Shown one piece after another: positions 1 through 64,000 of a stretch of 64,000 nt of DNA (its first letter is position 1; every line of letters begins with the position of its first letter). The notes below the pieces were generated by a model. It ran no database searches, was not told the DNA's origin, and saw nothing but the letters and a program-made list of their open reading frames with translations. The stretch covers positions 62,001-126,000 of the forward strand of contig NZ_JXJW01000003.1 of NCBI RefSeq assembly GCF_002441695.1. The letters run 5' to 3'. The position numbers and the translations under genes are program-made. Source of the DNA: Pseudolactococcus piscium (lineage in GTDB: Bacteria; Bacillota; Bacilli; Lactobacillales; Streptococcaceae).

Positions 1-1627
1 GACTGTTTCTCAGATTTTTGATCAGGGGAAATGGATGGTGCTGTGCGCTTTAGGCTCGCTTGCAGCAGCAATCGTCGTCGGCTATTTTGCGGCTCGTGTT
101 GCAGCAGGTCTGTCACGAACGCTTCGTCACGACGTCTACCATCAGGTATCTGAGTACTCGATGGCGGAGATCAATCAATTTTCAACAGCTAGTTTGATAA
201 CTCGCTCGACAAATGATATTACACAAGTGCAAATGTTTGTTGCCATGGGCTTACAGCTCATTATAAAAGCGCCAATTACAGCAGTATGGGCCATTTTTAA
301 GATTGCAGATAAGTCTTGGGAATGGACGACAGCGCTAGGTGTTGCGGTACTATTTATCTTGGTTGCCATTAGTATTATCGTCACCCTTGCCATGCCAAGA
401 TTTAAGATTATCCAAAAGTTAACGGATAAATTGAACTCGGTTACCCGAGAAAATTTGACAGGGATTCATGTTGTACGTGCCTATAATGCAGAAGGCTATC
501 AAACAGAAAAATTTGAACGTGCGAATGCGGATATCACATCAACAAATTTATTTATTCAACGCGTCATGGCCTTCATGATGCCCATGATGTCGATGGTTTC
601 ATCAGGCCTTTCAGTTGCTGTTTATCTGATTGGTGCGACGATCATCAAAAATGCAGCGATTGGTACACCAGGGAATTCTCCACGGATTAATTTATTTTCT
701 GATATGGTCGTCTTTACGTCTTATGGGATGCAAGTCGTGATGGCCTTCATGATGCTGACGATGATTTTCATCATGATGCCACGTGCTAATGTGTCTGCTG
801 GCCGGATTAATGAGGTGATCGATACAGACTCATCTATCAAAAACGGTACGAAAGATGGCGATGCTGCAACAGAAGTTGGGACAGTTGAGTTTAAGAACGT
901 CTACTTCCAATATGCAGATGCTTCTGAACATGTCATCGAAGGCATATCTTTTAAGGCAAATAAAGGGGAAACTGTCGCCTTTATCGGCTCTACAGGCTCT
1001 GGTAAATCCACATTAATTAATCTTATTCCGCGTTACTATGATGTCACAGCAGGTCAAGTATTGGTTGATGGTGTCAATGTTAAGGACTATACGGAAAATG
1101 CCCTACATAATAAAATGGGCTTTATCCCGCAAAAACCAGTCATGTTTAATGGGACGATTCGATCAAACTTGGCATTTGGGACAAATGCAGGTGGTGACTT
1201 AACGGATGATGCCCTTATGTCAGCAGTCCGTCTTGCACAAGCAGAAGAATTTGTCACAAAAAATGAAAAGGGCTTGGATGCTGAAATTTCACAAGGTGGG
1301 CTCAACCTTTCTGGTGGTCAAAAACAACGCCTTGCAATTGCGCGTGCCTTAGCACGTCGACCAGAGATTCTGGTATTTGATGATAGTTTCTCAGCACTGG
1401 ATTATAAGACTGACCGTGTTTTACGGGATACCTTGAACCGCGAAACTGCAGAGACGACAAAATTAATTGTCGCACAGCGTATTGGGACGATTATTGATGC
1501 AGATCAAATTATTGTGTTGGACAAAGGTAAGGTAGTTGGTCATGGGACACATACTGAACTGTTAGCAAGCAATCCAGTCTACCAAGAAATTGCTTATTCA
1601 CAACTATCTAAGGAGGAGTTAGCCTAA
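1..1627 (+). CDS. ABC exporter half-transporter, subunit 1 (5' end outside window)
   Basis: Membrane-spanning plus ATP-binding half-transporter. The open frame runs in from before base 1, so the first Met seen (base 35) is internal and part of the first membrane helix is missing. The nucleotide-binding domain has Walker A GSTGSGKST (about 985-1011), a canonical LSGGQ signature (about 1306-1320) and a Walker B ending FDDS (about 1376-1387), where the catalytic Glu is Asp. The switch His is Gln (VAQR instead of IAHR). It overlaps the next gene by one base. The missing Glu here and the degenerate signature in the partner fit a heterodimeric exporter with one working ATP site, of the LmrCD or TM287/288 type. 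Substrate unknown; multidrug export is inference. Confidence 0.93.
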   Translation, partial: TVSQIFDQGKWMVLCALGSLAAAIVVGYFAARVAAGLSRTLRHDVYHQVSEYSMAEINQFSTASLITRSTNDITQVQMFVAMGLQLIIKAPITAVWAIFKIADKSWEWTTALGVAVLFILVAISIIVTLAMPRFKIIQKLTDKLNSVTRENLTGIHVVRAYNAEGYQTEKFERANADITSTNLFIQRVMAFMMPMMSMVSSGLSVAVYLIGATIIKNAAIGTPGNSPRINLFSDMVVFTSYGMQVVMAFMMLTMIFIMMPRANVSAGRINEVIDTDSSIKNGTKDGDAATEVGTVEFKNVYFQYADASEHVIEGISFKANKGETVAFIGSTGSGKSTLINLIPRYYDVTAGQVLVDGVNVKDYTENALHNKMGFIPQKPVMFNGTIRSNLAFGTNAGGDLTDDALMSAVRLAQAEEFVTKNEKGLDAEISQGGLNLSGGQKQRLAIARALARRPEILVFDDSFSALDYKTDRVLRDTLNRETAETTKLIVAQRIGTIIDADQIIVLDKGKVVGHGTHTELLASNPVYQEIAYSQLSKEELA

Positions 1628-3492
1628 TGAGTACTGAAACACAGACGTCTAGACGGCCTGCGGGTCGTGGATTTGGTCCCGGACGCGGTCTTGGTCGCGG
1701 TGGCGAAAAACCTAAGAATATCAAAAAAGCATTATCTGATTTATTGAAATATGTTAAGCCATGGTATGGTGGTATTTTGGTTGCGGCGATTGCAGCATGT
1801 GGTGGTGCTTATCTGACCATCATAGGTCCGGATAGATTGTCAGAAATAACCAATAAAATCATCAGTGGCCTACAAGCCAGTTTTATTCCTAAAGGCCATC
1901 CAGGTCATGGTGATATCGACTTGGATAAAATCATGTCGATTGGGATGTTACTGATTGCTTTTTATGTCGGATCTGCTATTTTGAGTTATAGTCAAGGCTT
2001 CATCATGGCAACAGTCACGCAGCGTGCCTCTAAGAAGTTACGCCAGGATATTTCAACAAAGATCAACAAACTACCGCTGCGTTATTTTGATGGTCATCCT
2101 TATGGGGATACCTTATCACGTGTGACCAACGATGTCGATGCCATTAGCCAAGCGCTTAACCAATCAGTTGGTAGTTTAGTCTCAGCGCTTACCCTATTCT
2201 TTGGCTCAATCATCATGATGTTTAAAACAAATATCCAGATGAGCTTGACTGCCATCGCAACAACAGCCATCGGATTTGGCCTTATGATATTAATCATGAG
2301 TAAATCTCAAAAATTCTTTAATGCCCAACAAAGTGGGCTGGGAGAAGTCAATGGCTTTGTTGAGGAAATTTTCTCAGGCCATAATATGGTTAAGGTATCA
2401 AATGCTGACAAAGAAAAACAAGATGAATTTGATGCCATTAATGAACGCTTATACAACTCTGTCTGGAAATCACAGTTTCTATCAGGTTTGATGATGCCAA
2501 TCATGCAATTTATCGGTAACTTTGGCTATGCTGCGGTCTGTTTAGTAGGTGCTGTATTAGCGATCGATGGTAAAATCGAATTTGGCGTTATCGTTGCCTT
2601 CATGATTTATATTCGTCTCTTCACACAACCGCTGACGCAAATTGCCCAAGCAGTGACGTCTTTGCAATCTGCAGGTGCAGCCTCTGAACGTATTTTTGCC
2701 TTCTTAGCAGAAGATGAACTAGCCGATGAAACAGGCAAAGCAACAGTATTACCTAATCCTAAGGGAGCTGTCGAATTTCAAAATGTTCACTTTGGCTATA
2801 ATGAAGATCGCGTCATCATTAACGACTTTTCAGCTAAGGCTGAACCGGGTCAAAAAATCGCCATCGTAGGCCCTACTGGAGCTGGTAAATCTACCATGGT
2901 TAACCTGCTCATGAGATTCTATGACACGACTTCTGGACAAATCATCATCGACGGTACGCCAATTAAAGAGATTACGCGTGAAGCTGTTCATGATCAATTT
3001 TCGATGGTCTTACAAGATACGTGGTTATTTGAAGGTACAGTTAAAGAGAATTTGATCTACAACCAAGCGAATGTCAGCGATAAACAAGTCGTTGATGCTG
3101 CCAAAGCAGTTGGTATTGATCACTTCATTAATACCCTACCAAACGGCTATGATTCCATGTTGAAAGACGCGGATGAGTTATCTGTTGGGGAACGTCAACT
3201 CTTAACGATTGCGCGTGCTCTCTTAAAAGATGCACCGATGTTAATTTTGGATGAAGCGACTTCTTCAGTGGATACGCGGACAGAAGAGCTCATTCAAAAA
3301 GCGATGGATAAGTTAATGGAAGGTCGAACAAGTTTTGTTATCGCCCATAGACTGTCTACCATCAAGAATGCCGATTTAATTTTGGTAATGAAAGATGGGG
3401 ATATCATCGAAAGTGGTGACCACAAAGCCTTGCTTGCCCAAGATGGCTTTTATGCTGATCTATATAATTCACAATTTGAGCGTGTTGCTTAA
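1627..3492 (+). CDS. ABC exporter half-transporter, subunit 2
   Basis: Partner of the preceding gene; start and stop codons overlap (TAATGA). The 621-aa protein begins with a Gly/Arg-rich cytoplasmic tail of about 35 residues, then six predicted membrane helices and a nucleotide-binding domain. Walker A is GPTGAGKST (about 2872-2898) and Walker B is LILDEATSS with the catalytic Glu. The switch His is present (IAHR). The signature is degenerate, LSVGE instead of LSGGQ. Read with subunit 1, this protein carries the catalytic Glu of the working site, and its poor signature faces the Asp-type Walker B of the partner. A likely function is drug or lipid-like substrate export. Confidence 0.93.
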   Translation: MSTETQTSRRPAGRGFGPGRGLGRGGEKPKNIKKALSDLLKYVKPWYGGILVAAIAACGGAYLTIIGPDRLSEITNKIISGLQASFIPKGHPGHGDIDLDKIMSIGMLLIAFYVGSAILSYSQGFIMATVTQRASKKLRQDISTKINKLPLRYFDGHPYGDTLSRVTNDVDAISQALNQSVGSLVSALTLFFGSIIMMFKTNIQMSLTAIATTAIGFGLMILIMSKSQKFFNAQQSGLGEVNGFVEEIFSGHNMVKVSNADKEKQDEFDAINERLYNSVWKSQFLSGLMMPIMQFIGNFGYAAVCLVGAVLAIDGKIEFGVIVAFMIYIRLFTQPLTQIAQAVTSLQSAGAASERIFAFLAEDELADETGKATVLPNPKGAVEFQNVHFGYNEDRVIINDFSAKAEPGQKIAIVGPTGAGKSTMVNLLMRFYDTTSGQIIIDGTPIKEITREAVHDQFSMVLQDTWLFEGTVKENLIYNQANVSDKQVVDAAKAVGIDHFINTLPNGYDSMLKDADELSVGERQLLTIARALLKDAPMLILDEATSSVDTRTEELIQKAMDKLMEGRTSFVIAHRLSTIKNADLILVMKDGDIIESGDHKALLAQDGFYADLYNSQFERVA

Positions 3493-3496
3493 ACTT

Positions 3497-3536
3497 AAAA
3501 CCCCTAAATTAGCCAGATAGCTAACTTAGGGGTTTT
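3497..3536 (+). terminator. Intrinsic terminator of ABC exporter operon
   Basis: AAAACCCCTAAATTAG pairs with CTAACTTAGGGGTTTT across an 8-base loop. The symmetrical A and T tracts would let it also serve the converging nitroreductase gene. Confidence 0.85.
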
Positions 3537-3575
3537 ATGATTTGTGATCAGTTGAAACTAAGCTAGCAGCGGTAA

Positions 3576-4313
3576 TCAAGTCAAACTAAAGCCTTGTTTC
3601 TTTAGAAAATCAGCGATCTCAGGACGTCTAATCGTTTGAAAAAATGCAATATTTTGTTGTGACCAAGAACTCGTCTTTTGATTTGTCTCTCTGTCAGCAT
3701 AATAGGCTTTGCTTAAGTCGTCATACTCACTTAGGTCAGCAAATTGTGCTGTTGGATAGCTGTTCTCGCTAACTTGGTTTTTAGCTAGCAATCTAGGCTT
3801 AACCTTATTTTTGCTATTTGGTATGCCGATTGTTAAGCCAAATAAGGGGAGTGTGTACTTAGGTAGGTTTAGGAGGTCGGCTACTTTTTCGACATCATTG
3901 CGAATACCGCCGATATAGCAGATACCCAAATCCATTGCTTCAGCTGCAACAACCATATTTTGGGCGGCGATTGTGGTATCGACGATGCTAACGAGCAAAG
4001 ATTCCATATTTGATAGACCATCTAACGATCTGCCCTGTTTAGTGAGTAAGGTTGATTGGCGATATAAATCAGCTACAAATACGTAAAATGCGCCTGTTTG
4101 TTTGACGTAGGTTGCACTCTCAGTAATATCAGCTAACTGCGTTCTAAGTGTCATATCTGTGATCTCTATGATTGAAAATGATTGTACAAAATGAGAAGAT
4201 GAGGCGCTACGCGCTGCGAGACTTAGTTGTGCTTTGATTTCAGCTGATAATGGGATATCCTTGAAATCTCTGACAGAAACGTGTTCTGTTAAATTGGGTA
4301 TGCTATGTGTCAT
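3576..4313 (-). CDS. NAD(P)H-dependent flavin nitroreductase (NfsA/NfrA type)
   Basis: 245-aa protein of the nitroreductase superfamily, NfsA/FRP-like by length and layout. Near the N-terminus it has SVRDFKD, the usual FMN-phosphate-binding R-x-F/Y region; a second conserved stretch around residues 115-135 ends in AMDLGICYIGG. Expected activity is two-electron reduction of quinones, nitro compounds or flavins with NAD(P)H in the cytoplasm. It is divergent from an HxlR-type regulator 110 bases away. That pairing resembles the Bacillus HypR-HypO arrangement, where the regulator senses disulfide or electrophile stress. The start is supported by GGAGGA upstream on the minus strand. Exact substrate unknown. 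Confidence 0.9.
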   Translation of the reverse strand: MTHSIPNLTEHVSVRDFKDIPLSAEIKAQLSLAARSASSSHFVQSFSIIEITDMTLRTQLADITESATYVKQTGAFYVFVADLYRQSTLLTKQGRSLDGLSNMESLLVSIVDTTIAAQNMVVAAEAMDLGICYIGGIRNDVEKVADLLNLPKYTLPLFGLTIGIPNSKNKVKPRLLAKNQVSENSYPTAQFADLSEYDDLSKAYYADRETNQKTSSWSQQNIAFFQTIRRPEIADFLKKQGFSLT

Positions 4314-4345
4314 GATATATTCCTCCTATATAATGGTGTAATCTT

Positions 4346-4374
4346 AGTATAAAGTTATTGTATAATAGATGCAA
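4346..4374 (-). promoter_or_regulatory. Promoter of nitroreductase gene, overlapping hxlR-side promoter
   Basis: On the minus strand TTGCAT, 17 bases, then TATACT. A TATAAT at 4361-4366 on the plus strand probably serves the divergent regulator, so the two promoters overlap and one bound regulator could control both. Confidence 0.6.
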
Positions 4375-4423
4375 TACTGTTTAAAAAGATACTACCCCCG
4401 TGGCATAAAAAATAAGGAGAAGC

Positions 4424-4768
4424 ATGAGAAAAACATACCAACACATGATTAAGTGTCACTGTGATGCAGCTAATACCCTCGCCATAATCGGTGGCAAATG
4501 GAAGTTGCTACTGCTCAATCATCTTTTGGAAGGTGAAAGAGGGTTTAATGAGTTAAGCCGCTTATTAAAGGGGATTACACCGCATACCTTAAGCAAGGAT
4601 TTAAAAGAGTTGATTGAAGATGGGCTAGTTGTCAAAACAATCCTACAAGAGATGCCACCAAAAACAAGTTATGCCCTAACGGATAAAGGAAGAGAATTAG
4701 ACCTCATTCTGAGAGAAATTAAAAAGTTTGGTCATAAATATCCGATTCAGCTGGCTAAGGAAGATTAG
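4424..4768 (+). CDS. HxlR-family winged-helix regulator
   Basis: 114-aa MarR/DUF24 (HxlR) family regulator. Family hallmarks are the IIGGKWKLLLL helix near residues 21-31, the FNELSRLLKGITPHTLSKDLKEL recognition region (described by its ends, about 45-67) and the wing leading into YALTDKG. Two Cys residues lie at the extreme N-terminus (C11 and C13), where many relatives carry the redox- or electrophile-sensing Cys. It is divergent from the nitroreductase and most likely controls it. SD AAGGAG lies 6 bases before ATG. The ligand is not predictable from sequence. Confidence 0.9.
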   Translation: MRKTYQHMIKCHCDAANTLAIIGGKWKLLLLNHLLEGERGFNELSRLLKGITPHTLSKDLKELIEDGLVVKTILQEMPPKTSYALTDKGRELDLILREIKKFGHKYPIQLAKED

Positions 4769-4830
4769 CCACAGTAAGTTTTGACATGTGACGCTTAAAG
4801 GTGTATCATCTAGTCAAAAAGGAGGCGCAT

Positions 4831-5130
4831 ATGTCAAATAAATTATCCTGGTTTTCAGGTGGGGGAGAGCGGTCGCAGGAGGCTGTTGTGATAATTGACG
4901 CTCTAGTCAGTGACTTAGCCAGTCAGCCTACTACTGAGCCGTTAAAACAGGTATTAAGCCACTACAGGGATGAGTTAGTGCAACGTGCGTCATCGGTACC
5001 GATGATTTTAAGTCGGATGAATTTGGATATAGCACGAACTCTAACACAAAATGGGATTGTCCTAACCACGTCGCAGTCCAGTCAGCTAAAAGCTATAACT
5101 GCCTTATCCAATATCAGATACGGCTATTAG
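4831..5130 (+). CDS. Enterocin A-type bacteriocin immunity protein (orphan)
   Basis: 99-aa soluble protein whose C-terminal half (VPMILSRMNLDIARTLTQNG) fits the EntA_Immun family, four-helix proteins that protect against pediocin-like class IIa bacteriocins acting on the mannose PTS. The start at 4831 was chosen over an upstream in-frame GTG because AAGGAGG sits 6 bases before it. No bacteriocin precursor with a GG leader and no dedicated transporter is visible nearby, so it looks like an orphan immunity gene. A role in tolerance to competitors' bacteriocins is inference from the family. Confidence 0.8.
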   Translation: MSNKLSWFSGGGERSQEAVVIIDALVSDLASQPTTEPLKQVLSHYRDELVQRASSVPMILSRMNLDIARTLTQNGIVLTTSQSSQLKAITALSNIRYGY

Positions 5131-5199
5131 TCAGGTTTAAGTGAAGATATGGTGGGGTTTTATTGTTAGTCAAATTTTTAGTATTTTATCACAGAATAC

Positions 5200-5228
5200 T
5201 TTACAAATGCTAATTTTTAAGTTACAAT
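5200..5228 (+). promoter_or_regulatory. Promoter of M-box/mgtA transcript
   Basis: TTTACA, 17 bases, TACAAT, placed about 35 bases upstream of the first conserved M-box segment. Confidence 0.75.
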
Positions 5229-5261
5229 TAGCCTGTAATACCTATAAAAATTAAATAATCA

Positions 5262-5418
5262 TTGTTAGATGAGGCTCCTATACTGGAAATATGCTACTGC
5301 CGCGAAATGTCGAGAGACGCCAAGCTGGTCAAACAAAATAAATCGTGAAGGTTTATTTCAATGTAGCTAGAAGAATTTCTTACGCCGTATAGTGCTAAAG
5401 TTCAACGATAGGCTAATG
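5262..5418 (+). promoter_or_regulatory. M-box (ykoK) Mg2+ riboswitch
   Basis: Contains the conserved M-box blocks in order: TGAGGCTCCTATAC (about 5269-5282), GCTACTGCCGCGAAA, GTCGAGAGACGCCAAGCTGG with GTCAAACA following, TGTAGCTA and ATAGTGCTAAAGTTCAACGA. It lies upstream of an MgtA-type Mg2+ ATPase and just before a strong terminator, the classic arrangement. Known behaviour of the class: Mg2+ binding favours termination, low Mg2+ lets transcription pass into the transporter gene. The ends are approximate because the outer stem was judged by eye. Confidence 0.92.
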
Positions 5419-5435
5419 TGCGCTGATAAACGATC

Positions 5436-5480
5436 AAGGAATCTGGGCACCAACTTATTGTTGGTGCCCAGATTCCTTTT
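5436..5480 (+). terminator. Riboswitch expression-platform terminator
   Basis: A 19-bp perfect stem (AAGGAATCTGGGCACCAAC with its complement) around TTATT, followed by a T-rich tract. It lies 240 bases before mgtA and directly after the M-box aptamer. Its great stability suggests a tightly closed default state at high Mg2+. Confidence 0.93.
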
Positions 5481-5719
5481 ATTTTGCATGATGATCTTGT
5501 GAGGTGCCGATTGTATGATCCAGCTGAACACACCCTCATACAAAATAAAGTTGCCTGTTGCCCAAGCCGATTTTTAAACTGCTAAGACAATGATTCAAGG
5601 AAAGAAAAAGGTGCTAACGGCCATCATTTTCTAGGGCATAAAAAGTGGTTTGTCTTGTTTTGACAGAGAACCACATATTATTGTCTAGGATAGGCTAGTT
5701 AGCAGCTAAGAGGTCTAAA
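5481..5719 (+). other. mgtA leader downstream of riboswitch terminator
   Basis: 239 bases with no convincing gene. A 20-codon ATG frame near 5516 has no good ribosome site. A modest ribosome site (AGAGG) precedes the mgtA start. No second promoter was recognised. Confidence 0.4.
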
Positions 5720-8293
5720 ATGGAAAAAAAGACAAAAGCATTTGAATTACAACAACTTGCCTTGCAATCGACAAAGCAATTGTATGAAGCTTATACGACG
5801 TCCTCAGACGGGTTAACAGCTTCTGAAGCCAAAGCTCGCTTGGAAAACTTTGGTATGAATATTGTCGCCGCTCAAAATCCGATACCTGCTTGGAAAATTT
5901 GGCTGAATGCGCTAAAAGATCCCTTTGTTATCGTCTTATTGCTATTGGCATTTGTATCTGTTATAACCAATGATTACGAAGCTGCTCTTGTCATGAGCTT
6001 GATGGTCATTTGTTCCGTATCTATCAGTTTTTATCAAGAATACGCGAGTCAAAAGACTAGCATCAACTTGCGTGAGATGATTGAAAACACGGCAGCAGTA
6101 ATCCGTGATGGTCAGCAACAAGAAATCCCTATGGATGAGGTTGTACCTGGAGATATCGTTAAGTTGCATACAGGGGATATGATCCCAGCAGATGGCGTTT
6201 TATTAACATCAAATGACTTATTCATCAACCAAAGCTCATTAACAGGTGAGTCTCTACCAGTCGAAAAATTGCCACTCATAGAGAATAATCAAGATGCCTT
6301 CTCTAAGAAATCAGCTGTTGATTTACCCAATCTTTTATTCATGGGAACAGATGTCCTTAGTGGGCAAGGCTTGATTCTCATCTTAAAAACTGGACAAGCA
6401 ACCTTCTTCGGTGATATTGCGCAAAGCGCGACAGGTAGCAAGGCTGATACGGCATTTGAAGTTGGACTGAAAAAAGTCAGTGCGCTACTCTTAAAAATGA
6501 TTGCGATTTTATTTCCGGTTGTTTTTGTTCTGAATGTGTTTACAAAACATGATGTGAGTAATGCCTTTTTCTTTGCGATTGCTGTAGCGGTAGGGCTAAC
6601 ACCTGAGATGCTACCGATGATTGTCAACTCAAACTTGGCAAAAGGTGCGCAAAGACTGGCTAAAGAAAAAGTCATCGTCAAAAAATTGTCAGCGATTCAA
6701 AATCTAGGTGCGATGGATATTCTGTGTACGGATAAGACGGGTACGATTACAGAAGACCGTGTTGTCCTCATGCACTATGTTGATCCTTTTGGCAATGAAA
6801 ATGAAGCAGTACTGAATTATGCTTATCTTAATTCTAAATATCAAACAGGCTGGCGGAACCTGATGGATGTGGCTGTGCTGGATTATTTTTCAAGAGAAAA
6901 AAAACAACTCCCTTTTGAGAATATCAGTAAAATCGATGAAATTCCTTTTGATTTTTCACGTCGTCGCTTATCTGTAGCCTTGTCTATAGCGGCTGAAAAA
7001 GTGATGATTACTAAAGGGGCCGTTGAAGAAATGGCTGAGGTTTGTGATTCAGTACTCATCAATGGTGAAAAAATAGCCTTAACACCGGAGCTTATTGAGC
7101 AGATGAAGGCTGTGAATATTAAAATGAATCAAGATGGCATGCGTGTCATCACAGTCGCACAAAAATCAATTCAAAGTGATACGATTAACATCTCAGATGA
7201 AAAAGAGTTGACAATTCTAGGCTTTATTGGATTTTTAGATCCAGCAAAAGCATCAGCTATCACAGCAATTTCATCATTACAGGCACATGGTGTCACCGTA
7301 AAAGTACTAACTGGAGATAATGCAATCGTTGCACAAAAAGTCTGTGTGGATGTTGGCATTAATGCGGAACACTATCTTTTAGGGACTGATATCGATCAAA
7401 TGAGTGATGCAGTATTGCTAGATCAAGCTGAGCGTGTTCACTTATTTGCTAAGTTAAATCCGATGCAAAAAGAGCGCGTGATCAAGTTACTTAAGCAAAA
7501 TGGTCATACAGTCGGTTTCATGGGAGATGGCATCAATGATGCCCCTTCTTTAAGAACGGCAGATGTCGGGATTTCAGTAGATACTGCTGCAGATATTACC
7601 AAAGATGCCAGTACAATCATCCTGCTAGAAAAAAGTCTAGAAGTCTTAGAAGTAGGTGTGCAAGAAGGACGCCGTGTCTTTGTCAACATGATGAAGTATA
7701 TCAAGATAACCCTCAGTTCAAATTTCGGGAACGTCTTCTCTATTCTGATTGCTAGCGCCTTCTTACCCTTCTTAGCGATGCTATCCATGCAACTTTTAGT
7801 GCAAAATCTAATCTATGATGTTGCCCAGTTAGCCATTCCATGGGATAACGTCGATCCGGAAGAAATCGAAAAGCCAGTGACTTGGAACATGAAAAATTTA
7901 GTTCATTTCACGGTCTTAATTGGTCCAGTCAGCTCAATTTTTGATGTCTTGACCTTTATCATTCTTTATTTTGGCTTTCACTATAACACGGTCGCTAGTC
8001 AAGGTGCCTTCCAAAGTGGCTGGTTTGCGGTTGGCTTGATTACGCAAACACTTGCACTTCACATCTTACGTACTAAGAAATTGCCTTTTATCAAGAGCCG
8101 AGCAAGTCTACCAGTCTTTGTCACAACAGGTGGTGTATTCATCGCAGGTGGGTTATTAAGCATGACGTCTCTCGGTCATTTCTTTGATTTAAAGCATCTC
8201 CCAGTAAATTATTGGCTAATCTTCCCGTTCATTATTATCGGGTATCTGATCGTGCTACAAGTTGCCAAAAGGATTTATCAAAAAAGTGCCTAA
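5720..8293 (+). CDS. mgtA: Magnesium-translocating P-type ATPase (MgtA/MgtB class P3B)
   Basis: 857-aa P-type ATPase that imports Mg2+ across the membrane using ATP. Motifs in order: N-terminal cation-ATPase domain; helices 1-2 around residues 65-115; actuator TGES near 175; helices 3-4 near 255-300; phosphorylation site DKTGT at about 338; hinge VKVLTGD near 532; GDGINDAP near 602; C-terminal membrane helices from about 665. The M4 region reads VGLTPEMLPM, as in MgtA/B rather than Ca2+ pumps. The M-box riboswitch upstream supports Mg2+ as the ion. It stands alone as its own transcription unit. Confidence 0.95.
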   Translation: MEKKTKAFELQQLALQSTKQLYEAYTTSSDGLTASEAKARLENFGMNIVAAQNPIPAWKIWLNALKDPFVIVLLLLAFVSVITNDYEAALVMSLMVICSVSISFYQEYASQKTSINLREMIENTAAVIRDGQQQEIPMDEVVPGDIVKLHTGDMIPADGVLLTSNDLFINQSSLTGESLPVEKLPLIENNQDAFSKKSAVDLPNLLFMGTDVLSGQGLILILKTGQATFFGDIAQSATGSKADTAFEVGLKKVSALLLKMIAILFPVVFVLNVFTKHDVSNAFFFAIAVAVGLTPEMLPMIVNSNLAKGAQRLAKEKVIVKKLSAIQNLGAMDILCTDKTGTITEDRVVLMHYVDPFGNENEAVLNYAYLNSKYQTGWRNLMDVAVLDYFSREKKQLPFENISKIDEIPFDFSRRRLSVALSIAAEKVMITKGAVEEMAEVCDSVLINGEKIALTPELIEQMKAVNIKMNQDGMRVITVAQKSIQSDTINISDEKELTILGFIGFLDPAKASAITAISSLQAHGVTVKVLTGDNAIVAQKVCVDVGINAEHYLLGTDIDQMSDAVLLDQAERVHLFAKLNPMQKERVIKLLKQNGHTVGFMGDGINDAPSLRTADVGISVDTAADITKDASTIILLEKSLEVLEVGVQEGRRVFVNMMKYIKITLSSNFGNVFSILIASAFLPFLAMLSMQLLVQNLIYDVAQLAIPWDNVDPEEIEKPVTWNMKNLVHFTVLIGPVSSIFDVLTFIILYFGFHYNTVASQGAFQSGWFAVGLITQTLALHILRTKKLPFIKSRASLPVFVTTGGVFIAGGLLSMTSLGHFFDLKHLPVNYWLIFPFIIIGYLIVLQVAKRIYQKSA

Positions 8294-8372
8294 ATCTTTA
8301 TTATAGAGGGCAAATTTGATATAATGACTACTGAAAGTAAATTCTTAAAAAGAAATCAAGAGGAAGTAATAC

Positions 8373-9308
8373 ATGTCTAAAATTTTAGTTTTTGGTCACC
8401 AAAATCCGGATACAGATGCGATTGGGTCATCTTATGCCTTTGCAGAGCTTTCGCGCTTGCGTGGCCTTGAGACGGCTGAAGTCGTTGCGCTTGGTGATGT
8501 AAATGAAGAAACTGCCTTTGCACTAGATTACTTTGGCGTACCAGCACCACGTGTTGTTACTTCTGCCAAAGCAGAAGGTGCTGATCAGGTGATTTTGACA
8601 GACCATAATGAATTCCAACAGTCTATCTCAGATATTCGCGATGTGACGATTTTAGGTGTTGTAGACCATCACCGTGTCGCGAACTTTGAAACGCAAGCAC
8701 CATTATTTATGATTTTGGAACCAGTTGGTTCGGCATCATCTATCGTTTATCGTCAGTTCAAAGCTGATGGTCGTGAGATTCCTAAAGCAACAGCGGGTTT
8801 GCTCTTGTCTGGCTTGATTTCAGATACTTTACTTCTAAAATCACCAACAACGCATGAAACAGATGTAAAAGTTGCTGAGGACTTGGCTAAAATCGCAGGT
8901 GTAGACCTTGAAACCTATGGCCTTGCCCTACTCAAAGCAGGGACTAATTTGGCGACAAAACCAGCCGACGTACTGATTGACATCGATGCCAAGACTTTTG
9001 AATTAAATGGTCACAGTGTGCGTGTTGCACAGGTCAATACCGTTGATATTCCTGAAGTGCTAGCGCGTCAGTCTGAAATTGAAACAGCAATTAAAACAGC
9101 AATGCAAGCTAATGCCTACTCCGATTTTGTCTTTATGATTACAGACATCGTCAATTCAAACTCTGAAATTTTAGCCCTAGGCCAAAATAGTGACAAGGTT
9201 GAAGCTGCGTTTAACTTTGAGCTAAAAGATAATCATGCTTTCTTGGCTGGTGCAGTCTCACGTAAAAAACAAGTAGTCCCACAATTAACCGAGTCATTTA
9301 GCAAATAA
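8373..9308 (+). CDS. ppaC: Manganese-dependent inorganic pyrophosphatase (family II)
   Basis: 311-aa cytoplasmic DHH-family enzyme that hydrolyses pyrophosphate to phosphate and so drives biosynthetic reactions. Conserved metal ligands are visible in [13 protein letters not shown] (residues 8-20), LTDHNE (about 75), VVDHHR (about 96-101) and the C-terminal [10 protein letters not shown] substrate-binding motif. Length matches the family (about 310). SD GAGGAAG precedes ATG by 8 bases. It is monocistronic, with a terminator following. Confidence 0.97.
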
Positions 9309-9352
9309 TAGTTTTCGATAGCTGCCTTAAATTTACTCAGCTATCATCATGT

Positions 9353-9405
9353 AAATAGGTGCGTATAAAAGCTACAGCAAGTGGCCTTATGTTCACCTAT
9401 TTTTT
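9353..9405 (+). terminator. Terminator after ppaC
   Basis: AAATAGGTG pairs with CACCTATTT, followed by more T. The long intervening loop can form a smaller inner stem. Confidence 0.55.
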
Positions 9406-9467
9406 GAATTTAGCCCCTATCATTCTAATTTTAAATATTATACAATAGCATTAAGGAGATTAATAAG

Positions 9468-10004
9468 ATGAAATGGTCTTTACAAGAATTAAATAAAAAG
9501 AAGTCAGTTACATTTGAAGATGATCTTGATTTGAAACAAAATTTGATGTCACGAGACTCAGAAATTTTGGACGTATCTAAGATAGCAGTTCAAGGCCGCC
9601 TGGATGCAGATGGTGGTGTATACGCTTTAAATTTCACAGCTAAATTTGATTTGACGATGCCATCAAGCCGTAGCTTGACGCCAGTTATCTTGCCGATGGA
9701 GATGACCATATCGGAGCTATTTACAAATGCCGCGTTTTTTGAGGAGAATCAAGAAAATCTCGATGCAGATATGCTCTTTGTTTTAGAAAAAGACGTGATT
9801 GATTTAGAAGAGGCAGTCTCTGATAATATCTTATTAGATTTACCTTTGCGTGTGCTTACAGATGAAGAAAAAACGTCAGATATATTACCGACAGGGTCAT
9901 CTTGGCAGGTTTTATCAGAAGCAGATTATGCCAGATTACAAGCAGAAGAAATCGTAACGGATAAAGAGACACCTTTTTCTAAATTAGATGGCCTGTTTGA
10001 TTAA
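9468..10004 (+). CDS. yceD: YceD family protein (DUF177)
   Basis: 178-aa acidic protein of the YceD/DUF177 family. In many bacteria the gene lies next to rpmF (ribosomal protein L32) and is linked to 23S rRNA processing or accumulation. Here no rpmF follows, and the gene stands between ppaC and gnd. The family signature DADMLFVLEKDVIDLEEAV and the LPLRVL strand are visible in the second half. SD AAGGAG lies 9 bases from ATG. It is presumably cytoplasmic. The role is known only from family association. Confidence 0.85.
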   Translation: MKWSLQELNKKKSVTFEDDLDLKQNLMSRDSEILDVSKIAVQGRLDADGGVYALNFTAKFDLTMPSSRSLTPVILPMEMTISELFTNAAFFEENQENLDADMLFVLEKDVIDLEEAVSDNILLDLPLRVLTDEEKTSDILPTGSSWQVLSEADYARLQAEEIVTDKETPFSKLDGLFD

Positions 10005-10185
10005 AAATAGGCTATGAGGTTAAAAGTGTCGTTAGTTAGACAATCAATTCAAAAAATAAAGCACAATAAACACCCAAAATATCTGATAATGAATGAAGGT
10101 AGAGGTGTTTTTTGATATAAAAATATAGATTTTAAACGATTTTTTATGATATTGACAAAAAAATTAACTTTTTAGCCTTTTAGAC

Positions 10186-10214
10186 TTGAAAAATGATTAA
10201 AAATATATTATAAT
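10186..10214 (+). promoter_or_regulatory. Promoter of gnd
   Basis: TTGAAA, 17 bases, TATAAT in a very AT-rich stretch, about 48 bases before the gnd start. The preceding 180 bases hold a weak inverted repeat (AAACACC near 10068, GGTGTTTTTT near 10104) that may end yceD. Confidence 0.75.
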
Positions 10215-10262
10215 TAATTCTTATAAAGTATAAAAATATAAGACTAAATAGGAGAATAGGCA

Positions 10263-11684
10263 ATGACGCAAGCAAATTTTGGTGTAGTTGGTATGGCAGT
10301 GATGGGTCGTAATCTGGCGCTTAACATTGAATCACGTGGTTATAAGGTCGCAATTTTTAATCGGTCTAGAGAAAAAACGGAAGATGTGATTGCTTCGCAT
10401 CCGGATAAACAGTTTGTGCCGAGTTATGATATTACTTCATTTGTGAATTCTATTGAAAAACCGCGTCGGATCATGTTGATGGTTCAAGCAGGTCCGGGGA
10501 CAGATGCAACCATTCAAAATCTTTTACCACATTTGGATAAAGGCGATATTTTGATCGATGGTGGGAATACATTCTATAAAGATACTGAGCGTCGTAATGC
10601 TGAACTAGCTGATTCAGGTATTAATTTTATTGGTACAGGTGTTTCTGGTGGTGAAAAAGGTGCGCTAGAAGGACCTTCTATCATGCCTGGCGGTCAAAAA
10701 GAAGCCTACGAACTTGTTAAAGATGTTTTAGAAGAAATTTCGGCTAAAGCACCAGAAGATGGCAAGCCTTGTGTGACTTATATCGGCCCTGCTGGCGCCG
10801 GTCACTATGTCAAAATGGTGCATAATGGCATCGAGTATGGCGATATGCAATTAATTGCAGAGTCATATGATCTGATGCAACGCTTACTTGGTCTTAATGC
10901 ATCTGATATGCAAGCTGTTTTTGCGGAGTGGAATAAGGGCGAGCTTGATAGCTATCTGATTGAAATTACAACAGATATTTTGACGCATCAAGATGATCAA
11001 GGTCAAGAAGGCCCAGTTGTTGATTATATCTTAGATGCTGCTGGAAATAAAGGGACTGGTAAATGGACAAGCCAATCAGCGCTTGATTCAGGTGTCCCAT
11101 TACCTTTGATTACAGAGTCAGTATTTGCCCGTTATATTTCGACATACAAAGAAGAGCGTGTCGCGGCAAGTAAAGTTTTGAAAGCACCTGACTTTAAGTT
11201 TGAAGGTGACAAAGCTGAGTTGATTGAAAAAATTCGTCAAGCGCTTTACTTCTCTAAAATCATGTCTTATGCCCAAGGGTTTGCCCAATTACGTGTTGCA
11301 TCTAAGGATAACGATTGGGACTTACCTTTTGGTGAAATTGCTGCTATCTGGCGTGCTGGATGTATCATCCGTGCACGTTTCCTACAAAAAATTACAGATG
11401 CTTATGGTCGCGATGAAGATCTAGCAAATCTTTTGCTGGATGAATACTTCATCGATATCACAGCAAAATATCAGCATGCTGTTCGTGAGGTTGTAGCCAT
11501 TGCTGTTCAAGCAGGCGTGCCGGTTCCGACATTCTCAAGTGCTATCGCCTACTTTGATAGTTACCGTTCAGAGAATTTACCTGCAAATCTAATTCAGGCA
11601 CAACGGGATTACTTTGGTGCGCATACCTACGAACGTAAAGATAAACCTGGTATCTTCCACTACTCTTGGTATGATGAGAAATAA
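10263..11684 (+). CDS. gnd: 6-phosphogluconate dehydrogenase, decarboxylating
   Basis: 473-aa enzyme of the oxidative pentose phosphate pathway: 6-phosphogluconate + NADP+ to ribulose 5-phosphate + CO2 + NADPH. The N-terminal dinucleotide fold shows [15 protein letters not shown] with the NADP-preferring NRS following (about residue 34). Substrate motifs [11 protein letters not shown] (about 126-136) and [13 protein letters not shown] (about 180-192) include the catalytic Lys and Glu. The C-terminal end matches full-length enzymes. It lies just upstream of covR but has its own promoter. Confidence 0.97.
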
Positions 11685-11868
11685 AAAGAGTAAGTGTCAT
11701 CGTTTGTCCCTATCCTAACGTAAGAGGCAGTATCCGATAGTGTCTGGTAGAGTTGTGTTTTTAAAAATAAATCGTAAAAATTCTGACTACTGATTAGCTC
11801 AGTGGCATACTTAAGAGTTGTGTTATACGTGATGTATAGCTTAAACTCAATAGAAAGAGATATTAAAA

Positions 11869-12561
11869 ATGGTAAAGAAAATTCTTATTATTGAAGATGA
11901 AAAACAATTAGCACGATTTGTGTCACTTGAACTAGAACATGAGGGGTACAGTGTTGTTGTACGTCATGATGGTCGTAGTGGTCTTGAAGCAGCAATGGCT
12001 CAAGATTGGGATATGATCCTCTTAGATTTGATGTTACCTGAGTTAGACGGATTTGAAGTTGCCCGTCGTTTACGTAATGAGAAACAAACACCGATTACGA
12101 TGATGACTGCGCGTGATAGTACCATGGATAAAGTAGCTGGTCTTGACATTGGTGCAGATGACTATATTACAAAACCGTTTGCCATTGAAGAATTACTGGC
12201 GCGTTTACGTGCTAATTTCCGTCGTCAAGATCGTGAAATTCAAAAGCGTAAAAAAACTGATGGGACAACTTTCCGTGATTTGACGATCAATAAAAAGAAT
12301 CGTCAAGTAGAACGTGGTGGAGAAGTGATCGACTTGACAAAACGTGAGTATGATTTATTGACGACACTGATGAAAAATGTCAACGATGTTGTGACGCGTG
12401 AACAACTTGTTCAAAATGTATGGGGATATGATGAAGGAACAGAGACAAACGTTGTTGATGTTTATATTCGTTACCTACGTAACAAATTGGACCAAGATGG
12501 TAAAGATTCTTATATTCAAACAGTTCGTGGTTTAGGCTACATGTTACGTGAAAATAACTGA
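11869..12561 (+). CDS. covR: OmpR-family response regulator, CovR/CsrR-like
   Basis: 230-aa response regulator. The receiver domain has acidic residues E9-D10, the phospho-acceptor D53 in LLDLMLPE, T104-type MMTARDS and the K in ITKPF. A winged-helix Trans_reg_C domain follows, ending QTVRGLGYMLRENN. Sequence and the partner kinase match streptococcal CovR/CsrR, which mainly represses surface and stress genes. The start ATG has GAAAGAGA upstream. A gap of 264 bases separates it from the kinase gene, which is unusually wide for this pair. Confidence 0.92.
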   Translation: MVKKILIIEDEKQLARFVSLELEHEGYSVVVRHDGRSGLEAAMAQDWDMILLDLMLPELDGFEVARRLRNEKQTPITMMTARDSTMDKVAGLDIGADDYITKPFAIEELLARLRANFRRQDREIQKRKKTDGTTFRDLTINKKNRQVERGGEVIDLTKREYDLLTTLMKNVNDVVTREQLVQNVWGYDEGTETNVVDVYIRYLRNKLDQDGKDSYIQTVRGLGYMLRENN

Positions 12562-12686
12562 TTGATCCCATCATAAGTCAAGTTGCACCTGCAAAGATGT
12601 AGGTTGCTAACATATAAGTCAGTCATCTGATGCGATTAGCCCGTAGATTTATAGTGCGGTATGCTAGGATATGGTAAAACTGATTC

Positions 12687-12729
12687 ATAACGATCATTAA
12701 TAGCGATCATCTATCTGGATGGTCGTTAT
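12687..12729 (+). other. Inverted repeat between covR and covS
   Basis: ATAACGATCAT and ATGGTCGTTAT can pair (10 of 11, one G-U). No T-tract follows, so it is not a clear terminator. It lies in the 264-base covR-covS gap (12562-12825), which otherwise shows no gene. Confidence 0.5.
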
Positions 12730-12825
12730 TAAACATTAACGTTGCATTTTGTTTAATAGACTGACTTAGCTATTATCTTGCTGAAGTCATCGTAAACAGG
12801 TGCTGTCACAATTTAGGAGAATTTG

Positions 12826-14319
12826 ATGGGAATCCGACCATCTCAGGAAAAGCAAGTTAAAAAACGCAGTATCAAAGTCAAATGGTCTTTTGCTAATATG
12901 CTTTTTTGTTTTTTGGTTTTTACAATTTTTGCAACCATTTCATATCAGACGTCGATTATGTATTTCTTGGAAGGTGAAAAAGAAGATCTAGTCAAAGTTG
13001 TTAACTCTGTTTCTGAACATTTGGAAAAAGCTAATGATAATTTGACACCTCAAAACATTTATAAGTATTTAGGTTATCGAGAGGAGGGCGTGCTTGAAAC
13101 TTTCTACGATAAAGCTGGTCATGAAATAAAATCAGCTAGGGAGATAGGCATTCCTCGTGTAGACTGGCGATATTTTCAGGTTTACGATAAGGATGAGCAA
13201 ATCATTTTCGCTGCCAAATCTGCTAATATCTCACTTTATAGTACAAGGTCTACTAAACCTGTTATTGTCAAGATGGGCAATAAAACAGGATTTATTATCA
13301 CGCGACGGATCAGATCTAAAAACACAGGTAAAGTAGTTGGTTACTTGCAATCATTTAATGAATTGAACTTTTATTATGTGATTCGAAATAAACTCTTATT
13401 TATACTCATTGCTCTTGAGGTTGTTGCCATGCTATGGGCCAATTTCATTGGTTATTTTGTATCAAGTCATCTCTTAAAACCGCTATCCAAACTACATTTA
13501 GCCATGAAGCGAATCACCAAGTTACCATCAGGAGAATTTGAAGAAATTAAGATTAATTCCGGAGATGAGATTGAAGAGCTGGCAGATGTATTTAATGGTA
13601 TGATGCAGAAAAAACAGGACTATTTGGAAGGACAAGAGCGATTTGTATCTGATGTGAGTCATGAATTGCGGACGCCACTTGCGGTACTTGATGGGCACAT
13701 CAATCTTTTACTCCGTTGGGGGAAGGATGATCCTAAGCAGCTAAATGAGTCACTAGAGGCGTCACGGCAAGAAATACAGAAAATGTCTAGTATGATCCAA
13801 GATATGCTCGATATAGCACGTTTGAAGCAAGATAGCGGTAATGAGATGGAACAGACGCAAGTTGTGTCATGTGTATCTGACCTCGTTAATAATTTCAGGA
13901 TGGTTCATCAGAACTTCACGATCGAATTTGAAACGCGTATCTCTTCTGAAGTTTGGGCCCAAATTTATAAAAACCATTATATACAAGCGTTGACGATTTT
14001 GATGGATAATGCAGTTAAATATTCAGGTGAAAAAGAGACCTACATCAAAGTTTCTCTCTTTGCAGAGGAAGATATGATTGTTTCGGAAGTGTCGGATCAT
14101 GGTCTAGGCATAGGTGAAGCAGATCAAGCCTTTATATTTGAGCGATTTTTCCGAGCGGATAAGGCTAGAAATCGAGAAATTGGGGGTACTGGGCTAGGGC
14201 TTTCGATTATTGAAAATATTGTAAAAATATACAAGGGCTCGATTGCTGTTGACTCTGAGATTGGTAAAGGCTCAATATTTACCATGAAAATTCCTAAAGC
14301 TAAATTAACGAAGTTGTAA
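12826..14319 (+). CDS. covS: Sensor histidine kinase, CovS/CsrS-like
   Basis: 497-aa membrane sensor kinase. One helix near residues 21-43, an extracellular domain of about 140 residues, a second helix near 187-210, then HAMP (about 212-265). The dimerisation/phospho-acceptor box is FVSDVSHELRTPL with H279. The ATP domain has DNAVKYSG (N box), DHGLGIG (G1) and GGTGLGLSI (G2). Start 12826 was chosen because TTAGGAG precedes it by 6 bases; an in-frame TTG lies one codon earlier. Partner of CovR. The signal is not deducible here; streptococcal CovS responds to Mg2+ and peptides. Confidence 0.92.
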   Translation: MGIRPSQEKQVKKRSIKVKWSFANMLFCFLVFTIFATISYQTSIMYFLEGEKEDLVKVVNSVSEHLEKANDNLTPQNIYKYLGYREEGVLETFYDKAGHEIKSAREIGIPRVDWRYFQVYDKDEQIIFAAKSANISLYSTRSTKPVIVKMGNKTGFIITRRIRSKNTGKVVGYLQSFNELNFYYVIRNKLLFILIALEVVAMLWANFIGYFVSSHLLKPLSKLHLAMKRITKLPSGEFEEIKINSGDEIEELADVFNGMMQKKQDYLEGQERFVSDVSHELRTPLAVLDGHINLLLRWGKDDPKQLNESLEASRQEIQKMSSMIQDMLDIARLKQDSGNEMEQTQVVSCVSDLVNNFRMVHQNFTIEFETRISSEVWAQIYKNHYIQALTILMDNAVKYSGEKETYIKVSLFAEEDMIVSEVSDHGLGIGEADQAFIFERFFRADKARNREIGGTGLGLSIIENIVKIYKGSIAVDSEIGKGSIFTMKIPKAKLTKL

Positions 14320-14472
14320 TCGCCTTAAACTAAGCAAAATAACAGGTTTTCGATTTGTTAAAGCTAGGGGTGAGCAATCTTCAAATGTGCTTAATAGCAC
14401 CTAAAAACGTTGTCTTCGGATGACTTTTTTTATACAGTAAAAAATTAGTTTGAATTTTTAGAATATTCACTA

Positions 14473-14501
14473 TTTACAAGTGCTAATTTCTATGTTAGAA
14501 T
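14473..14501 (+). promoter_or_regulatory. Promoter of amtB-glnK
   Basis: TTTACA, 17 bases, TAGAAT, about 80 bases upstream of amtB. Confidence 0.7.
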
Positions 14502-14516
14502 ATGGAATATAACTTA

Positions 14517-14533
14517 TGTTAGAACTTCTAACA
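14517..14533 (+). promoter_or_regulatory. GlnR box
   Basis: TGTTAGAACTTCTAACA is a perfect TGTNA-N7-TNACA palindrome. It starts about 15 bases after the -10 box, so bound GlnR would block the early transcript, consistent with repression of ammonium uptake genes when glutamine is plentiful. A half site TGTTA also lies at about 14493. Confidence 0.9.
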
Positions 14534-14580
14534 TCCGCATTTGAGCGTAAGCTCACTCTGACATTATTTTAGGAGATTTT

Positions 14581-15819
14581 ATGAACTCAGGAAGTATTGC
14601 TTTTATCATTATGTGTGCGGCTCTGGTCTTTCTCATGACACCAGCGTTAGCATTTTTCTACGGTGGCTTGGAGCGACGCAAGAACGTCCTTAATACAATG
14701 CTTATGGCCGTTATCCCACTAGGTGTTGCCTCTATTCTTTGGGTAGCTATTGGCTATACGCTATCATTTTCTGGAGATGGCAGTTGGATTGGTAACTTTG
14801 GTCATGCCTTCTTTAATGGTGTGAGCATGTCTAAAAACAGTCTACATGGTCTTGAAATACCAGATGGTTTATTTGGTGGCTTCCAGATGATGTTCTCGAT
14901 TATAACTGTTGCCTTATTAACAGGTTCAGTTGTTGGTCGTATGCGCTTTACACCACTCGTTATCTTCATGGCTTTCTGGTTAGTTTTAGTTTATTATCCA
15001 TTAGCGCATATGGTTTGGGGTGGAGGTTTCCTTGCTAAAATTCACTCAATTGATTTTGCTGGTGGTAATGTTGTCCATATTTCATCAGGCGTCAGTGCAC
15101 TCGTGTTAGCAATTGTCTTAGGACGTCGTCGTGATTATGCACGTCTTGAATATCGACCGCATAACATACCGTTTGTACTCCTAGGTGCCGGTTTGCTTTG
15201 GTTTGGTTGGTTTGGGTTCAATGCAGGATCAGCTCTTGCAGCAAATGGCCTTGCCGTTCATGCACTCATGACGACAAATACCGCAGCCGCAGCTGCCATG
15301 TTATCTTGGCTCCTTGTTGAGAAGATAATGATTGGTAAACCAACAGTTGTCGGCGCTTCAACTGGTATGGTCATTGGACTTGTGGCGATAACACCAGGTG
15401 CTGGTTTTGTATCACTGTGGTCGTCTATCTTAATTGGTGCACTTGTTTCACCAATTTCATACTACTTTATTTCAGTTGTTAAGCATAAATTTGGTTACGA
15501 TGATGCTTTAGATGCATTTGGTGCACATGGCATTGGTGGTATATTTGGTGGGATTATGACAGGTCTCTTCACCATGCCAGCACTGGCTTTAGAAAAAGGC
15601 TATTCCGGTGCCATTTACGGCTCTGCTAAGTTATTGATTGCGCAAATCGAGGCAATCGCGTTCACGATCGTCTTTAGTGCTGTTGTCACGTTTATCATTA
15701 TCAAAGTGATTGCCTTATTCACAGAAATTCGTGTCAGTGACCGTGCAGAAGCAGTTGGACTTGATGATAGTGAACATGATGAAACCGCCTACCCAACATT
15801 TATGGGACTTGATAGCTAA
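14581..15819 (+). CDS. amtB: Ammonium transporter
   Basis: 412-aa Amt/Mep/Rh channel with about 11 membrane helices and an outward N-terminus. Family motifs: FFYGGLERRKNVLNTM near residue 22, the first pore His in VVHISSGVSAL (about residue 165), FGFNAGSALAAN (about 215) and the second pore His in DAFGAHGIGGIFGG (about 316). It moves ammonium across the membrane and is normally gated by a PII protein, which is encoded 37 bases downstream. GlnR box and promoter lie directly upstream. SD AGGAG is 7 bases before ATG. Confidence 0.96.
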   Translation: MNSGSIAFIIMCAALVFLMTPALAFFYGGLERRKNVLNTMLMAVIPLGVASILWVAIGYTLSFSGDGSWIGNFGHAFFNGVSMSKNSLHGLEIPDGLFGGFQMMFSIITVALLTGSVVGRMRFTPLVIFMAFWLVLVYYPLAHMVWGGGFLAKIHSIDFAGGNVVHISSGVSALVLAIVLGRRRDYARLEYRPHNIPFVLLGAGLLWFGWFGFNAGSALAANGLAVHALMTTNTAAAAAMLSWLLVEKIMIGKPTVVGASTGMVIGLVAITPGAGFVSLWSSILIGALVSPISYYFISVVKHKFGYDDALDAFGAHGIGGIFGGIMTGLFTMPALALEKGYSGAIYGSAKLLIAQIEAIAFTIVFSAVVTFIIIKVIALFTEIRVSDRAEAVGLDDSEHDETAYPTFMGLDS

Positions 15820-15856
15820 TCGTGTTATAATCGGACAGGTAAAGGAGAGTTGAGTG

Positions 15857-16198
15857 ATGAAAAAAGTAGAAGCGATTATTCGCACTGAAAAATTAGAAGA
15901 TTTGAAAGATGCATTGGTAAAACATGATCTAGCAAAAGGGATGACTGTAACGCAAGTGTTGGGATACGGGAATCAAAAAGGGTTTGTTGAATATGTTCGT
16001 GGTCAAAAGTTAAATACAACCTTACTTGCAAAGATAAAAATTGAAATTGTTACCGTTGAAGAACGGGTTGCAAAATTGATTGACGTCATTCAAGAAACAA
16101 CCCAGACTGGTGAAGTCGGGGATGGCAAGATATTTGTACTGCCTGTTGAAAGTGTCATTCGTATTCGAACAGGCGAAAAAGATGGCGATGCGATCTGA
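15857..16198 (+). CDS. glnK: PII nitrogen regulatory protein (GlnB/GlnK family)
   Basis: 113-aa PII signal protein, expected to be a trimer that binds ATP/ADP and 2-oxoglutarate and plugs AmtB. The family lead MKKVEAIIRTEKLEDLK and the C-terminal GKIFVLPVESVIRIRTGE are clear. The T-loop reads GYGNQKGFVEYVRGQKLNTT: the usual E-L-Y-R-G is E-Y-V-R-G, and the uridylylated Tyr51 position is Leu. It therefore cannot be uridylylated in the enteric way. ATG at 15857 was chosen; a GTG one codon earlier also fits the ribosome site. It is co-transcribed with amtB. Confidence 0.93.
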   Translation: MKKVEAIIRTEKLEDLKDALVKHDLAKGMTVTQVLGYGNQKGFVEYVRGQKLNTTLLAKIKIEIVTVEERVAKLIDVIQETTQTGEVGDGKIFVLPVESVIRIRTGEKDGDAI

Positions 16199-16220
16199 TT
16201 TTTAAAAAATAACTCATATT

Positions 16221-16275
16221 TAGCAGGGAATCTTCTTTAGGGAAACTAGAAGATAACCTGCTAGATATTTTTTTT
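16221..16275 (+). terminator. Terminator after glnK
   Basis: TAGCAGG..ATCTTCT pairs with AGAAGAT..CCTGCTA, followed by a run of eight or more T. Confidence 0.85.
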
Positions 16276-16390
16276 GATTTGTTAATCGGCTAATGCTTCC
16301 TGTTGAAAAAAAACGCTAAAAACGGTAAAATTAGAGGATATAAATGCAAGCGTTACACACTGGTCTGTGTGGTTGACCTAAAGGGAAGTA

Positions 16391-17752
16391 ATGATGAAAA
16401 AAAATTCAAATTTTAAAAATAAAAAAGTATTAGTCTTAGGTTTGGCCAAATCTGGTGAGTCTGCTGCGCGCGTGCTAAAAGCACTAGGTGCAATCGTCAC
16501 AGTAAATGATGGTAAGCCTTTTGATGAAAATCCAGCAGCACAAAGCTTGTTAGCTGAAGGTATCAAAGTAATTACGGGTGAACACCCATTAGGCCTCTTG
16601 GAAGAAGCGTTTGAAGTGATGGTTAAAAACCCTGGTATTCCTTATGATAATCCGATGGTCGTTCGAGCATTAGCATTAGGGATTCCAGTGATCACTGAGG
16701 TTGAGTTAGCCTATCTCATCTCTGAATCGCCAATCGTTGGCATCACAGGAACAAATGGTAAGACGACGACGACCACGATGATTGCAGAAATCCTTAACGC
16801 AGATGGCCAAGTTGCTAAATTATCTGGGAACATTGGCTTTCCAGCATCAGATGTTGCTGCAAGCTCAACCTCAGATGAACGACTCATCATGGAATTATCT
16901 AGTTTTCAGCTAATGGGGATTGAGACGTTTCGACCTCATATAGCGGTCATCACAAATGTCTTCTCAGCACATTTAGATTATCATGGGTCGCAGGTCGGTT
17001 ATGAAGCTGCCAAGTGGCGTATCCAAGAAAATATGACAGCTGATGACTACCTGGTCTTAAACTTTAATCAAGAAAAATTGCGACATAAAGCGGGACAGAC
17101 ACTAGCGAAAATTGTGCCCTTTTCTACATCAGATGAAACCAAGAATGGGGCATACGTTGCTGATGGGCAAATTTACTTTAAAGATGAGCGAATCATGTCA
17201 GTAGCGGATTTATCCTTACCTGGCGAGCATAATCTAGAGAATGCACTAGCAGCAATTTGTGTGGCAAAACTATCAAATGTCTCTACTGAGGCTATCGTTA
17301 GTATTTTGACGACGTTTTCAGGCGTCAAACATCGCTTACAATACCTAGGTCAAAAATCAGCAATCAAATTTTATAATGATAGTAAAGCGACCAATATTTT
17401 GGCAACACAAAAAGCTTTGTCAGGTTTTGATAATCAGAAACTTTGGCTTTTGGCAGGGGGGCTTGATCGTGGTAACGGCTTTGAGGCGCTAAGTTCAGAT
17501 ATTGCAGGCTTAAAGGGCATGGTTGTCTTTGGAGAAACTGCACCCAAGTTACGTCGATTAGCAGAGGAACTCAATATCCCGGTGTTTGAAAGTGAGACTG
17601 TTGCGACTGCCGCTCAACTTGCGTATGAACAGGCGATACCTGGTGACACAATCTTACTCAGTCCTGCAAATGCAAGCTGGGATCAATATAAGACCTTTGA
17701 GCAACGTGGGGATTTGTTTATCGATGCCTTTAGTAAATTGGAAGAAAAATGA
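16391..17752 (+). CDS. murD: UDP-N-acetylmuramoyl-L-alanine--D-glutamate ligase
   Basis: 453-aa cytoplasmic Mur ligase that adds D-Glu to UDP-MurNAc-L-Ala in peptidoglycan synthesis. The N-terminal Rossmann domain begins [15 protein letters not shown]. The ATP loop is [12 protein letters not shown] (about residue 117). The central KHRLQYLG and YNDSKATN motifs and the C-terminal [12 protein letters not shown] are family signatures. ATG codons at 16391 and 16394 both fit the AAGGGA ribosome site. Its stop overlaps murG by four bases, giving a murD-murG-divIB operon. Confidence 0.97.
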
Positions 17753-18861
17753 CTATGAAAATTATTGTAAGTGGCGGTGGAACTGGTGGGCATATCTATC
17801 CAGCATTAAGTTTCATCAAGTTTTTAAAGACAGTTGAGCCAAATCTTTCTGTTCTTTATATTGGTACAGAAAAAGGATTGGAATCAACGATTGTACCAGA
17901 AAATGGCATTCCGTTTAAAACGGTTGATGTCCAAGGATTCAAAAGATCTTTATCACCTGAAAACGTAAAAACGGTCTATAAGTTTATGAAGTCAGTTTCA
18001 GATGCTAAGAAAATGATTAAGGAGTTTAAACCAGATATCGTGATTGGGACTGGTGGGTATGTGGCAGGACCGGTTGTCTATGCAGCTGCAAAACTAAAAA
18101 TTCCAACGATTGTGCATGAGCAGAATTCTATTCCAGGCATTACCAATAAATTTTTGAGTCGATATGCGACACGTGTGGCATTAGCATTCCAGGAAGCAGG
18201 AGAATTTTTTCCGCCTAAAAAAACGAGTTTCACTGGTAATCCTCGAGCGCAAGAAGTTGCTGATTTAACAGAATCTGGTAATGTACTCAGTGATTATGGG
18301 TTAGCGACAAATAAAAAAACTATCGTGATATTTGGTGGGAGTCGTGGTGCACTTAAAATCAATACTGCAGTGATAGAGGCGCTACCAGAATTGGCTAAAA
18401 AATCCTATCAAATTCTCTATGCGTCAGGAGAAATCTATTTTAATGATCCTGAGTTTTCTGAGATGTTTGAGACGTATAACAAAGAGAAAAATATAAAGAT
18501 AGTACCTTATATTAAAAATATGGTGGAAGTATTAAATGACGCCGATCTTATTTTATCTCGTGCTGGTGCAACCACATTAGCCGAAATAACAGCACTTGGC
18601 TTACCCTCTATTTTAGTGCCAAGTCCTTATGTGACGGCAGATCACCAAACAAAGAATGCTGAAGCGCTTGAAAATGCAGGTGCGGCGATTCGGATTAAAA
18701 ATGATACGCTGACAGGTGAGCGTATTGTCAATGCAATCGATAGCCTGTTGCTGGATGATGTCACATATAGACAGATGGCAGAAAATGCGCTTCGTGAAGG
18801 TGTACCTGACGCAAGTCGGCGCTTGTACCAGTTAGTCAAGGATGTGTTGCATGGCAGATAA
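17749..18861 (+). CDS. murG: Undecaprenyldiphospho-muramoylpentapeptide beta-N-acetylglucosaminyltransferase
   Basis: 370-aa peripheral membrane GT28 glycosyltransferase making lipid II from lipid I and UDP-GlcNAc. The first glycine-rich loop is [12 protein letters not shown] at residues 8-19. GTGGYVAGP and HEQNSIPG lie near 100-130, FGGSRGA near 198, and the UDP-GlcNAc site has [12 protein letters not shown] near 267. Translationally coupled to murD (ATGA overlap). An alternative start, ATG at 17755, sits two codons in. Confidence 0.97.
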
Positions 18862-19903
18862 AGATAAGGACAAGCAAGCAGAGTTGACCCCTTGGCAAAA
18901 ACAGCATGCAGCATTCGAGAAAAAGAAAGCTGCAGAAGCAGCTAAGCAGGCGCGTGAGGAGAGGCGACAGAAACAGCCAATTAAGGTGGTATCCGTCGTC
19001 GAAAAATATGATGCGATAGCTGTGACAACGCCAGATAAACCACCTAAACAATCTCTACTAGCGAAATTTAAAGCAGGATTGAAACCAAATGAATCAAAAC
19101 CTATGCTTGACGTCTTAGGTAAAATGTGGCCCTTTCTTTTAGTATTTATCCTAATCTTATTGGGTAGTGGCTATGTTGTTTCACCACTGAGTAAAATCGG
19201 TAGTTTTAAGACAACGGGTAACGTTCATGAATCAACCAAACAAATTGCTGCAGCCACAAGCATCAAGACGGGGGATCATGTCTGGAAAATTGTTAAAGCT
19301 AAACAAACGATTTCATCACAGATAACTAAAGCTTTTCCGAGAGTTAAGTCAGCTAGCATTAGCTTGCAGTTACCCAATCATTTTACCGCTAAAATTACGG
19401 AATACGGTGAGAGTATCTATCTTAAAACAGGTGCGACTTATCAAATAGCGTTGTCAGATGGCACGCTATTAACTAGCGAGGCGGTTGACCCGCAAAAATT
19501 GAATGCGATGCCGGTTCTTGAAGGCTTCAATCAAAAAGAAGTTGAACAGTTTGTGAAAGCCTATGAAACACTGACATCAGATACTAAGGCTCAGATGACA
19601 ACGGTCACTAAAGTACCAACTAAAGCCACAACTGATTTTATAGCAATTGATATGAAAGATGGCAATCAAGTACGCGTACCACTCAGCCAGATGGCAGATA
19701 AGCTACCTTACTACAAAACGGTTGCTCAGAGCATAACGGAGGCAAGTGTCGTCGATATGGAGGCAGGTATTTATGCCAAGCCAAAAGCTGCCTACCAAAA
19801 AGAATTAGATGACCAAGCTGATAAAGATAAGAAGTCTGATAAATCATCGACTGATAGCTCAGATGCTAAGGATAGTACAAGTCAGACTGAAAAATCTGAA
19901 TAA
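18851..19903 (+). CDS. divIB: Cell division protein DivIB/FtsQ
   Basis: 350-aa single-pass divisome protein. It has a charged cytoplasmic head of about 90 residues, rich in Lys/Ala/Glu, one membrane helix (FLLVFILILLGSGYVV), then a POTRA domain (IGSFKTTGNVHES onward), a beta domain and a Ser/Asp/Lys-rich tail. ATG 18851 was chosen because AAGGA lies 8 bases upstream; an earlier ATG at 18842 would have no spacing. It overlaps the murG end by 11 bases. It works with DivIC and FtsL at the septum. Confidence 0.93.
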   Translation: MADKDKDKQAELTPWQKQHAAFEKKKAAEAAKQAREERRQKQPIKVVSVVEKYDAIAVTTPDKPPKQSLLAKFKAGLKPNESKPMLDVLGKMWPFLLVFILILLGSGYVVSPLSKIGSFKTTGNVHESTKQIAAATSIKTGDHVWKIVKAKQTISSQITKAFPRVKSASISLQLPNHFTAKITEYGESIYLKTGATYQIALSDGTLLTSEAVDPQKLNAMPVLEGFNQKEVEQFVKAYETLTSDTKAQMTTVTKVPTKATTDFIAIDMKDGNQVRVPLSQMADKLPYYKTVAQSITEASVVDMEAGIYAKPKAAYQKELDDQADKDKKSDKSSTDSSDAKDSTSQTEKSE

Positions 19904-20054
19904 CTGTAAATGATATAGGAGTTCTTGGCTAAATAATGGGTTGTCGCTTTTAAATTTCAATGCTCGTAAACGCAACATATCAGCTATTTAGCGCTTTTAT
20001 AACATCGTGTGTCATAAGTTGTGACATTACTTTTGAAAAAAGTGTCTGAATTCC

Positions 20055-20083
20055 TTGACATTTAAGAAAAATTTAAGTAAACT
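20055..20083 (+). promoter_or_regulatory. Promoter of oligopeptide operon, with possible CodY site
   Basis: TTGACA, 17 bases, TAAACT. Bases 20059-20073 match the CodY palindrome AATTTTCWGAAAATT at 10 of 15 positions by eye. Peptide uptake is a classical CodY target, but this match is weak. The 231-base gap 19904-20134 holds nothing else recognised. Confidence 0.6.
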
Positions 20084-20134
20084 AAGAAAGTAAATTCTTT
20101 TTAAAAAATTTAATATTTCATTAGGAGAAAGCAT

Positions 20135-22114
20135 ATGAACAAAAGAACAAAAATTATTGGTGCTGGTTTATTATCTGTTGCAGCTTTAGGTTTTTTAGGC
20201 GCATGTGGTAATAAAACGGAGTCTAGCAAATCAGACAACAAGGATTATTCATATTACTATCAGTATGATCCAGAGACGTTGGATTATACATTTTCTGGGC
20301 AACGTTATACAGCTGAAAACACAGCCAATTTTGTAGATGGGTTAGTTTCATATGACCAATACCGTCAAATCGTTCCTGCACTAGCCAAATCATGGGAGGT
20401 GTCTGAAGACGGTAAAACATATACCTACCATATCCGTAAAGATGTGCCTTGGGTAGATGCTGATGGCAATGAATACGCAACTGTTAAACCATCTGACTGG
20501 GTGACTGGTCTCAAACATGCAGCAGATACAAACTCAGAAACACTTTATCTAGTGGCTGATTCTGTGACCGGTCTTGCTGACTATGCTAGTGGTAAAGATA
20601 AAGACTTTTCAAAAGTCGGCATTAAAGCTGATGACAAAAAAGGGACTTTGACTTATACCTTGAATCAACCTGAAACATATTGGAATTCTAAAGCAACTTA
20701 CGGTATCCTATACCCAATTAATGCTGAATTCCTTAAAGAAAAAGGCAAAAACTTTGGTAAAGTATCGACAGATGGTATCCTCTACAATGGTGCATTTATC
20801 GCTACAAAATTTGATAATAAATCAGCTATCGAGTATAAAGCCAATAAAACTTACTGGGATAAGAAAAATGTCCATATTGATAATGTCAAATTATCATTCT
20901 ATGATGGCAAAAAACCTGAAGACTTGTATAAAGGCTTTAGCGATGGTAAATATAATAAAGCACAACTTTATCCAACAATGCCTTATTACAAGTCAGTTGA
21001 TAAATCAAACGTTGTATGGACGAAACAAGAAGCGTCTACTTACTTTGGTATGTTCAACTTAAACCGTCAAAACTATAACCATACAGCCCATGATACCGAT
21101 CCTAAGAAAGCCGCGACTAAACAGGCTATTTTAAACAAGGATTTCCGTCAGGCGATTGGTTTTGCTTTTGATAAAGCAAAATACAATGCTCAACGTGTTG
21201 GTGAAGAAGGCGCAGCAAAAGCAGTTCGTAACACGCTTACGCCGTATGACTTTGTAACGATTGCGGGTAAACCTTATGGTGATACAGTCCAATCTGATTT
21301 ACAAGCGATGAATAGCGATTCTTGGTCTAAAGTATCAGTTAAACAGGGTGAGAATTCAACTTATAATGTAGACTTGGCTAAGGCAGCTTTTGCTAAAGCG
21401 AAGACTGCACTTGCAGCGCAAGGTGTTGACATTTCTAAAGAAAATCCGATCGTACTTGACGCGCCTGTTCTGGATACGAGCACAGTTAATATTGCTGCAT
21501 ATGCGTCATTAGCTAACTCAATTGACAAAGCATTTGATGGTCAAGTTAAGTTAAATTCAATTAAATTACCTCAGGATCCATATCTCCAAGCAGTCTTCTC
21601 GTTTAAAGTCGCTGCAGATGCGGATTATGACTTTAATATTAGCGGATGGGGACCAGACTATGCTGACCCAGCGACATACCTGAATATCTTGTCGCCAAAA
21701 CAAGGTGATATCACGACGAAACTTGGTTTAGAACCAACTGTAAAAGTTGAGGGTGAAGATAAAGGGCTTGCCGCTAAAGCAGCAGTTGGCATGGATGACT
21801 TCCAAAAACTGTTAGATACTGCTAATGGCATCGGTACTGACACGACTGCACGTTACCAAGCATTTGCTAAAGCAGAAGCATGGTTGATTGATAATGGTAT
21901 CATCGTACCAGTATATTCACTTGGTGCAGTACCAATGGTTCAAAATGAAGTGCCATTCTCAAGAATAGATTCTAATAGTGTAGGGTCAACTGTCTATTCT
22001 TACAAATATGCTAAAACGACTGACAAACCTGTCTCTGCAAAAGCATACGAAAAAGCATTTAAAGGTTGGGAAGCTAAAGTTGAAGAAAAATCTAAATCAG
22101 CTGATAAAAGATAA
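20135..22114 (+). CDS. oppA: Oligopeptide ABC transporter substrate-binding lipoprotein (AmiA/OppA)
   Basis: 659-aa SBP_bac_5 family lipoprotein. The signal peptide ends in the lipobox LGAC with C24 as the lipidated Cys. Length and the following gene sizes match the streptococcal AmiA-AmiCDEF set rather than the shorter lactococcal OppA. The binding-protein core ends in VPVYSLGAVPMVQNEVPFSR. It captures oligopeptides outside the membrane and hands them to OppBC. First gene of the operon. A 323-base spacer with two hairpins separates it from oppB, a common way to make more binding protein than permease. Confidence 0.95.
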   Translation: MNKRTKIIGAGLLSVAALGFLGACGNKTESSKSDNKDYSYYYQYDPETLDYTFSGQRYTAENTANFVDGLVSYDQYRQIVPALAKSWEVSEDGKTYTYHIRKDVPWVDADGNEYATVKPSDWVTGLKHAADTNSETLYLVADSVTGLADYASGKDKDFSKVGIKADDKKGTLTYTLNQPETYWNSKATYGILYPINAEFLKEKGKNFGKVSTDGILYNGAFIATKFDNKSAIEYKANKTYWDKKNVHIDNVKLSFYDGKKPEDLYKGFSDGKYNKAQLYPTMPYYKSVDKSNVVWTKQEASTYFGMFNLNRQNYNHTAHDTDPKKAATKQAILNKDFRQAIGFAFDKAKYNAQRVGEEGAAKAVRNTLTPYDFVTIAGKPYGDTVQSDLQAMNSDSWSKVSVKQGENSTYNVDLAKAAFAKAKTALAAQGVDISKENPIVLDAPVLDTSTVNIAAYASLANSIDKAFDGQVKLNSIKLPQDPYLQAVFSFKVAADADYDFNISGWGPDYADPATYLNILSPKQGDITTKLGLEPTVKVEGEDKGLAAKAAVGMDDFQKLLDTANGIGTDTTARYQAFAKAEAWLIDNGIIVPVYSLGAVPMVQNEVPFSRIDSNSVGSTVYSYKYAKTTDKPVSAKAYEKAFKGWEAKVEEKSKSADKR

Positions 22115-22437
22115 ATATCGCGAATAACGCACCTGTCACACAAACATGTGACGAGGCAATTTTGAAGTCGTTTTCGTTAAAGTCAGGGTAATAGTGGGTC
22201 AAAGAGGCGATCTCTTGGGAATACCTATCTGTTAGGTTGACGGTAAATAGCCGAAAGTGGTTTGGTTTTATACTTATTAACAAGTAAGTATGAGATGAAG
22301 CAAAAATGAGACTAGAATTTCTGGTCTCAATTTTGCGTTATAGAGCCTATCGCTTCAAGTACTTGATTAAAGCGAATGCTAAAGCTCTATAGCTTGAATT
22401 TTAGTAAATATCTTAATTATAGAATGGTTTGAAATAT
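22115..22437 (+). other. oppA-oppB spacer with two hairpins
   Basis: CCTGTCACA/TGTGACGAGG pairs at 22132-22155, and GCAAAAATGAGAC/GTCTCAATTTTGC pairs at 22300-22336 with one mismatch. Neither has a proper T-tract, so they look like mRNA stabilising or partial-termination elements rather than full terminators. No reading frame here looks real. Confidence 0.6.
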
Positions 22438-23931
22438 ATGAAGAAATATATCTTATTTAGAGTGCTACGGGCACTAGTATCGATAGTTGTTGTGACAACC
22501 ATTATCTATGCGCTTGTCTTTAGCCTAATCCCACGTCGCCAAATTTTCACATCTGACGAACAGTATGCTAGGGTGGCTGGGAAGGCTGATGAAAGAAGCC
22601 AGTATGAGAATGCTGTCTTTCAGCGCCAAGGTTACATCAACTACTTGAATCAAAAAGACTTAATTGCTAAAGTTAGCAAAAGCGATGCGAGTTTTGATGG
22701 CACTGATAGTAAGTCAAATGTAGCTGCTGCTAAAAAATGGGCTAAGTCTGCCTCTGGAAACTGGAAAATTGAACAATTACCAGTATCTAAGACAATTTAT
22801 GCAACGCAAGAAATTTCGATTTGGCGCCGTGTAGTCAAGTTTTATGCTAATCTGATCCAGATAGACCATCCTTGGAAAATTCAAGATAAGACTAACCCAG
22901 ATTTGAAGCGTTTTGTTAAGTTGACATGGGAAAAAGGAAACGGCCCTGCTTTGATAGGCTCTGGTACACAACATAAGTATTTAGCCTATGTAGATGGTAA
23001 GTTTCCCTTTATTCACCAAAAGATTATCACGTTAAACCTTGGGGATTCTTATCCAACCTTTAGTGGTCGGTCAGTTACTGAAGTCTTGACAAGTGGTCAA
23101 GGTGAAACAGTCACACGTGAAATTACGTTGTCAAATGGTAATACCATGAATACCTCGATGGATATTCATACAGCAACTTACCAAAGTCCTAAAAATCAAA
23201 GTAGCCGGATGAAACGTGTTTTTAAAGACGACTATACAAATGTTAAAAATATCTATAAAGATCCATCAATGTTAGGCAACTCAGCAAGAATTGGGATCGT
23301 TGGTGTCATTCTGGCATATCTGATTTCAATTCCATTAGCAGTATTCCTAAGTCGTCATGCAGGTGGTCTAATTGACCGATTTGGCTTGATTTTTATCACT
23401 GCATTGATTGCCTTGCCAAGTTTGGCGATTATCTACACAGACCGCTTTGTTGGTTCTTTGACAGGATTACCAGATTCATTTACAACCAATGGCGCAGCCA
23501 GTCTATCTTCTTATGTACTGCCTACTATTATCCTTGCCTTGCTTCAAGTGCCAAGTTTAACGATGTGGGTACGACGATATATGATAGACCAACAGTCTTC
23601 CGACTATATTAAGTTTGCACGGGCTAAAGGTTTGTCTGAAACTGAAATCTCTAGAAAACATATCTTCAAGAATGCGATGATCCCAATCTCAAATGGGATT
23701 CCAACCGCTATTATCGCAACAATCGCTGGTGCAACGATGACAGAAACAATTTTCTTGATTCCAGGGATGGGTAAAATGCTGCCGGATGCCATTTCGGCGC
23801 ATAATAACCCGATGGTAATCGGGATTACCTTCATTTTAACCAGCTTAGCCGTTATCGCGGTACTTGTTGGGGATATTTTAATGCAAATTATTGATCCACG
23901 AATTCAATTATCAAGTAAAGGAGGTAAATGA
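22438..23931 (+). CDS. oppB: Oligopeptide ABC transporter permease OppB (AmiC type)
   Basis: 497-aa inner permease. The N-terminal helix (residues 6-27) is followed by about 255 extracytoplasmic residues, then five membrane helices. The EAA loop is present near residues 395-410 (ARAKGLSETEISRKHIFKNA). The large external insert is typical of AmiC and absent from short OppB proteins. The start is uncertain: ATG 22438 has no clear ribosome site, and an in-frame TTG lies three codons earlier. The permease gene stops two bases before the oppC start. Confidence 0.93.
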   Translation: MKKYILFRVLRALVSIVVVTTIIYALVFSLIPRRQIFTSDEQYARVAGKADERSQYENAVFQRQGYINYLNQKDLIAKVSKSDASFDGTDSKSNVAAAKKWAKSASGNWKIEQLPVSKTIYATQEISIWRRVVKFYANLIQIDHPWKIQDKTNPDLKRFVKLTWEKGNGPALIGSGTQHKYLAYVDGKFPFIHQKIITLNLGDSYPTFSGRSVTEVLTSGQGETVTREITLSNGNTMNTSMDIHTATYQSPKNQSSRMKRVFKDDYTNVKNIYKDPSMLGNSARIGIVGVILAYLISIPLAVFLSRHAGGLIDRFGLIFITALIALPSLAIIYTDRFVGSLTGLPDSFTTNGAASLSSYVLPTIILALLQVPSLTMWVRRYMIDQQSSDYIKFARAKGLSETEISRKHIFKNAMIPISNGIPTAIIATIAGATMTETIFLIPGMGKMLPDAISAHNNPMVIGITFILTSLAVIAVLVGDILMQIIDPRIQLSSKGGK

Positions 23932-23932
23932 A

Positions 23933-24850
23933 ATGGCAGAAAATGAATTATTTAAATTTGTAGCAGCTCATGGCGATGAGTCAGAAAAAATTTCAGCACC
24001 CCTTTATTCTTATTGGAGAAGTGTGATGAGAAAATTTTTCTCATCTAAATTTGCTGTCGCGATGTTGGTTTTACTCGTTGGTTTGTTACTCATGAGTTTT
24101 ATCCAACCCTTATTTTCAGGGTATACAGTGATTGACTCTGGTAAGATAGACGACTTTAGCCTACGCTATAACTACCCAAATTTCAAAAATTGGTTCGGGA
24201 CAGACTCAACAGGCCAATCTTTATTTAATGCAGTATGGGCTGGTGCTAAAACATCGATTTCGATTGCCTTGCTAGCGACAGTGATTACAACATTTATCGG
24301 CGTAATCGTAGGTGCTATATGGGGACTATCAAAAAGTGTTGATAGAGTCATGATTGAGGTTTACAATATTATAAGTAATATTCCTTTAATCTTGATTTTG
24401 TTAGTCTTCTCTTATGCCTTTGGGTCAGGTTTCTGGAATTTACTCCTTGCTATGTGTATCACATCCTGGATTTCGGTTGCCTATAAAATCCGTGTGCAGG
24501 TGATGATGTATCGTGATCGTGAGTACAATATTGCGTCACGTACCTTAGGTACAAAAGCAAGCACGATGATTAATAAGAACATCTTACCTTATCTGATTTC
24601 CGTTATTGTGACGATTGTTAGTGAACAACTACCGATGTTTATTTCTTATGAAGTATTCCTAGGCTTCTTAGGTGTTGGTTTATCTGCGGATACGCCTTCC
24701 CTTGGTCGTATTATTGCTAACTACACGGACAATATCACAAGTCATGCGTATCTATTTTGGATACCTGTCTTAGTATTAGGTATGGTAACCGTCTCACTCT
24801 TCATCGTTGGTCAAACACTTGCTGATGCTAGTGATCCACGTACGCATTAA
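23933..24850 (+). CDS. oppC: Oligopeptide ABC transporter permease OppC (AmiD type)
   Basis: 305-aa permease with an N-terminal OppC_N helix (about residues 35-60), a short external segment (FGTDSTGQSLFNAVWAGA) and five further helices. The EAA loop is ASRTLGTKASTMINKNILP. Start 23933 was chosen because AAAGGAGG precedes it by 8 bases; an upstream in-frame start would overlap oppB with no ribosome site. It forms the channel with OppB. Confidence 0.94.
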   Translation: MAENELFKFVAAHGDESEKISAPLYSYWRSVMRKFFSSKFAVAMLVLLVGLLLMSFIQPLFSGYTVIDSGKIDDFSLRYNYPNFKNWFGTDSTGQSLFNAVWAGAKTSISIALLATVITTFIGVIVGAIWGLSKSVDRVMIEVYNIISNIPLILILLVFSYAFGSGFWNLLLAMCITSWISVAYKIRVQVMMYRDREYNIASRTLGTKASTMINKNILPYLISVIVTIVSEQLPMFISYEVFLGFLGVGLSADTPSLGRIIANYTDNITSHAYLFWIPVLVLGMVTVSLFIVGQTLADASDPRTH

Positions 24851-24866
24851 TAGGAAAGGATAGCTC

Positions 24867-25934
24867 ATGTCAAACGAAAATGTAATCCTTTCTGCAAAGG
24901 ATGTCAGTGTTGAATTTGAAGTACGAAAACGGACACTTCGTGCCATTCGTAATATATCAGTAGACTTACATGATGGCGAAACCTTGGCACTTGTAGGAGA
25001 ATCTGGTTCTGGAAAATCAGTTTTTACTAAAGTTTTTACAGGGATGTTAGAGTCAAATGGCTCTGTTTCTACTGGTCAAGTCTTCTATAAAGGCACTGAA
25101 TTAACAAAGTTAACAACAAACTCACAATGGGAAAAAATTCGAGGCGCTGAAATCTCGACAATCTTCCAAGATCCGATGACGTCACTTAATCCGATAAAAA
25201 CAATCGGCAGTCAAATTTCAGAAACAATCATTAAGCATCAAGGTAAGACAAAAGAAGAAGCAAAAGTAATCGCAATCGATCTAATGGATCGAGTTGGGAT
25301 TCCCGAAGCAGCCAAACGCTATGATGAGTATCCATTCCAGTATTCTGGGGGCATGCGCCAACGTATCGTGATCGCAATCGCGCTCTCTTCTCGTCCAAAA
25401 GTATTGATTTGTGATGAACCAACAACTGCGCTAGATGTGACGATTCAAGCACAAATTATTGCACTTTTAAAAGAATTAAAAGCAGAATATGGGTTTGCCA
25501 TGATTTTTATCACGCATGATTTAGGTGTTGTTGCATCAATTGCTGATAAAGTAGCGGTTATGTATTCTGGTGAGATTATTGAATATGGAACGGTTGAAGA
25601 TATTTTCTATGATAGCCGTCACCCCTATACTTGGGCTTTGTTATCAAGTTTGCCGCAGCTTGCGACAACAGAAAAGCTTTACTCGATTGCAGGGACGCCA
25701 CCGTCTTTATACTCGGAGATTAAAGGGGATGCTTTTGCCCCTCGTAACCCGAGTCCGATGGCTGTTGATTTTGTTGAAATTCCACCAAAATTCCCAATCA
25801 GTGATACGCATTGGGCCAAAACGTGGTTGCTTGACAATCGTGCACCAAAGTTGAGTAAGCCTGAAGGCATTCAAGACCTACATGCTAAGATGCTCAAAAT
25901 TTATGATAAAGCAGGAGGGGTAAACCTTGGCTGA
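24867..25934 (+). CDS. oppD: Oligopeptide ABC transporter ATPase OppD (AmiE type)
   Basis: 355-aa ATPase. Walker [10 protein letters not shown] (about residue 44), signature YSGGMRQR (about 158), Walker [13 protein letters not shown] (about 177), switch His in FITHDLG. The C-terminal oligo_HPY region after residue 240 ([12 protein letters not shown]) is typical of peptide transporters. Powers uptake together with OppF. GGAAAGGA precedes the ATG. Its last eight bases overlap oppF. Confidence 0.96.
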
Positions 25935-26844
25935 GAAATTACTAGAAATAAAAGACCTCTCGATTTCATTTGGTGAAGGTAAAAATAAAAATATTGCCGT
26001 AAAAAATGCCAACTTTGACATCTATAAAGGGGAAACTTTTGCCTTAGTAGGTGAATCTGGATCCGGTAAAACGACAATTGGTCGTGCAGTTATGGGGTTA
26101 AACACGATCGAAAATGGAGATATCATTTTTGATGGTAAGAAAATTAATAAAAAATTAGCGAACTCAGAAAAAGAAGCGTTGATTAAAGATATTCAAATGA
26201 TTTTTCAGGATCCAGCAGCCTCACTTAATGAACGCGCAACGGTTGATTACGTGATTTCAGAAGGGCTACATAACTTTAAGATGTATAAGGATGAGGCTGA
26301 GCGTAAAGCTAAGGTCGAAGCCATGCTTAAAGAAGTTGGCCTCTTACCTGAACATCTATCACGTTATCCTCATGAGTTCTCTGGTGGACAACGTCAACGT
26401 ATTGGGATTGCTCGTGCCCTTGTCATGGAGCCACGTCTGGTCATTGCTGACGAACCTATCTCAGCCTTAGATGTCTCGATTAGAGCACAAGTACTGAATT
26501 TGTTACAACGGTTGCAAGAAGAAAAAGGGCTGACTTATCTCTTTATTGCTCATGATCTCTCTGTTGTTCACTTTATTAGTGATCGGATAGCAGTTATCTA
26601 TCGTGGCGACATTGTTGAGATGGCAGAAACGGAAGAATTATTTAATCATCCAATCCATCCTTACACAAAATCTTTGTTGTCTGCTGTGCCAATCCCTGAT
26701 CCAGCACTTGAAAGAGAAAAGCAACTCATTGTTTATGATGATACAATGCATGACTATGAGACAGATAAACCAAGTTTCCAAGAAATTAAACCAGGTCATT
26801 TTGTTTGGGCAAATACTGCCGAAGCAAAAGTCTATAAAGCATAA
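25927..26844 (+). CDS. oppF: Oligopeptide ABC transporter ATPase OppF (AmiF type)
   Basis: 305-aa ATPase. Walker [10 protein letters not shown], signature FSGGQRQR, Walker [13 protein letters not shown], switch His in FIAHDLS, then the [12 protein letters not shown] region. It begins with TTG at 25927, which overlaps the oppD stop; GGAGGGG lies 6 bases upstream, so translation is probably coupled. Last gene of the operon. Confidence 0.95.
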
Positions 26845-26961
26845 AAAAGTCTACAGGCGTAAGCCTGTTTTCTTATACACTCCTTTAGCCATCAAGGATT
26901 TATCAGTGCTTTCTATGCACATTGACCTGCCTCATTATTATTGTTTAACTAATAATCGAAG

Positions 26962-26986
26962 TCGTGAGCGAAAGCCCACGTTTTTT
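26962..26986 (+). terminator. Terminator before obgE, overlapping its promoter
   Basis: CGTGAGC-GAAA-GCCCACG followed by six T. The T-run abuts TGTTATAAT (26986-26994), an extended -10 that probably starts the obgE transcript. A weaker ACAGGC-GTAA-GCCTGT hairpin lies just after oppF at about 26852. Confidence 0.75.
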
Positions 26987-27037
26987 GTTATAATAGAAGT
27001 AACTATAGATAAATTTAAAGAAAATCAAGGTGACAAG

Positions 27038-28357
27038 ATGTCAATGTTTTTAGATACAGCGCGAATTGAAGTAAAGGCCGGAAAAGGTGGCGATGGTGCC
27101 GTGTCCTTCCGTCGTGAAAAATATGTACCAGATGGTGGACCTGCAGGTGGTGATGGTGGTCGAGGTGGTGATGTGATTTTCATCGTCGACGAAGGCTTAC
27201 GTACGCTTATGGACTTCCGCTATAATCGCCATTTCAAGGCGAAACCAGGCGAAAAAGGGATGAATAAAGGGATGCACGGTCGTGGATCAGAGGATTTGAT
27301 TGTAAAGGTTCCCCAAGGAACAACAGTTAAAGAATTTGAAACAGATAAGATTTTAGTCGATTTATTAGCACCGGGTCAAACCTTTACTGTCGCAAAAGGC
27401 GGCCGAGGTGGCCGTGGTAACATCCGTTTTGCAACACCTAGAAACCCTGCACCAGAGGTTGCCGAAAATGGTGAACCAGGTGAAGAGAGAACCTTAGTGT
27501 TGGAGCTTCGTGTACTAGCAGACGTTGGTCTCGTAGGGTTTCCATCAGTTGGGAAATCAACGTTATTAAGTGTTATTTCTAATGCACGTCCTAAGATTGG
27601 CGCTTATCATTTTACAACGCTTGTCCCTAATATCGGGATGGTAAGAGTTGGCGATGGCGATAGCTTTGTTGTTGCTGATATGCCAGGCCTAATCGAGGGT
27701 GCTAGTCAAGGTATTGGGTTAGGGACACAGTTCTTACGCCACATTGAGCGGACACGTGTGCTCCTTCATGTCATTGATATGAGTGGTATGGAAGGTCGCG
27801 ATCCTTATGATGATTACGTTGCCATTAACGATGAGTTAGAAGGGTATAACCTACGTTTGATGGAGCGACCACAGATTATCGTGGCTAACAAAATGGATAT
27901 GCCAGATGCAGCAGAAAACTTAGCTGAGTTTCAGGCTAAATTAGCTGCGAATTATGATGAGTTTGAAGATAAACCGCAAGTCTTCCCAGTATCAGGGGTA
28001 TCAAGACAAGGGTTACAGAATCTACTAGAAGCAACGAATGAGTTACTTGGTGAAACACCTGAATTTCCACTTTATGAGGATGCAGATTTCGCTGGTCAAG
28101 ATCAAGAAGCTTACTATGGCTTTGATGAAGGTGCACGTGACTATGAAATTTCACGTGAAGATGATGCCTCATGGACACTATCTGGTGAAAAATTAGAGAA
28201 ACTCTTTATGATGACAAATCTTGATCATGATGACTCTGTCTTTAAATTTGCTAGACAGTTACGTGGTATGGGCATTGATGAAGATCTTCGTAGCCGTGGT
28301 GCCAGAGATGGTGATATTGTTCGCATCGGTAAATTTGAATTTGAGTTTGTAGACTAA
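27038..28357 (+). CDS. obgE: GTPase Obg/CgtA
   Basis: 439-aa ribosome-associated GTPase needed for late 50S assembly and stress signalling. Gly-rich Obg fold in residues 1-158 ([19 protein letters not shown]). G domain with G1 GFPSVGKST (about 166), G3 DMPG (about 214), G4 NKMD and the SGVS motif. A C-terminal OCT domain ends in [12 protein letters not shown]. Start 27038 was chosen for the conserved MSMFLDTA N-terminus and AAGGTGA upstream; the open frame continues much further upstream without family similarity. Confidence 0.97.
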
Positions 28358-28417
28358 ACAGTAGTAAATACTTGATAAGTAAGCTATTCAGTTGTTTTTT
28401 GATGATTGGAGTGATTA

Positions 28418-28609
28418 ATGGGATTTAAAATTATTGGTAATCGAAGTGAAGAAGGTGAGTTTATCGCATCTGCTGATGCATGGCCACCTGAAAAAATTGC
28501 GGCTTTATTTGATAAGTTTAATCCCAATCGTAAATTGAGATTGGCACGCGAAAAGGCAGCACTTGATGCAGTAGCAAAAGATGATAAGAAAGAAGATGAC
28601 CTTATTTGA
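28418..28609 (+). CDS. Small conserved-looking protein between obgE and phoH
   Basis: 63-aa protein, lead MGFKIIGNRSEEGEFIASAD, then an amphipathic charged region (KFNPNRKLRLAREKAALDAV) and an acidic Lys/Asp tail. No family recognised with certainty. TTGGAGTGA lies 8 bases before the ATG. Its stop TGA overlaps the TTG start of phoH, which suggests translational coupling and a real gene. Function unknown. Confidence 0.7.
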   Translation: MGFKIIGNRSEEGEFIASADAWPPEKIAALFDKFNPNRKLRLAREKAALDAVAKDDKKEDDLI

Positions 28610-29625
28610 ATACGCTTGATATCAAATTAAATCACCCTGATGATGGTACCAATCTTTTTGGTACACAGGAAAAGCATCTGAAATACCTGGAAGATGCGCT
28701 AGGCATTACTATCCATTTTCGTAGTGAGCTAGTTCAAGTTGTTTCCGATTCAGATGAGAAAAATGAGCTGACGAGACTTATTTTACAAGCATTATTAGTA
28801 CTCATCAGTCGAGGGCAGACGATTAATACACCGGATGTCGTAACTGCCTTCACGATGGCGAAAAATGGTGAGATTAATAAATTTATCGCACTGTACGAAG
28901 AAGAGATTACCAAGGATAGTAATGGTAAGCCAATTCGTGTTAAAACCTTAGGTCAAAAAATCTATGTTGACGACATTTTGCATCATGATATTACTTTTGG
29001 TATTGGCCCTGCTGGCACAGGCAAGACCTATTTAGCAGTTGTTCTAGCGACAACTGCTTTACGTCGTGGTCAAGTCAAGCGAATTATTGTGACCAGACCG
29101 GCAGTCGAGGCTGGCGAAAGTCTAGGCTTTTTACCAGGTGATCTACAAGAAAAAGTAGATCCCTATCTAAGACCTATTTATGATGCCTTACACCAAGTGT
29201 TGGGTAAAGTGACAGTGGAGCGGATGCTTGAACGAGGAACAATCGAAATCGCGCCGCTCGCTTATATGCGTGGTCGTACGTTAGATGATGCATTTGTCAT
29301 CTTGGACGAAGCACAAAATACAACCACCATGCAGATGAAAATGTTCTTAACAAGGCTTGGTTTCAACTCAAAAATGGTGATCAATGGCGATATTAGTCAG
29401 ATTGACCTACCACGAAAAACCAAGTCAGGCTTGATTGATGCTAAGGATAAACTGGCTAAAATTAAACAAGTTTCCTTTGTTTATTTCTCTGCCAAAGATG
29501 TCGTGAGACATCCAGTCGTAGCTGAAATTATACAAGCCTATGAAGCTTATGACCTGGTAGGTATCCATAAAAATAGAGACCAGCTTGATAGCCTTGACAC
29601 AAGCACAACAAGTACAAATGATTGA
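28606..29625 (+). CDS. phoH: PhoH-like ATPase (YbeZ)
   Basis: 339-aa cytoplasmic P-loop protein of the PhoH/YbeZ family. Walker A GPAGTGKTY (about residue 132), Walker B AFVILDEAQN (about 228), then TGLGFNSKMVINGDISQIDLP-type sensor motifs (read here as TRLGFNSKMVINGD). It works with YbeY in rRNA and RNA metabolism in several bacteria, and ybeY follows 16 bases later. The start is TTG at 28606, overlapping the upstream stop. No strong ribosome site is visible, consistent with coupling. Confidence 0.93.
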   Translation: MNTLDIKLNHPDDGTNLFGTQEKHLKYLEDALGITIHFRSELVQVVSDSDEKNELTRLILQALLVLISRGQTINTPDVVTAFTMAKNGEINKFIALYEEEITKDSNGKPIRVKTLGQKIYVDDILHHDITFGIGPAGTGKTYLAVVLATTALRRGQVKRIIVTRPAVEAGESLGFLPGDLQEKVDPYLRPIYDALHQVLGKVTVERMLERGTIEIAPLAYMRGRTLDDAFVILDEAQNTTTMQMKMFLTRLGFNSKMVINGDISQIDLPRKTKSGLIDAKDKLAKIKQVSFVYFSAKDVVRHPVVAEIIQAYEAYDLVGIHKNRDQLDSLDTSTTSTND

Positions 29626-29641
29626 AAGGTAACGTCTAATC

Positions 29642-30133
29642 ATGTATATTGAAATGACTGATAACACGGGAAAAGTTTCTGATGACATGCAACAAGAGAC
29701 GATAAAGCTCTTGAATTTTGCAGCAAATTTCATCCATTTACCTGAGCATAAGGAAATGGCGATTACTTATGTCTTGAACGATGAAATTCAAAAAATAAAC
29801 CAAGACTATCGGGGCAAAGATGCACCGACAGATGTGGTCAGTTTAGAGTATGAACCAGAGACGATTAGCTTTGATGCTGATTTTGACATGCCTGAAGCAC
29901 TACAAGCAGAGCTAGAAGAGTTCGATAGTTTTATTGGCGAGCTGTTTATTTCGATAGAAAAGGCACAAGAGCAGGCAGATAACTATGGTCACAGTTATGA
30001 AAGAGAAATGGGTTTTCTAGCAGTACATGGTTTTCTTCATATCAATGGGTATGATCACATGATTGAAGAAGAGGAAAAAGTGATGTTCGCTCTCCAGGAA
30101 GAGATTTTGACTGCTTATGGCCTTACGAGATAA
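29642..30133 (+). CDS. ybeY: Endoribonuclease YbeY (rRNA maturation factor)
   Basis: 163-aa Zn-dependent RNase of the UPF0054 family, involved in 16S rRNA 3' maturation and ribosome quality control. The metal motif [11 protein letters not shown] (about residues 130-140) carries the three His ligands. Substrate residues in [16 protein letters not shown] are present. It overlaps dgkA by 17 bases. Confidence 0.96.
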
Positions 30134-30518
30134 ACAACCCGAAAAAAAATGGAAAAACCAGACTGTCTATGCATCGCTCGAGTTTGCCTTAACTGGTATT
30201 ATCACAGCCTTCCGTGAGGAACGTAACCTACGTAAGCATGCAGTGAGTGCGCTAGTCGCGATGAGTTTAGGTGCTGTTTTTCGCATTTCTAAAGTAGACT
30301 GGCTATTTTTACTACTGGCTATCTTTTTAGTTATTTTTGCAGAAATCATCAATTCTGCGATTGAAAATGTTGTGGATTTAGCTAGTGAGTATCATTTCTC
30401 GATGTTAGCAAAAAATGCCAAGGATATGGCAGCTGGTGCAGTGCTATTTATTTCTTGTTTTGCTGTGATTGTCGGCCTATTCATCTTTTTGCCTAAAATC
30501 TGGGCTTTGATTTTTTAA
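30117..30518 (+). CDS. dgkA: Undecaprenol/diacylglycerol kinase
   Basis: 133-aa membrane kinase of the DgkA family; in Gram-positives it phosphorylates undecaprenol to recycle the cell-wall lipid carrier. Three helices; active-site segment [15 protein letters not shown] (about residues 75-90) and [10 protein letters not shown] (about 100-110). The 5' end lies inside ybeY, in another frame. In many streptococci era follows dgkA. Here the next genes are comFC/comFA on the other strand. Confidence 0.95.
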
Positions 30519-30520
30519 GG

Positions 30521-31168
30521 TTAACGAAATAATGAAAAGGTAGAAACGCGGGGGCAACCTGCGTTTTTTATGATAGCTATGGCATGTTTAAGTGTCGTAC
30601 CTGTCGTGTAAATATCATCAAAAATCAAGACACTGTCTGGTAACTTCGATAACGTGTTAAGTCTGAAGGGATTATCCGTGGATAGACGAGCTACTCTTGT
30701 CTTATGTGACTGATGCTCGGTTTCTCTTTTACTTAGTAAGGCTAGATAGGGTAGGTTGGCGCTGGATAAAAAGCCTGTGACTTGATTAAATCCCCGACTC
30801 TGTAACCTTTCTGCTGACACTGGTATAGGGATAATTTGTTGTCCTTTTAGGTTAAGGCGTAGTATCTGGTTAAAAGCTGCTCTTAACCTAAAGTCGCCAT
30901 TGAATTTGTATTGTTTGAAATAAGTTTTAGCAAAGTCATTATAATGAAAAATGGCACGATGCATGACTGGGTTTTTAATGAGCTTGCAATCCTTGCAAAC
31001 TCCTGATATGTCTGGCTTGTAGCAGATCTCACAATGTCTATCAGAGATGGACTCAAACTGCATAAAACAGGATTGACAAATCACTTGTTGGGTCTGCCTA
31101 GATAAAAAAACATCTGAAAAAGAATGCCTAATCCGAATGGGTGTGGCACATAAAAGACAGCTGTTCAT
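30521..31168 (-). CDS. comFC: Late competence protein ComFC (phosphoribosyltransferase-like)
   Basis: 215-aa cytoplasmic protein required for DNA uptake. An N-terminal zinc-ribbon-like region has CxxC pairs (CLLC, CQSC, CEIC, CKDC). The C-terminal PRTase domain has the PRPP motif SVLIFDDIYTTGTT (about residues 180-193). It overlaps comFA by four bases and is transcribed with it. Convergent with dgkA. Confidence 0.93.
   Translation of the reverse strand: MNSCLLCATPIRIRHSFSDVFLSRQTQQVICQSCFMQFESISDRHCEICYKPDISGVCKDCKLIKNPVMHRAIFHYNDFAKTYFKQYKFNGDFRLRAAFNQILRLNLKGQQIIPIPVSAERLQSRGFNQVTGFLSSANLPYLALLSKRETEHQSHKTRVARLSTDNPFRLNTLSKLPDSVLIFDDIYTTGTTLKHAIAIIKNAGCPRVSTFSLFR
30544..30569. terminator. 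Shared terminator dgkA/comFC
   Basis: AAACGC and GCGTTTTTT pair around a G-rich/C-containing loop. The hairpin lies inside the last codons of comFC and 26 bases after dgkA. Confidence 0.55.
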
Positions 31169-32439
31169 GAGAAGCCACCAAGTCGATTCATCTTGCGAAT
31201 ATCAGAAATAGCACGGGTCATCTGCTTTGTTAGGCCATTATGAAAAAAATAGACAAGACCAGTCGGCCGCTCAATACTACGTCCAGCCCGTCCAGCAATC
31301 TGTATCAGACTAGAGGCTGTAAAGAGTCTGTGCTGACTTTCGAGTACAAAGACATCAACTTTTGGAAACGTGACCCCGCGTTCTAATATGGTGGTAGAAA
31401 CTAGAATCGTTAACTCACCTTTGCGAAACTGGGAGATGATCTCAGAGCGATTTTCAGTAGTGGATGCAACAAACCCTATCTTCTCGTGGGGGAAAAGCTT
31501 GCTTAACTGGGCCGTAAATGATTGCCCAAACCGAATGACAGGTGCAAATAGTAATAAGGGAAAGCCGGTTTTCCGCTGTTTTTGGATATGCCAGTAGATG
31601 ATTTTTTCCGGATAGCTAAAAATTGGTTTGGGAACTACGAGTGGGTGGCCGTGAAAGCGACGGGATAAGGTAATCCGTTTTAATAGGCCTGAGCTGACGC
31701 GTTTGTCTAGGGTATCAGTAGAAGTAGCTGTCAGATAAACCAGAGTAGCTGCTGCTTTTTGTGCATGCTCAGCTGCATAGTAAAGTGCAGGGTTATCAGC
31801 GAAAGGAAAGGCATCTACTTCGTCGATGATCAGTAAATCAAATGCCTCTCTAAATCGGAGAAGCTGGTGTGTTGTCGAAATGACAAGTGGTGTGCGAAAG
31901 TATGGGGGACTATCGGCATGCAGGAGTGAGATAGGGACAGAAAAATCGTTAGACAAACGCGTATAGAGTTCGCGAGCGACGTCAGTTCTAGGGGTTGCGA
32001 TACAAACAGCACCACCACTAGCAATACTGCTGCTAATCGCTGCATAAATCATCTCTGTTTTACCAGCACCTGTTACCGCATGGACCAAAATTTGCTTTTT
32101 TTGATCCACTGCCTGTACGAGTTGCTTAGAGATGTCTGCCTGATAAGGCGTCAGTGTGCCAGTCCAAAGTAAGGCGTCTATCCCTTTAAAGGGCTGTTGC
32201 GGTAAGTGATAGAGAAATTCATCAGATCTAACGCGACCTAGTTGCAGACATTCAGGACAAAAATAGGCCGAAATTTCAAGTCGGACTGCTTGGCAAGATG
32301 ATGTCGTACCACATCGCTTACAGATGACGTTTTTTCCTGTTATTGCCATACCAGCTAACCGGATGACATCCTGTGGTAAAAGGGACATGTCAGGACCCAG
32401 TTCTTGCTGGGTGAGTAGTCGGCCAAATAAGTTTTCCAT
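31165..32439 (-). CDS. comFA: Late competence helicase-like ATPase ComFA
   Basis: 424-aa DEAD-box-like ATPase that drives single-stranded DNA import during transformation. A four-Cys zinc finger lies at residues 40-65 (CKRCG...CPEC). Walker A HAVTGAGKTE (about 119), Walker B LLIIDEVDAFP, motif III YLTATS, and C-terminal helicase motifs ERGVTFP and QIAGRAGRS. The gene looks intact. Upstream, CGTATATA about 6 bases before ATG is only a partial match to the streptococcal ComX box TACGAATA. Confidence 0.94.
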   Translation of the reverse strand: MENLFGRLLTQQELGPDMSLLPQDVIRLAGMAITGKNVICKRCGTTSSCQAVRLEISAYFCPECLQLGRVRSDEFLYHLPQQPFKGIDALLWTGTLTPYQADISKQLVQAVDQKKQILVHAVTGAGKTEMIYAAISSSIASGGAVCIATPRTDVARELYTRLSNDFSVPISLLHADSPPYFRTPLVISTTHQLLRFREAFDLLIIDEVDAFPFADNPALYYAAEHAQKAAATLVYLTATSTDTLDKRVSSGLLKRITLSRRFHGHPLVVPKPIFSYPEKIIYWHIQKQRKTGFPLLLFAPVIRFGQSFTAQLSKLFPHEKIGFVASTTENRSEIISQFRKGELTILVSTTILERGVTFPKVDVFVLESQHRLFTASSLIQIAGRAGRSIERPTGLVYFFHNGLTKQMTRAISDIRKMNRLGGFS

Positions 32440-32526
32440 ACTGCTATATACGACATTTTCTCAGAAATGTTACAATAAAGAGAAGGCAATCGTCTAGTTA
32501 AAAAATGAGAGAAAGAAACCCCTGAG

Positions 32527-33150
32527 ATGAATATAACGATTAAATCAGATTTTATCTTTGAAGAAGAGATTAAAAAATCGCGTTTTATTTGCCAACTAAA
32601 GCGTGTCTATAGTGAAGCAGAAGCGCGTGAGTTTATCACATCTGTTAAAAAACAGCATCATAAAGCTAATCATAATGTATCGGCCTTTACGGTTGGTGAA
32701 CAGCAAGAGATACAGCGCACATCGGATGATGGTGAACCATCAGGTACAGCAGGTATGCCAATGCTTGATATCTTAAAGAAAAGAGAAATCATCAACGTGG
32801 TTGCAGTTGTCACCCGTTATTTTGGCGGCATTAAACTTGGCGCAGGCGGGTTAATACGTGCTTATGCTGGCAGTGTGAATCATGCCATAGATGCGGTCGG
32901 TCTTGTGCAGATTGTTGAGCAAACCCAGATGATGTTAGAGATGGACTATAGCTTATTTGATAATGTCTCTAGATATTTGAGTTCTGAGGGGCTCACCATC
33001 TCGGATCCAGTATTTACCGATAAGGTCAGCTTGATATGTTTTTGTGACACAGACCGGATGACCACTTTGATGGCAGGACTAACAGACCAGTTCCATGGGC
33101 AATTAACACTTACCGAGGGTGACAAAAAACTTGTAGAAGTCGATCTTTGA
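32527..33150 (+). CDS. yigZ: YigZ/IMPACT family protein
   Basis: 207-aa protein of UPF0029. The N-terminal Impact domain has the signature QRTSDDGEPSGTAGMP (about residues 60-75) and VVTRYFGGIKLGAGGL (about 96-111); a C-terminal DUF1949 domain follows. The cellular role is poorly defined; the eukaryotic relative IMPACT modulates translational control. The ssrA promoter lies within its last codons. Confidence 0.92.
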   Translation: MNITIKSDFIFEEEIKKSRFICQLKRVYSEAEAREFITSVKKQHHKANHNVSAFTVGEQQEIQRTSDDGEPSGTAGMPMLDILKKREIINVVAVVTRYFGGIKLGAGGLIRAYAGSVNHAIDAVGLVQIVEQTQMMLEMDYSLFDNVSRYLSSEGLTISDPVFTDKVSLICFCDTDRMTTLMAGLTDQFHGQLTLTEGDKKLVEVDL

Positions 33151-33159
33151 TGTTATAAT
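33131..33159 (+). promoter_or_regulatory. Promoter of ssrA
   Basis: TTGTAG, 17 bases, TATAAT, with an extended TG (TGTTATAAT). It overlaps the yigZ stop codon. The precursor would begin near 33166, about 60 bases before mature tmRNA. Confidence 0.8.
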
Positions 33160-33228
33160 GGAGCTTCAAGAGGTCGCTTGCTAGACCTTTTGAACATTTG
33201 CTGTGGCAACTTGATCACATCAGCATTT

Positions 33229-33579
33229 GGGGTCGTTCTGGATTCGACAGGTGTTGTCGCGTATGAGCTGCGATTAGTGAGACGTCACTATAAACCGTCG
33301 CAGAAAAATATAACTGCTAAAAATACACAAACTTACGCTTTAGCTGCCTAAACCACAGCCTGCGTGCCTGACTTTCGTTCGCCTATGACGACTTGATGGC
33401 CTAATTTAGTAGGATACGATTTGATGGTGTCTTGACATCAAAGAAGAGATTAAGAGAATCGCAAGCTGACTTTGTTCGAGGATTTGTCTCGTTAGCTTGT
33501 TAAATTTAGACAGTCCCTATGATTGTAGACGCTGATATAGCAAGGCATTTGGACAGGGGTTCGACTCCCCTCGGCTCCA
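33229..33579 (+). ncRNA. ssrA: tmRNA (ssrA)
   Basis: 351-base transfer-messenger RNA that rescues stalled ribosomes. The 5' end GGGGTCGTTCTGGATTCGAC and the 3' end GGTTCGACTCCCCTCGGCTC plus CA form the tRNA-like domain; CCA is not encoded after the discriminator A. The tag frame at 33316-33348 reads AKNTQTYALAA with TAA at 33349, very close to known lactococcal and streptococcal tags. The 3' end is the integration site of the prophage remnant that follows. Confidence 0.98.
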
Positions 33580-33638
33580 TATAATATTATCTATAACTTC
33601 TTATAAGTTGCTAAAAGCCCATTGTTTAGGGCTTTTTT
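33560..33638 (+). repeat. Left attachment-like repeat (ssrA 3' end)
   Basis: The ssrA T-arm through TATCTATAACTTCTTATAAG and TTGCTAAAAGCCC to the terminator is repeated, with changes, at 39365-39432. This marks the left edge of the inserted element. Confidence 0.8.
33613..33638 (+). terminator. Terminator of ssrA
   Basis: AAAAGCCC pairs with GGGCTTTT across ATTGTTTA, followed by T. It lies 34 bases after mature tmRNA and inside the attachment repeat. Confidence 0.85.
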
Positions 33639-33714
33639 GTTTTCTTCTTATCTGTAACTTTATATAGTTTTCGAAGAAAAGGACACAAAAAAGGACACAA
33701 CGTTTTGCGTCCTT

Positions 33715-33829
33715 TTAAAAATTCACGTATTTAGAAAATTTTTCACCAATATCATCGATAGCCTTTTGAGTGATATGTGTATAGACGTTCATGGTTGTCT
33801 GCAAATCTGAGTGACCTATCCTTATGCCA
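33715..33829 (-). pseudogene. int: Tyrosine integrase C-terminal stub (first)
   Basis: The minus strand encodes only the last about 38 residues of a phage integrase: RIGHSDLQTTMNVYTHIT then KAIDDIGEKFSKYVNF and a stop. The motif has the conserved GHS and the catalytic Tyr (VYTH). The rest of the gene is gone; the frame runs straight into the end of the immA-like gene, which marks a deletion junction near 33822-33830. Confidence 0.85.
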
Positions 33830-34409
33830 CACCCAACAACTTAGAGAATTCTTTCTTGGCTAGATCATAGAGATCATAATCAAGATGGTATGAATCAAGG
33901 AAGCTATAGAGGTTAATTGATTCCAATTCATTACAACTACTAATATAGTCAAGTACATATTTGTGCAACTGGCTTTTTTCTATATCTACTGATAGATCAT
34001 CTTCATAAATTTCAGTTATTGCCTCAAGCATGTCGTGATACTCATTACTGATAATTGTATAAGCCAATTCAAATGGACTTTCTGTTAAATCAGCAAAGAA
34101 ACTGAAATAGCTATAATTACCACCATTTTGTTCAAACACTTGCCATAGCATTAGTATTGCTTCACGATTAGCACGGATCTCGTGAACACTCAGTGCATCA
34201 TAGTCATTAGTCCTATGGCAATCTTTATTGATGATATGGCTTAACTCATGCGCCAGCTTAAATGGCGTAATAGTCGTCGGGTTATATATCAGAACTTTCT
34301 TATTGATATTGACCACAGCAGCTAGTGGAAATAAATTGTTAGCAACGACATCAAACCCTTGTTTTTTAATTTCACTGATGAGGAAATATATAAGATCCTG
34401 TTTATCCAT
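33822..34409 (-). CDS. ImmA/IrrE-type metallopeptidase-like protein
   Basis: 195-aa protein with the zinc-protease motif HELSH (about residues 53-57) in the PFKLAHELSHIIN context. ImmA proteins cleave the phage-type repressor encoded beside them, to trigger induction. The gene follows the repressor by 14 bases on the minus strand. Its last residues (LLGVA) run into the integrase stub, so the natural C-terminus may have been altered by the deletion. Confidence 0.82.
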   Translation of the reverse strand: MDKQDLIYFLISEIKKQGFDVVANNLFPLAAVVNINKKVLIYNPTTITPFKLAHELSHIINKDCHRTNDYDALSVHEIRANREAILMLWQVFEQNGGNYSYFSFFADLTESPFELAYTIISNEYHDMLEAITEIYEDDLSVDIEKSQLHKYVLDYISSCNELESINLYSFLDSYHLDYDLYDLAKKEFSKLLGVA

Positions 34410-34423
34410 ATATTTTTACCTCA

Positions 34424-34768
34424 TCAGTCTTCTAAACGTTTGCCAAGTATCAACTTCATGGCAGTCTTAACTTCATCGGTAAGAGGTTTACCATCAAATG
34501 ACACCCACTCATCCCAGTTTATCTTGCTTTCATCTACTAGATCCGCGAGGTCAATTGGTTCTCTTGTGGTAGAAAGTGCTTCACGTCCGAGAAGATAGTC
34601 AACTGAGACATGAAAGTAGTCAGCAACTTTGGTTACGGCACTAGTTGAGGGATTCGATTTACTCCAACGTCTTATGGTACCATTAGCGATATCTAGCTTT
34701 TCCTCTAATTGCCGGATTGATATTTTTTGTGATGATGCGAGACCTTTAATTTTCTCGTACAAGTCCAT
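34424..34768 (-). CDS. Phage-type repressor, HTH Cro/CI family
   Basis: 114-aa protein. The N-terminal helix-turn-helix (residues 4-60) has ISIRQLEEKLDIANGTIRRW, followed by VADYFHVSVDYLLGRE, typical of XRE-family repressors. A short acidic C-terminal part has no RecA-type cleavage domain, which fits control by the neighbouring ImmA-like protease. ATG 34768 was chosen because GGAGAGG lies 9 bases upstream; the frame is open further upstream without family similarity. Confidence 0.87.
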   Translation of the reverse strand: MDLYEKIKGLASSQKISIRQLEEKLDIANGTIRRWSKSNPSTSAVTKVADYFHVSVDYLLGREALSTTREPIDLADLVDESKINWDEWVSFDGKPLTDEVKTAMKLILGKRLED

Positions 34769-34825
34769 GTTTATAAACCTCTCCGTAATATAAGAAAAAA
34801 GTGTATTAAAAACGTACAAATAAAC

Positions 34826-34854
34826 TTGACAAATGTGTACGGATATCATACAAT
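34826..34854 (+). promoter_or_regulatory. Early rightward promoter with operator
   Basis: TTGACA, 17 bases, TACAAT. Inverted half-sites CGTACA (about 34813) and TGTACG (about 34836) flank the -35 box and are likely repressor sites. The normal cro and early genes that it would drive are missing. Confidence 0.7.
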
Positions 34855-35086
34855 AGTTTTTGTAAGATAAGTAAGTAAAGCAGTATATAAATAGCCTATA
34901 AAAAGCCCTTATAACGCTCTGAGAGAATGTTTAATTCGCTTTTGTTAGGTGTTTTAACTATGTCTACATTGTAGGATATTTATGCATTTGTGTCAAGTGC
35001 TTATATACAAAAAAACTAATTTCTCTTATATTAAATCTTAATTTAATGATATAGCTATCTTGTAGGTATGATAATGACTACCTAAT
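34855..35086 (+). other. AT-rich stretch after early promoter
   Basis: No reading frame of note and no recognised element. Probably scarred remains of the deleted early region. Confidence 0.4.
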
Positions 35087-35191
35087 ATGAGAGGTCAGGA
35101 GGTTGCCGACATACTGGTTCAAAATTATCCTCGCTTAGTTAAGTTGAAAAAAGCCCATAATGTTAGAAGGGAAGAGGAATGGAAGGATTAG
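35087..35191 (+). pseudogene. Short phage gene fragment before arpU-like gene
   Basis: A 34-codon frame, MRGQEVADILVQNYPRLVKL then a basic/acidic end and stop, overlaps the arpU-like start. Composition looks coding, resembling the C-terminus of small proteins found before late regulators in phages. It has no ribosome site and an upstream in-frame stop, so it is probably the tail of a deleted gene. Confidence 0.4.
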
Positions 35192-35580
35192 AACGATTAT
35201 ATAGTCAGGAACAAGTACGTGAAGCAATTGTTGAAAGTCGTAAACTCTTAAAAAACTATCGACAATTGAAGGCACTCAAAAAAATAAAATTTCCCAACCT
35301 CAAATCTCCTACTTTTTCAGATATACCAAGAGGAGGCAAAGGGACAATTGATTCACATTTAAGTGATTATATAGAGGTGATCAGTCAGCTTGAACAGATA
35401 GAAAAAAGTGTTGCAAGATGTGAATTACTACAAAGTAGCATACTGCGAAAAAAATATTTAGATGAAACAACTTATCCTCAATGGAAATTAGCTGAAATGT
35501 CAGGCTATTCTATTAGCAGGTATAGTGACTATCTAAATAGTTCTTTACTACAGTTTGCATCTGCATATGGTCTGATATGA
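35179..35580 (+). CDS. ArpU/RinA-like phage late transcription regulator
   Basis: 133-aa protein resembling DUF1492/ArpU-type regulators that switch on phage late genes. It has a Lys-rich N-terminal helical region, then SQLEQIEKSVARCELLQSSI and a C-terminal sigma-region-4-like helix-turn-helix (TTYPQWKLAEMSGYSISRYSD, given by its ends, about residues 95-115). Its stop is one base before the first copy of a 109-bp repeat that also occurs before the second lysin. Identification is by pattern, not search. Confidence 0.68.
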   Translation: MEGLERLYSQEQVREAIVESRKLLKNYRQLKALKKIKFPNLKSPTFSDIPRGGKGTIDSHLSDYIEVISQLEQIEKSVARCELLQSSILRKKYLDETTYPQWKLAEMSGYSISRYSDYLNSSLLQFASAYGLI

Positions 35581-35581
35581 C

Positions 35582-35690
35582 TATCGGATAAACGTCGGAT
35601 AAATAAACGGAAATAGTTGATAAAATGACATTATAAGGCTTGTGGATAGATAGGCAAATATAGATTGAAAAGTATCGAACACAAGTCTTA
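35582..35690 (+). repeat. Lysin upstream repeat, copy 1
   Basis: 109-bp element starting TATCGGATAAACGTCGGATA and ending ACAAGTCTTA. It contains two tandem CGGATAAA boxes and TTGAAA, 18 bases, TATGAT (35665-35694), a possible promoter. Copy 2 is at 36633-36741 with roughly 85 percent identity by eye. Confidence 0.85.
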
Positions 35691-35745
35691 TGATTAAAGA
35701 ACTATATAGTGCGCACTGTATGTTTTATTTTAAGAAAGGGGACAA

Positions 35746-36507
35746 ATGGTTTCAGGATTAACAAGAAACAAATCAAAAGACTTAATGAATAAGTATCTAT
35801 CAACTTCACTACCTTCTGATCCAGGGGTTTGGTATGGTACTTTGGGAGGTTCACCAGCAGCACATTCAAACTGTACATTGTTTAGTCAATGGTTTTTGAA
35901 AAACTATACAAGAGACGATGTACAATTAGCGATGCCTAGTGGTAATGGGTTTGAAATGGTTGATAAATTTATAGGTGCTAATGGCGGTAAATTTTCAAAA
36001 AGCGGTACGCCGCAAGCATTCTCTTTATTTTCAATCTCACCTAATAATGGTAATTACGGCACTTATGGTGCTGGACATACTGGAATTGTATTAGGTATTG
36101 ATGGCGATACAGTAATTACAGGAGAAGCTAACTATGGGGCTCCTTATGGAGGTCTTGATGCATCATATCCTAATAATGGGACGGTTGTTAGGACACATGC
36201 ATTGAGTACGTTTAATAGTTCAACAGGAGTTACGTTCGTCAACTTAACTAATTATTTAGTTGATGAGCTTACAAATACAAATACAAATACAGATAAGAAA
36301 AAAGGAGAAAAGAAAATGACACTTTCATTTGTTTACAAAGGAACTGGATACTCAGCAGTAGATGGCACTATGATTGCTTTTTCAGACGGACAAGTTTGGG
36401 AATGGATAAAACAAGGTGCAAGAAAAAATGATACTCATGTTGAATTAGGTACACTATCTGATTCTCAATATAAACTATTTACAAAAGCTTACAATTTCGA
36501 ACTTTAA
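35746..36507 (+). CDS. Lysin 1: CHAP-like amidase/peptidase with C-terminal wall-binding domain
   Basis: 253-aa phage-type peptidoglycan hydrolase without signal peptide. Residues 1-175 look like a CHAP domain with Cys43 in HSNCTLF and His111 in GAGHTGIVLG. A Thr/Asn repeat linker (TNTNTNT) is followed by a 63-residue C-terminal domain starting at Met191 that is nearly the same in lysin 2. An internal SD and ATG sit exactly at that boundary. GAAAGGGGAC precedes the start ATG by 4-5 bases. Release from the cell would need a holin or lysis. Confidence 0.8.
   Translation: MVSGLTRNKSKDLMNKYLSTSLPSDPGVWYGTLGGSPAAHSNCTLFSQWFLKNYTRDDVQLAMPSGNGFEMVDKFIGANGGKFSKSGTPQAFSLFSISPNNGNYGTYGAGHTGIVLGIDGDTVITGEANYGAPYGGLDASYPNNGTVVRTHALSTFNSSTGVTFVNLTNYLVDELTNTNTNTDKKKGEKKMTLSFVYKGTGYSAVDGTMIAFSDGQVWEWIKQGARKNDTHVELGTLSDSQYKLFTKAYNFEL
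36301..36318 (+). promoter_or_regulatory. Internal translation start in lysin 1
   Basis: AAAGGAG, then 8 bases, then ATG at 36316, in frame with the lysin. It would give a separate 63-aa binding-domain protein. The same arrangement occurs in lysin 2. Confidence 0.75.
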
Positions 36508-36533
36508 ATATTTACTGATAAGCTTTTCTATAG

Positions 36534-36613
36534 TTGACAATAAAAACGTGTTATATTAACATTATTGAAATAAAGACAAAGGCAGCTTCTGAGCGATCAG
36601 GCGTTGTCTTTTT
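36534..36613 (+). ncRNA. Promoter-hairpin element, copy 1
   Basis: TTGACA, 17 bases, TAACAT, then about 12 bases later a terminator-like hairpin: AGACAA/TTGTCT outer stem, CTGA-GCGA-TCAG inner stem with a GNRA loop, and five T. A transcript of about 45 bases is predicted. Copy 2 is at 37581-37654. Confidence 0.6.
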
Positions 36614-36632
36614 GATATTACTTTTATGTGGT

Positions 36633-36741
36633 TATCGGATAAACGTCGGATAAATAGATGAAAATAGCTGATAAAATTACAGTATAAGGCTTGCGGATAT
36701 ATAGGCAGATATAGATTGAAAATTATCAAATACAAGTCTTA
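36633..36741 (+). repeat. Lysin upstream repeat, copy 2
   Basis: Same 109-bp element as 35582-35690, with both CGGATAAA boxes kept; the possible -10 is TACAAG here. It lies 25 bases before the lysin 2 start. Confidence 0.85.
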
Positions 36742-36765
36742 CAAGAAAATATATGAGGAGGTGCT

Positions 36766-37437
36766 ATGTTGGCACAACAACAAGTAGCAGAACAAATTTG
36801 GAATTACCTTACATCTCGTGGCTGGACCAAACAGTCTGTTTCAGCTCTGTTAGGCAATATGCAGAGCGAAAGCGGGATCATTGCAGACCGTTGGGAAAGC
36901 GACCGGATTGGTAACATGAGTGGCGGCTATGGTCTTGTTCAATGGACCCCAGCAACCAAGTATATCAATTGGGCACAAAGTAATGGTTTAGTCTATCAAG
37001 ATGTTATTAGCCAATGCAAGAGATTAGAATGGGAAGTCGCAAATAGTCAACAATTTTACAATCCAAACATGACTTTTGCACAGTTTACTAAGAGTACACA
37101 ATCTCCCGAAGTATTAGCGGATATTTTCATACGATATTATGAACGTCCGTTTAATCCTAATCAACCAGCAAGGGGAATTCAAGCACGTTATTGGCTTGAA
37201 TTGCTAAAAGGCAATACTAATGATAATCAAAAAGGAGAAAAGAAAATGACAATTATATTTAATTATAAAGGAACAGGATACTCTGCAATAGATGGCGTTA
37301 TGATCGCTTTTTCAGACCCTAAAGCTTGGGGTGCGATTACTGGCATTGCTACAAAGAATGGAACGGCTGTTGAATTAGGTACTCTAACTGATTCACAATA
37401 TAAACTATTTGTAAAAGCTTACAAATTCGAAGTTTAA
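36766..37437 (+). CDS. Lysin 2: phage lysozyme-like domain with the same wall-binding domain
   Basis: 223-aa hydrolase without signal peptide. Residues 1-145 resemble the phage tail lysozyme family (Phage_lysozyme2): IWNYLTSRGWTKQSVSALLG, then NMQSESG with a likely catalytic Glu, and GGYGLVQWTP. The last 63 residues (from Met161) match lysin 1 closely, including YKGTGYSA.DG, MIAFSD and DSQYKLF.KAY. GAGGAGG lies 4-6 bases before ATG. The two genes look like a tandem duplication followed by a swap of the catalytic domain. Confidence 0.82.
   Translation: MLAQQQVAEQIWNYLTSRGWTKQSVSALLGNMQSESGIIADRWESDRIGNMSGGYGLVQWTPATKYINWAQSNGLVYQDVISQCKRLEWEVANSQQFYNPNMTFAQFTKSTQSPEVLADIFIRYYERPFNPNQPARGIQARYWLELLKGNTNDNQKGEKKMTIIFNYKGTGYSAIDGVMIAFSDPKAWGAITGIATKNGTAVELGTLTDSQYKLFVKAYKFEV
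37231..37248 (+). promoter_or_regulatory. Internal translation start in lysin 2
   Basis: AAAGGAG, 8 bases, ATG at 37246, in frame and identical in layout to the site in lysin 1. It would also give a 63-aa product. Confidence 0.75.
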
Positions 37438-37787
37438 ATATTTACTGATATGCTTTTATAATGTTGATAATAATGGTTTAGTTTTAGGATAACGCACTTA
37501 ATGATTTCTGTTCGATTCAGGCTTTGTTAGTTATAATTAATCAAGTCATGGCGAGCCGTGGGTCTTGTTTTGGAGCAAAACTGACAATGAAAACGTGTTA
37601 TATTATTATGACATAAAGAAAAGGCAGCTTCTGAGCGATCGGGTTTTGTTTTTTATATCATTTTGATGCGATCTTATGATGAATAGGAGAATAATATGTG
37701 GTATTGCTGACAGCAAAGAATGACTAATTAATACTACAAATGGGTATGCTAATACTCAATACAAACATGCGTTTAAAAAGGAGAAAT
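37438..37787 (+). other. Spacer after lysin 2 with scar of a third unit
   Basis: 350 bases with no complete gene. It begins like the region after lysin 1, then has about 90 unrelated bases, then promoter-hairpin copy 2. At 37684-37710 an AGGAG and ATG start a frame of only four codons (MWYC, stop), possibly the scar of a deleted third lysin. Confidence 0.5.
37581..37654 (+). ncRNA. Promoter-hairpin element, copy 2
   Basis: CTGACA, 17 bases, TATTAT, then a hairpin with AAGAAAA/TTTTGTT outer stem and CTGA-GCGA-TCGG inner stem, followed by T. Compared with copy 1 the inner stem keeps pairing (A-U, G-C, U-G, C-G) although its sequence changed. Confidence 0.6.
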
Positions 37788-38117
37788 ATGGAATATAAAC
37801 TAATTGGCATTTCTTGCCTGATTTTAATTATTTTGGGCTTGACGTGGCTTAAGGAAGGCGAGAAAATGAACCCACCGCTAAAGAAAAGGGTCGTAATTGA
37901 TAGTGTCACAATCGGTATTTTTTGGGCCGTGTTTGAATTTCTGGATAAGTCAGGATCAACGACATACAAAAATGAAATAGTATTTGTGATTAATACCTCG
38001 CTATTTTTCTTTTTTGCCAGAATGATTCAGTTGATTTGCCAAGTAAATCCGATGATTCAAGAGCTAATACAATACCTAAAATCAAAAGGTGTTGATATGG
38101 AGGATAAAGAAAAATGA
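37788..38117 (+). CDS. Small holin-like membrane protein
   Basis: 109-aa protein with three predicted membrane helices (about residues 4-20, 36-52 and 64-85) and a charged C-terminal tail (KSKGVDMEDKEK). Position just before a lysozyme, four-base overlap (ATGA) and size fit a phage holin, but no specific holin family was recognised. ATG 37788 was chosen because AAAGGAG precedes it; an upstream in-frame start adds 16 residues without a ribosome site. Confidence 0.68.
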   Translation: MEYKLIGISCLILIILGLTWLKEGEKMNPPLKKRVVIDSVTIGIFWAVFEFLDKSGSTTYKNEIVFVINTSLFFFFARMIQLICQVNPMIQELIQYLKSKGVDMEDKEK

Positions 38118-39217
38118 GGAAATTAAAAAAATCAGTAGCAGTCTTAGCGGTCGCGCTAGGGCTTTTTGCTAGCATATCACCAGCGTTTGCAGCGGTGGGT
38201 GACCAAGGTGTAGACTGGGCAGTTTACCAAGGTGGACAAGGCCAATTTGGCTATGCACATGATAAGTTTTCCATCTCGCAGATTGGTGGCTATAATGGCT
38301 CAGGTATCTACTGGCAATCAACGTATGCATCACAGGTGCAGTCATCAATTGCACAAGGAAAACGTGCACACACATACATCTGGTGGCAAAATGTAGCAGA
38401 CTACAGTACAGCCAAGTATGTACTCGATACGATGCTTGCTCAAGTTCAGACGCCTAAAGGCTCTATTGTAGCTTTAGATGCTGAGTCAGGCTACCAAAAC
38501 ACAGATGTCACATTATGGTCTCTACAGTACATAAAAGACCGTGGCTACACACCTCTTTTGTATGGCTATAAGAGCTATCTTGTAGATAACTTCGACCTAA
38601 CTAGAATATCAAACCAGTTTGGCTTGTGGATGGCCCAATATCCAGATTACAATGTCACGCCTATTCCGAACTACACCTATTTTCCATCGTGGGACAATAT
38701 TCAAGTGTTCCAATTCACGTCAACCTATTTGGCTGGAGGTCTAGATGGTAATATCGACTTATCAGGTGTGACGGATAATGGCTATATCGGAGGTAATCCC
38801 GAAAAGCCCAAAACAGAAACGCCAGCAATTGAAGCAGGTAAAGAAGCTGACCAAGTAAAGGGCAACGCTAAAGAAGTGGGCATGACGGTCAAAGTCAACT
38901 TTAGCTCTAGTGTCTATGCGACTGGCGAGACTATTCCTGATTGGGTTAAGGGGACTTCTTACAAAATCATCGAGAAGTCAGGCGATAAGGTGCTGCTTGA
39001 CGGTATCATGAGCTGGATCAGCGTATATGATGTTGAGACATTAGATGCATCTACTAGTGCACCAGTTGTGAATACTGGTCAAACTCACGTTGTACAATAC
39101 GGCGAAAACTTAAGCGGGATTGCAGCACAATTTGGCACGACGGTAGAACGTCTTGTATCAGCGAATGGAATTACTAATCCTGACTTTATTCAAGTTGGTC
39201 AAGTGTTGAAATTTTGA
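38114..39217 (+). CDS. Lysin 3: secreted GH25 lysozyme with SH3-like and LysM domains
   Basis: 367-aa endolysin. A signal peptide at residues 1-26 (hydrophobic core then SPAFAA). GH25 muramidase domain at about 28-210, with the GVDW Asp and IVALDAESG acidic pair. A linker rich in Lys/Glu/Pro, an SH3-like region near 250-305, and one LysM at 325-367 (HVVQYGENLSGIAAQFGTTV). Exported lysins of this kind occur in phages of lactic acid bacteria and work with a membrane-depolarising holin. It overlaps the holin-like gene. Confidence 0.9.
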   Translation: MRKLKKSVAVLAVALGLFASISPAFAAVGDQGVDWAVYQGGQGQFGYAHDKFSISQIGGYNGSGIYWQSTYASQVQSSIAQGKRAHTYIWWQNVADYSTAKYVLDTMLAQVQTPKGSIVALDAESGYQNTDVTLWSLQYIKDRGYTPLLYGYKSYLVDNFDLTRISNQFGLWMAQYPDYNVTPIPNYTYFPSWDNIQVFQFTSTYLAGGLDGNIDLSGVTDNGYIGGNPEKPKTETPAIEAGKEADQVKGNAKEVGMTVKVNFSSSVYATGETIPDWVKGTSYKIIEKSGDKVLLDGIMSWISVYDVETLDASTSAPVVNTGQTHVVQYGENLSGIAAQFGTTVERLVSANGITNPDFIQVGQVLKF

Positions 39218-39364
39218 TAATGTAGTAAATCCCTTCATGATTTTATGATCGTGGCGGGCGTTTTTAAAAAATACAAGAAATGTAGTCTACTTATTGAATG
39301 TAAAGAACTTTATTAAATGCTCTTTTTGTCAATTAGTATATATTGAAATACAGTTGGTTATGTT

Positions 39365-39432
39365 TCTCGACTCCACTAATCCTATCTATAACGTCTTATA
39401 AGTTGCTAAAATCTCAATATTTAGGGCTTTTT
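39365..39432 (+). repeat. Right attachment-like repeat (degenerate ssrA end)
   Basis: CTCGACTCC, then CTATCTATAACGTCTTATAAG, GTTGCTAAAA and TTTAGGGCTTTTT match the left repeat with substitutions and a small gap. The tRNA-like end is no longer functional. The bases 39218-39364 before it hold no gene. Confidence 0.78.
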
Positions 39433-39526
39433 ACAATATCTTCATATCGTTTTTGGCTCCTGTGAGACCTAAGAATAAAAGGATAGGACACAAAAAAGGA
39501 CACAATATTGTGCCCTTTAAAAAAAC

Positions 39527-39605
39527 AACGTAATAGAAAGTTTCTCTGCAACACGATTGATGACAAACTATGGTTAACCTTAGTGTAAGATTCGAAGATA
39601 TAAAA
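39527..39605 (-). pseudogene. int: Tyrosine integrase C-terminal stub (second)
   Basis: Minus-strand frames give YTKVN and, after a frameshift, FVINRVAEKLSITLFF then stop, aligning with the end of the first stub (YTHIT, then IDDIGEKFSKYVNF). Between it and the attachment repeat lies the same GGACACAAAAAAGGACACAA segment as beside stub one. It suggests a second element integrated in tandem and then lost. Confidence 0.6.
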
Positions 39606-39707
39606 ATCATATTTGTGATGGGACTTAATAATAGAAGGCATCAAATGATTCATTACAAAAATAGAGATGTCCAAAGTCATAACTTATCGCAAATTTAGTC
39701 CGCTACT

Positions 39708-40361
39708 TTATTTAATTTGAATTTTAGAGATAATTTGTGCAGCTTGACTATCAAACGAAATAGGGATTGGGAGTGTTTTGACACTATCGAGTAATTTTTT
39801 AGATTCCTCTTTAACCCAAGTAGGATCTGTGAGATATCTTTCATCTTGATAATGATTAGGGTCTCTATAAAAGTTGATAGTCCCATCATGATTAGAACTG
39901 TAAGTAATATTTGTTGTTCCAGCCATTGTATTATTAGAACTAAATGTCAAAGTAACAGTGTCCTGTGGCACGACTACAGAACCTTCATAAGGAAATACCT
40001 GATGATTTGCACCGTGTTTAGTCACGCTAATCGTAACTGGTTGATAATTGTATTTATAATAATCAATAATTGTCTCGGTTACACGTGCATACTCGACTTG
40101 TTCATCGCTATAACCGGATAAAGGTGAAGCCGTTTTTTGTTCCTCTGTTTTGCTAATCTCTTCTGTTTTACTAGTTTCTTCTGACTTACCAGTTTCCACT
40201 TTAGAGGAACTTAGGTTCTCAGAATTAGATGGGATAGATTTACGCGCTATTTTTGATGATGAACTAGAAACACTTTTCTTTTTGTTCTGATTTGCATTTG
40301 AGCAGGCACTGAGAAGTGCAATGCTTAAAACTGCGACAGATACGCTTAAAATTTTTTTCAT
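39708..40361 (-). CDS. Secreted lipoprotein of unknown function
   Basis: 217-aa lipoprotein: signal peptide with lipobox LSAC (C20), a low-complexity linker of Ser/Lys/Glu/Thr (about residues 25-78), then a compact domain with VEYARVTETIIDYYKY and a C-terminal TWVKEESKKLLDSVKTLPIP. The linker and attachment to the outer membrane face are clear; the domain was not assigned to a family with confidence. The gene lies just beyond the second integrase stub and may be host or element derived. Confidence 0.8.
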   Translation of the reverse strand: MKKILSVSVAVLSIALLSACSNANQNKKKSVSSSSSKIARKSIPSNSENLSSSKVETGKSEETSKTEEISKTEEQKTASPLSGYSDEQVEYARVTETIIDYYKYNYQPVTISVTKHGANHQVFPYEGSVVVPQDTVTLTFSSNNTMAGTTNITYSSNHDGTINFYRDPNHYQDERYLTDPTWVKEESKKLLDSVKTLPIPISFDSQAAQIISKIQIK

Positions 40362-40591
40362 GTGGACCCTCCGATGACTTTATTATATCAAATTTAGCAG
40401 ATATTTTCTGTAAGTAACGTATCGTGTGCTTATGATTTAAGCAAGTCGTTGCAATGACAGATTAGAGAAAATGGTCGCTAATAATCCGATGATGACGATG
40501 TATTGAAAAGAATCGGATAAAAAGCTAGAATTTGGATTGGGAATCAGACTATAAAAACACCTCATATCATAACAGCTGTTTGTTTTTGTGG

Positions 40592-40651
40592 TATAATTAA
40601 ATTGTCGTTAAGTTTAATTATAAATCTTCGTATGATGTAGAAGATTTTTTT
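40592..40651 (+). promoter_or_regulatory. Promoter and 5'-UTR attenuator of lipoprotein gene
   Basis: Extended -10 TGGTATAAT (about 40589-40597), then at 40622-40651 a terminator hairpin AAATCTTC/GAAGATTT with six T, immediately before AGGAG and ATG 40662. Transcription would stop before the gene unless the hairpin is bypassed. Confidence 0.65.
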
Positions 40652-40661
40652 AGGAGTATTT

Positions 40662-41282
40662 ATGAAAAAAATAGTAATGGTGTTTGGTTTGCTTTTAGTG
40701 TTATCCGGTTGTACAGCAAATCCTAAGGACAAGGTAGAAAAATCGAAAAGTCCTCAAAAGACCGAGAAGGTGCAATCATCCAAAAAGAAAGACCCTGTAA
40801 AAACTCCAGAGTCCTCTGCTCCCAAAAAGGTCGAATTGGTTGAAAAAAATTTTGAAATTGATGGGAATAAGTATAAAATAAATACGTTAAAGGCATGGCA
40901 GGATATGACACTTGAGGAGGGGGTTTCTTTGTGTGTTGGGAGCGAGGATGAATCAGAGAACCTGATGGTTTTTGGCGTAAAGAAAATAAATCTGGAAAAT
41001 TTTTCTGTTTTTAAAAACTTAGTTAGCAGTGAGTTTATGTCTTCAGATGACATCACTGTTAAAACAGAGGAAATTGAAAAGAACCCTTTTCAAACGACAC
41101 GTTATCAAGGCGAAACATACATCGTACCACTTGTTTCTGAAGGTGTCAAAGTTAGTTCTAGATACTATTTCTTAGAAACAGAAACGGATTATGTAGTTGT
41201 TGTCAGTATGGCATTACCATCATTTTTTGAGAAAAATAGCGATATGATGACCAGTATACTAAATTCGTTTGAAGCGACCTGA
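40662..41282 (+). CDS. Secreted lipoprotein of unknown function
   Basis: 206-aa lipoprotein with lipobox LSGC (C17), a Lys/Ser/Pro-rich linker to about residue 63, then a domain with FEIDGNKYKINTLKAWQ, FGVKKINLENFSVF and a C-terminal YYFLETETDYVVVVSMALPS resembling streptococcal surface lipoproteins of unknown role. TAGGAG lies 7 bases before ATG. Divergent from the neighbouring lipoprotein gene and differing from it in sequence. Confidence 0.82.
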   Translation: MKKIVMVFGLLLVLSGCTANPKDKVEKSKSPQKTEKVQSSKKKDPVKTPESSAPKKVELVEKNFEIDGNKYKINTLKAWQDMTLEEGVSLCVGSEDESENLMVFGVKKINLENFSVFKNLVSSEFMSSDDITVKTEEIEKNPFQTTRYQGETYIVPLVSEGVKVSSRYYFLETETDYVVVVSMALPSFFEKNSDMMTSILNSFEAT

Positions 41283-41412
41283 TGATAGGAGATTATCTGC
41301 TTATTACCTTGATTTAGCGGGAGAATACGGTATAAAAACAGGGGCTATTTTTGCTCTACTATTGAAAAATGATAGTGATTTATTTTGACTGATGTTGAGA
41401 AGAAAACGTATA

Positions 41413-41456
41413 AAAATATAGCGTGATTGAATTTAAATCAAGCTATATTTTTTTTA
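41413..41456 (+). terminator. Terminator after lipoprotein gene
   Basis: AAATATAGCGTGATT pairs with AAATCAAGCTATATT around GAATTT, then eight T. It is 130 bases after the stop; nothing else was seen between. Confidence 0.8.
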
Positions 41457-41536
41457 TATAATCACTGTAAATTTCGGCTAGAGTGAGATCTGATGATATG
41501 AGTGTCCGGTAATGAAGGTTATCCTAATGACTTAAG

Positions 41537-41855
41537 TCAATCAAGTCCAAGTCCTGATAAGAGTGCATCAAGGCCTAAATCAAAACTTTCGGCCACATCT
41601 ACTGTCTTGATATTAAATAAATCTGCTATATATAAAAAAGCGAATCCATGTAAATAACTTCTTAACACTCTGATTATTTTTATTTCTTTTTCAATTGTAA
41701 ACTTGTAAACTTTTAGAACAGATTGGATAATGAGGACGATCGCTTCTTTTGCCTTTGAAATGTCTTGAGAGTTCTTTAAGTATGGATTTTCAATTGCGTG
41801 ATAGAGTACAGGATATGATCTGGATTTAGAAAAAAATAGGATTTTTGAAGGTGCT
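41537..41855 (-). pseudogene. TetR-family regulator, C-terminal remnant (WHG domain)
   Basis: The minus-strand frame reads SKSRSYPVLYHAIENPYLKN, later YLHGFAFLYIADLFN and ends SFDLGLDALLSGLGLD then stop. This is the C-terminal ligand domain of TetR regulators with the WHG motif. An in-frame TAA at 41856-41858 lies upstream and no helix-turn-helix part was found. A dead regulator; the rest of 41283-42149 holds only terminators. Confidence 0.72.
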
Positions 41856-41956
41856 TACGATGATATTAGGTGATAGCGCGACATATATCAGTCACGATCG
41901 TTTATGTCGTCTACTAGTTATACGTCATAAAATAATGACAGATAGTTTGACAATAA

Positions 41957-41996
41957 AAAAACCCGGATGAATTTGAAATTAAACTCAGTCGGGTTT
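41957..41996 (-). terminator. Terminator downstream of nuclease gene
   Basis: AAAACCCG/CGGGTTTT pairs; read on the minus strand the T-tract is TTTTTTATTG. It is about 150 bases past the nuclease stop. Confidence 0.6.
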
Positions 41997-42149
41997 TCTG
42001 TATTAAATGATGAGACTTGTCACACTGCCTATCTTTTGACTTTTGAATCGGCACCATATATTCAATATGGCCTAGCGCTTTAAAAGCAGTTACATTTTAA
42101 AAAGTAAGTGTAAAAAATAAAATTAAGTGGATAGCATAGCTACAAGCCA

Positions 42150-43271
42150 TTAAGGCCTTGCATATTGATTACCGTGAGGTGCACGAGAGGCGCCAGAAGC
42201 ATCAGCTTCTGATTGGCTAACATACCGATAGTTAGCTGGAATAGTTACTTGACTGTAGTATTTATTCGTATTTGATATAAAGACCATACCAGGAGCAGCG
42301 AGAGACCATTTCCCATTCACTGTATAAGCTGTATCAGGAACAGCAGCTGGTGCAACTGGTTCGGGCGCAGGTGCAGGCGTAGGTTGTGGCGTAGGATCAG
42401 GTTGGGCATTTGCCTGGCTAGGAGCTTCAGGGGCTGTTACTGCTGCAACTGAACTAGTAGCTTGATAGTCGATACTTAATCCTTCAGCGCTATTAATCAC
42501 AACAATCTCAGTATCCAGTTTACCATCAGATGACTTGATATCAACGACAGATCCACGAGGTACCGTTTCGCTTTCTTGATATATTGGCGTCGTTTGATAG
42601 CTGACAGTTGCCTTTGTTTTTTTATGAGAACGCCAATACTTCTCTACAAGTGCTTCAGCATATCTCATGCCACCATCTTGATTTGCGCCAACATTTTGAG
42701 TTCTTGTACCAGTCGTAAAATTATAGTTTGAGGTGTAAGCTGCTTTGCCAAGCAAGCTATCGGCGATGGAATGACTGCGATTGAACTGGTAACCATGATA
42801 GGTTTTACCAGTTAATGAAAATCTAATCGCAACTTTTGGGTTTACAGCCGGCCAATTTGGAGGATCCAAAGGTTTTCCTTGACGCGCACCTTTTGAAGCT
42901 TGATACTGCTCATAAGTTAAAATGGCGCGTGCGCTACTAGATCGGCCCTTAGCATCAGCTGAAAACTTGCTTTCTCCTGTCTTTAATGTCTCAAAGTCAG
43001 ATAATTGAGCAGGACCATTTTCCCAATAATAGTTCTCAGTTGGGCCGGGTGACTTCTCTGTTGTATAGGTTATCAGCTTTGGTAGTATCTCTTCCTTAGC
43101 GACAATTTGAACGACAGTTGCAGGCTTACTAGGTTTAGATTTAGTCTTGGCACCAGCGTGCTCTGATGAGAGGGCGAATGATACAAGTATGATAGACATC
43201 ATACCTAGTAATTGCCATTTTCTATGAGCTGGTTTAGGTGTAATTACTTCTCGTTTTAAGGTTTTTAACAT
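42150..43271 (-). CDS. Secreted DNA/RNA non-specific endonuclease (DNA-entry nuclease type)
   Basis: 373-aa exported nuclease. Membrane anchor or signal helix at about residues 20-36 (LLGMMSIILVSFALSS). Nuclease domain of the EndA/Endonuclea_NS_2 type with a FNRSHSIADSLLG block carrying the likely catalytic His, and NVGANQDGGMRYAE. A Pro/Ala-rich stretch (PDPTPQPTPAPAPEP) precedes a C-terminal tail with YTVNGKWSL. Start 43271 was chosen because GAGGAG lies 7 bases upstream. It could cut DNA for competence uptake, nutrition or escape from DNA nets; comFA/comFC are 10 kb away. Confidence 0.87.
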   Translation of the reverse strand: MLKTLKREVITPKPAHRKWQLLGMMSIILVSFALSSEHAGAKTKSKPSKPATVVQIVAKEEILPKLITYTTEKSPGPTENYYWENGPAQLSDFETLKTGESKFSADAKGRSSSARAILTYEQYQASKGARQGKPLDPPNWPAVNPKVAIRFSLTGKTYHGYQFNRSHSIADSLLGKAAYTSNYNFTTGTRTQNVGANQDGGMRYAEALVEKYWRSHKKTKATVSYQTTPIYQESETVPRGSVVDIKSSDGKLDTEIVVINSAEGLSIDYQATSSVAAVTAPEAPSQANAQPDPTPQPTPAPAPEPVAPAAVPDTAYTVNGKWSLAAPGMVFISNTNKYYSQVTIPANYRYVSQSEADASGASRAPHGNQYARP

Positions 43272-43457
43272 GTGTCGTCTCCTCAAGTTTAGGTGTTAGT
43301 ATCAGTTTTATATAGCAATCTATTATAACATTAATAATTAACTAATAGTTTAGACAAATAAAATTTTGATGTGACCCATAATCTATAAAATTTTGGATGA
43401 TGAAGCTTGATGCGCACCAACCTGTCTCTCTTTTTATATCTGACCCTTTATTAAACA

Positions 43458-43490
43458 TCAAAAAAGACCTCAATCAGGTTGAGATCTCTT
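43458..43490 (-). terminator. Terminator of small coiled-coil gene
   Basis: On the minus strand AGATCTCAA-CCTGA-TTGAGGTCT followed by TTTTT, overlapping the last codons of the gene. Confidence 0.65.
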
Positions 43491-43704
43491 TGTTTATCTT
43501 ATCCGAAAGCGTTTGAATTGCCTCTATTCTCAGTTGGACTTGAAACTGGTAGGTTTTGATGTCTTTTTGGATATCAAGTGCAACTAATTCAGCATAGGCT
43601 AATTCGATTTTAACGTCGTCTAGGTGTTTTTTGACGTCCTGGCTTTCAGAGACGAATTCTTTACCGATGGCATGCAGATCTTTGAAATAATTGATAAGTC
43701 CCAT
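43474..43704 (-). CDS. Small coiled-coil protein of unknown function
   Basis: 76-aa soluble protein, almost entirely helical with heptad-like spacing (VKKHLDDVKIELAYAELVAL, then IQKDIKTYQFQVQLRIEAIQ). AAGGAG lies 5 bases before ATG and a terminator ends it, so it looks real. It is downstream of hit on the same strand. No family recognised. A scaffold or envelope-associated role is only a guess from the shape. Confidence 0.7.
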   Translation of the reverse strand: MGLINYFKDLHAIGKEFVSESQDVKKHLDDVKIELAYAELVALDIQKDIKTYQFQVQLRIEAIQTLSDKINKEIST

Positions 43705-43745
43705 AGTATCTCCTTAATTTTTCGCGTGTTAACAAGAGGTTGGGT

Positions 43746-44141
43746 TTAAATTAAACTATCCTGGATAGCTTTCAGGTCTAACGTGTGTTCTGTAAAACTT
43801 GCTTTAAAGCCATCGTCCGAGCTATAGCGCGGAATCAAGTGGACATGGGCATGAAAGACCGTTTGACCGGCAATCGCTTCATTATTTTGTAGCATATTCA
43901 AACCACTTGCCCCTAATTTACGTGTGATGTTAGCTGCAATGCTAGGGAGTTTAGCAAATAAAGTCTTTGCTTGGTCCTCTGTCATGTCAAGTACGTTTCG
44001 TACGTGGTTTTTTGGAATCACTAAGGTATGTCCCTTGGTTGTTTGTGTGATGTCTAAAAATGCTAAGATATCATCGTCTTCATAAATTTTATAAGCAGGA
44101 ATCTCTCCGGCGATAATTTTGCAAAAAATGCAATCTGTCAT
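43746..44141 (-). CDS. hit: HIT-family nucleotide hydrolase
   Basis: 131-aa HinT-like protein with the histidine triad in VFHAHVHLIPRY (about residues 93-104) and the N-terminal CIFCKIIAGEIPAYKIYEDD. It hydrolyses nucleoside phosphoramidates such as AMP-lysine; the physiological role is unclear. In many Firmicutes hit is divergent from ecsAB. Here a GNAT gene lies between them. Confidence 0.95.
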   Translation of the reverse strand: MTDCIFCKIIAGEIPAYKIYEDDDILAFLDITQTTKGHTLVIPKNHVRNVLDMTEDQAKTLFAKLPSIAANITRKLGASGLNMLQNNEAIAGQTVFHAHVHLIPRYSSDDGFKASFTEHTLDLKAIQDSLI

Positions 44142-44265
44142 GATGTTACCACTCCCCTTCTTAATTATTGCTATAATACTAGTATAACATTTTATGACTG
44201 AGAAGTAGGTTGTCAGACGATACAGATAAACGACTATACTGAAGAAAGAATAGAAAAGGGATAAG

Positions 44266-44802
44266 ATGACAGAAATTAACTTATTAAGACCAAGTCTAGC
44301 ATTTGAAAAAGCAATATTGGCCTATAAATCTGAATTTGGTGAGTCGGATCAACTCATTAATGGGGCAAGAATGCTACACACTGCAGCAACGATTACAGAG
44401 TGGCTAACTAACTTATCCCTGTACGAAGATCAAGCAACCTTGCCTAACAAGAAGTATGTCTCTGGCTACCAATTTATCTTGGTTAGAACAGGTGACCATA
44501 AAATACTGGGCATGTCTCATTTGAGAACGGGATTAAATGATGCCTTGTTAAGTTTTGACGGTCATATCGGCTACTCAATCTGTCCATCTGAGAGAGGGAG
44601 AGGGTATGGTAAGTTGCTACTCGAAAAGACGTTAATTGAGGCAAAAAGAATTGGCATATCGCGTGTCTTAGTTACCTGCGATGAAACAAACATCGGCTCT
44701 GAACAAGTGATTATTAGCAACAATGGTCGACTAGAGAATCGCGTCTTTGATCCTGAACATCAAGTCTGGGTGAAACGATTTTGGATTGATAATGCAAGAT
44801 AG
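44266..44802 (+). CDS. GNAT-family N-acetyltransferase
   Basis: 178-aa acetyltransferase. The acetyl-CoA loop reads SERGRGYGKLLLEKTL (about residues 107-122) after the strand HIGYSICP; VLVTCDETN and the Asn/Gly pocket follow. Close in form to GNAT proteins annotated in lactic acid bacteria with unknown substrates. AAAAGGGA precedes ATG. It is monocistronic between hit and ecsA. Confidence 0.88.
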   Translation: MTEINLLRPSLAFEKAILAYKSEFGESDQLINGARMLHTAATITEWLTNLSLYEDQATLPNKKYVSGYQFILVRTGDHKILGMSHLRTGLNDALLSFDGHIGYSICPSERGRGYGKLLLEKTLIEAKRIGISRVLVTCDETNIGSEQVIISNNGRLENRVFDPEHQVWVKRFWIDNAR

Positions 44803-44930
44803 TTGTCGTGCAGTATTAGGTTAGTCACAGATATTCAACAGGTAAGGTAACCTCCAAATTTAGTTGGCGCATGAAAAAATGGTATAATTAGGCTATTAGC
44901 TACAGGATATGCGATTGGAAAAGAGATGAG

Positions 44931-45674
44931 ATGACATTAAAAATAGAGAATGTGACGGGTGGTTACTTTGGCAACACCGTCTTGAAAGATGTTAGTTTTA
45001 CAGTTAATGATGGCGAACTTGTTGGCCTGATTGGTTTAAATGGGGCTGGTAAGTCGACAACGATTCAAGAAATTATTGGCCTATTAACCCCCTACCAAGG
45101 GCAGATTTCACTAGATGACTTAACAATTACCAAACAAGCAGAAGCTTATCGTCAAAAAATAGGCTTCATTCCAGAGCAACCGGCTCTCTATGAAGAATTG
45201 ACACTTCGTGAACATATAGAAGTGACGGCATTAGCTTATGATGTGGCGATAGATGTTGCGATGGCACGTGCTGACAAATTATTAAAGACCTTTAGATTAT
45301 CGGATAAGTTGGATTGGTTTCCGGCAAATTTTTCCAAGGGAATGAAACAAAAAGTGATGATCATCTGTGCTTTTTTGACAGAACCTTCACTTTATATTAT
45401 CGATGAACCATTTTTAGGTCTCGATCCATTGGCCATTAATGATTTAATCGCCCTAATGCTAGACATGAAAAAATCTGGTGCAGCAATCTTGATGTCAACC
45501 CATATTCTATCAACAGCAGAAAAATTCTGTGATAAATTTATCGTCTTACATGAAGGACAAGTGATTGCGGATGGTGATTTGAAGGCTTTAAGAGAAAAAT
45601 TTAAGTTACCTGATGCGAGTCTTGATGAAATCTATGTTGCCTTGACAGCTGAAAGTTGGCAAGCACATGGCTAA
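44931..45674 (+). CDS. ecsA: ABC transporter ATPase EcsA
   Basis: 247-aa ATPase. Walker A GLNGAGKST, signature FSKGMKQK, Walker B LYIIDEPFLGLD, switch His in STHILS. With EcsB it forms the Ecs exporter linked to protein secretion, peptide pheromone processing and export, and regulated intramembrane proteolysis. It overlaps ecsB by eight bases. Confidence 0.92.
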   Translation: MTLKIENVTGGYFGNTVLKDVSFTVNDGELVGLIGLNGAGKSTTIQEIIGLLTPYQGQISLDDLTITKQAEAYRQKIGFIPEQPALYEELTLREHIEVTALAYDVAIDVAMARADKLLKTFRLSDKLDWFPANFSKGMKQKVMIICAFLTEPSLYIIDEPFLGLDPLAINDLIALMLDMKKSGAAILMSTHILSTAEKFCDKFIVLHEGQVIADGDLKALREKFKLPDASLDEIYVALTAESWQAHG

Positions 45675-46698
45675 AGATATCGAGACGCTATTTGCCATGC
45701 GTCGAGCCAAATGGCGCACGCAAAATCTAAAATACTTAAGATATGTCCTCAATGACCATTTCGTGCTCGTCCTCATGTTCTTGATTGGCTTTTTGGCCTA
45801 TCAGTACGCAGCATTTCTGCAAAAAATGCCTGAACACTGGTTACCGGGTTATCTTATTTCGATTTGTGTGTCCCTATTGATCTTATTTGTTGGACAGTTG
45901 GCGACATTTGTGGAAACTGCAGACCAACAATTTTTGCTTGCAAAGGAACAGTCAGTACAAGTCTATTTAAAAACCGCGGTTAAACGATCAATGGTGCTAC
46001 CAACACTGGTCATTTTTGTAACAGTCATCATCCTATCTCCACTAGTCGCCCTACCTTTACCGGTGGTGCTTGTCTGGATGGCAGGCTTGATAGGTATCAA
46101 ATATGGCTTGCTTTTGAGGCAATCTCAGTCATTCATCGCGCACCAGTTGATCCAATGGCAGCCATTAATTAATTATGAGCGAAATAGACAAAATAAGATA
46201 CTGAAAATTTTTAGCCAGTTCACGGATGTTAAGGGATTAAAGCAAACTGCAAAACGCCGCAAATATTTGGATCGGCTCATCCCCAAATCAAAACAGGCCT
46301 ACGATTATTTATTCATCCGTACGTTTTTGAGAAGTGGTGATTATTTTATGTTGATGTTGCGCTTGACAGGTCTAGGTATCCTGTCCTTGGTCGCAATCGA
46401 TAATGATCTGTTTAGCTTGCTTTTAGCCTTACTATTCAATTACTTACTCGTGTTTCAGCTCCTCCCGATTAGCCAATCTCAGGACTATCAAATGCTAGCA
46501 AGACTTTACCCGATAAAGGCTGATGCCAAAATAGTAGCGGCTGCCTCAGTGATTCGACGATTGATACTCCTGATCAGTGGGTTACAAGTCGTGATTAGTT
46601 TAGTCACCTTTCATGATGTCAGATTAGCCGGTATTTTCATTTTGAGCGGTTTATTTCTAGGGGTTATCTATCCAAAATTAAAGTTAAAAACGAGATGA
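45667..46698 (+). CDS. ecsB: ABC transporter permease EcsB
   Basis: 343-aa membrane protein, with helices near residues 29-47, 56-75, 101-125 and a group after about 230. An N-terminal basic segment (MRRAKWRTQNLKYLRYVLNDH) is typical of EcsB. Pairs with EcsA. No ecsC follows. ATG 45667 lies within the end of ecsA, indicating coupling. Confidence 0.88.
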   Translation: MAKDIETLFAMRRAKWRTQNLKYLRYVLNDHFVLVLMFLIGFLAYQYAAFLQKMPEHWLPGYLISICVSLLILFVGQLATFVETADQQFLLAKEQSVQVYLKTAVKRSMVLPTLVIFVTVIILSPLVALPLPVVLVWMAGLIGIKYGLLLRQSQSFIAHQLIQWQPLINYERNRQNKILKIFSQFTDVKGLKQTAKRRKYLDRLIPKSKQAYDYLFIRTFLRSGDYFMLMLRLTGLGILSLVAIDNDLFSLLLALLFNYLLVFQLLPISQSQDYQMLARLYPIKADAKIVAAASVIRRLILLISGLQVVISLVTFHDVRLAGIFILSGLFLGVIYPKLKLKTR

Positions 46699-46835
46699 CT
46701 CGCATGGCATATGGCTATCATGGGATTGAGAGAAGCGATGTAATCTCAGTTACAGACTCATTAGACTTTGTATGACCATAAGAAAAATGTTGCAATGCTT
46801 TTCTCTAAAAAATCATAAAAAAATGTGGTATGATA

Positions 46836-46945
46836 GAAAAAGCAGAGACGAAGCGTCACTGCAAGATCTGTCACAGGAGTGCTAGTCACCTAACTGTTTT
46901 CTTAAATTCATTGCGGTAAGCCCGCGCATTCGTAAAGGAGTCACT
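46836..46945 (+). promoter_or_regulatory. Structured leader of carbonic anhydrase gene
   Basis: After TGGTATGAT (about 46825-46833) the leader has a perfect hairpin GCAG-A-GACG-AAG-CGTC-A-CTGC (46841-46862), a CTG-TCA-CAG loop, and a GCGG/CCGC stem near 46914. Four GTCAC repeats occur, the last within GGAGTCACT just before ATG. No known riboswitch class was recognised. Confidence 0.5.
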
Positions 46946-47584
46946 ATGATGAAACATCTGGATTACAGGCACCAAGATAAATGGGCGCTTGCTAATAATA
47001 CCTTGATCCCTCAATCACCGATTGATATCCAAAGAGAACAATTGGTTCCTGAAGTTGATACGTCGTTAATGATTTCTCTCCCTCAAGACCAGGAAGTTAT
47101 CGTGAAAGATGCCCCATTTGGGATTCAAATCTATGCAGAAGGTGATTTACAATGGCGTGGTCATGAGTATATGCTCAACCGCTTTCATTTTCATGATGGT
47201 GCAGAGCATTTGATCAATGGCGAGCGACATGCAGCTGAGATTCATTTTGCCTTTGAAAGTGTCGACATCAACCAACTTGTTTTAGCAGTTTTTGTAGATG
47301 TTGATGAAGCTTGTACTGATAATAGCGTTGAAACCTTATTAAATAATCCAAGTAAATTGGTTGCGTTTGACATTAATAAATTATTGCCAAAGAATCATAC
47401 ATTTTGGACATATAAGGGGTCAATGACGACACCACCACTTAACCAAACAGTGACTTGGGTGATTTTGGAAGAACCAATCAAAATCTCACCAGCCGAAAAA
47501 GAACTATTACAAGATAAATTGCGTAGTAATTACCGTAATATCCAAGAATTAAATGACCGAGATGTCTATCGAATTGAAGACTAG
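46946..47584 (+). CDS. Alpha-class carbonic anhydrase, apparently cytoplasmic
   Basis: 212-aa alpha-carbonic anhydrase that interconverts CO2 and bicarbonate. The zinc His come from FHFHDGAEH (about residues 72-80) and AEIHFAF (about 90-96); the conserved MTTPPLNQTVTW (about 156-167) shapes the CO2 pocket, and SPIDI lies near the N-terminus. There is no signal peptide, whereas many bacterial alpha enzymes are exported. Likely supplies bicarbonate for carboxylation or pH balance. It heads a possible unit with the isomerase 32 bases downstream. Confidence 0.92.
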   Translation: MMKHLDYRHQDKWALANNTLIPQSPIDIQREQLVPEVDTSLMISLPQDQEVIVKDAPFGIQIYAEGDLQWRGHEYMLNRFHFHDGAEHLINGERHAAEIHFAFESVDINQLVLAVFVDVDEACTDNSVETLLNNPSKLVAFDINKLLPKNHTFWTYKGSMTTPPLNQTVTWVILEEPIKISPAEKELLQDKLRSNYRNIQELNDRDVYRIED

Positions 47585-47616
47585 TCACACTTAAAAAAGG
47601 AGTAGGAAAACAAAAA

Positions 47617-48075
47617 ATGAAAATTATTATGGCGAGTGACCATGCTGGCGTTGCATTAAAATTAGAAATAAAAGCATTATTGACAGAAATGGGTCATGAG
47701 GTTGAAGATATGGGACCTTACGACACAACGGCAGTAGATTTATCAGATTTTGTTTATCCGGCAGCTCTTAAAGTGAGTCAAGAAAATGTTCGGGGTATCT
47801 TTGTTGATGGTGTAGGGTATGGATCAGCCTTGATTGCTAACCGTATCTACGGCATCGATGCGGTTGTTTGCCAGGATCCATTTTGCGCGAAATTAGCGCG
47901 CCAACATACGGACAGTAATGTCCTTTGTTTAGGTGGTAAAATCATCGGTTCTGCTATCGCCTTAGATATCGTCAACACATGGATGACAACCGATTTCCTT
48001 GCAGAAGAAAAATATATTCGCCGTGTTGAAAAAGTCAAAGCGATTTCAGAAAAACATTTGGTGAAATTGACTTAG
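47617..48075 (+). CDS. RpiB/LacA/LacB-family sugar-phosphate isomerase (LacA-like site)
   Basis: 152-aa isomerase-fold protein: MKIIMASDHAGVALK lead, ARQHTDSNVLCLGG and the C-terminal RRVEKV. At the active site the RpiB motif C-G-T-G-x-G is D-G-V-G-Y-G here, so the catalytic Cys is Asp as in LacA subunits (IDAYGVGS). LacA normally works with LacB, which has the Cys. No LacB or other tagatose pathway gene is in the window. Its own substrate, pentose or galactose phosphate, is open. Confidence 0.85.
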   Translation: MKIIMASDHAGVALKLEIKALLTEMGHEVEDMGPYDTTAVDLSDFVYPAALKVSQENVRGIFVDGVGYGSALIANRIYGIDAVVCQDPFCAKLARQHTDSNVLCLGGKIIGSAIALDIVNTWMTTDFLAEEKYIRRVEKVKAISEKHLVKLT

Positions 48076-48088
48076 TCAGTTAGTAATC

Positions 48089-48127
48089 AAAAAAAGCTTA
48101 GATTTCAGATGAAATCTAAGCTTTTTT
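48089..48127. terminator. Bidirectional terminator rpiB-like/cutC
   Basis: AAAAAAGCTTAGATTTC-AGAT-GAAATCTAAGCTTTTTT, a perfect stem with A and T tracts on both sides, between converging genes. Confidence 0.93.
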
Positions 48128-48129
48128 GA

Positions 48130-48762
48130 TTAACATGTAATGATTTTTGTGCCATGGACATACTGGCTACCAGTCAAATCAGCTACAGATTGGGCAGTTT
48201 CAGCTGAAACGCCACCGCCTGCGAGGATTTGAATGCGACCTGATGCGTGCTTGACTAATTCAGCGATGCGGTCGGTGTTAACAGGCTTATCTAGGCTGTC
48301 ACCATGCATCAGGATTTTGTCAAAACCGAGGTCAACTAAGGTATCAAGCGCAGTTTTTTGTTGGTCATAAGGGATGGCATCAAAGGCCATGTGGAAAGTG
48401 ACTGGTAGGCCTTGACTGGCAATCATCAGGGTTTCTAGGACGTCGATATCTAATTCATTTTCAGGAGTTAAAGCACCAAAGACTAATTCATTGGTACCAG
48501 CTTCTAGCGCCTTTAAAATGTCTGTTTCCATGATACGAACTTCAATAGAATGGTAAACAAAATCACCACCACGTGGGCGAATCATGGTCGCAAATGTCGT
48601 TTTACGTTCGCTAAGGTAGTCGGCTGTTTCTTTGATTACACCATAGCTAGGTGTTGTCCCACCTTGGGCAAGGTTATCACATAGCTCGATGCGCTCAACA
48701 CCAGCTGCTGTCACACGAGGAATATCGGTGAAATTCTCTGCACAAAATTCTCTGATTAACAT
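48130..48762 (-). CDS. cutC: CutC family protein
   Basis: 210-aa TIM-barrel protein of the CutC family, linked to copper homeostasis in some bacteria, though the biochemical role is debated. Signature blocks: RIELCDNLAQGGTTPSYG (residues about 23-40), TMIRPRGGDFVY, FGALTPENELD, LAGGGV. Monocistronic, minus strand, converging with the isomerase gene. Confidence 0.94.
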   Translation of the reverse strand: MLIREFCAENFTDIPRVTAAGVERIELCDNLAQGGTTPSYGVIKETADYLSERKTTFATMIRPRGGDFVYHSIEVRIMETDILKALEAGTNELVFGALTPENELDIDVLETLMIASQGLPVTFHMAFDAIPYDQQKTALDTLVDLGFDKILMHGDSLDKPVNTDRIAELVKHASGRIQILAGGGVSAETAQSVADLTGSQYVHGTKIITC

Positions 48763-48919
48763 ATTTTCTCCAGTTTGGTTTGATTAAGTTATCTTTTTAT
48801 TATACCATATCCTATGCTATAATAAAGGATAGTGTAAACGGCAGACAAGATAAGTAAGCAAGTTTTATTTTGAGTATGTCACCTGACGTTTCCTGTTAAA
48901 AAATCACAAGACTGGAAAA

Positions 48920-49750
48920 ATGATGCTGAAAAAAATTGATAAAGCTGCGCGATACTTGGCGAAAAATAGTCCCTCACTGCGCTGTCCGATTTGCCAGTCA
49001 TCAGTTAAGCTTGATGGCTATGCGCTCATCTGCCAACATGGTCATACCTATAACCTGAATAAAAAGGGAAGTATTAACTTCTTAACGATTAAACCAGATA
49101 CGACCCATTACACCAGAGCCATGTTTGAACCACGTAGGCAACTGATACAAGCGGGGATGTATGCGCCTGTCTTAGCTGAAATTCAAAATAGATTAACTTC
49201 AGGTAATCTGTTAGATGTCGGTAGTGGTGAAGGTAGCTTTTTAAATCTATTAAAGGTTGAAGGCAGTAAGTTTGGCTTTGATATCGCGCGTGATGGGATC
49301 AATATGGCCAGTGAGTATACAGAACTAGAGGCTTTCTTTAGTTTGGCTGATTTGACCAATTTACCTTTTTCAGATCAGGCCATGGGGACTGTCTTAAATA
49401 TCTTTACCCCGTCAAATTATCGAGAATTCAAGCGTGTTTTGACAGATGATGGACAAGTGATTAAAGTGATTCCAGACCAATTTTACTTGCAAGAGTTACG
49501 GACGGCATTTGGCATGGCAGTTGACTATGATAATCAGGAGGTCATCCGTAAATTTGCTGAAAACTTTCCGGATTATACACAAAAAGAAGTCAAATATACG
49601 TTTGAACTGCCACCGCAGTTACGCAACGCTTTCTTATCCATGAGCCCACTAGAATGGCAAGTTTCTGCTTCAGAAAAGGCAAGGATTGCCCAAAATCCAC
49701 CACAAGTGGCAACCATTCATGTCCAAATTTTACAAGGGAAAAAGTCTTGA
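48920..49750 (+). CDS. rlmA: 23S rRNA (guanine-N1)-methyltransferase RlmA
   Basis: 276-aa SAM-dependent methyltransferase. The N-terminal zinc finger has CPIC...C..GH (residues about 21-42, with KGSINFL following), and the SAM loop LLDVGSGEGSFL lies near residue 96. The RlmA(II)/TlrB type modifies G748 in helix 35 of 23S rRNA in Gram-positives; some relatives confer tylosin resistance. TlrB or RlmA identity cannot be separated here. A terminator overlaps its stop. Confidence 0.92.
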   Translation: MMLKKIDKAARYLAKNSPSLRCPICQSSVKLDGYALICQHGHTYNLNKKGSINFLTIKPDTTHYTRAMFEPRRQLIQAGMYAPVLAEIQNRLTSGNLLDVGSGEGSFLNLLKVEGSKFGFDIARDGINMASEYTELEAFFSLADLTNLPFSDQAMGTVLNIFTPSNYREFKRVLTDDGQVIKVIPDQFYLQELRTAFGMAVDYDNQEVIRKFAENFPDYTQKEVKYTFELPPQLRNAFLSMSPLEWQVSASEKARIAQNPPQVATIHVQILQGKKS

Positions 49751-49775
49751 CACAAAATAGTGTGTCAAGGTTTTT
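49746..49775 (+). terminator. Terminator after rlmA, abutting mtlA promoter
   Basis: CTTGACACA-AAATAG-TGTGTCAAG then G and five T. It ends two bases before the mtlA -35 box; the same layout occurs before mtlF. Confidence 0.88.
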
Positions 49776-49776
49776 A

Positions 49777-49805
49777 TTTACCTTCGTTTTGCAAACGGTT
49801 ACAAT
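49777..49805 (+). promoter_or_regulatory. mtlA promoter with cre site
   Basis: TTTACC, 17 bases, TACAAT. TTGCAAACGGTTACA (49789-49803) matches the CcpA cre consensus WTGNAANCGNWNNCW at all positions and covers the -10 box, predicting glucose repression. Confidence 0.88.
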
Positions 49806-49907
49806 TGAGATGTGAAGTAAGGATATCTTAAATCAACACCCTGTATTTTTTATTCATAAGCATGATGGACAAGCTATCCTGAAAAAAATGTTCACAAGGA
49901 GAATAAT

Positions 49908-51779
49908 ATGAACGAAGAAAAAGCTAAATTTAGCTTAAAAGTAGCGGTACAACGTATCGGATCTGCTTTGTCAAGCATGGTGATGCCTAATATTCCTATC
50001 TTAATTGCATGGGGGGTTATCACAACTTTATTTATTGGAGATGGGTGGTTACCTAATCCACAATTTGCCTTGCTAGTTGGGCCAATGCTTGCCTATCTGA
50101 TTCCGATTATGATCGGGTATACGGGTGGTAAAAATGTCTATGACCATCGTGGTGGTGTCGTTGGTGCGATTGCAACAATGGGTGCAATCGTTGCGACTCA
50201 AGGATCAATTCCATTTTTAAATACTGTTTCAGGTATGGATCCATCAAGTACTAACTTTGTAAGTGGCTTTAAAGATGCCGTCGCAAGTAGAGGGACAGAT
50301 GTCCCAATGATTTTAGCAGCTATGATTTTAGGACCACTTGGTGCTTGGGTAATCAAGAAATTTGATGCTTGGGCACAGCCTAAAGTCAAGGCAGGACTTG
50401 AAATGCTGGTTAACAACTTTTCAGCTGGTTTGATCGGGTTTGCCATGGCACTGATTGCCAATAAAGTTGTTGGACCAATCATTGAAGCCTTGACAAAAGT
50501 AATGGCACATGGGGTTGATTTTCTCATTTCAAATCATTTAATCCCACTGGCTAACCTATTTATTGAACCTGCAAAAATTCTCTTCCTGAATAATGCCATT
50601 AACCATGGGATCTTAACACCGCTTGGGACTGAACAAGTCTTGAAAACAGGTAAATCTCTACTCTTCTTACTAGAAGCGAATCCTGGTCCTGGTCTTGGTG
50701 TGCTACTCGCTTTCTGGTTCTTTGGTAAAGGATCTGCAAAAGCAACTGCACCTGGTGCGATTATCATCCACTTTATCGGTGGGATTCACGAAATTTACTT
50801 CCCTTATGTCATGATGAAACCAGCTTTATTTGGTGCAGTTATGGCTGGTGGTGTGACTGGTACTTTCGTAAATAACATGTTAGGCAGTGGCCTTAAAGCA
50901 CCAGCTTCTCCGGGGTCAATCATTGCGATTCTATCGATGACACCAAAAGGGATTGGTAGCTTTGCGGCCGTTCTTGCAGGTGTTATTTCAGCCGCAGTTG
51001 TCTCTTTCTTTGTCTCAGCGTTAATACTTAAAAATGATAAATCAATGGTTGATGACTCAACACTTGAGGCAGCTCAAGCAGAACTTGCTTCAAATAAAGC
51101 GGTTGCCAAAGGACAAACTCAAGTTGCAACTGATACAGCGATTGTTGCAACTCATATTAAACACATCATCTTTGCCTGTGATGCGGGTATGGGCTCATCA
51201 GCGATGGGTGCTTCTATCTTGCGCGATAAGGTCAAAAAAGCAGGTCTTACGATTGATGTGACAAATCGCGCGATCGCTAATCTAACGGATGCGGCTGATA
51301 CACTCGTTGTGACACAAGAAGAACTTGCGCCACGTGCAGCACAAATGGCACCAAGTTCAACACGAGTTGCCGTATCCAACTTCTTAAATTCACCTAAATA
51401 TGAAGCAATCATTACTAGTCTAACTGGTAGTCAGACAGCTGATCAAGTTGTAGCTGCCCAAGATGACGTCACAAATGAAATTGACTTGAATTTGATTGAT
51501 GAAGTTGTCTTTGCACACGATGCGACAGCCATTGGTAGTGCGACCATGGGTAAGGAAACGATTAACGCCATCTTCAAGAATAATGGTGTGAAAATTCCTG
51601 TTTCAGATGTTGAATTCTTGGCATTATCAGCCTATAATGCAGCCAATATCGTTGTTGTTGTCACCCAGGGTAATTTAGATAAGGCCAAACACTATGCACC
51701 CAATGCCCAATATCTGAGTGTAGATAGTTTGATCACCACACATGAGTATGATAAAATGGTGGCGAGAATGAAGAAGTGA
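49908..51779 (+). CDS. mtlA: Mannitol PTS EIICB component with extra EIIB-like domain
   Basis: 623-aa mannitol permease-phosphotransferase. The EIIC membrane domain (about residues 12-380) has the mannitol-type GIHEIYFPYVMMKP. EIIB follows, with the phospho-Cys in IFACDAGMGSSAMG (about 422-435). After it comes a second, similar domain (about residues 528-623): VVFAHDATAIGSATMG replaces the Cys loop with His-Asp, and NIVVVVTQ mirrors the first domain's TLVVTQ. EIIA is separate (mtlF). Length exceeds the usual EIICB of about 470-590. Confidence 0.95.
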   Translation: MNEEKAKFSLKVAVQRIGSALSSMVMPNIPILIAWGVITTLFIGDGWLPNPQFALLVGPMLAYLIPIMIGYTGGKNVYDHRGGVVGAIATMGAIVATQGSIPFLNTVSGMDPSSTNFVSGFKDAVASRGTDVPMILAAMILGPLGAWVIKKFDAWAQPKVKAGLEMLVNNFSAGLIGFAMALIANKVVGPIIEALTKVMAHGVDFLISNHLIPLANLFIEPAKILFLNNAINHGILTPLGTEQVLKTGKSLLFLLEANPGPGLGVLLAFWFFGKGSAKATAPGAIIIHFIGGIHEIYFPYVMMKPALFGAVMAGGVTGTFVNNMLGSGLKAPASPGSIIAILSMTPKGIGSFAAVLAGVISAAVVSFFVSALILKNDKSMVDDSTLEAAQAELASNKAVAKGQTQVATDTAIVATHIKHIIFACDAGMGSSAMGASILRDKVKKAGLTIDVTNRAIANLTDAADTLVVTQEELAPRAAQMAPSSTRVAVSNFLNSPKYEAIITSLTGSQTADQVVAAQDDVTNEIDLNLIDEVVFAHDATAIGSATMGKETINAIFKNNGVKIPVSDVEFLALSAYNAANIVVVVTQGNLDKAKHYAPNAQYLSVDSLITTHEYDKMVARMKK

Positions 51780-51842
51780 TAAGGGTTTGGTGAGCTTTCT
51801 GAGAAAAATCACGATTCCCGCTAAGATGAGTGATTTGATAGG

Positions 51843-51863
51843 AACCCGCTAATGCGGGTTTTT
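51843..51863 (+). terminator. Terminator between mtlA and mtlR
   Basis: AACCCGC-TAAT-GCGGGTT plus T-run. mtlR must rely on read-through or its own weak promoter. Confidence 0.85.
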
Positions 51864-51941
51864 ATCGAGCAAGGGAGGAGAACAAAGCCTTACCGCTCAA
51901 TCGTTTTATTGCGCGATTGCTTAACCATTCAAGGAGTTAGT

Positions 51942-53900
51942 ATGTTAGTCACAAAACGTGAACAAGAAATTATTAATGCAATCGTCAAGAAAGGAAAAGT
52001 TAGTATTACTGAACTTCTTGATGTGGTTGGTGTGAGTCGGCGGACACTTTACCGCGATTTACAGAATTTACAACAATTTTTACCAAGATATCAAGTAAAC
52101 TTGATAAAAAAAGATAATTTTTATCAGTTGGTAGGTGATCTATCACATTTAATCAATCGACAAGTTGTTGACGCATTTAGTCAGACAGAACGCCATTTTA
52201 TGGAATTAATTCTGTTAATTTTTGAACAAGGCAAACTCACGACATTCATGGATAAGTTTGCAATCAGCCAGCCAACGGCTACAAACGATATTCGGGTCAT
52301 TGAAGATAATCTTGCCTTTACTGGCGCAGGTCTTGTTCGTGAAGGCGGACTAGCTGTTATTGCAAGTGAATATAGTAAGCGAACCTTACTGGTGTCGAGT
52401 CTAGTCAGTAACTTATCTACAAGTGATATTTTTAAGTTTAATGTACACATTTATGCCAATAATAAAATAGCCCAGCTCTTTGATCAAGCCAATTTTGAAC
52501 GTACCACACAAGCCTTTCAACGCTCAAAATTGACACAAATTTCTGATCGAACACAAGGCGTGCTACGCCTATTTTTCATCGTGACACTGGAAAGGATCAG
52601 CCAGGGACGGTTAATCGAGAATCATTATCATTTTCATCCGTCAAAGGATGCCCTAGACTTGGTAACACGGATTGTACAAAACTTGGATGAGGCAAGGCTT
52701 AATCTACCTGAGATTATTTATTTAGCTAATATGGCTGATGTGTTGCATTTCGATAAAGGTGGGAATTTTCTGTTCAATGAAAAATATGATACTAGTTTTT
52801 CATATAAGGTCCGACAACTGATAGCAGATGTTGGTAGTAAAAGTGGTTTGAATTTTAGTCTGGATGATAAAATTTTTGCCATACTTAATACCCACCTAAG
52901 GAGTAGTTTTACAGTGCCGCAACTTTTTTCTGATGAAAAAAATGAGCTGATATCTCGTATTCAAGATGAGCAGTCCAGCCTATTTCAGATTGTCGGTGAA
53001 ACCTTAGTCACTGTCTTTGAGAAAAGGTTTGCCAATCAAGAAATTGCTTTGGTAACCCTACATTTTGTGGCAACGCTAGAAAGTTCAAATCGTGTATTTC
53101 CGATGAATGCACTTCTGGTAACCAGTCGGGGACGCGTGTCTATGGCGTTTTTGGCGCGTAAGCTTCAAACACAATTTCCCTTTATCAGGTCAATCAAAAT
53201 CGTACAAGTCAGCCAGCTAGAGACTGATATGTTTGCTTATTTTGATATTGTTTTCACTACTGAAGCGTTGGATGACAGCTATCAGGTAGGTGGCAAGCTG
53301 ATAAAAATTGCTGCCAATCTCGCCCTATCTAATCTATCGGAGATGACGCATGATATTCGCTTGATCAGAAATCAAAGCAAGCCTAGAGATTTTTCTGAAG
53401 TGCCAGCAGAAAACACCCTTGATTTTCAAGACTTCTTTGTCAAAAGTCAGGTCATCTTACAAAATTTTAGCTTATCTAAACTTGATAATTCAAGTGATTT
53501 TGATGCAACCCTTTACGAGCTGATGCAGGAAGACAATCTGATCGACTGGGAATTGTTGGAACGGTTTAAGCGCACGTCATTTGGTATTCCCGAAACGAAT
53601 CTTGCCCTGATTCATGGTGTTTCTGCTCGTGTCAAACGCCCTGAGTTTAAAATTTTTGAACTAAGTCAGCCAATTGACGTGATGGGGATGGACAAGCAAG
53701 TGATGTCAGCCAACCGTGTCTTATTTCTGACAGCACCACAAACAGTAGATGACGTTTATACGTATATATTAGGTAAGATTTCTAGTTCTATCATCGAGAA
53801 TACCCTCTATACGGTCATTTATAGCTCAGGAAATTTTGATATCATCTATGAGTTACTGAGCAAAATCATTAACGATAGTTTTGCCAAATATGATAAATAA
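51942..53900 (+). CDS. mtlR: Mannitol operon activator MtlR
   Basis: 652-aa PTS-regulated activator. N-terminal helix-turn-helix (LDVVGVSRRTLYRDLQNLQ, about residues 25-43), a second Mga-like helix-turn-helix, two PRD domains (about 180-400), a GatB-type EIIB-like domain and a C-terminal EIIA-like domain (about 500-652). Phosphorylation by PTS proteins sets activity in the family. Start 51942 was chosen because AAGGAG lies 5-6 bases upstream; an earlier in-frame ATG overlaps the terminator and has no ribosome site. Confidence 0.94.
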   Translation: MLVTKREQEIINAIVKKGKVSITELLDVVGVSRRTLYRDLQNLQQFLPRYQVNLIKKDNFYQLVGDLSHLINRQVVDAFSQTERHFMELILLIFEQGKLTTFMDKFAISQPTATNDIRVIEDNLAFTGAGLVREGGLAVIASEYSKRTLLVSSLVSNLSTSDIFKFNVHIYANNKIAQLFDQANFERTTQAFQRSKLTQISDRTQGVLRLFFIVTLERISQGRLIENHYHFHPSKDALDLVTRIVQNLDEARLNLPEIIYLANMADVLHFDKGGNFLFNEKYDTSFSYKVRQLIADVGSKSGLNFSLDDKIFAILNTHLRSSFTVPQLFSDEKNELISRIQDEQSSLFQIVGETLVTVFEKRFANQEIALVTLHFVATLESSNRVFPMNALLVTSRGRVSMAFLARKLQTQFPFIRSIKIVQVSQLETDMFAYFDIVFTTEALDDSYQVGGKLIKIAANLALSNLSEMTHDIRLIRNQSKPRDFSEVPAENTLDFQDFFVKSQVILQNFSLSKLDNSSDFDATLYELMQEDNLIDWELLERFKRTSFGIPETNLALIHGVSARVKRPEFKIFELSQPIDVMGMDKQVMSANRVLFLTAPQTVDDVYTYILGKISSSIIENTLYTVIYSSGNFDIIYELLSKIINDSFAKYDK

Positions 53901-53906
53901 GCGTTA

Positions 53907-53940
53907 AGCCTTGTCACAAAAAAATGTGACAAGGCTTTTA
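53907..53940 (+). terminator. Terminator after mtlR, abutting mtlF promoter
   Basis: AGCCTTGTCACA-AAAAAA-TGTGACAAGGCT then TTTA, ending at the mtlF -35 box. Sequence and position echo the terminator before mtlA. Confidence 0.88.
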
Positions 53941-53969
53941 TTTACAGCGTTTTGGGAAGCGATTACAAT
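53941..53969 (+). promoter_or_regulatory. mtlF promoter with cre-like site
   Basis: TTTACA, 17 bases, TACAAT. TGGGAAGCGATTACA (53953-53967) matches cre with one mismatch and covers the -10 box, as at mtlA. Confidence 0.82.
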
Positions 53970-54008
53970 GAAAGCATAAGGACGTAAGACAATGATAGAG
54001 GTGGAAAA

Positions 54009-54449
54009 ATGGATATTCAAAAAAAATTGATTCAACTAGGACAGGCATTTACAACAAAAGAGGAAGCAATCGTCTTTTGTGGAGAGCAACTCCTAGCTGG
54101 TGGCTATGTTACCGCTGATTATCTGCCAGCAATGCTGGAACGCAATCAAGCGTTATCTGTTTATATGGGGAATTTTATTGCGATTCCACATGGTACAGAT
54201 GCGGCTAAAAAAGAAGTCCTTAAAACAGGGATTACCATCGTTCAAGTCCCTCGTGGTGTGAACTTTGGAGATGATGCAGAGCCTAAACTTGCGACAGTCC
54301 TCTTTGGTATAGCAGGTGTCGGAAATGAGCATTTAGCATTGATTCAAAAAATTTCAATCTTCTGTGCAGATGTTGATAATGTTGTCAAACTTGCAGATGC
54401 GCAAACAGCAGATGAAATAGCAGACTTGTTGAACTCGGTTGACGTATAA
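54009..54449 (+). CDS. mtlF: Mannitol PTS EIIA component
   Basis: 146-aa cytoplasmic EIIA of the mannitol/fructose family. The phospho-His lies in [11 protein letters not shown] (about residues 56-66). It passes phosphate from HPr to the EIIB domain of MtlA. GAGGTGG precedes ATG. It is followed by mtlD after 105 bases with no terminator, so both are probably one transcript. Confidence 0.95.
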
Positions 54450-54554
54450 GCACCATAGTCAGTCGTTTTTTAGCAAAATAGATAGCTTATCAGGCATGAT
54501 GCGATTAAGCCACCGTGTTTCAAGATAAACCATCGTAATTTGAAAGGAAATAAG

Positions 54555-55703
54555 ATGAAAAAAGCAGTACATTTTGGTGCAGGGAATATCGGACGAGGGT
54601 TTATAGGGGAAGTGCTTCATGAAAATGAGTTTGCCGTGACATTTGTAGATGTCAATGAAACAGTCATCGATGCTTTGAATGCCCGTGGTAGTTATGAAAT
54701 CGAACTAGCAGAAGATGCTGCAACACGTATCCCAATTCATCATGTATCTGGTATTAATAATAGTAAAGATCCTGAAGCAGTGGTTCAGGCAATTAAAGAT
54801 GCCCATATTGTCACGACAGCGATCGGTCCGAATATCTTGCCATTCATCGCTGAGCTGATTGCAAAGGGGATTCAAGCAAGAAGAGTAGGTAAAATCATCG
54901 CGCCAATCGATTTTATTGCTTGTGAAAACATGATAGGTGGGTCGGACTTTCTAAAGACTAAAGTAATATCATTTTTGACTGAGGCTGATATAGCCTATGT
55001 TGATACCTACGTTGGTTTTCCTAATGCTGCGGTTGACCGGATCGTACCTGGTCAAACACATGTCGATCCTTTGTTCGTTGTTGTAGAACCATTTAGTGAG
55101 TGGGTCATTGATGAAAGTCAACTCAAAAATACGGTGATTCATCTAAAAGGTGTTCATTATGCTAGGGAGCTTGAACCGTTTATCGAACGCAAATTATTTT
55201 CTGTCAATACAGGTCATGCGACAGTTGCTTATCATGGGGCTTACTATGGCTATAAGACCATTGATACTGCACTTCAAGATGCGCGCGTGATGACAGCGCT
55301 TGTCAATACGCAAAAAGAGACCCGAAATCTCTTACTTGCAAAATGGGAGTTGTTCGACGAAGCAGAACTCCTTGCCTATCACGAAAAAATCCGTGGCCGT
55401 TTTGTTAATCCGCATTTATCGGATGATATCAGCCGAGTTGCAAGGACGCCAATCCGAAAATTGGGTTACAATGAACGGTTCATCAGACCAATTAGAGAAT
55501 TAAATGACCGCAACCTATCATTTGCCAGTCACTTGTCGACAGCAGCTAAACTCTTCAAGTATAAGGATGCGACCGATGAACAAGCCGTCGAGCTACAAAA
55601 TAGGCTTGCGACAGAACCGCTACAGACAGTGATTACAGCAGTAACAGGCCTTAAAGATAGGAGCTTAGTTAAGGCACTTGAGGCCAGTATAATCGCTTTA
55701 TAG
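54555..55703 (+). CDS. mtlD: Mannitol-1-phosphate 5-dehydrogenase
   Basis: 382-aa NAD-dependent polyol dehydrogenase: mannitol 1-phosphate to fructose 6-phosphate. The N-terminal NAD loop is HFGAGNIGRGFIG; DTYVGFPNAAVDRIVP (about residue 150) and KLFSVNTGHA (about 215) are family motifs with the catalytic Lys and His region. ATG 54555 was chosen for the AAAGGAAA site; an upstream in-frame codon adds five residues. Confidence 0.96.
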   Translation: MKKAVHFGAGNIGRGFIGEVLHENEFAVTFVDVNETVIDALNARGSYEIELAEDAATRIPIHHVSGINNSKDPEAVVQAIKDAHIVTTAIGPNILPFIAELIAKGIQARRVGKIIAPIDFIACENMIGGSDFLKTKVISFLTEADIAYVDTYVGFPNAAVDRIVPGQTHVDPLFVVVEPFSEWVIDESQLKNTVIHLKGVHYARELEPFIERKLFSVNTGHATVAYHGAYYGYKTIDTALQDARVMTALVNTQKETRNLLLAKWELFDEAELLAYHEKIRGRFVNPHLSDDISRVARTPIRKLGYNERFIRPIRELNDRNLSFASHLSTAAKLFKYKDATDEQAVELQNRLATEPLQTVITAVTGLKDRSLVKALEASIIAL

Positions 55704-55745
55704 GACATCAGTTAATCACGACAGATGACGACTAAACTAGCATCT

Positions 55746-55779
55746 AAAAACCAGCTATCGGCCTGATAACTGGTTTTTT
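55746..55779. terminator. Terminator mtlD/menA
   Basis: AAAAACCAG and CTGGTTTTTT pair, between converging genes. Confidence 0.85.
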
Positions 55780-55835
55780 AATCGTTTATTTTTATAAGTG
55801 CCTTAAGTTAGGTGCTTTAAGGTATTAGTATTAGG

Positions 55836-56786
55836 TCATCGGTAAATGAGGATACTAAGTAAGAGACCCAACCCATAGCATGCATTAAAGACAACTAAAT
55901 TCTTGATGGCATAGCCAAAACTTCTAGGATGGGGTAGCGCGCTTTGGAAGTCTTGGTTATTTTTCCAGACAAGTGGCAGTGACACAAAGGTGATTAAAAC
56001 CGGCCAGTGATAGATCCCGCTAATGAGACCAACAATAATCGTTAGATAGCCCAGCAAGGCTAAGGCCTTAAACAGCTTAATACCAACGGGACGATTGATA
56101 TAATAGATTAAGGTGTAGCGATGATTCTGGATATCTAAGTCCAGATCTCGCAAATTATTGGCTAGCATGACGTTAGCGATTGAGGTAACAAGCGGTAAGG
56201 CTGCAAGTATAACGGCAGCGATCGACCAGATATTCCCATCTAGATGAAACAGACCAGTTTTGAAATTGACTTGCAAATAGAATGGTGGCTTGTTTGTGAC
56301 ATTCACACAAAGAACTAATAAGAAAATCCCCAGTCCCATGGTAAAGCCACTGAATAACTCGCCTAAAGGCATTCTTGATAAAGGGATTGGCCCATAGGTA
56401 TAAAAAATACCGATAAAGCAACACATGCCACCAATTAGCATGAATAACCAGCCAGCTTGAGTCGTTAGGTAGAAACCAGTAACTAAAGTAAAGCCAATCA
56501 TGGCAAAAATAAGTCGCCTAACTAGACCTAAAGACAGGTCAAGTTGACCGATGATATTTTCCTCATACTTATAAATATCAGATTTGGCTTTTTTGAAGTC
56601 CATATAGTTGTTAATGGCTGTGGTCGCCATGTCAAAACTAAGCATGCCACAGAAAAAAATCAAGGTATTGATCCAGTGTATCTGGTCAAAATAGCTAATG
56701 GAGAACAAGACACCGATTATAAAAGGGAAGAAACTGGCGAGTTTCGTCTTAATCTCAACTAAATTTAAAAAGGTACCGAATGACAT
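55836..56786 (-). CDS. menA: 1,4-dihydroxy-2-naphthoate prenyltransferase (MenA/UbiA family)
   Basis: 316-aa UbiA-family membrane prenyltransferase with 8-9 helices. The first Asp-rich site is AINNYMDFKKAKSD (about residues 57-70), the second ANNLRDLDLDIQNHRYTL (about 205-222). It attaches a prenyl chain to dihydroxynaphthoate for menaquinone. Lactococci make menaquinone and can respire with added haem, which fits. No other men genes lie in the window. Single gene on the minus strand. Confidence 0.9.
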   Translation of the reverse strand: MSFGTFLNLVEIKTKLASFFPFIIGVLFSISYFDQIHWINTLIFFCGMLSFDMATTAINNYMDFKKAKSDIYKYEENIIGQLDLSLGLVRRLIFAMIGFTLVTGFYLTTQAGWLFMLIGGMCCFIGIFYTYGPIPLSRMPLGELFSGFTMGLGIFLLVLCVNVTNKPPFYLQVNFKTGLFHLDGNIWSIAAVILAALPLVTSIANVMLANNLRDLDLDIQNHRYTLIYYINRPVGIKLFKALALLGYLTIIVGLISGIYHWPVLITFVSLPLVWKNNQDFQSALPHPRSFGYAIKNLVVFNACYGLGLLLSILIYR

Positions 56787-56987
56787 ATCTATCTCGCTTT
56801 TCTATTAGATAATAATGCCTTGCTTTAGGGGAAGAGTCGCTTTTCGTCAAAGCAAGACCAGTTGACAGATGGATCAACTATTCATATTTTAACATGTTTA
56901 AGCTAAAAGTGACATCTAGTCAGTTTGTTCTTGGCATATCAGATGACCAACTAGTCCTAAGAGACACCACTAAAAATGAGGATGTAA

Positions 56988-57002
56988 AAGTAAACGGTTA
57001 CA
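56988..57002 (+). promoter_or_regulatory. cre-like site upstream of tpiA
   Basis: AAGTAAACGGTTACA matches the cre consensus with one mismatch and lies about 40 bases before the -35 box, a place where CcpA could activate. The 353-base gap 56787-57139 holds this site, the promoter and no gene. Confidence 0.6.
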
Positions 57003-57043
57003 CGCTTTTTTTGTTGGAAATAAAAGCCGTTACAGTAATTTTA

Positions 57044-57074
57044 TTGTGAATATTTTACCATTTTGTGATAAAAT
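57044..57074 (+). promoter_or_regulatory. Promoter of tpiA
   Basis: TTGTGA, then GATAAA after 17 bases, or TAAAAT after 19. The exact -10 is ambiguous. Confidence 0.5.
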
Positions 57075-57139
57075 AGGAGTGCATGGTAGGTAGGGCAATC
57101 CGTTCTACCGCCAAATAAAAAACTTATAGAGGTGGACTC

Positions 57140-57898
57140 ATGTCACGTAAACCAATTATTGCTGGTAACTGGAAAATGAATAAAACTTTAGCTGAAGCGA
57201 AAGCTTTTGCTGAAGCAGTAAAAGGAAAAGCACCATCTGCTGATCTTGTAGAGACTGTTATCGGTAGCCCTGCATTATTTCTTGCACCACTTGCAGAAAT
57301 TTTAAACGGTGATGTGATCGAAGTTGCTGCTCAAAACGCCTATTTTGAAAATGCTGGTGCCTTCACTGGTGAAAATTCACCAGCTGCTATTGCTGATCTT
57401 GGTATCAAATATATCATCATTGGTCATTCTGAACGTCGTGAATACTTCCACGAAACTGACGAAGATATCAACAAAAAAGCAAAAGCAATCATTGCAAATG
57501 GTGTGACACCAATCATCTGTTGCGGTGAAACACTTGAAACTTATGAAGCTGGTCAAACAGCACAATGGGTTGAAAGCCAAATCACTGCAGCATTGAAAGA
57601 TCTTACACCTGAACAAGTATCAAATCTTGTTATTGCTTATGAACCAATCTGGGCAATCGGTACTGGTAAATCAGCTGATGCAAATACAGCTGACGAAACA
57701 TGTGGTGTTGTCCGTAACACAGTTGAAAAACTTTACGGTAAAACAGTTTCAGACGCAGTTCGTATCCAATACGGTGGTTCTGTTAAACCTGAAAACGTTG
57801 CTGAATACATGAGCAAAGAAAACGTTGATGGTGCCCTTGTTGGTGGCGCATCACTTGAAGCTGAAAGCTTCCTAGCACTTTTAGACTTTGTTAACTAA
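57140..57898 (+). CDS. tpiA: Triose-phosphate isomerase
   Basis: 252-aa glycolytic TIM barrel interconverting dihydroxyacetone phosphate and glyceraldehyde 3-phosphate. Substrate site GNWKMNK (Lys13), catalytic His in IIGHSERR, catalytic Glu in [16 protein letters not shown], phosphate loop YGGSV and GALVGGASL. Codon use is strongly biased, as in highly expressed genes. GAGGTGG lies 6 bases before ATG. Confidence 0.98.
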
Positions 57899-57906
57899 TT
57901 GAGCTG

Positions 57907-57935
57907 AAAGATCCCTTTGAGGGGTCTTTTTTTTT
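57907..57935 (+). terminator. Terminator of tpiA
   Basis: AAAGATCCCT-TTG-AGGGGTCTTT followed by T. Confidence 0.9.
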
Positions 57936-57947
57936 GAAAAAAAAACA

Positions 57948-57974
57948 AAAAAATAAGCCAGAAGGCTTATTTTT
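57948..57974 (-). terminator. Terminator of small membrane protein gene
   Basis: AAAATAAGCC-AGAA-GGCTTATTTT, overlapping the gene's last codons on the minus strand; T-tract on that strand. Confidence 0.8.
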
Positions 57975-58257
57975 TAATCATACGTAAGCATGTTTTGATT
58001 GCTTTTTTTAGTACTGTCAACATGGTAAAGGATAAGACAATCGAAATGATAACTGCTAGGAAACTTGGCATCACTGCCATCAATACAGAGCATCCGATGA
58101 CGATAAAGACTGAAAATGTGGCAATATTTGAAAAGAAGGCTATTTCTTTAATTCTATCAGCTGTTTTTATATGTTCAGCCATCTTTTCTTCCTGCGTATA
58201 TTGACGCGTTGGTAATTGCCAATTATTAAACTCTTCATCAAATCTAGGGGCTTCCAT
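57967..58257 (-). CDS. Small two-helix membrane protein of unknown function
   Basis: 96-aa protein: soluble N-terminal 40 residues (RFDEEFNNWQLPTRQYTQEE), then two predicted membrane helices (about residues 42-62 and 64-82) and a basic end (CLRMIKK). GGAGACAG precedes ATG on the minus strand, and a terminator follows, so it appears to be a real gene. No family recognised. Confidence 0.68.
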   Translation of the reverse strand: MEAPRFDEEFNNWQLPTRQYTQEEKMAEHIKTADRIKEIAFFSNIATFSVFIVIGCSVLMAVMPSFLAVIISIVLSFTMLTVLKKAIKTCLRMIKK

Positions 58258-58357
58258 ACTGTCTCCTCTGCACTACCTTTAAATCATAGCACGATTAGCT
58301 TAATCTAAATCTTACAATCAAATTACTATATTACGTTAATGTTACAAGGAGGTGAAA

Positions 58358-59371
58358 ATGGTCAAACATGATAGTGAGCGTCGCAACATCAATTACAATG
58401 AGATAAGATTAAAGCGCTATTTATTTGGTATAATGAAAAGCATGACAAAGAAAATAATGATTACTGCTACAGTTGACAGTATTGAACAGGCTAAGGCCTT
58501 ACTCGCAATCGGTATAGATACCTTATATATTGGTGAGGAGACCTATGGACTTAGATTGCCACATGAATTTACCCAGGATGAATTGCGTGAATTGACTGAG
58601 TTAGCACATGCGGCTGGTGCTAAAGTGACGGTAGCTGTTAATGCCATTATGCATCCAGATAAAATGGCTACGATTAAGCCGTATTTAGATTTTCTTCAGG
58701 AAATTAAGGTAGACCAGCTGACAGTCGGCGATACGGGCGTTATTTTTGTGCTTGATCGTGACGGGTACAAGCTACCCTATATTTATGATGCGTCGACGAT
58801 GGTAACCAGTAGTCGTCAGGTAAATTTCTGGGGAGAACAAGGGGCCATAGGTGCTGTTTTATCTCGTGAGCTACCAAAGGAAGAGCTTGTTGCCCTGTCA
58901 GATAATTTGACTGTATTTGGCGAAATTTTAGTCTATGGTGCAACGATTATTCATCAGTCTAAACGCCCATTACTAGAAAATTATTATCATTTTATCAAGA
59001 CCGATGAAGAAAAAACACGGGATAGAAATTTATTTTTAAGCGAACCAAAGCAAGAAGAGACGCATTATTCTATCTATGAAGATAGTCACGGCACGCATAT
59101 TTTTGCCTCTGATGATGTTAACTTGATGACTGAGCTGGGTGAATTAACTGCTTTAGACTACACACATTGGAAACTAGACGGGATTTATACACCGGGAGAT
59201 AACTTTGTGAAAATTGCTGAACTGTTTGTGCAAGCAAAAAACTTGATTATGTCAGGTCAGTTTACAGCAGCTCAAGGCTTTGCCTTTGATGAGGCCATCC
59301 GCAATTTACATCCAGCTGAGCGGACACTAGGCCATGGATTTTATGATTTGGATCCCGATGAAATTCAGTGA
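58358..59371 (+). CDS. trhP1: U32 family protein TrhP1-like (tRNA U34 hydroxylation)
   Basis: 337-aa U32 family member, although long labelled a peptidase. The Bacillus pair YrrN/YrrO (TrhP1/TrhP2) is needed to hydroxylate U34 of tRNA, using prephenate. This gene and the next form the same pair. Motifs: AIGIDTLYIGEETYGLRLP, VTVAVNAIMHPDKM, TVGDTGVIFVLDRDG, WKLDGIYTPGDNF. Start is unsure: ATG 58358 has AAGGAGG upstream, but similarity begins at MTKKIMITATVD (58442), preceded by TATAAT at 58428. Confidence 0.82.
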   Translation: MVKHDSERRNINYNEIRLKRYLFGIMKSMTKKIMITATVDSIEQAKALLAIGIDTLYIGEETYGLRLPHEFTQDELRELTELAHAAGAKVTVAVNAIMHPDKMATIKPYLDFLQEIKVDQLTVGDTGVIFVLDRDGYKLPYIYDASTMVTSSRQVNFWGEQGAIGAVLSRELPKEELVALSDNLTVFGEILVYGATIIHQSKRPLLENYYHFIKTDEEKTRDRNLFLSEPKQEETHYSIYEDSHGTHIFASDDVNLMTELGELTALDYTHWKLDGIYTPGDNFVKIAELFVQAKNLIMSGQFTAAQGFAFDEAIRNLHPAERTLGHGFYDLDPDEIQ

Positions 59372-59434
59372 CAGCTATAGCGGCCTGCATACACGTTATA
59401 AATGTACCGGATTATGATACAATTTAAAAGTTAA

Positions 59435-59511
59435 AAAATCGCAAAGGAGATGAGTTGCGATTTTTTTTGGATAATAAGGTCATGAAAAATCGCAACTCAT
59501 TAGCTCTCCTT
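59435..59511 (+). promoter_or_regulatory. Leader with terminator and competing long inverted repeat
   Basis: AAAATCGCAA/TTGCGATTTT hairpin with T8 (59435-59469). Downstream, AAAAATCGCAACTCA and TCTCCTT (59486-59511) can pair with AAGGAGA plus TGAGTTGCGATTTTT (59444-59466), using the same terminator arm. The two folds exclude each other. It lies 120 bases before trhP2. Confidence 0.6.
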
Positions 59512-59633
59512 ATATGGACTAAAGACAAGAGTTACTTAATTATGGTATACTATTTAAGTTAAAGTAACAGTTTTGGTCTCGTTTAGAGGTCTTTTCAACT
59601 TACTCATCTTATCTTGAAAATAGGAGAATTAAA

Positions 59634-60923
59634 GTGAAACAAACACCCTTGAAACGTCCTGAAGTACTAGCACCTGCAGGGACCTTAGAAAAATTAAAAG
59701 TAGCGATTAGCTACGGTGCTGATGCAGTTTATATCGGAGGCGATGCCTATGGTTTGCGTTCTAGAGCTGGTAATTTCAGCTTTGACGAAATGCGTGAAGG
59801 CATTGCCTTTGCCAAAGCCCACGGCGCTAAAGTCTATGTCGCGGCTAATATGGTCACCCACGAAGGCAATGAAGCAGGGGCTGGTGAGTGGTTCCGTACA
59901 TTACGTGATATCGGCATTGCGGCAGTTATCGTCAGTGACCCAGCTTTGATCGCTATAGCAGCAAGTGAAGCACCTGGCCTGCCAATCCATCTGTCGACCC
60001 AAGCCAGTGCAACTAACTATGAAACTTTAGAATTTTGGAAAAAACTAGGGCTAGAACGCGTTGTTTTGGCACGTGAAGTTTCCATGGCTGAGTTAGCTGA
60101 AATTCGCAAGCATACAGATGTTGAAATCGAAGCCTTTGTTCATGGCGCTATGTGTATTTCTTATTCTGGTCGCTGTGTTTTATCAAATTACATGAGCAAA
60201 CGTGATGCTAACCGTGGCGGTTGTTCACAATCATGTCGTTGGAAATATGACCTTTATGATATGCCATATGGTGCAGAACGCCGGTCTGTCCAGGGTGAAA
60301 TTCCTGAAGATTTCTCGATGAGTGCTGTGGATATGAGCATGATCGAGCACGTGCCAGATCTGATCGAGAATGGGGTTGATTCCTTTAAAATCGAGGGCCG
60401 CATGAAGTCGATTCATTATGTCTCAACGGTCAGTAATGTCTATAAAAGAGCAGTAGATGCTTATTTAGAAAGCCCTGAAGCATTTCATGCCATCAAACCG
60501 GCCTTAGTAGATGAACTTTGGAAAGTTGCCCAGCGTGAACTTGCAACTGGCTTTTACTATCAAACACCGAGTGAAAACGAGCAACTATTTGGCGCTCGCA
60601 GAAAGATTCCCCAGTATAAATTTGTTGGCGAAGTCGTGGCCTTTGATGAGACAACGATGACGGCAACGGTACGTCAGAGAAACGTGATCACAACTGGAGA
60701 TGAAATCGAGTTTTATGGACCAGGCTTCCGCCATTTCACGGCAACTGTTGATAACTTACGTAATGAGGAAGGTGAGCGCATTGATCGTGCCCCCAACCCG
60801 ATGGAGTTACTTACGATGACAGTGCCTGCGCGTGTTGAACCAGGTGATATGATTCGTAAAAATGGGTCAGGACTGATTAATTTATATGAAGAAAATGGTG
60901 TGGCAAAGACTGTTAGAGCCTAG
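59634..60923 (+). CDS. trhP2: U32 family protein TrhP2-like (tRNA U34 hydroxylation)
   Basis: 429-aa U32 family protein. RPEVLAPAGTLEKLKVAISY lead, GADAVYIGG, IVSDPALI, HLSTQASATNYE, EAFVHGAMCISYSGRC, then the four-Cys cluster region NRGGCSQSCRW (about residues 196-206) expected to hold an iron-sulfur cluster, KIEGRMKS and a C-terminal beta domain. Partner of the preceding gene. The GTG start has AGGAG 7 bases upstream. Confidence 0.92.
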   Translation: MKQTPLKRPEVLAPAGTLEKLKVAISYGADAVYIGGDAYGLRSRAGNFSFDEMREGIAFAKAHGAKVYVAANMVTHEGNEAGAGEWFRTLRDIGIAAVIVSDPALIAIAASEAPGLPIHLSTQASATNYETLEFWKKLGLERVVLAREVSMAELAEIRKHTDVEIEAFVHGAMCISYSGRCVLSNYMSKRDANRGGCSQSCRWKYDLYDMPYGAERRSVQGEIPEDFSMSAVDMSMIEHVPDLIENGVDSFKIEGRMKSIHYVSTVSNVYKRAVDAYLESPEAFHAIKPALVDELWKVAQRELATGFYYQTPSENEQLFGARRKIPQYKFVGEVVAFDETTMTATVRQRNVITTGDEIEFYGPGFRHFTATVDNLRNEEGERIDRAPNPMELLTMTVPARVEPGDMIRKNGSGLINLYEENGVAKTVRA

Positions 60924-60932
60924 CCGATAAGC

Positions 60933-60964
60933 AAGTATTGAGACTAGATTTTCAATGCTTTTTT
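60933..60964 (+). terminator. Terminator of trhP2
   Basis: AAGTATTGA and TCAATGCTT pair (one G-U), then TTTT. Confidence 0.7.
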
Positions 60965-61110
60965 CTTATTTGCCCTACTTAAATCTGGCTAAGTCACTCA
61001 AGCCTGGATGACTTATGTTATAATTTAATGAGTAACTTTATTTAGTAATAAATCGAAAAATATGAGGTCTAGACGGATTAGACCAGACGTGAATTGGAAA
61101 GAAAAGGATC

Positions 61111-61746
61111 ATGATAAACTTTATTTTACATATTGATGACTATATTTATAGCATGGCACAATCAGTAGGCGGATGGACCTATCTCATCTTGTTTCTCGTG
61201 ATATTTGTTGAAACGGCTGCTATCGTGATGCCGTTTTTACCAGGAGATAGCTTACTTTTTGCAGCTGGTGCATTAGCCGCTAATCCTAAAATGGGCTTTA
61301 ATGTGGTCATCTTCCTATTCTTATTTTTCTTTGCTGCTTTCTTCGGAGATGTCTGTAATTTTTTAATTGGGCATACAGTTGGTAATAAGTTGATTGAACA
61401 TCATTTCTTCAGTAAACTGATCAAGAGAAAACATATTGATGAAGCTGAGCAATATTTCGAGAAAAATGGGTCAATCGCCATTATTTTAGGCAGATATATC
61501 CCAATTATTCGGACATTTGTGCCATTTGTTGCAGGAATCAGTCAATTTCCAATCAGAGAATTTGTGAAGCGTGCCTTTATAGCAGCCCTATCTTGGTCCT
61601 TGATTGCGACTGGTTCAGGTTACTTATTTGGTAACATTCCGTTTGTCAAGAAACACTTCTCTGCTATCATCATGAGTATCATCGTGGTAACATTATTACC
61701 AAGTGTAATTGCCTTTCTGAAATCAATTAAAAAACGGACCGTATAA
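61111..61746 (+). CDS. dedA: DedA/VTT family membrane protein
   Basis: 211-aa membrane protein. The family core is FLPGDSLLFAAGALAAN (about residues 43-59), FFGDVCNFLIGHTVG, then a re-entrant helix region with GRYIPIIRTFVPFVAGIS (about 130-147). Members act in lipid-carrier recycling or membrane energetics; in Firmicutes several are undecaprenyl phosphate or phosphatidylethanolamine flippases. Which applies here is not visible. AAAAGGAT lies just before ATG. Confidence 0.93.
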   Translation: MINFILHIDDYIYSMAQSVGGWTYLILFLVIFVETAAIVMPFLPGDSLLFAAGALAANPKMGFNVVIFLFLFFFAAFFGDVCNFLIGHTVGNKLIEHHFFSKLIKRKHIDEAEQYFEKNGSIAIILGRYIPIIRTFVPFVAGISQFPIREFVKRAFIAALSWSLIATGSGYLFGNIPFVKKHFSAIIMSIIVVTLLPSVIAFLKSIKKRTV

Positions 61747-61807
61747 GTGATTGTTTAACTGTCGCGATAAAAGCTAGACTAACTGTGAAAAGATAGAAAT
61801 AGGGTAA

Positions 61808-62953
61808 ATGATGCAGACAAATAATATTTCAAAAGGTAAATTATCAGGAAAAAAAATTGGCGTATACTTTGGCACATTTGCGCCCTTGCATACTGGACAT
61901 CAGCAACAAATTTATAAAACATCAGCACTTAATGAAGGTGTGTTACTGATTGTATCAGGATATGATGGTGATCGTGGCTCTAAAATCGGCCTCCATTTGG
62001 ACAAAAGATTTCGCTATTTACGTGAGGCCTTTAATGATGAGGCAGCCATAAAGGTTGTCAAGCTCGATGAAAATGGGATTCCTGAAATGCCACATGGCTG
62101 GGATGACTGGACAAATCGCTTATTTGGGTTAATTCAAGCCAATACTGAATCTGAAAATTTAGAGGTCACTTTTTATGTTGGGGAAGCAGAATATGTGACT
62201 GAGCTATATAAACGCTTCCCGCTAGATGATGGCAATACTTATACTGTTGAGATAGCCGATCGACATGATATCCAAATTTCAGCTACGATGATTCGTGAAA
62301 ATCCTCAAGCCTACTGGCAGGATATTAACCGTGTCTTTCGTCGTCAGTTCTCCAAAGTCGTGACCTTGATGGGATCTGCCTCTACGGGTAAATCAACCCT
62401 TGTTAGGCGGCTAGCCAGATCAATCAATGCCCCATTTTCAGAAGAGTATGCAAGAAGCTATGAAGAGTATTCAAATATAAATGATGACGAGCTTGAAATG
62501 TCTGACTATGCCCGTTTAATTACGGGGCAATATGATGTCAACTCTAAAGAAATCAATTCACCTGCCAATCAAGGGATTGTTTTTCTGGATACGGATGCCA
62601 TCGTGACACGCGTTTATGCTAAACTCTATCTCAGTGAAGAAGATCAGGCTCAGCTGGAACCGCTGTTTCAAAAAATAATTCGTGATGAACAGATGGATTT
62701 GATTTTGGTCATCCCGCCCATTACCAAATATATTGATGATGGCTTTCGGAATATGGAATGGGAGTCATCGCGACACGAGTTCCATGAAGAACTGATGCGC
62801 CAATTAGCAGAGTTTAATCTGATGGATAAGGTTGTCTTACTAGATGATACAGGTGATGTACGAGATGAAAAAGGCTATCTCAGTCGCTATCATCATGCTA
62901 TCGATGCTGTTAAGCAACAGACTGGAGTCGAAATAAAACGCCTAGACTACTAA
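61808..62953 (+). CDS. nadR: NadR-like bifunctional NMN adenylyltransferase / nicotinamide riboside kinase
   Basis: 381-aa protein. The N-terminal nucleotidyltransferase domain has GTFAPLHTGHQQQI (about residues 22-35) and ISATMIRENP. The C-terminal kinase domain has P-loop GSASTGKST (about 190-198) and SEEYAR. There is no N-terminal helix-turn-helix, so it lacks the repressor part of the enteric protein. It salvages nicotinamide riboside to NAD+. ATG codons at 61808 and 61811 are both possible. Confidence 0.93.
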   Translation: MMQTNNISKGKLSGKKIGVYFGTFAPLHTGHQQQIYKTSALNEGVLLIVSGYDGDRGSKIGLHLDKRFRYLREAFNDEAAIKVVKLDENGIPEMPHGWDDWTNRLFGLIQANTESENLEVTFYVGEAEYVTELYKRFPLDDGNTYTVEIADRHDIQISATMIRENPQAYWQDINRVFRRQFSKVVTLMGSASTGKSTLVRRLARSINAPFSEEYARSYEEYSNINDDELEMSDYARLITGQYDVNSKEINSPANQGIVFLDTDAIVTRVYAKLYLSEEDQAQLEPLFQKIIRDEQMDLILVIPPITKYIDDGFRNMEWESSRHEFHEELMRQLAEFNLMDKVVLLDDTGDVRDEKGYLSRYHHAIDAVKQQTGVEIKRLDY

Positions 62954-62972
62954 AAGTCTAAGCTTTTTTTTT
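62943..62972 (+). terminator. Terminator of nadR
   Basis: TAGACT/AGTCTA hairpin, then AGC and nine T; it spans the nadR stop and the end of the converging gene. Confidence 0.5.
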
Positions 62973-63275
62973 ATCTATCATAGCTGTTTTGACACTTTCA
63001 GGTACAAAACTTACTTTTTTTACTTTACTTAATAAGATAATCCGAATTTGATTGGACATGATATCTTTTGTCACGACTTGTCGCTCTGTGATGCTGGTTA
63101 TATTGGCCGCAAAGCTTGTTAATTCTGTATTTTTTTTATTAAAATGGAGATAGACTGGATGATTAAAGGATTGTGCGAGCTCAAGATTTGCGAGTACCTC
63201 TAGATCAATAGCTGCCTTTACTGCTACCTTAGGCCGCGAAAACAAATGACCTATTTTTTCTAATATTTTTTTCAT
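62958..63275 (-). CDS. Small basic protein of unknown function
   Basis: 105-aa protein, Lys-rich at both ends, no signal peptide or membrane helix. Middle part VYLHFNKKNTELTSFAANIT and IRIILLSKVKKVSFVP look like beta strands, perhaps a small barrel. No family recognised. It converges with nadR; no strong ribosome site was seen. Likely real because of length and strand-like composition, function unknown. Confidence 0.6.
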   Translation of the reverse strand: MKKILEKIGHLFSRPKVAVKAAIDLEVLANLELAQSFNHPVYLHFNKKNTELTSFAANITSITERQVVTKDIMSNQIRIILLSKVKKVSFVPESVKTAMIDKKKA

Positions 63276-63357
63276 AGCAAAATTATATCATATTTTGAGA
63301 AATATTGGGTTAGATTGCGTATAATAGTAGTGAGACTTAAAATGGAATGGAGATAAG

Positions 63358-63570
63358 ATGAGCGAGTTTAAATTTGAAATTGAGGAGCATTTGATTGTCC
63401 TATCTGAAAATGATAAGGGATGGAAGAAAGAACTGACACGTGTGTCATGGAATGGCTCACCAGCAAAGTTTGATATTCGCCAATGGTCCCCTGATTATAG
63501 CAAGATGGGAAAAGGGGTTACCTTGACCAATGAAGAATTTCAGAAACTGGTTGAAGAACTTACCAAATAA
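63358..63570 (+). CDS. ydbC: YdbC-like PC4 single-stranded DNA-binding protein
   Basis: 70-aa PC4/Sub1-fold protein: FEIEEHLIVLSENDKGWKKE, WNGSPAKFDIRQWSPD, MGKGVTLTNEEFQKLVE. Lactococcal YdbC is a dimeric PC4-like protein that binds single-stranded nucleic acid. GGAGAT precedes ATG. A cytoplasmic nucleic acid role is expected. Confidence 0.9.
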   Translation: MSEFKFEIEEHLIVLSENDKGWKKELTRVSWNGSPAKFDIRQWSPDYSKMGKGVTLTNEEFQKLVEELTK

Positions 63571-63584
63571 TTGAGATACAGATC

Positions 63585-63616
63585 AAAAAAATTAGCGAAC
63601 AATCGCTAATTTTTTT
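63585..63616. terminator. Terminator ydbC / DUF3397 gene
   Basis: AAAAAATTAGCGA-ACAA-TCGCTAATTTTTT between converging genes. Confidence 0.9.
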
Positions 63617-63965
63617 ATGTCTTGAAAATGATGATAATCATTAAGATATAGAGCAGTAAGGTGACAAAGAAAGTGATTCGCCAAAAAAAATGGAGAAAGT
63701 GGCGGGCATCAAAGTGTCGATTATAGAATAAGTCTAGAAAAAGCAGAACGAGCGCTATAATTGAGATAAGCATTAAAAAGTAAGGCAAGATACTGATATG
63801 CGTGACTTGACGAGAAAATAGATGTAAGCCAAAAATCAAAAAAACGGTCATAATATCTGGCACATTAATTGTCGAAAACTGTCTGATTTTGAAAAACTTG
63901 AAGAGAAGTGGTATCAGTATAAATAATAGTATCGGATAAATAGCAATTAATAGGTGAATGAACAT
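63615..63965 (-). CDS. DUF3397-type small membrane protein
   Basis: 116-aa protein with four predicted membrane helices (about residues 5-25, 35-50, 60-80 and 92-114) and a short basic loop after the first (KFFKIRQFSTINVPD). Size and layout fit DUF3397, a Firmicute membrane family without known function. Its start region lies 35 bases from the window end, where nothing else is seen. Confidence 0.75.
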   Translation of the reverse strand: MFIHLLIAIYPILLFILIPLLFKFFKIRQFSTINVPDIMTVFLIFGLHLFSRQVTHISILPYFLMLISIIALVLLFLDLFYNRHFDARHFLHFFWRITFFVTLLLYILMIIIIFKT

Positions 63966-64000
63966 AAGACTATTTTAGCTTTTTTATCTCGAAAACACAA

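Follow-up and report, generated by a model that had tools for sequence, protein, structure and literature searches.

Tandem modular lysins behind predicted phage-type late promoters in a Pseudolactococcus piscium prophage remnant

Two neighbouring lysin genes in a 64,000-nucleotide stretch of the Pseudolactococcus piscium genome (contig NZ_JXJW01000003.1, positions 62,001 to 126,000; hereafter the window) have in common an upstream repeat, a 63-residue C-terminal domain (CBD) and a downstream hairpin block, and carry unrelated catalytic domains. We propose, with a probability of roughly 0.7, that the pair is a modular bacteriolysin set driven by phage late promoters, and that it belongs to a class of cargo carried by temperate phages. 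It probably serves the bacterium as weapons against close relatives.

Results

A truncated prophage with a duplicated lysin unit

The pair lies in a 5.8-kb prophage remnant at ssrA (Table 1), which retains a CI repressor, ImmA, ArpU, both lysins, a putative holin and a GH25 endolysin and has lost its integrase and structural genes, apart from a 35-residue stretch that reads by eye as the C-terminus of a tyrosine integrase. The CI-type repressor is 69-75% identical to the best phage matches listed and probably starts near 34771, as judged by eye; a search for CI operators returned just short inverted repeats. The ArpU-family activator scores 41.5 bits against TIGR01637, just under the curated cut-off of 43.1, and the GH25 endolysin is 57-63% identical to the best phage matches listed, ul36 among them.

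Table 1. Features of the prophage remnant (window coordinates)
Feature	Position	Strand	Basis
tmRNA gene ssrA, probable integration target	33229..33579	+	ARAGORN
Left 18-bp att-like direct repeat TCTTATAAGTTGCTAAAA	33599..33616	.	exact repeat of 39394-39411
Putative tyrosine integrase C-terminus remnant, 35 aa	33718..33822	-	by eye; 0 Pfam families
ImmA-like metalloprotease	33822..34409	-	PHROG 87, E 5e-22
CI-type repressor, longest ORF	34424..34849	-	PF06543 Lac_bphage_repr, E 9e-28
ArpU-family late transcription activator	35179..35580	+	PHROG 248 transcriptional activator, E 9e-19
Late promoter 1: two 11-bp direct repeats (TCGGATAAACG type), extended -10 TGATAAAAT	35584..35626	+	leader-derived pattern; alignment
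Leader hairpin 1, 11-bp stem 35634-35644 / 35680-35690	35634..35690	+	fold -17.9 kcal/mol, z -5.6
Lysin 1: CHAP catalytic domain (35746-36315) + CBD	35746..36507	+	PF05257
Predicted internal cistron, lysin 1: AGGAG 36303-36307, ATG 36316, free 63-aa CBD	36303..36507	+	duplex energy; synonymous shuffles
Terminator-like hairpin 3' of lysin 1, behind promoter-like site 36534	36574..36612	+	fold
Late promoter 2	36635..36677	+	leader-derived pattern
Leader hairpin 2	36685..36741	+	fold z -1.9, 10/200 shuffles as good; family alignment
Lysin 2: Phage_lysozyme2 (phi29 gp13-like) + CBD	36766..37437	+	PF18013; PDB 3csq
Predicted internal cistron, lysin 2: AGGAG 37233-37237, ATG 37246, free 63-aa CBD	37233..37437	+	duplex energy; shuffles
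Hairpin block copy 2, behind promoter-like site 37581	37616..37655	+	89% alignment; fold z -0.8
Putative holin	37788..38117	+	PHROG 1379, E 1e-39 (no function given there); position, by eye
Ordinary phage endolysin, GH25 + LysM	38114..39217	+	domain and PHROG searches
Right 18-bp att-like repeat	39394..39411	.	exact repeat of left copy

Alignment of the two units yields shared segments (80-89% DNA identity), and the repeat that the initial annotation had placed before each lysin gene is confirmed over 116 nt (35575-35690 and 36626-36741, 87%). The C-terminal domain described there as nearly identical is indeed common to both lysins, its coding DNA (36292-36543 and 37222-37473) aligning at 83-84% in two ungapped blocks, but at 68% amino acid identity it is less alike than claimed. 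The downstream blocks (36535-36612 and 37582-37654, 80% and 89%) each contain a promoter-like match, TTGACA-17-TAACAT at 36534 and CTGACA-17-TATTAT at 37581 (10/12 positions each); sites of that quality number 36 in the element, against 24.9 +/- 5.1 in shuffles. The hairpin attributed to both blocks is terminator-like in copy 1 (-16.6 kcal/mol, z -3.1, with a U run) and folds weakly in copy 2, and neither copy was listed by a terminator scan. At the four-codon 'scar' noted at 37696 as a possible remnant of a third unit, 37582-37698 aligns with 36535-36660 at 76% with 9 gaps, a similarity that would fit a third leader beginning there.

As the initial annotation had stated, the catalytic parts are unrelated and both reading frames are open: lysin 1 carries a CHAP domain (PF05257, E 2.7e-7), lysin 2 a Phage_lysozyme2 domain resembling phi29 gp13 (PF18013, E 8e-36; PDB 3csq, E 3e-46), and a forced global alignment gives 24% identity. 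By eye, the N-termini pass straight into the catalytic domains. The CBDs belong to no Pfam family and their AlphaFold models are poor (pLDDT 52 and 40); in searches of solved structures, CBD2 found a single match (E 0.69) and whole lysin 1 none. The proposed duplication with exchange of the catalytic part under a common control signal is supported, and we read that signal as a phage late promoter.

A predicted late promoter confined to lysin genes

The upstream repeat resembles a phage late promoter in its 11-bp direct repeats, its extended -10 element, its hairpin and its position directly behind an ArpU-family gene. A pattern derived from the leaders found four sites in the 2.4-Mb genome, all before lysin genes (two in the window, one on C6 and one on C74), and none in a reversed control; because the pattern was built from these very leaders, the news lies in the absence of other sites in the genome. 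The C6 and C74 lysins carry M23 and GH24 catalytic domains, respectively, on another binding domain. Across eight leaders, 94% of the cells of the hairpin are paired; a third G059 leader copy was omitted from the leader alignment (A8), and the folding values used are those of the full stem (z -5.6 and z -1.9).

By eye, a like layout also follows a related ArpU (58%) that lies on a prophage contig, and tRNA-Pro and packaging genes (named by eye) come after it. Just interrupted tails of the ArpU gene are kept at C6 and C74, and G001 has the promoter and lysin cassette with no ArpU match at 1e-5. PADLOC listed no defence genes beside the C6 cassette among seven proteins scanned, five of them from that neighbourhood.

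An internal start signal at the module border

In the window pair, homology of the CBD-coding DNA begins 33-36 nt 5' of the internal ATG, and the homologous unit therefore includes the ribosome-binding site. An own Shine-Dalgarno core and ATG stand at the CBD start in 24/24 lysins compared, against at most 20 in synonymous shuffles; for these first 24 lysins the linker Met was taken by hand as the CBD border, and the homology borders, the shuffles and the orthologous swaps are the less circular evidence. The duplex energy at the internal start is -9.3, against a mean of -3.6 for the 105 other in-frame Met codons of the 24 lysins, some of which score equally well (G016a, -15.6; G029b1, -12.7; C74, -9.6), and a Shine-Dalgarno core also precedes 12 other internal ATGs. 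Homology among the compared lysins breaks at the internal ATG or just before it, with an onset 13-58 nt 5' of the ATG in six CBD-sharing tandem pairs. Lysins from IMG/VR have the core in 18/18 cases, a figure that denotes presence and not excess because their start was picked by requiring it.

Module exchange and selection

Seven of the 11 adjacent lysin pairs seen have a common CBD and different catalytic domains; the other four are without a common CBD. At three orthologous loci in sister species one module has been replaced: GH24 stands against a domain without assignment at hupB, GH24 against Lyz2 beside a holin (right flank only), and at the third locus the CBD differs, the swap ending at the ATG. 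All CBD-sharing pairs except G008 (6/7) combine a glycan cutter with a peptide cutter by domain name or similarity, although one G016 partner has no domain assignment and it was by these domains that the loci had been found. The labels of a second CHAP-like domain (G001, G007c) and a cysteine-peptidase-like domain (G007b) were given by eye and correspond to no Pfam family. We did not count fused endolysins (L055/L136, L117) or tail proteins (L116, L118) as members, and L061 was unused.

Catalytic domains of relatives show dN/dS values of 0.07-0.30 between species, which indicates purifying selection. Five other CBD pairs fall at 0-0.20 and the G007a/G035a CBDs at 0.49; the window CBD pair reaches 0.63, a value that lends no support to the earlier suggestion that selection keeps this particular pair.

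A cargo slot in prophages

Lysins of this kind also occur in IMG/VR prophages, where they lie outside the lysis cassette, with an Alt-type activator on one side and terS on the other. Among 20 stretches with the lysin-leader RNA (L153, L144 and L146 share their contigs with L133, L134 and L135, and L142 and L145 are near-identical), a complete lysin ORF follows 33-87 nt downstream in 18, the frame of L139 being split and L146 being cut; an Alt-like activator lies upstream in 17, the other three containing at most 370 nt there. A terS match follows in 12 and none was found after the lysin in eight, of which L138, L151, L152 and L155 are long enough and show other genes, and L139 a holin and GH25.

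Two further RNA patterns had no match in IMG/VR. Neither CBD matched any of 50,697 phage records or found related loci in the IMG/VR search, and the CHAP domain of lysin 1 had no match in the phages searched. Whole lysin 1 had none in the plasmids searched and one in IMG/VR, a fused endolysin beside a holin-like gene.

The order in the window is likewise ArpU, then lysin 1. We considered the accident of a gutted prophage as the whole story and dropped it as the main reading because the adjacency of activator and lysin recurs (L024, L058, L133-L135 and 17/20 IMG/VR stretches).

Discussion

How might such a set have arisen, and how might it work? Lactococcal temperate phages would be able to carry these lysins as the first genes of the late operon, with an Alt/ArpU-type activator before them and terS after them. 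The gene plan, as we read it from the DNA, comprises a late promoter with leader, an exchangeable catalytic module, a ribosome-binding site with ATG leading into an exchangeable wall-binding module, and a hairpin block. Catalytic or binding modules would be exchanged by recombination at the internal ribosome-binding site, and tandem duplication followed by such a swap would yield pairs that cut different bonds and are expected to bind the same kind of target. We envision that DNA damage lifts CI repression, assisted by ImmA, and allows ArpU to be made, which would switch on the late promoters of all four lysin genes. Each gene would then give a full-length enzyme and a free binding domain, possibly assembling together; lysis of some cells by the holin and GH25 endolysin would release the enzymes, and these would be lethal to related strains carrying a wall that the binding domain recognises.

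Killing of this kind has precedents. Passages on the lysins of L. lactis LAC460 report that LysL and LysP, for which no signal peptide is predicted, occur in the supernatant and kill lactococci (PMC10377672), that the LysL C-terminus binds sensitive and not producer cells (PMC11219366), and that LysP and LysT differ in their catalytic domains and are identical over their last 78 residues (PMC10377672, PMC11219366). Like these proteins as described there, the window lysins are prophage-borne (att-like repeats, ssrA, CI, ArpU) and join a catalytic part to a C-terminal domain without known homology; by domains and length, on which the match rests, the LAC460 lysins of 385, 243 and 233 aa correspond to L138, L154/L155 and L133/L134. 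Unlike them, the window pair has other CBDs, a CHAP enzyme (found in none of the three LAC460 lysins described) and an internal start signal, and its genes lie in tandem, each behind its own copy of the same promoter. No slot, late promoter, internal start or swaps at such a start are mentioned in the passages concerned (PMC10377672, PMC11219366), and the main text of the former does not once use the words 'promoter', 'repressor' or 'internal'. Location at the late-operon head behind Alt/ArpU is a class feature that we propose here from the window and the IMG/VR stretches.

An in-frame internal start is also known from the two-polypeptide endolysins LysP7951, LysIME-EF1, Lys170 and CTP1L, which likewise have one catalytic and one binding domain, with a free binding domain as predicted here (PMC9430671). 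Those are phage lysis endolysins, whereas in the window type modules are also exchanged at the internal start, and a pair has its binding domain in common. A small activator directly 5' of a late promoter with direct repeats recalls TP901-1 Alt, phi13 Ltr and ArpU (PMC13123087). In contrast to the Alt and Ltr systems as portrayed there, the promoter here also stands at unlinked lysin genes and marks a scattered set. S-type pyocins under PrtR/PrtN follow a comparable scheme: a phage-type repressor, an activator, modular bacteriocin genes that are scattered yet have a promoter element in common, and release by lysis. This likeness is a functional analogy, with no homology claimed; the enzymes here would attack the wall from outside, and no immunity genes came to notice beside them.

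Could the pair simply be what a decaying prophage has left of an ordinary endolysin that was duplicated and recombined, without any role beyond host lysis in a phage cycle now extinct? What stands at ssrA is a truncated prophage between att-like repeats, and the pair adjoins a putative holin and a GH25 endolysin, the structural genes between them being missing. Yet that cassette already has a complete endolysin of its own, the class sits at ltr-terS in prophages and not, as an ordinary endolysin would, within the holin-endolysin cassette, and pairs recur where by eye no other phage genes were recognised nearby (L054, L056, L059, L115). Together with the purifying selection on catalytic domains between species, this makes the explanation unlikely. 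We consider it very unlikely that these are virion-associated lysins aiding DNA entry, as was suggested for LysT (PMC10377672): they are standalone genes that open the late operon ahead of terS or, at several loci, have no structural genes with them, and they are neither located in nor fused to tail or structural genes; their CBDs have an internal start, and LysP and LysL are free killers in the published passages on them (PMC10377672). The proposal draws on lysin 2, whose catalytic domain is closest to phi29 gp13 (55-59% identity in the 15 best phages listed; PDB 3csq), and on the C6 lysin, whose M23 domain is 71-72% identical to M23 domains in two sister genomes. These domains lie in frames of 880 aa, of which one (L118) looks by eye like a tail-type protein.

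The cassettes that stand apart from an activator invite another thought, namely that the Alt/ArpU of an infecting phage fires chromosomal cassettes and so lyses the cell or infected neighbours. The orphan cassette of G001 and the interrupted ArpU tails at C6 and C74 fit such altruistic lysis, but the intact ArpU in G000 could drive all cassettes, no holin was seen beside the orphans and no secretion signal is evident by eye, and we regard this as quite improbable.

Within the preferred reading of a late-promoter-driven bacteriolysin set, a more far-reaching version, which we hold tentatively and do not favour, would make the common CBD the very point of the pair. Because each gene would supply a free binding domain, the full-length enzymes of both might enter common oligomers, giving one wall-bound particle with glycan- and peptide-cutting domains; selection for co-assembly would then homogenise the CBDs within a pair while catalytic domains swap at the internal ribosome-binding site. 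The activator-run chromosomal set would be the Gram-positive equivalent of the pyocin regulon, and infecting phages may be what switches on cassettes that lack an activator.

If the bacteriolysin reading is right, the few known lysin-like bacteriocins of lactococci would find their place in a class with a defined promoter, prophage slot and exchange point. Such a class would account for unrelated catalytic domains with a common target specificity and for the position of LysT about 20 kb from the holin in LAC460, and would offer a natural model for building lysins from modules, with an internal ribosome-binding site as the joint. It would also provide a testable case of scattered bacteriocin genes taking over phage late regulation, the window pair being one instance of a recurrent pattern and not a unique accident.

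Lysin modules and the border of the binding domain

The modular lysins of the window form an arrangement that is real, recurrent and well delimited. The initial annotation had described two adjacent units with common flanks, a common C-terminal binding domain (CBD) and different catalytic parts; indeed, the shared flanking and CBD segments align strongly, whereas the catalytic parts, CHAP in lysin 1 and Phage_lysozyme2 in lysin 2, do not. Its description of the 63-aa domain as nearly identical has to be corrected, the CBDs being 68% identical. Beyond the window, too, there are tandem pairs that combine unrelated catalytic domains with one CBD. Among 11 adjacent pairs, seven have a common CBD (amino acid identity 68% in the window and, in related genomes, 84% and 100% in G029, 58% in G016, 98% in G035 and 69% in G008; 96.7% at the DNA level for units 1 and 2 of G059) and four do not (23% in G047, 20% and 17% in G007, 13% for units 2 and 3 of G059). 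Within pairs, CBD dN/dS was 0-0.20 in five cases and 0.63 in the window; between species, catalytic domains gave 0.07-0.30 (in some cases at a dS above 1.5), and 0.49 came from a single comparison of CBDs between genera. Both catalytic domains are patchy across the family: CHAP1 occurs in 5 of 295 genomes (one match being weak) and Phage_lysozyme2 in nine, in five of them, the genome of the window included, at an identity of at least 82%. Within the genus, CBD1 was found in one, CBD2 in five and the leader in four of 12 genomes.

Where does one module end and the next begin? In each window lysin gene, AGGAG, an 8-nt spacer and ATG lie exactly where the common CBD begins. In a set of 24 lysins gathered from the window and related loci, anti-Shine-Dalgarno pairing of the 20 nt before the CBD-start methionine amounts to -8.8 to -13.6 kcal/mol, as compared to an average of -3.6 kcal/mol for 105 other in-frame methionine codons, some of which are equally strong (-15.6 in G016a, -12.7 in G029b1, -9.6 in C74). 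Such energies are reached by 0.2-4.9% of all codon positions. A Shine-Dalgarno core precedes the CBD-start ATG in 24/24 lysins (mean 13.6, maximum 20 in 500 synonymous shuffles) and is also found at 12 other internal ATGs. Because the CBD borders were placed by hand, the independent support from homology borders matters: across the six tandem pairs with a common CBD that were compared, the DNA becomes homologous 13 to 58 nt 5' of the internal ATG and stops being so no more than 13 nt from the gene end. Phage endolysins offer known and verified examples of such internal starts, according to the available part of one report (PMC9430671).

Module exchange was also followed with blastn at three pairs of orthologous loci. 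At hupB, the flanks of contig C74 of the same genome and of G001 are 92-94% alike on both sides and the CBD is conserved, with GH24 in one and an unassigned catalytic domain in the other. At the holin-side locus, compared on the right flank as the G008 contig ends there, G007 and G008 are 88% alike from just 5' of the CBD onward, and upstream of it GH24 stands against Phage_lysozyme2. For the CHAP gene, these two genomes are homologous up to the internal ATG, have different CBDs beyond it, and are homologous again in the next lysin gene.

Positions of features in the window and in fetched stretches (L-numbers)
Feature	Position	Remark
tmRNA gene (ssrA)	window, 33229-33579 (ends 33579); L056:7818-8167; L058:3095-3451	upstream of lysin clusters in three genera; two in a yigZ-comFA neighbourhood (gene names by eye)
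18-bp direct repeat	window, 33599 and 39394	flanks the 5.8-kb element
Strong sigma-70-like promoters (11/12 each)	window, 34826-34996	facing each other across the start of CI; the first points left into CI, the other right towards arpU; layout as in a lysogeny switch
Hairpin blocks	window, 36534-36612 and 37581-37654	promoter-like site (10/12) 3' of each lysin, reading directly into the hairpin
tRNA-like RNA	L006:7661-7758(-); L057:7408-7505(-); L058:7209/8393/9463(+); L133-L135 near 5850(+)	at the start of late phage transcripts, ahead of lysins
G059 unit 1	L058:7319-7870	frame interrupted at linker; CBD coding region behind internal start still present
G059 unit 3 (GH24+M23)	L058:9617-10746	split
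T-arm-like hairpins (GGGTTCGACTCCC type)	L058:8069-8142, 9239-9305, 10784-10857(+)	in 3' regions of G059 lysin units
tRNA-Pro gene, genuine	L132:7832-7906(-)	directly 3' of ArpU-type late promoter, ahead of packaging genes, on a prophage contig
Five ORFs of unknown function	L006:3418-6817(-)	behind the C6 lysin; zero matches in PADLOC

A leader shared by lysin genes

The leader ahead of each lysin holds two or three period-11 direct repeats (TCGGATAAACG type), an extended -10 of the type TGATARAAT (with a C in one of eight leaders) and an 11-bp hairpin, the fold of which has a z of -5.6 in leader 1 and -1.9 in leader 2. With eight leaders aligned, 94% of cells pair, and 2/500 shuffles are as high; 2/500 likewise match the covariation score, and two pairs change on both sides, a number matched by 333/500 shuffles. 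A degenerate search pattern combining the repeats and the -10, built from these same leaders and allowing up to three mismatches, has four matches in the genome and zero with a reversed control, and a DNA search with the leader returned the same four places. All precede lysin genes: two in the window, one on contig C6 (M23 peptidase) and one on C74 (GH24 lysozyme). The C6 and C74 lysins carry a CBD different from that of the window pair and 90-91% identical between them, and their promoters are preceded by interrupted tails of ArpU genes only.

On one contig of G008, behind a related ArpU (58%), come a promoter built in the same way and then tRNA-Pro and packaging genes; both the layout and the gene names were assigned by eye. 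Because of this layout, the leader promoter is most likely the late promoter of this type of phage. Direct repeats in the same position are also the site of action of the TP901-1 and phi13 late activators (PMC13123087). G001, a single-contig genome, has promoter and lysin, yet an ArpU match is absent at 1e-5; G006 has an ArpU 75% identical, with no adjoining lysin among the ORFs listed. A small ORF 3' of the G006 ArpU region is similar to one behind the C6 lysin. As for the hairpin block 3' of each lysin, it may be either a terminator or the source of its own very short RNA.

A slot between late activator and terS

An IMG/VR search with lysin 2 yielded three prophage contigs, L133-L135. On each, a lysozyme-type lysin has on one side an Alt-like activator (matching PHROG 2198 at E 4e-57 and 1e-42 in the two tested) and on the other terS, terL and portal. 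Between activator and lysin we find a tRNA-like RNA, in which an 8-bp acceptor-like stem is stacked on a 5-bp T-arm with the loop UUCGAUU and a D-arm is lacking. Copies also precede the lysins of C6 and G047 and three lysins of G059. In an alignment of seven of the eight copies, 98.3% of cells pair, and 0/500 shuffles reach that pairing or its covariation score; the pairs that vary on both sides number four, as many as 102/500 shuffles reach. Rfam gave nothing at gathering score on L133-L135; on the G047 and G059 loci that score is reached by tRNA and tmRNA genes alone, the three G059 copies giving weak matches to tRNA-Sec (24 bits against a cut-off of 47). Processing by RNase P/Z or 5' protection would be guesses at its role.

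A pattern search for this RNA in IMG/VR matched 20 stretches. In 18 of them a complete lysin ORF begins 33-87 nt 3' of the RNA, and in the remaining two the lysin frame is split (L139) or cut (L146). The Alt-like activator lies upstream in 17, the other three holding at most 370 nt there, and a terS match lies downstream in 12. Among the eight without one, L139 shows the window's own arrangement, its lysin being followed at once by holin and GH25; four contain other genes, and the last three are short or contain nothing recognised. As catalytic part, these lysins have GH24 (alone or together with M23), M23 or Phage_lysozyme2 (four assigned by Pfam, the rest by motif or similarity). The lysins fall on seven CBD clusters, one of which is paired with M23, Phage_lysozyme2 and GH24 types. 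The L135 activator/promoter region matches 36 phage records (28 Lactococcus, 8 'Bacteriophage'), with 80% coverage of the query reached nowhere and none of the 15 listed matches extending past position 155 of 301. Phage 4268 has an HNH endonuclease in the slot. The slot is thus variable, lysins being one kind of cargo.

Origin and likely use of the window lysins

The window spans positions 62001-126000 of contig C23 in a 2.4-Mb genome. Its 5.8-kb element comprises, in order, a short integrase-end-like stretch, an ImmA-like protease, CI repressor, ArpU-family activator, lysin 1, lysin 2, a putative holin and a GH25-LysM endolysin. By similarity, CI (69-75% identity to the best listed phage proteins) and the GH25 endolysin (57-63%) are ordinary phage proteins. 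The CHAP domain of lysin 1 has zero matches at E 1e-5 across 50,697 phage records, ArpU has a single weak one, and the lysozyme domain of lysin 2 matches 56 records, all below 60% identity and best the phi29 type, and also PDB 3csq.

Taken singly, internal starts, late activators and lysins that act as bacteriocins are already known. In the literature searched, we found no description of the fixed slot, of exchange at an internal ribosome-binding site, of tandem common-CBD pairs under one promoter or of a scattered promoter set, which is not proof of their absence from print. Lactococcus lactis LAC460 has three lysins, a 385-aa lysozyme+M23, a 243-aa M23 and a 233-aa tail-type lysozyme, that occur in the supernatant without predicted signal peptides, as far as the source is available (PMC10377672). 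Lysins equal to them in length and domains are found in L138, L154/L155 and L133/L134, respectively; the M23 forms of L154/L155 and the lysozyme forms of L133/L134 have one common CBD. The C-terminus of LysL, the 385-aa lysin, binds to sensitive strains and not to the producer, according to the part available of a further report (PMC11219366). Kinship with the LAC460-type lysins makes it most likely that the lysins of the window are bacteriolysins that are released, with a target that the CBD would set.
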